Source: Candidatus Rokuibacteriota bacterium
GTDB lineage: Bacteria > Methylomirabilota > Methylomirabilia > Rokubacteriales > JACPHL01
Direction of reading: 5' to 3'
Length of the DNA: 6,438 nt
NCBI GenBank assembly: GCA_016188625.1
Contig: JACPHL010000272.1
Span: 1 to 6,438 of the forward strand
Part shown: piece by piece, positions 1 through 6,438 of the stretch
How the letters are laid out: each line of letters opens with the position of its first letter
How positions within the stretch are numbered: position 1 is the first letter of the stretch
The notes under the pieces: generated by a model
The model's database searches: none
Told to the model about the DNA's origin: nothing
The model's input: only the letters and a program-made list of their open reading frames with translations
Translations under genes and position numbers: made by a program

Positions 1-204
1 GAGGCCCTCCGGATCGCGACCCAGACCGGCCACCTCCTGACTTGGTCCGAGGACCGCCGGGGCGTCCTGGCGCCCGGCTACGCCGCCGACCTGGTGGTCC
101 TGAGCGACGATCCGCTCACCTGCCCGGAGGACCGGATCAGGGAGATCGCCGTGGACCTGACCGTGGTCGGGGGCCGTGTGGTCCACGAGCGGCCCGGGCT
201 ATAA
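1..204 (+). CDS. Amidohydrolase family 3 (YtcJ-like), C-terminal end only
   Basis: The frame is open from the left edge and ends at TAA (202-204), leaving the last 67 codons of a longer gene. The visible part matches the end of metal-dependent amidohydrolases: a 'GVLAPGYAADLVVL' stretch (about residues 26-39 of the fragment), then 'SDDPL', then 'LTVVGGRVVHER' close to the end. In this family that tail is the composite beta-sandwich rebuilt after the TIM barrel; the 'DPLT..ED.I' spacing before 'VGG.VV' is most like YtcJ-type amidohydrolase family 3 proteins. The metal-binding barrel lies outside the window, so substrate and activity cannot be read. These enzymes are usually cytoplasmic hydrolases of amide or related C-N bonds. 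The family call is fairly sure and the subfamily less so. The treZ start codon lies inside this gene, 29 bases before its end. Confidence 0.8.
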   Translation, partial: EALRIATQTGHLLTWSEDRRGVLAPGYAADLVVLSDDPLTCPEDRIREIAVDLTVVGGRVVHERPGL

Positions 205-2101
205 TCGCCCTATCGGCACGTCACGAACCCTCCAGCCGTTCCAGCCCGATCGCCTCCTCGGGGCGACCTGTCTCCCCGACGGACGGGTCCGCTTCCTGGT
301 CTGGGCCCCCCGGTGCCGGAGCGTCGAGGTGGAGCTCCTCGATGCCTCGCCCCACCGGATCCCGATGGCGCGGCGTGCCGGCGGCTACCACGAGGCGGTG
401 GCGCCGGGCGGCCCGGGCCTCCGCTACTTCTACGTCCTCGACGGCGAGCGCCGCCGCCCGGATCCCGCGGCCCGCGCGCTCCCCGAGGGGGTGCACGGCC
501 CGGCCGAGGTCGTGGACCCGGCCGGCTTCCACTGGACGGACGCCGGCTGGCGCGGGCGGCCCCTCGAGGAGTGCGTGCTCTACGAGCTCCACGTCGGCAC
601 CTTCACCCCCGAGGGGACCTTCGCCGCCGTGATCCCCCGGCTCCCCCGGCTCGCGGAGCTCGGCGTCACGGCGATCGAGCTGATGCCGGTGGCGAGCTTC
701 CCCGGGGCCCGGAACTGGGGGTACGATGGGGTGGGGCTGTTCGCGCCCCAGCGGACCTACGGCGGGCCCGCCGGGCTCCAGCTCCTCGTCGATGCCGCCC
801 ACGCCCACGGCCTCGCGGTCGTCCTCGACGTGGTCTACAACCACCTGGGCCCGGAGGGGAACTACCTGGCCGAGTTCGGGCCGTACTTCACCGATTGCTA
901 CCACACCCCCTGGGGGCCGGCCGTCAACTACGACGGCGGGGAGGCCGCCGGCGCGCGGCGCTTCTTCATCGAGAACGCCGTCCGCTGGGTCGGCGAGTAC
1001 CACATCGACTCCCTCCGCCTCGACGCCATCCACGGGATCTTCGACGGGAGCCCGGTCCACATCCTCCGGGCGCTGAACACCGCGGTCCAGCGGGTCGCTC
1101 GCCGGCTCGGGCGGCGCGTCCCGGTCGTCGCCGAGAGCCCCCTGAACGACCGGCGGGTGATCGATCCCGTGCGGAAGGGGGGGTACGGGCTGGCCGGGCA
1201 GTGGAGCGACGACTTCCACCACGCCCTCCACACCCTCCTCACAGGCGAGCGCACCGGGTACTACCTCGACTACGGGCGCCTGGACCAGCTGGCCCGGGCT
1301 TACACCGACGGCTTCGTCTACCAGGGCGAGCCCTCGGCCTACCGCGGCGGCCGCCCCCACGGGACCCCGTCGCGGGAGATCCCGGGCGAGAGGTTCGTGG
1401 TCTTCGCCCAGAACCACGACCAGGTGGGGAACCGGGCGCGGGGAGAGCGGCTCGGCGCGCTCGTCCCCTTCGAGGCGCTGAAGGTGGCCGCGGCGGCGAC
1501 GCTCCTCGGGCCGACGATCCCGCTCCTGTTCATGGGGGAGGAGTACGGGGAGCCGGCGCCGTTCCTCTACTTCACCAGCCACGGGGACCCGGGCCTCGGC
1601 GAGGCGGTCCGGCGCGGGCGGCGGGAGGAGTTCGCCGCCTTCGGCTGGGCGTGGGAGATCCCGGACCCGCAGGCCCCGGCCACCTTCGAGGCCTCTCGGC
1701 TCTGCTGGGAGCTGAAGGAGGCCGAGCCCCACGCCCGGCTCCGGGCCTTCTACCGGACGCTCCTCGGCCTCCGGCGGGAGCACCCGGTGCTGGGACCGGG
1801 GGGGAAGCGGGGGGTCGCCGTGGAGCCGGCGGGGGAGCGCGCCCTCGCGGTCTTCCGGCGGAGGGGGAGCGCCCGGGCCTTCTTCCTCCTCAACCTCGGA
1901 CCGACCCCGGCGACCGTCTGCATCCGGGCGCCGGCCGGGGCCTGGACGCGACTGCTGTCGAGCCGGGAGGAGCGGTTCGGCGGGCCGGGGGTCGCGGGGC
2001 CGGAGCGGCTGGTGGCGGGCAGGGGAGGGCGGCTGGGGCTGGAACTCCCGGGGCATTGCGCGGTAGTGTATCTGCGGGAGCCCGGTTCTCCTGCGCGATG
2101 A
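176..2101 (+). CDS. treZ: Malto-oligosyltrehalose trehalohydrolase (GH13)
   Basis: TreZ hydrolyses the alpha-1,4 bond next to the terminal trehalose unit of maltooligosyl-trehalose, releasing free trehalose in the cytoplasm; it is the second step of the TreY-TreZ route. The 641-residue protein has an N-terminal beta-sandwich of the isoamylase-N/CBM48 type (about 30-115, 'LPDGRVRFLVWAP'). A GH13 barrel begins near Y136 ('YELHVGTFTPEG'), and a small beta domain follows from about 540. The GH13 regions are intact: 'DVVYNH' 218-223, 'LRLDAIHG' with nucleophile D283, 'VVAES' with acid/base E320, and 'QNHDQVGNR' with D415. The TreZ signature 'MGEEYGE' starts at 453, followed by 'PFLYFTSH'. Length is slightly above the usual 560-620. 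GTG 176 is the only ATG/GTG/TTG in frame between the stop at 158-160 and the N-domain, so it is chosen by exclusion. Its Shine-Dalgarno is poor (a G run at 169-173, only 2 bases away), and about 25 extra residues precede the conserved part. The stop TGA overlaps the next ATG. Confidence 0.95.
   Translation: MWSTSGPGYNRPIGTSRTLQPFQPDRLLGATCLPDGRVRFLVWAPRCRSVEVELLDASPHRIPMARRAGGYHEAVAPGGPGLRYFYVLDGERRRPDPAARALPEGVHGPAEVVDPAGFHWTDAGWRGRPLEECVLYELHVGTFTPEGTFAAVIPRLPRLAELGVTAIELMPVASFPGARNWGYDGVGLFAPQRTYGGPAGLQLLVDAAHAHGLAVVLDVVYNHLGPEGNYLAEFGPYFTDCYHTPWGPAVNYDGGEAAGARRFFIENAVRWVGEYHIDSLRLDAIHGIFDGSPVHILRALNTAVQRVARRLGRRVPVVAESPLNDRRVIDPVRKGGYGLAGQWSDDFHHALHTLLTGERTGYYLDYGRLDQLARAYTDGFVYQGEPSAYRGGRPHGTPSREIPGERFVVFAQNHDQVGNRARGERLGALVPFEALKVAAAATLLGPTIPLLFMGEEYGEPAPFLYFTSHGDPGLGEAVRRGRREEFAAFGWAWEIPDPQAPATFEASRLCWELKEAEPHARLRAFYRTLLGLRREHPVLGPGGKRGVAVEPAGERALAVFRRRGSARAFFLLNLGPTPATVCIRAPAGAWTRLLSSREERFGGPGVAGPERLVAGRGGRLGLELPGHCAVVYLREPGSPAR
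200..205 (+). promoter_or_regulatory. Perfect TATAAT hexamer, possible -10 element
   Basis: TATAAT sits over the amidohydrolase stop codon (TAA 202-204), flanked by short GGGC (196-199) and GCCC (207-210) arms. A consensus -10 box is striking in such GC-rich DNA. Against it: no recognisable -35 hexamer lies 15-19 bases upstream and there is no TGn extension. Transcription would also begin near 212, after the only usable treZ start codon at 176. It could be a weak real promoter serving a shorter treZ or the downstream genes, or simply the Tyr-Asn codons of treZ. I consider the latter at least as likely. Confidence 0.22.
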
Positions 2102-3393
2102 TGACCCCGCCGATCATCTACAACCTGTTCCCGACGCTGGTCGGCCCGCCGGAGCGCTGGGTTCCGCACGCCGAGCGCGCCCGGGCCATGGGGTTCACCT
2201 GGATCTACGTCAACCCCTGGCACTACCCCGGCTTCTCGGGGAGCCTCTACGCGGTGAAGGAGCCCTGGCGCCTCCACCCGACCCTGGTGGCCCCCGGTCA
2301 GGCCGAGGACGACCTCGGCGAGCTCGCGCGGGTGGTGCGTCACCTGCGGGGGATGGGGCTCGGCGCGATGATGGACCTGGTCCTTAACCACGTGGCCAAG
2401 GACAGCCCGTTGGTCGAACGGCACCCCGGCTGGTTCCGCCGCCACCCCGACGGCACGCCTGTGAGCCCCTCGGTCGTCGATCCGGACGACCCGCGGAAGG
2501 TGACGGTGTGGGGGGACCTGGCCGAGGTGGACAACGCCGGGGCCGAGGACCGGGAACGGCTCTGGCGCTACTGGGAGGACCTCGTCCGCGGGGCGCTCGC
2601 GCTGGGGTTCAACGGCTTCCGCTGCGACGCCGCCTACAAGGTCCCGGCCGCGCTCTGGGGCCGGCTCGTCGCGGCGGCGCGCGCGGTCGAGCCCGGGGTC
2701 GTCTTCGCGGCGGAGACCCTCGGCTGCGCGGTCCCGGAGGTCAAGGCCCTCCGGGACGCCGGCTTCGACTACCTGTATAATAGCTCCAAGTGGTGGGACT
2801 TCCGCGCGCCCTGGTGTCTCCAGCAGCACGAAGAGTTCCGGGCGATCGCCCCGTCCATCGCGTTCCCCGAGTCCCACGACACCGAGCGCCTCGCCCGGGA
2901 GAGCGGCGGGAGCCAGGCGGTCCAGCGGCAGCGCTACGCCTTCGCGGCGGCCTTCTCGGCGGGCGTCCAGATCACCATCGGCTATGAGTACGGCTTCCAG
3001 CGACGCCTGGACGTGGTCAGGACCCGCCCCGCCGACTGGGAGGCCCCGCGCTTCGACCTCTCGGGGTTCCTCGCGCGGGTCAACGCCCTCAAGGCCCGAC
3101 ACCCCCTGCTGGCCGGCGAGGGGGTCCTGCGGGCGCTCCCGGACCCGGGCGAGGGCGTGGTACTCCTCGCGCGCTGGTCGGACGAGGCCGGCACGCGGCG
3201 AGGGCTCATCCTGGTGAACCCCGACCCCGCCCGCGCCCGATCCCTGAGGCTCCCGGCCGAGGCCCGAGGGCGGGGGCTCCGGCTCTATCGGGTCTGTCGG
3301 GACGAGGCGCCGGCCCCCGGCGAGGCCATCGCCGCCGGGGACCTCGACCTCGACCCCGCGGAGGTCACGCTCGTGATGGAGCCGCTGCCGTGA
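2098..3393 (+). CDS. GH13 alpha-amylase-superfamily protein, specificity unassigned
   Basis: This 431-residue protein is a minimal GH13 enzyme. It enters the barrel directly ('IYNLFPTLVGP' at the N-terminus, then 'WIYVNPWHYPGFSGSLYAV') with no N-terminal beta domain, and ends in a short beta domain from about residue 345. The catalytic regions are complete: 'DLVLNH' 93-98, region V-like 'LAEVDN' 141-146, 'GFRCDAAYK' with nucleophile D177 and R175, 'AAETLG' with acid/base E206, and 'ESHDTER' with H260 and D261. Retaining alpha-glucanase or 4-alpha-glucanotransferase chemistry is therefore expected. It lacks the TreZ and TreY signatures and the GlgE-type active-site sequences I know, and MalQ belongs to a different family (GH77). 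No signal peptide is visible, so it is probably cytoplasmic. The start is ATG 2098, overlapping the treZ stop as ATGA; a second ATG follows at 2101. The nearest purine-rich site (GGGAG 2076-2080) is 17 bases away, so translation probably depends on coupling to treZ. The stop overlaps the treY GTG. By context it acts on malto-oligosaccharides feeding trehalose synthesis. Confidence 0.9.
   Translation: MMTPPIIYNLFPTLVGPPERWVPHAERARAMGFTWIYVNPWHYPGFSGSLYAVKEPWRLHPTLVAPGQAEDDLGELARVVRHLRGMGLGAMMDLVLNHVAKDSPLVERHPGWFRRHPDGTPVSPSVVDPDDPRKVTVWGDLAEVDNAGAEDRERLWRYWEDLVRGALALGFNGFRCDAAYKVPAALWGRLVAAARAVEPGVVFAAETLGCAVPEVKALRDAGFDYLYNSSKWWDFRAPWCLQQHEEFRAIAPSIAFPESHDTERLARESGGSQAVQRQRYAFAAAFSAGVQITIGYEYGFQRRLDVVRTRPADWEAPRFDLSGFLARVNALKARHPLLAGEGVLRALPDPGEGVVLLARWSDEAGTRRGLILVNPDPARARSLRLPAEARGRGLRLYRVCRDEAPAPGEAIAAGDLDLDPAEVTLVMEPLP
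3378..3381 (+). promoter_or_regulatory. Ribosome binding site of treY
   Basis: GGAG lies 8 bases before GTG 3390, a normal Shine-Dalgarno spacing. It supports the GTG that overlaps the previous stop (GTGA) as the treY start, in agreement with the conserved 'ATYRLQL' block starting about 22 residues later. Confidence 0.55.
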
Positions 3394-6300
3394 CGGACGC
3401 CCACGCGCTCCTCGCCAGGGTCGTGCGGGCGCTGGCCCGCCCCCGCCGCGCGACCTACCGCCTCCAGCTCGGCCCCGACCTCCGCTTCGAGGAGGTCGCG
3501 GCGCTGGCGCCCTACCTGGCGGACCTGGGGGTCAGCGAGGCCTATCTCTCGCCCTGCTTCAAGTCGGGGCCGGAGAGCTCCCACGGCTACGACGTCACCG
3601 ACCACAACGCCTTCAACCCCGAGGTTGGGACGGAGGCCGCCTTCGACCGGACGGCGGCCGCGCTGGCCGAGCGGGGGCTCGGGGTGCTCCTCGACATCGT
3701 CCCCAACCACATGGGGATCGCCGGGGACTCGAACCCGTGGTGGCTCGACGTCCTGGAGAACGGCCCCAGCTCGTCCTACGCGAGCTTCTTCGACATCGAC
3801 TGGGCCCCGGTGAAGGCCGAGCTGACGGGGAAGGTCCTCCTGCCGATCCTGCCCGACCAGTACGGCCGGGTCCTCGAGGCCCAGGGGCTGCGCCTGGAGT
3901 TCGCCGAGGGGGCCTTCTTCGTGCGCTACGGGGAGGCGCGCCTCCCCATCGCCCCGAAGACCTACGCCCTCGTGCTCCGCCACGGGCTCGAGGCCCTCGG
4001 CGAGCGGCTCGGGCCCGAGGACCCCCACTTCATGGAGCTCCAGAGCATCCTGACGGCCCTGGATCACCTGCCGCCCCGGACGGAGACCGATCCGGGCCGC
4101 CGGGCCGAGCGCTTTCGGGAGAAGGAGATCGTCAAGCGCCGGCTCGCCGCCCTTGTCAAAGAGTCCGAGGAGGTCCGCGCCTTCGTCGAGGAGAACGTGC
4201 GGGCCTTCAACGGGACCCCCGGCGAGCCGCGGAGCTTCGACCGCCTCGACGGGCTCCTCTCGGCCCAGGCCTACCGCCTGGCCGACTGGCGGGTGGCCGG
4301 CGACGAGATCAACTACCGCCGGTTCTTCGACGTCAACCACCTCGCCGCCATCCGCATGGAGCTCCCCGAGGTCTTCGAGGTCACCCACCGGCTGGTGCTC
4401 CGCCTCGTCGGCGAGGGGAAGGTGACGGGCCTCAGGGTGGACCACCCCGACGGGCTCTACGCGCCCGGGGAGTACTTCCGCCGCCTCCAAGAGGGGGCGG
4501 TGCGGGAGACGGCCCGGCGCCTTCAGCCGGACCTCGACGAGGCGGGGCTCGAGGCGCTCCTGGCGCGCTACCGGGAGGCCGCGGCGGCGGACCCGGCGGC
4601 GCCCTCGGCCCGGCCGCTCTGGATCCTCGCGGAGAAGATCCTCCTCGGCGACGAGCGCCTCCCGGAGTGGTGGCCCGTGGCGGGGACGACCGGGTACGAC
4701 TTCCTGGCCTCGGCGAACGGGCTCTTCGTGGACCGTGACGCCGCCCGCCCCATGACCTCGACCTACGCCCGGTTCGTCGGGGCGCGCACGGCCATGGCCG
4801 ACCTCGTCTACGCCACCAAGCGGTTGATCATGCTGACCTCCATGGCCAGCGAGATCAACATGCTCGGCCTCGACCTGGACCGGATCTCGGAGACGAACCG
4901 GCTCTCCCGCGACTTCACCCTGAGCAGCCTGGTGCGGGTCCTCCGCGAGGTGATCGCCTGCTTCCCCGTCTACCGGACCTACGTGGGGGACGAACGGCTC
5001 GAGGTGAGCCCGCGCGACCGCGCCTACATCGAGATGGCCGTGGCCGAGGCCCGCCGACGCATCCCCACCGTGAACGTCTCCATCTTCGACTTCGTCCGCG
5101 ACACCCTGCTGCTCCGGCATCTGCCCGAGCTGGGAGCGGAGGAGGGGGGCGCGCGCCGGCACTTCGTGATGCGCTTCCAGCAGACCACCGGCCCGGTCAC
5201 CGCCAAGGGGGTGGAGGACACCGCCCTCTACCGCTACAACCGCCTGGTCTCCCTGAACGAGGTCGGCGGCGACCCGGCGCGCTTCGGCGAGCCGGTCTCT
5301 GCGTTCCACGAGCGGAGCGCCGAGCGCCTGGCCCGTTGGCCCGAGACCCTGCTGGCCACCTCGACCCACGACACCAAGCGGGGCGAGGACGTCCGCGCGC
5401 GGATCCACGTCCTCTCGGAGATCCCCCGCGACTGGCGGGCCCAGGTGGGGCGCTGGGGCCGGCTGAATCGGCGGAAGAAGGTCGTGGTCGGTGGCCAGCT
5501 CGCCCCGGACCGGAACGAGGAGTACCTGCTCTACCAGACCCTGGTGGGGACCTGGCCGCTCGGCTCGCCGGGCCCCGCGGAGCTGGCCGACTACCGGGCG
5601 CGGATCCGGGCCTATATGGAGAAGGCCACCAAGGAGGCCAAGGTCCACACCAGCTGGATCAACCCCAGCGAGGAGTATGACCGCGCGGTCCAGGCCTTCG
5701 TGGTGGCGGTCCTGGAGGACACCCCGGGTAACCGCTTCCTCGCCGAGCTGCGGGCCTTCCAGGCCCGGATCGTCCGCTACGGCCTCCTCTACGCCCTCGG
5801 GCAGACGGTCCTGAAGATCGCCTCGCCGGGGATCCCCGACCTCTACCAGGGGACCGAGCTCTGGGACTTCAGCCTGGTGGACCCGGACAACCGGCGGCCG
5901 GTGGACTACGCGACCCGGCGCGCCCTCCTCGAGAAGCTCAGGGAGCGGATCGCCGCCTCGGGGGGCGACCTGGTCCGGCTGGCCCGGGAGCTGGCGGAGA
6001 CGCTCGAGGACGGCCGCGTCAAGCTCTACGTGGTCCACCGCGGCCTCGCCGCGCGCCGGGAACTCCCGGGCCTCTTCGCCACCGGCGCCTACCTGCCCAT
6101 GGAGGCGCAGGGGGAACGGGCGGAGCACGTGATCGCCTTCGCCCGGCAGGCGGGGGACCGGGTGGCCGTCGCGGTGGTGCCGCGCCTGGCGACCCGGCTG
6201 GGCAAGGGGCCGGAGGCCCTGCCGCTCGGGGAGGAGGCCTGGGGGGAGAGCTGGCTCCCGCTCCCGACCGGGATCACCGCCCGGCGGTTCGACCACTGCT

Positions 6301-6438
6301 TCACCGGCGAGCGGCTCGAGCCCCTCGAGCGGGAGGGGCGACCCGTCCTCGGCGGTGAGCTTGACGAGGGAGTAGAACTCTTCGAGCGGGATCTGCCCCG
6401 TCTCGTCGAAGCGGCGACCGAGGATCGCCTCGGCCGGC
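3390..6438 (+). CDS. treY: Malto-oligosyltrehalose synthase (GH13), 3' end not closed in window
   Basis: TreY is an intramolecular transglucosidase. It turns the reducing-end alpha-1,4 linkage of a malto-oligosaccharide into an alpha,alpha-1,1 linkage, making the substrate of TreZ. The frame starts at GTG 3390 and has no stop before the right edge (1016 codons; the family is usually about 700-950). Hallmarks in order: 'ATYRLQL' near 23, 'SSHGYDVTDHNAFNPE' near 65-80, 'DIVPNH' 102-107, 'RVDHPDGL' with nucleophile D351, 'ILAEKIL' with acid/base E415, 'GTTGYDFL' shortly after, 'KRLIMLTSMASEIN', 'RFQQTTGPVTAKGVEDTA', 'STHDTKRGED' with D661, 'HTSWINPSEEYD' and 'PGIPDLYQGTELWDF'. The C-terminal beta domain is recognisable to 'FTGERLEPL' (about 6300-6317), where family members have some 15-30 residues left. 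After that the frame stays open but codon third positions lose their G/C bias (7 of the 13 codons from gag 6357 to 6395). The true end is therefore uncertain: a frameshift near 6304-6353 or overlap with a convergent gene is possible. Confidence 0.95.
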   Translation, partial: MTDAHALLARVVRALARPRRATYRLQLGPDLRFEEVAALAPYLADLGVSEAYLSPCFKSGPESSHGYDVTDHNAFNPEVGTEAAFDRTAAALAERGLGVLLDIVPNHMGIAGDSNPWWLDVLENGPSSSYASFFDIDWAPVKAELTGKVLLPILPDQYGRVLEAQGLRLEFAEGAFFVRYGEARLPIAPKTYALVLRHGLEALGERLGPEDPHFMELQSILTALDHLPPRTETDPGRRAERFREKEIVKRRLAALVKESEEVRAFVEENVRAFNGTPGEPRSFDRLDGLLSAQAYRLADWRVAGDEINYRRFFDVNHLAAIRMELPEVFEVTHRLVLRLVGEGKVTGLRVDHPDGLYAPGEYFRRLQEGAVRETARRLQPDLDEAGLEALLARYREAAAADPAAPSARPLWILAEKILLGDERLPEWWPVAGTTGYDFLASANGLFVDRDAARPMTSTYARFVGARTAMADLVYATKRLIMLTSMASEINMLGLDLDRISETNRLSRDFTLSSLVRVLREVIACFPVYRTYVGDERLEVSPRDRAYIEMAVAEARRRIPTVNVSIFDFVRDTLLLRHLPELGAEEGGARRHFVMRFQQTTGPVTAKGVEDTALYRYNRLVSLNEVGGDPARFGEPVSAFHERSAERLARWPETLLATSTHDTKRGEDVRARIHVLSEIPRDWRAQVGRWGRLNRRKKVVVGGQLAPDRNEEYLLYQTLVGTWPLGSPGPAELADYRARIRAYMEKATKEAKVHTSWINPSEEYDRAVQAFVVAVLEDTPGNRFLAELRAFQARIVRYGLLYALGQTVLKIASPGIPDLYQGTELWDFSLVDPDNRRPVDYATRRALLEKLRERIAASGGDLVRLARELAETLEDGRVKLYVVHRGLAARRELPGLFATGAYLPMEAQGERAEHVIAFARQAGDRVAVAVVPRLATRLGKGPEALPLGEEAWGESWLPLPTGITARRFDHCFTGERLEPLEREGRPVLGGELDEGVELFERDLPRLVEAATEDRLGR
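6309..6437 (-). CDS. Possible convergent protein-coding segment, unrecognised
   Basis: Read leftward from the right edge, the - strand frame with codon 6435-6437 first gives 43 codons of ordinary-looking protein, including 'AEAILGRRFDETGQ' and 'PLEEFYSLVKLTAEDG'. From 6354 to the edge, G+C by codon position in this frame is about 68% first, 39% second and 93% third, the usual profile of a real gene in this DNA. The treY frame over the same bases gives about 93, 39 and 68%, which is unlike the rest of treY. I do not recognise the family. The frame has no stop here and runs on as a plain antisense shadow of treY, so its true end must lie near 6301-6350 through a frameshift, or the signal is a short-sample accident. 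The start lies beyond the window. Confidence 0.35.
6314..6330. repeat. Short perfect inverted repeat near the treY end
   Basis: GCTCGAG (6314-6320), CCC (6321-6323), CTCGAGC (6324-6330) form a 7-bp stem with a 3-base loop. It lies where treY homology fades and where a convergent gene may end. No T run follows on either strand, so it is not a standard intrinsic terminator. It could be a processing or bidirectional stop structure, or simply Leu-Glu codons. Confidence 0.3.

Follow-up and report, generated by a model that had tools for sequence, protein, structure and literature searches.

A GH13 protein encoded between treZ and treY forms a separate clade beside GlgE and GH13_25-like proteins

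In Pseudomonas aeruginosa, MalQ and GlgX take part in the route encoded by the GlgA-TreY-TreZ operon (PMC11046441). GlgE, a maltosyltransferase, binds the phosphate of maltose 1-phosphate through N352, K355, Y357 and N395 (S. coelicolor numbering), and its Asp359 binds the glucose at subsite −2 (PMC4526890). In AmyB, Asp135 belongs to the non-reducing-end site, and a GQ pair at the end of CSR-VII is a signature of GH13_48 (PMC11239784).

The treZ-treY locus and its middle gene

The window, i.e. the whole stretch of DNA analysed, is a complete contig of 6438 bases and carries three genes:

176..2101, plus strand: treZ, malto-oligosyltrehalose trehalohydrolase (TIGR02402, 718.8 bits, cut-off 539)
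2098..3393, plus strand: P1, GH13 enzyme of 431 aa (open reading frame, catalytic residues, AlphaFold2 model, clade with support 100/99)
3390..6438, plus strand, open at the contig end: treY, malto-oligosyltrehalose synthase (TIGR02401, 939.6 bits, cut-off 499)

The reading frame of P1 was uninterrupted from ATG to TGA (431 codons). It overlapped the end of treZ (2101) by four bases (ATGA) and the GTG start of treY (3390) by four bases (GTGA), as the original prediction had described for a compact 431-residue GH13 protein, and the NCBIfam equivalog models agreed with its naming of the neighbours. The homologues of P1 start at the second Met (base 2101), and the real overlap with treZ may therefore be a single base. 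The start codon of treZ is uncertain, with the TIGR02402 match beginning at residue 38. The window being the complete contig, treY runs past its end; 1016 codons are present, and the TIGR02401 match reaches profile position 814 of 838. The identities of treZ and treY are secure.

The nucleophile Asp177, the acid/base Glu206 and the transition-state stabiliser Asp261 were invariant in all 60 aligned relatives, so the predicted intact triad was confirmed; Asp93, Asn97, His98, Arg175 and His260 were likewise invariant (60/60). The AlphaFold2 model (mean pLDDT 93.4, pTM 0.93) had the GH13 fold and opened directly with barrel strand 1 (residues 6–10), in agreement with the claim that P1 lacks an N-terminal β domain. 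The aligned relatives, the model and the fold matches all place the catalytic Asp/Glu/Asp of the four conserved regions on a (β/α)8 barrel, which marks P1 as a member of GH13. Since full-length relatives at 45–65% identity occur in many phyla and the model is of high confidence, a chance open reading frame is excluded. P1 is a real GH13 enzyme that looks active, probably is so, and is under selection.

A scan of 84,980 species yielded 282 relatives of P1, of which the best 80 came from ~14 phyla, including one archaeal bin (Sigynarchaeota); none were found in viral contigs. P1 proteins from two genomes of the same order were 65% and 62% identical to that of the window, and one from the same class 49%. 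Within the phylum, P1 was present in 4/95 genomes vs 44/95 for TreY. The clade is thus widespread and no orphan; it is uncharacterised as far as we found, with no member assayed or structurally solved.

Subfamily placement and active site

We built a maximum-likelihood tree in which GH13_48 was represented by four proteins picked for their resemblance to AmyB and not on the basis of CAZy assignments, and GH13_25 by bacterial stand-ins chosen on Pfam match and gene neighbourhood, with no eukaryotic or CAZy-assigned GH13_25 sequence; all 21 P1 sequences formed one clade (support 100/99), which joined GlgE (GH13_3) and the GH13_25-like proteins (100/97) and left the GH13_48-type proteins outside. 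The grouping of GlgE and the GH13_25-like proteins had weak support (80/62) and was flagged as a long-branch case. One of the GH13_25-like proteins is encoded beside a GH133 gene.

The sole Pfam match of P1 was PF14701 (hDGE_amylase), which describes the glucanotransferase domain of glycogen debranching enzyme, at 70.5 bits and above the cut-off. The same profile matched 60/60 relatives, and its best stretch in P1 spanned profile positions 14–114 of 439, about a quarter. No NCBIfam model came near a cut-off with P1. We found no match to TIGR02100 or CBM48, by which TreX/GlgX debranching enzymes are recognised, and no PF11896 (GlgE domain N/S), which in fusion proteins lies in the GlgE half. 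The nearest solved folds were 3DHU (Z 37.4), GlgE (Z 36.3) and 4GKL (Z 34.8), at 20–23% identity, and 3dhu and 4gkl were also the best profile hits of P1. Outside its own clade, the P1 profile scored the bacterial GH13_25-like proteins highest (111–138 bits), with GH13_48 nearly as close.

Cys176, which directly precedes the nucleophile and is a CSR-II trait of GH13_48, was found in P1 and in 48/60 relatives. In place of the GQ that ends CSR-VII in GH13_48, the relatives carried Gly-Tyr (40/60) or Gly-Phe (20/60). On this sequence and on the position outside the clade, we rejected a plain GH13_48 assignment. A plain GH13_25 assignment was rejected as well, on the partial PF14701 match, the separate clade and the lack of a GH133 domain in a protein of 431 residues. 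Judged by its sequence, P1 is a subfamily-level branch of its own, beside and not inside the characterised GH13 subfamilies. The subfamily tree proposed in the original prediction, together with Pfam and NCBIfam, thus upheld its view of a GH13 protein that has no clear membership of a characterised subfamily.

The residues of P1 that align with the phosphate ligands of GlgE differ: N395 is replaced by Ala178 and Y357 by Trp138 (each 60/60), Asp128 stands at the position of N352, and that of K355 varies. As read from this alignment, the GlgE phosphate site has been lost in P1. With these ligands changed, the donor of P1 should be a glucan, and maltose 1-phosphate is unlikely.

Asp140 of P1, invariant in 60/60 relatives, aligned with both GlgE Asp359 and AmyB Asp135, and an equivalent was absent from MalZ, TreC, TreS and TreZ. 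The conservation of Asp140 suggests recognition of the chain end at subsite −2, and hence exo action. The other GlgE residues at this subsite (K264, N268 and K534/Y535) were not conserved in P1, which makes a strictly maltosyl unit uncertain.

Genomic links and the window's own genome

Among the best 80 of the 282 relatives, an alpha-glucan gene was fused to P1 or lay within 6.5 kb of it in 33 of 51 genus/title-level groups; the neighbours were glgE, treS-mak, malQ, glgB, glgX, treZ and treY. In Azospirillum and its relatives, P1 forms the N-terminal part of a 1106-aa protein that continues into a complete GlgE; in Hydrogenophilus, Sulfuricella and others, glgE is a gene of its own next to P1. 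Moreover, Desulfobacca has a fusion of P1 with MalQ, and P1 adjoins malQ in Chloroflexi, Syntrophobacterales and others. Links to GlgE, TreS-Mak and MalQ were at least as frequent as those to TreY/TreZ, and many copies stood isolated among unrelated genes. A GH133 query gave no match near P1 at the 80 loci (best 80 of 282).

The original prediction had asked whether the treZ-GH13-treY order is confined to one genome. Among the best 80 of 282 relatives, the exact order was not found elsewhere; looser treZ/treY linkage was seen at at least six other loci. It had also proposed a survey for the absence of malQ, and here the expectation failed: MalQ was present in 44/51 carrier genomes, GlgE in 27/48 and TreY in 31/48, compared with 8/14, 1/14 and 3/14, respectively, in 14 control genomes. 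We therefore rejected replacement of MalQ as a general rule. A strict trehalose-operon enzyme was rejected too, given the 17/48 carriers that lack TreY and the many solitary copies. The links to MalQ, GlgE and TreS-Mak, along with the carriers devoid of TreY, point to a role of P1 in general alpha-glucan and malto-oligosaccharide metabolism, beyond trehalose synthesis. The earlier idea of a disproportionating glucanotransferase or a chain-trimming amylase is still the best one, and it is the trehalose-only context that must be given up.

The window contig (C89) comes from a 2.6-Mb assembly that is 84% complete, and absences from it rest on family searches. The Pfam Alpha-amylase search of the assembly returned treZ and treY only. 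Searches of the same 84%-complete assembly for GH77 (MalQ), GH57 and phosphorylase found nothing, nor did those for GlgE and TreS. A glycogen synthase, GlgA, is encoded on contig C141. At this completeness, these findings are no more than suggestive; they fit a short route in the window's organism from GlgA to TreY/TreZ and P1, comparable to that of the Pseudomonas aeruginosa operon (PMC11046441). The self-contained three-enzyme module of the original prediction is accordingly possible in this genome, where no MalQ was found, and does not hold as a general rule.

We also observed that the N-terminal P1 domain of some GlgE fusions has lost catalytic residues, namely in Rhizobium, Caballeronia, Cupriavidus and partly Burkholderia multivorans; examples are Asp177 to Leu/Glu, Glu206 to Trp/Gly and Asp261 to Phe/Tyr. 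The GlgE half of these proteins keeps the nucleophile and acid/base motifs, and the NTPDI motif is unmatched in the rhizobial ones. The fusions of Azospirillum, Skermanella, Dongia and others keep all P1 catalytic residues. In some lineages, the fused domain thus appears to have turned from an enzyme into a support domain, and the degenerate fusions offer a testable case of such a change. The passages that we found in a 2024 Chem. Rev. article do not mention a GlgE-P1 fusion, and an earlier mention is possible.

Possible function and comparison with known systems

Our best explanation, which we hold tentatively, is that P1 may be a retaining transferase that acts at chain ends, moves maltosyl or short glucan units, and recycles malto-oligosaccharides for TreY, GlgE and MalQ. 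P1 would take the short chains left by TreY/TreZ and rebuild them to a length usable by TreY, with the result that a larger share of the GlgA-made glucan would end up in trehalose. In other bacteria, its activity would supply acceptor chains to GlgE and substrates to MalQ. GlgE and the GH13_25-like proteins are both taken to be transferases. We favour transfer over hydrolysis because of these neighbouring clades and because the partners GlgE, MalQ and TreY require a certain chain length. Against transfer, most carriers own MalQ, itself a transferase, which leaves little evident need for another, and the fold of P1 is as close to the GH13_48 maltogenic amylases as to GlgE. The main rival is an exo-acting maltogenic amylase in the manner of AmyB, which would clear odd or short ends unusable by TreY and feed maltose to TreS/Mak where present. 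The GH13_48 structures among the nearest folds and best profile hits, the invariant equivalent of AmyB Asp135 (PMC11239784), and the neighbouring treS-mak and glgE, whose routes draw on maltose as a precursor, all agree with such an enzyme. Nevertheless, we consider it rather unlikely, given that P1 lies outside the GH13_48 clade with GY or GF in CSR-VII, that the window's assembly shows no TreS for the use of maltose, and that a hydrolase fused to a polymerising GlgE would be wasteful.

A glucanotransferase with a broader donor size, e.g. one resembling the transferase half of a GH13_25-like debranching enzyme and preparing branched glucan for TreY, would explain why PF14701 is the sole Pfam match, shared by all 60 relatives, and why GH13_25-like proteins score highest outside the clade. 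It is nonetheless improbable, as the match covers only ~100 of 439 profile positions, no GH133 partner was seen near the 80 P1 loci (best 80 of 282), and the residue after the nucleophile is Ala in P1 vs Asn in GlgE and the GH13_25-like proteins. The persistence of GlgE-fused P1 domains in Rhizobium and Burkholderiales despite their lost catalytic residues could suggest that P1 works mainly without catalysis, as a partner or glucan-binding domain in complexes of GlgE, MalQ or TreY/TreZ; we regard this as very improbable, for the invariant catalytic residues of the window protein and its 60 relatives are hard to explain without catalysis. Scarcely credible, in our opinion, is a GlgE variant using or releasing maltose 1-phosphate: the closeness to GlgE in fold and tree and a common Asp-Trp motif would fit, whereas N395, N352 and Y357 are not kept (PMC4526890), at most GlgE-linked P1 loci an intact GlgE is present as a half or gene of its own, and neither GlgE nor TreS was found in the window's assembly. 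A maltose-1-phosphate enzyme was rejected on the phosphate-site residues.

Taken further, the transferase reading would make P1 the founder of a new subfamily within GH13, made up of glucan maltosyltransferases that link the GlgE, MalQ and TreYZ routes: free-standing in many phyla, an active GlgE domain in Azospirillum and relatives, a dead one in rhizobia and Burkholderiales, and a replacement for MalQ and TreX in trehalose synthesis in the window's organism. We see this wider proposal as doubtful. P1 is no new kind of system, and its value lies in being well suited to a first assay. The assay of a single protein would assign a specificity to the whole clade, which numbers at least 282 relatives in the scanned genomes. 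It would account for the second GH13 domain present in many bacterial GlgE proteins, currently annotated only as part of the maltosyltransferase, and reveal whether TreYZ trehalose synthesis works without MalQ and TreX.

Compared with known systems, P1 shares with the MalQ of GlgA-TreY-TreZ operons (Pseudomonas aeruginosa) the proposed recycling of malto-oligosaccharides beside TreY/TreZ. MalQ belongs to a different family (GH77), and P1 usually co-occurs with it and does not replace it. The GH13_25-like proteins and P1 have a similar N-terminal half of the barrel, a W...SGSLY segment and Asp140, and differ at the nucleophile, where P1 reads DAAYK and the GH13_25-like proteins DN.H. The GH13_48 enzymes Thermotoga neapolitana AmyB (4GKL) and that of L. 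plantarum (3DHU) are, like P1, compact three-domain GH13 proteins (Z 35–37), with the Cys before the nucleophile (48/60 in P1) and the conserved Asp of the non-reducing-end site. In CSR-IV, P1 has E-S/T-H-D-T and GH13_48 has E-N-H-D; the P1 motifs TRPxDWE and SSKWW are absent from the aligned GH13_48-type proteins. GlgE (GH13_3), the neighbouring clade, is very similar to P1 in its catalytic and C domains (Z ~36, 22% identity), and both proteins carry the Asp-Trp motif towards the C-terminal end of the barrel. GlgE has the domains N and S, which P1 lacks, whereas P1, unlike GlgE, has retained the canonical Asn97-His98 pair in region I.

P1-family domain of rhizobial and Burkholderiales GlgE

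At seven comparison loci, the GlgE maltosyltransferase of rhizobia and Burkholderiales began with a P1-family domain (homologues of P1, the GH13 protein between treZ and treY). Catalytic residues were missing from this domain; the GlgE half of the same proteins retained the nucleophile and acid/base motifs. The whole fusion is annotated in databases as a maltosyltransferase.

P1-GlgE fusions (coordinates within each locus)
L108, 11884-15360
L122, 3974-7198
L123, 3998-7255
L124, 3453-6716
L125, 3525-6749
L126, 3477-6872
L127, 3468-6695

Reading frame of P1 in the window

The frame of P1 was open over 1026 codons (window 313-3393), across most of treZ. The long upstream extension is a shadow frame in GC-rich DNA rather than part of a fusion.

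P1 relatives and MalQ fusions in other lineages

In Desulfobacca species (L037, L039), MalQ and P1 were fused (~1200 aa), with GH77 preceding the P1-type GH13 domain. The treZ neighbour in Thiohalocapsa was a MalQ-TreY fusion of 1786 aa (L098 1704-7061; also L074), and the P1 gene lay ~1 kb beyond this pair. Marinamargulisbacteria (L068 and L087, 2143-9278) encoded a GH57 protein upstream of P1, separated from it by tgt and secD/secF. Another P1 relative (L097 8001-9395) came from a bin that carries the archaeal label Candidatus Sigynarchaeota, and may reflect transfer or contamination.

GH13_25-like proteins of the planctomycete group

Planctomycete-group genomes (L109, L110, L111) encoded a free-standing GH13_25-like protein of ~550 aa, its gene adjoined by that of a GH133 amylo-1,6-glucosidase in L109 and of glycogen phosphorylase in L111. 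This arrangement is a putative split glycogen debranching enzyme.
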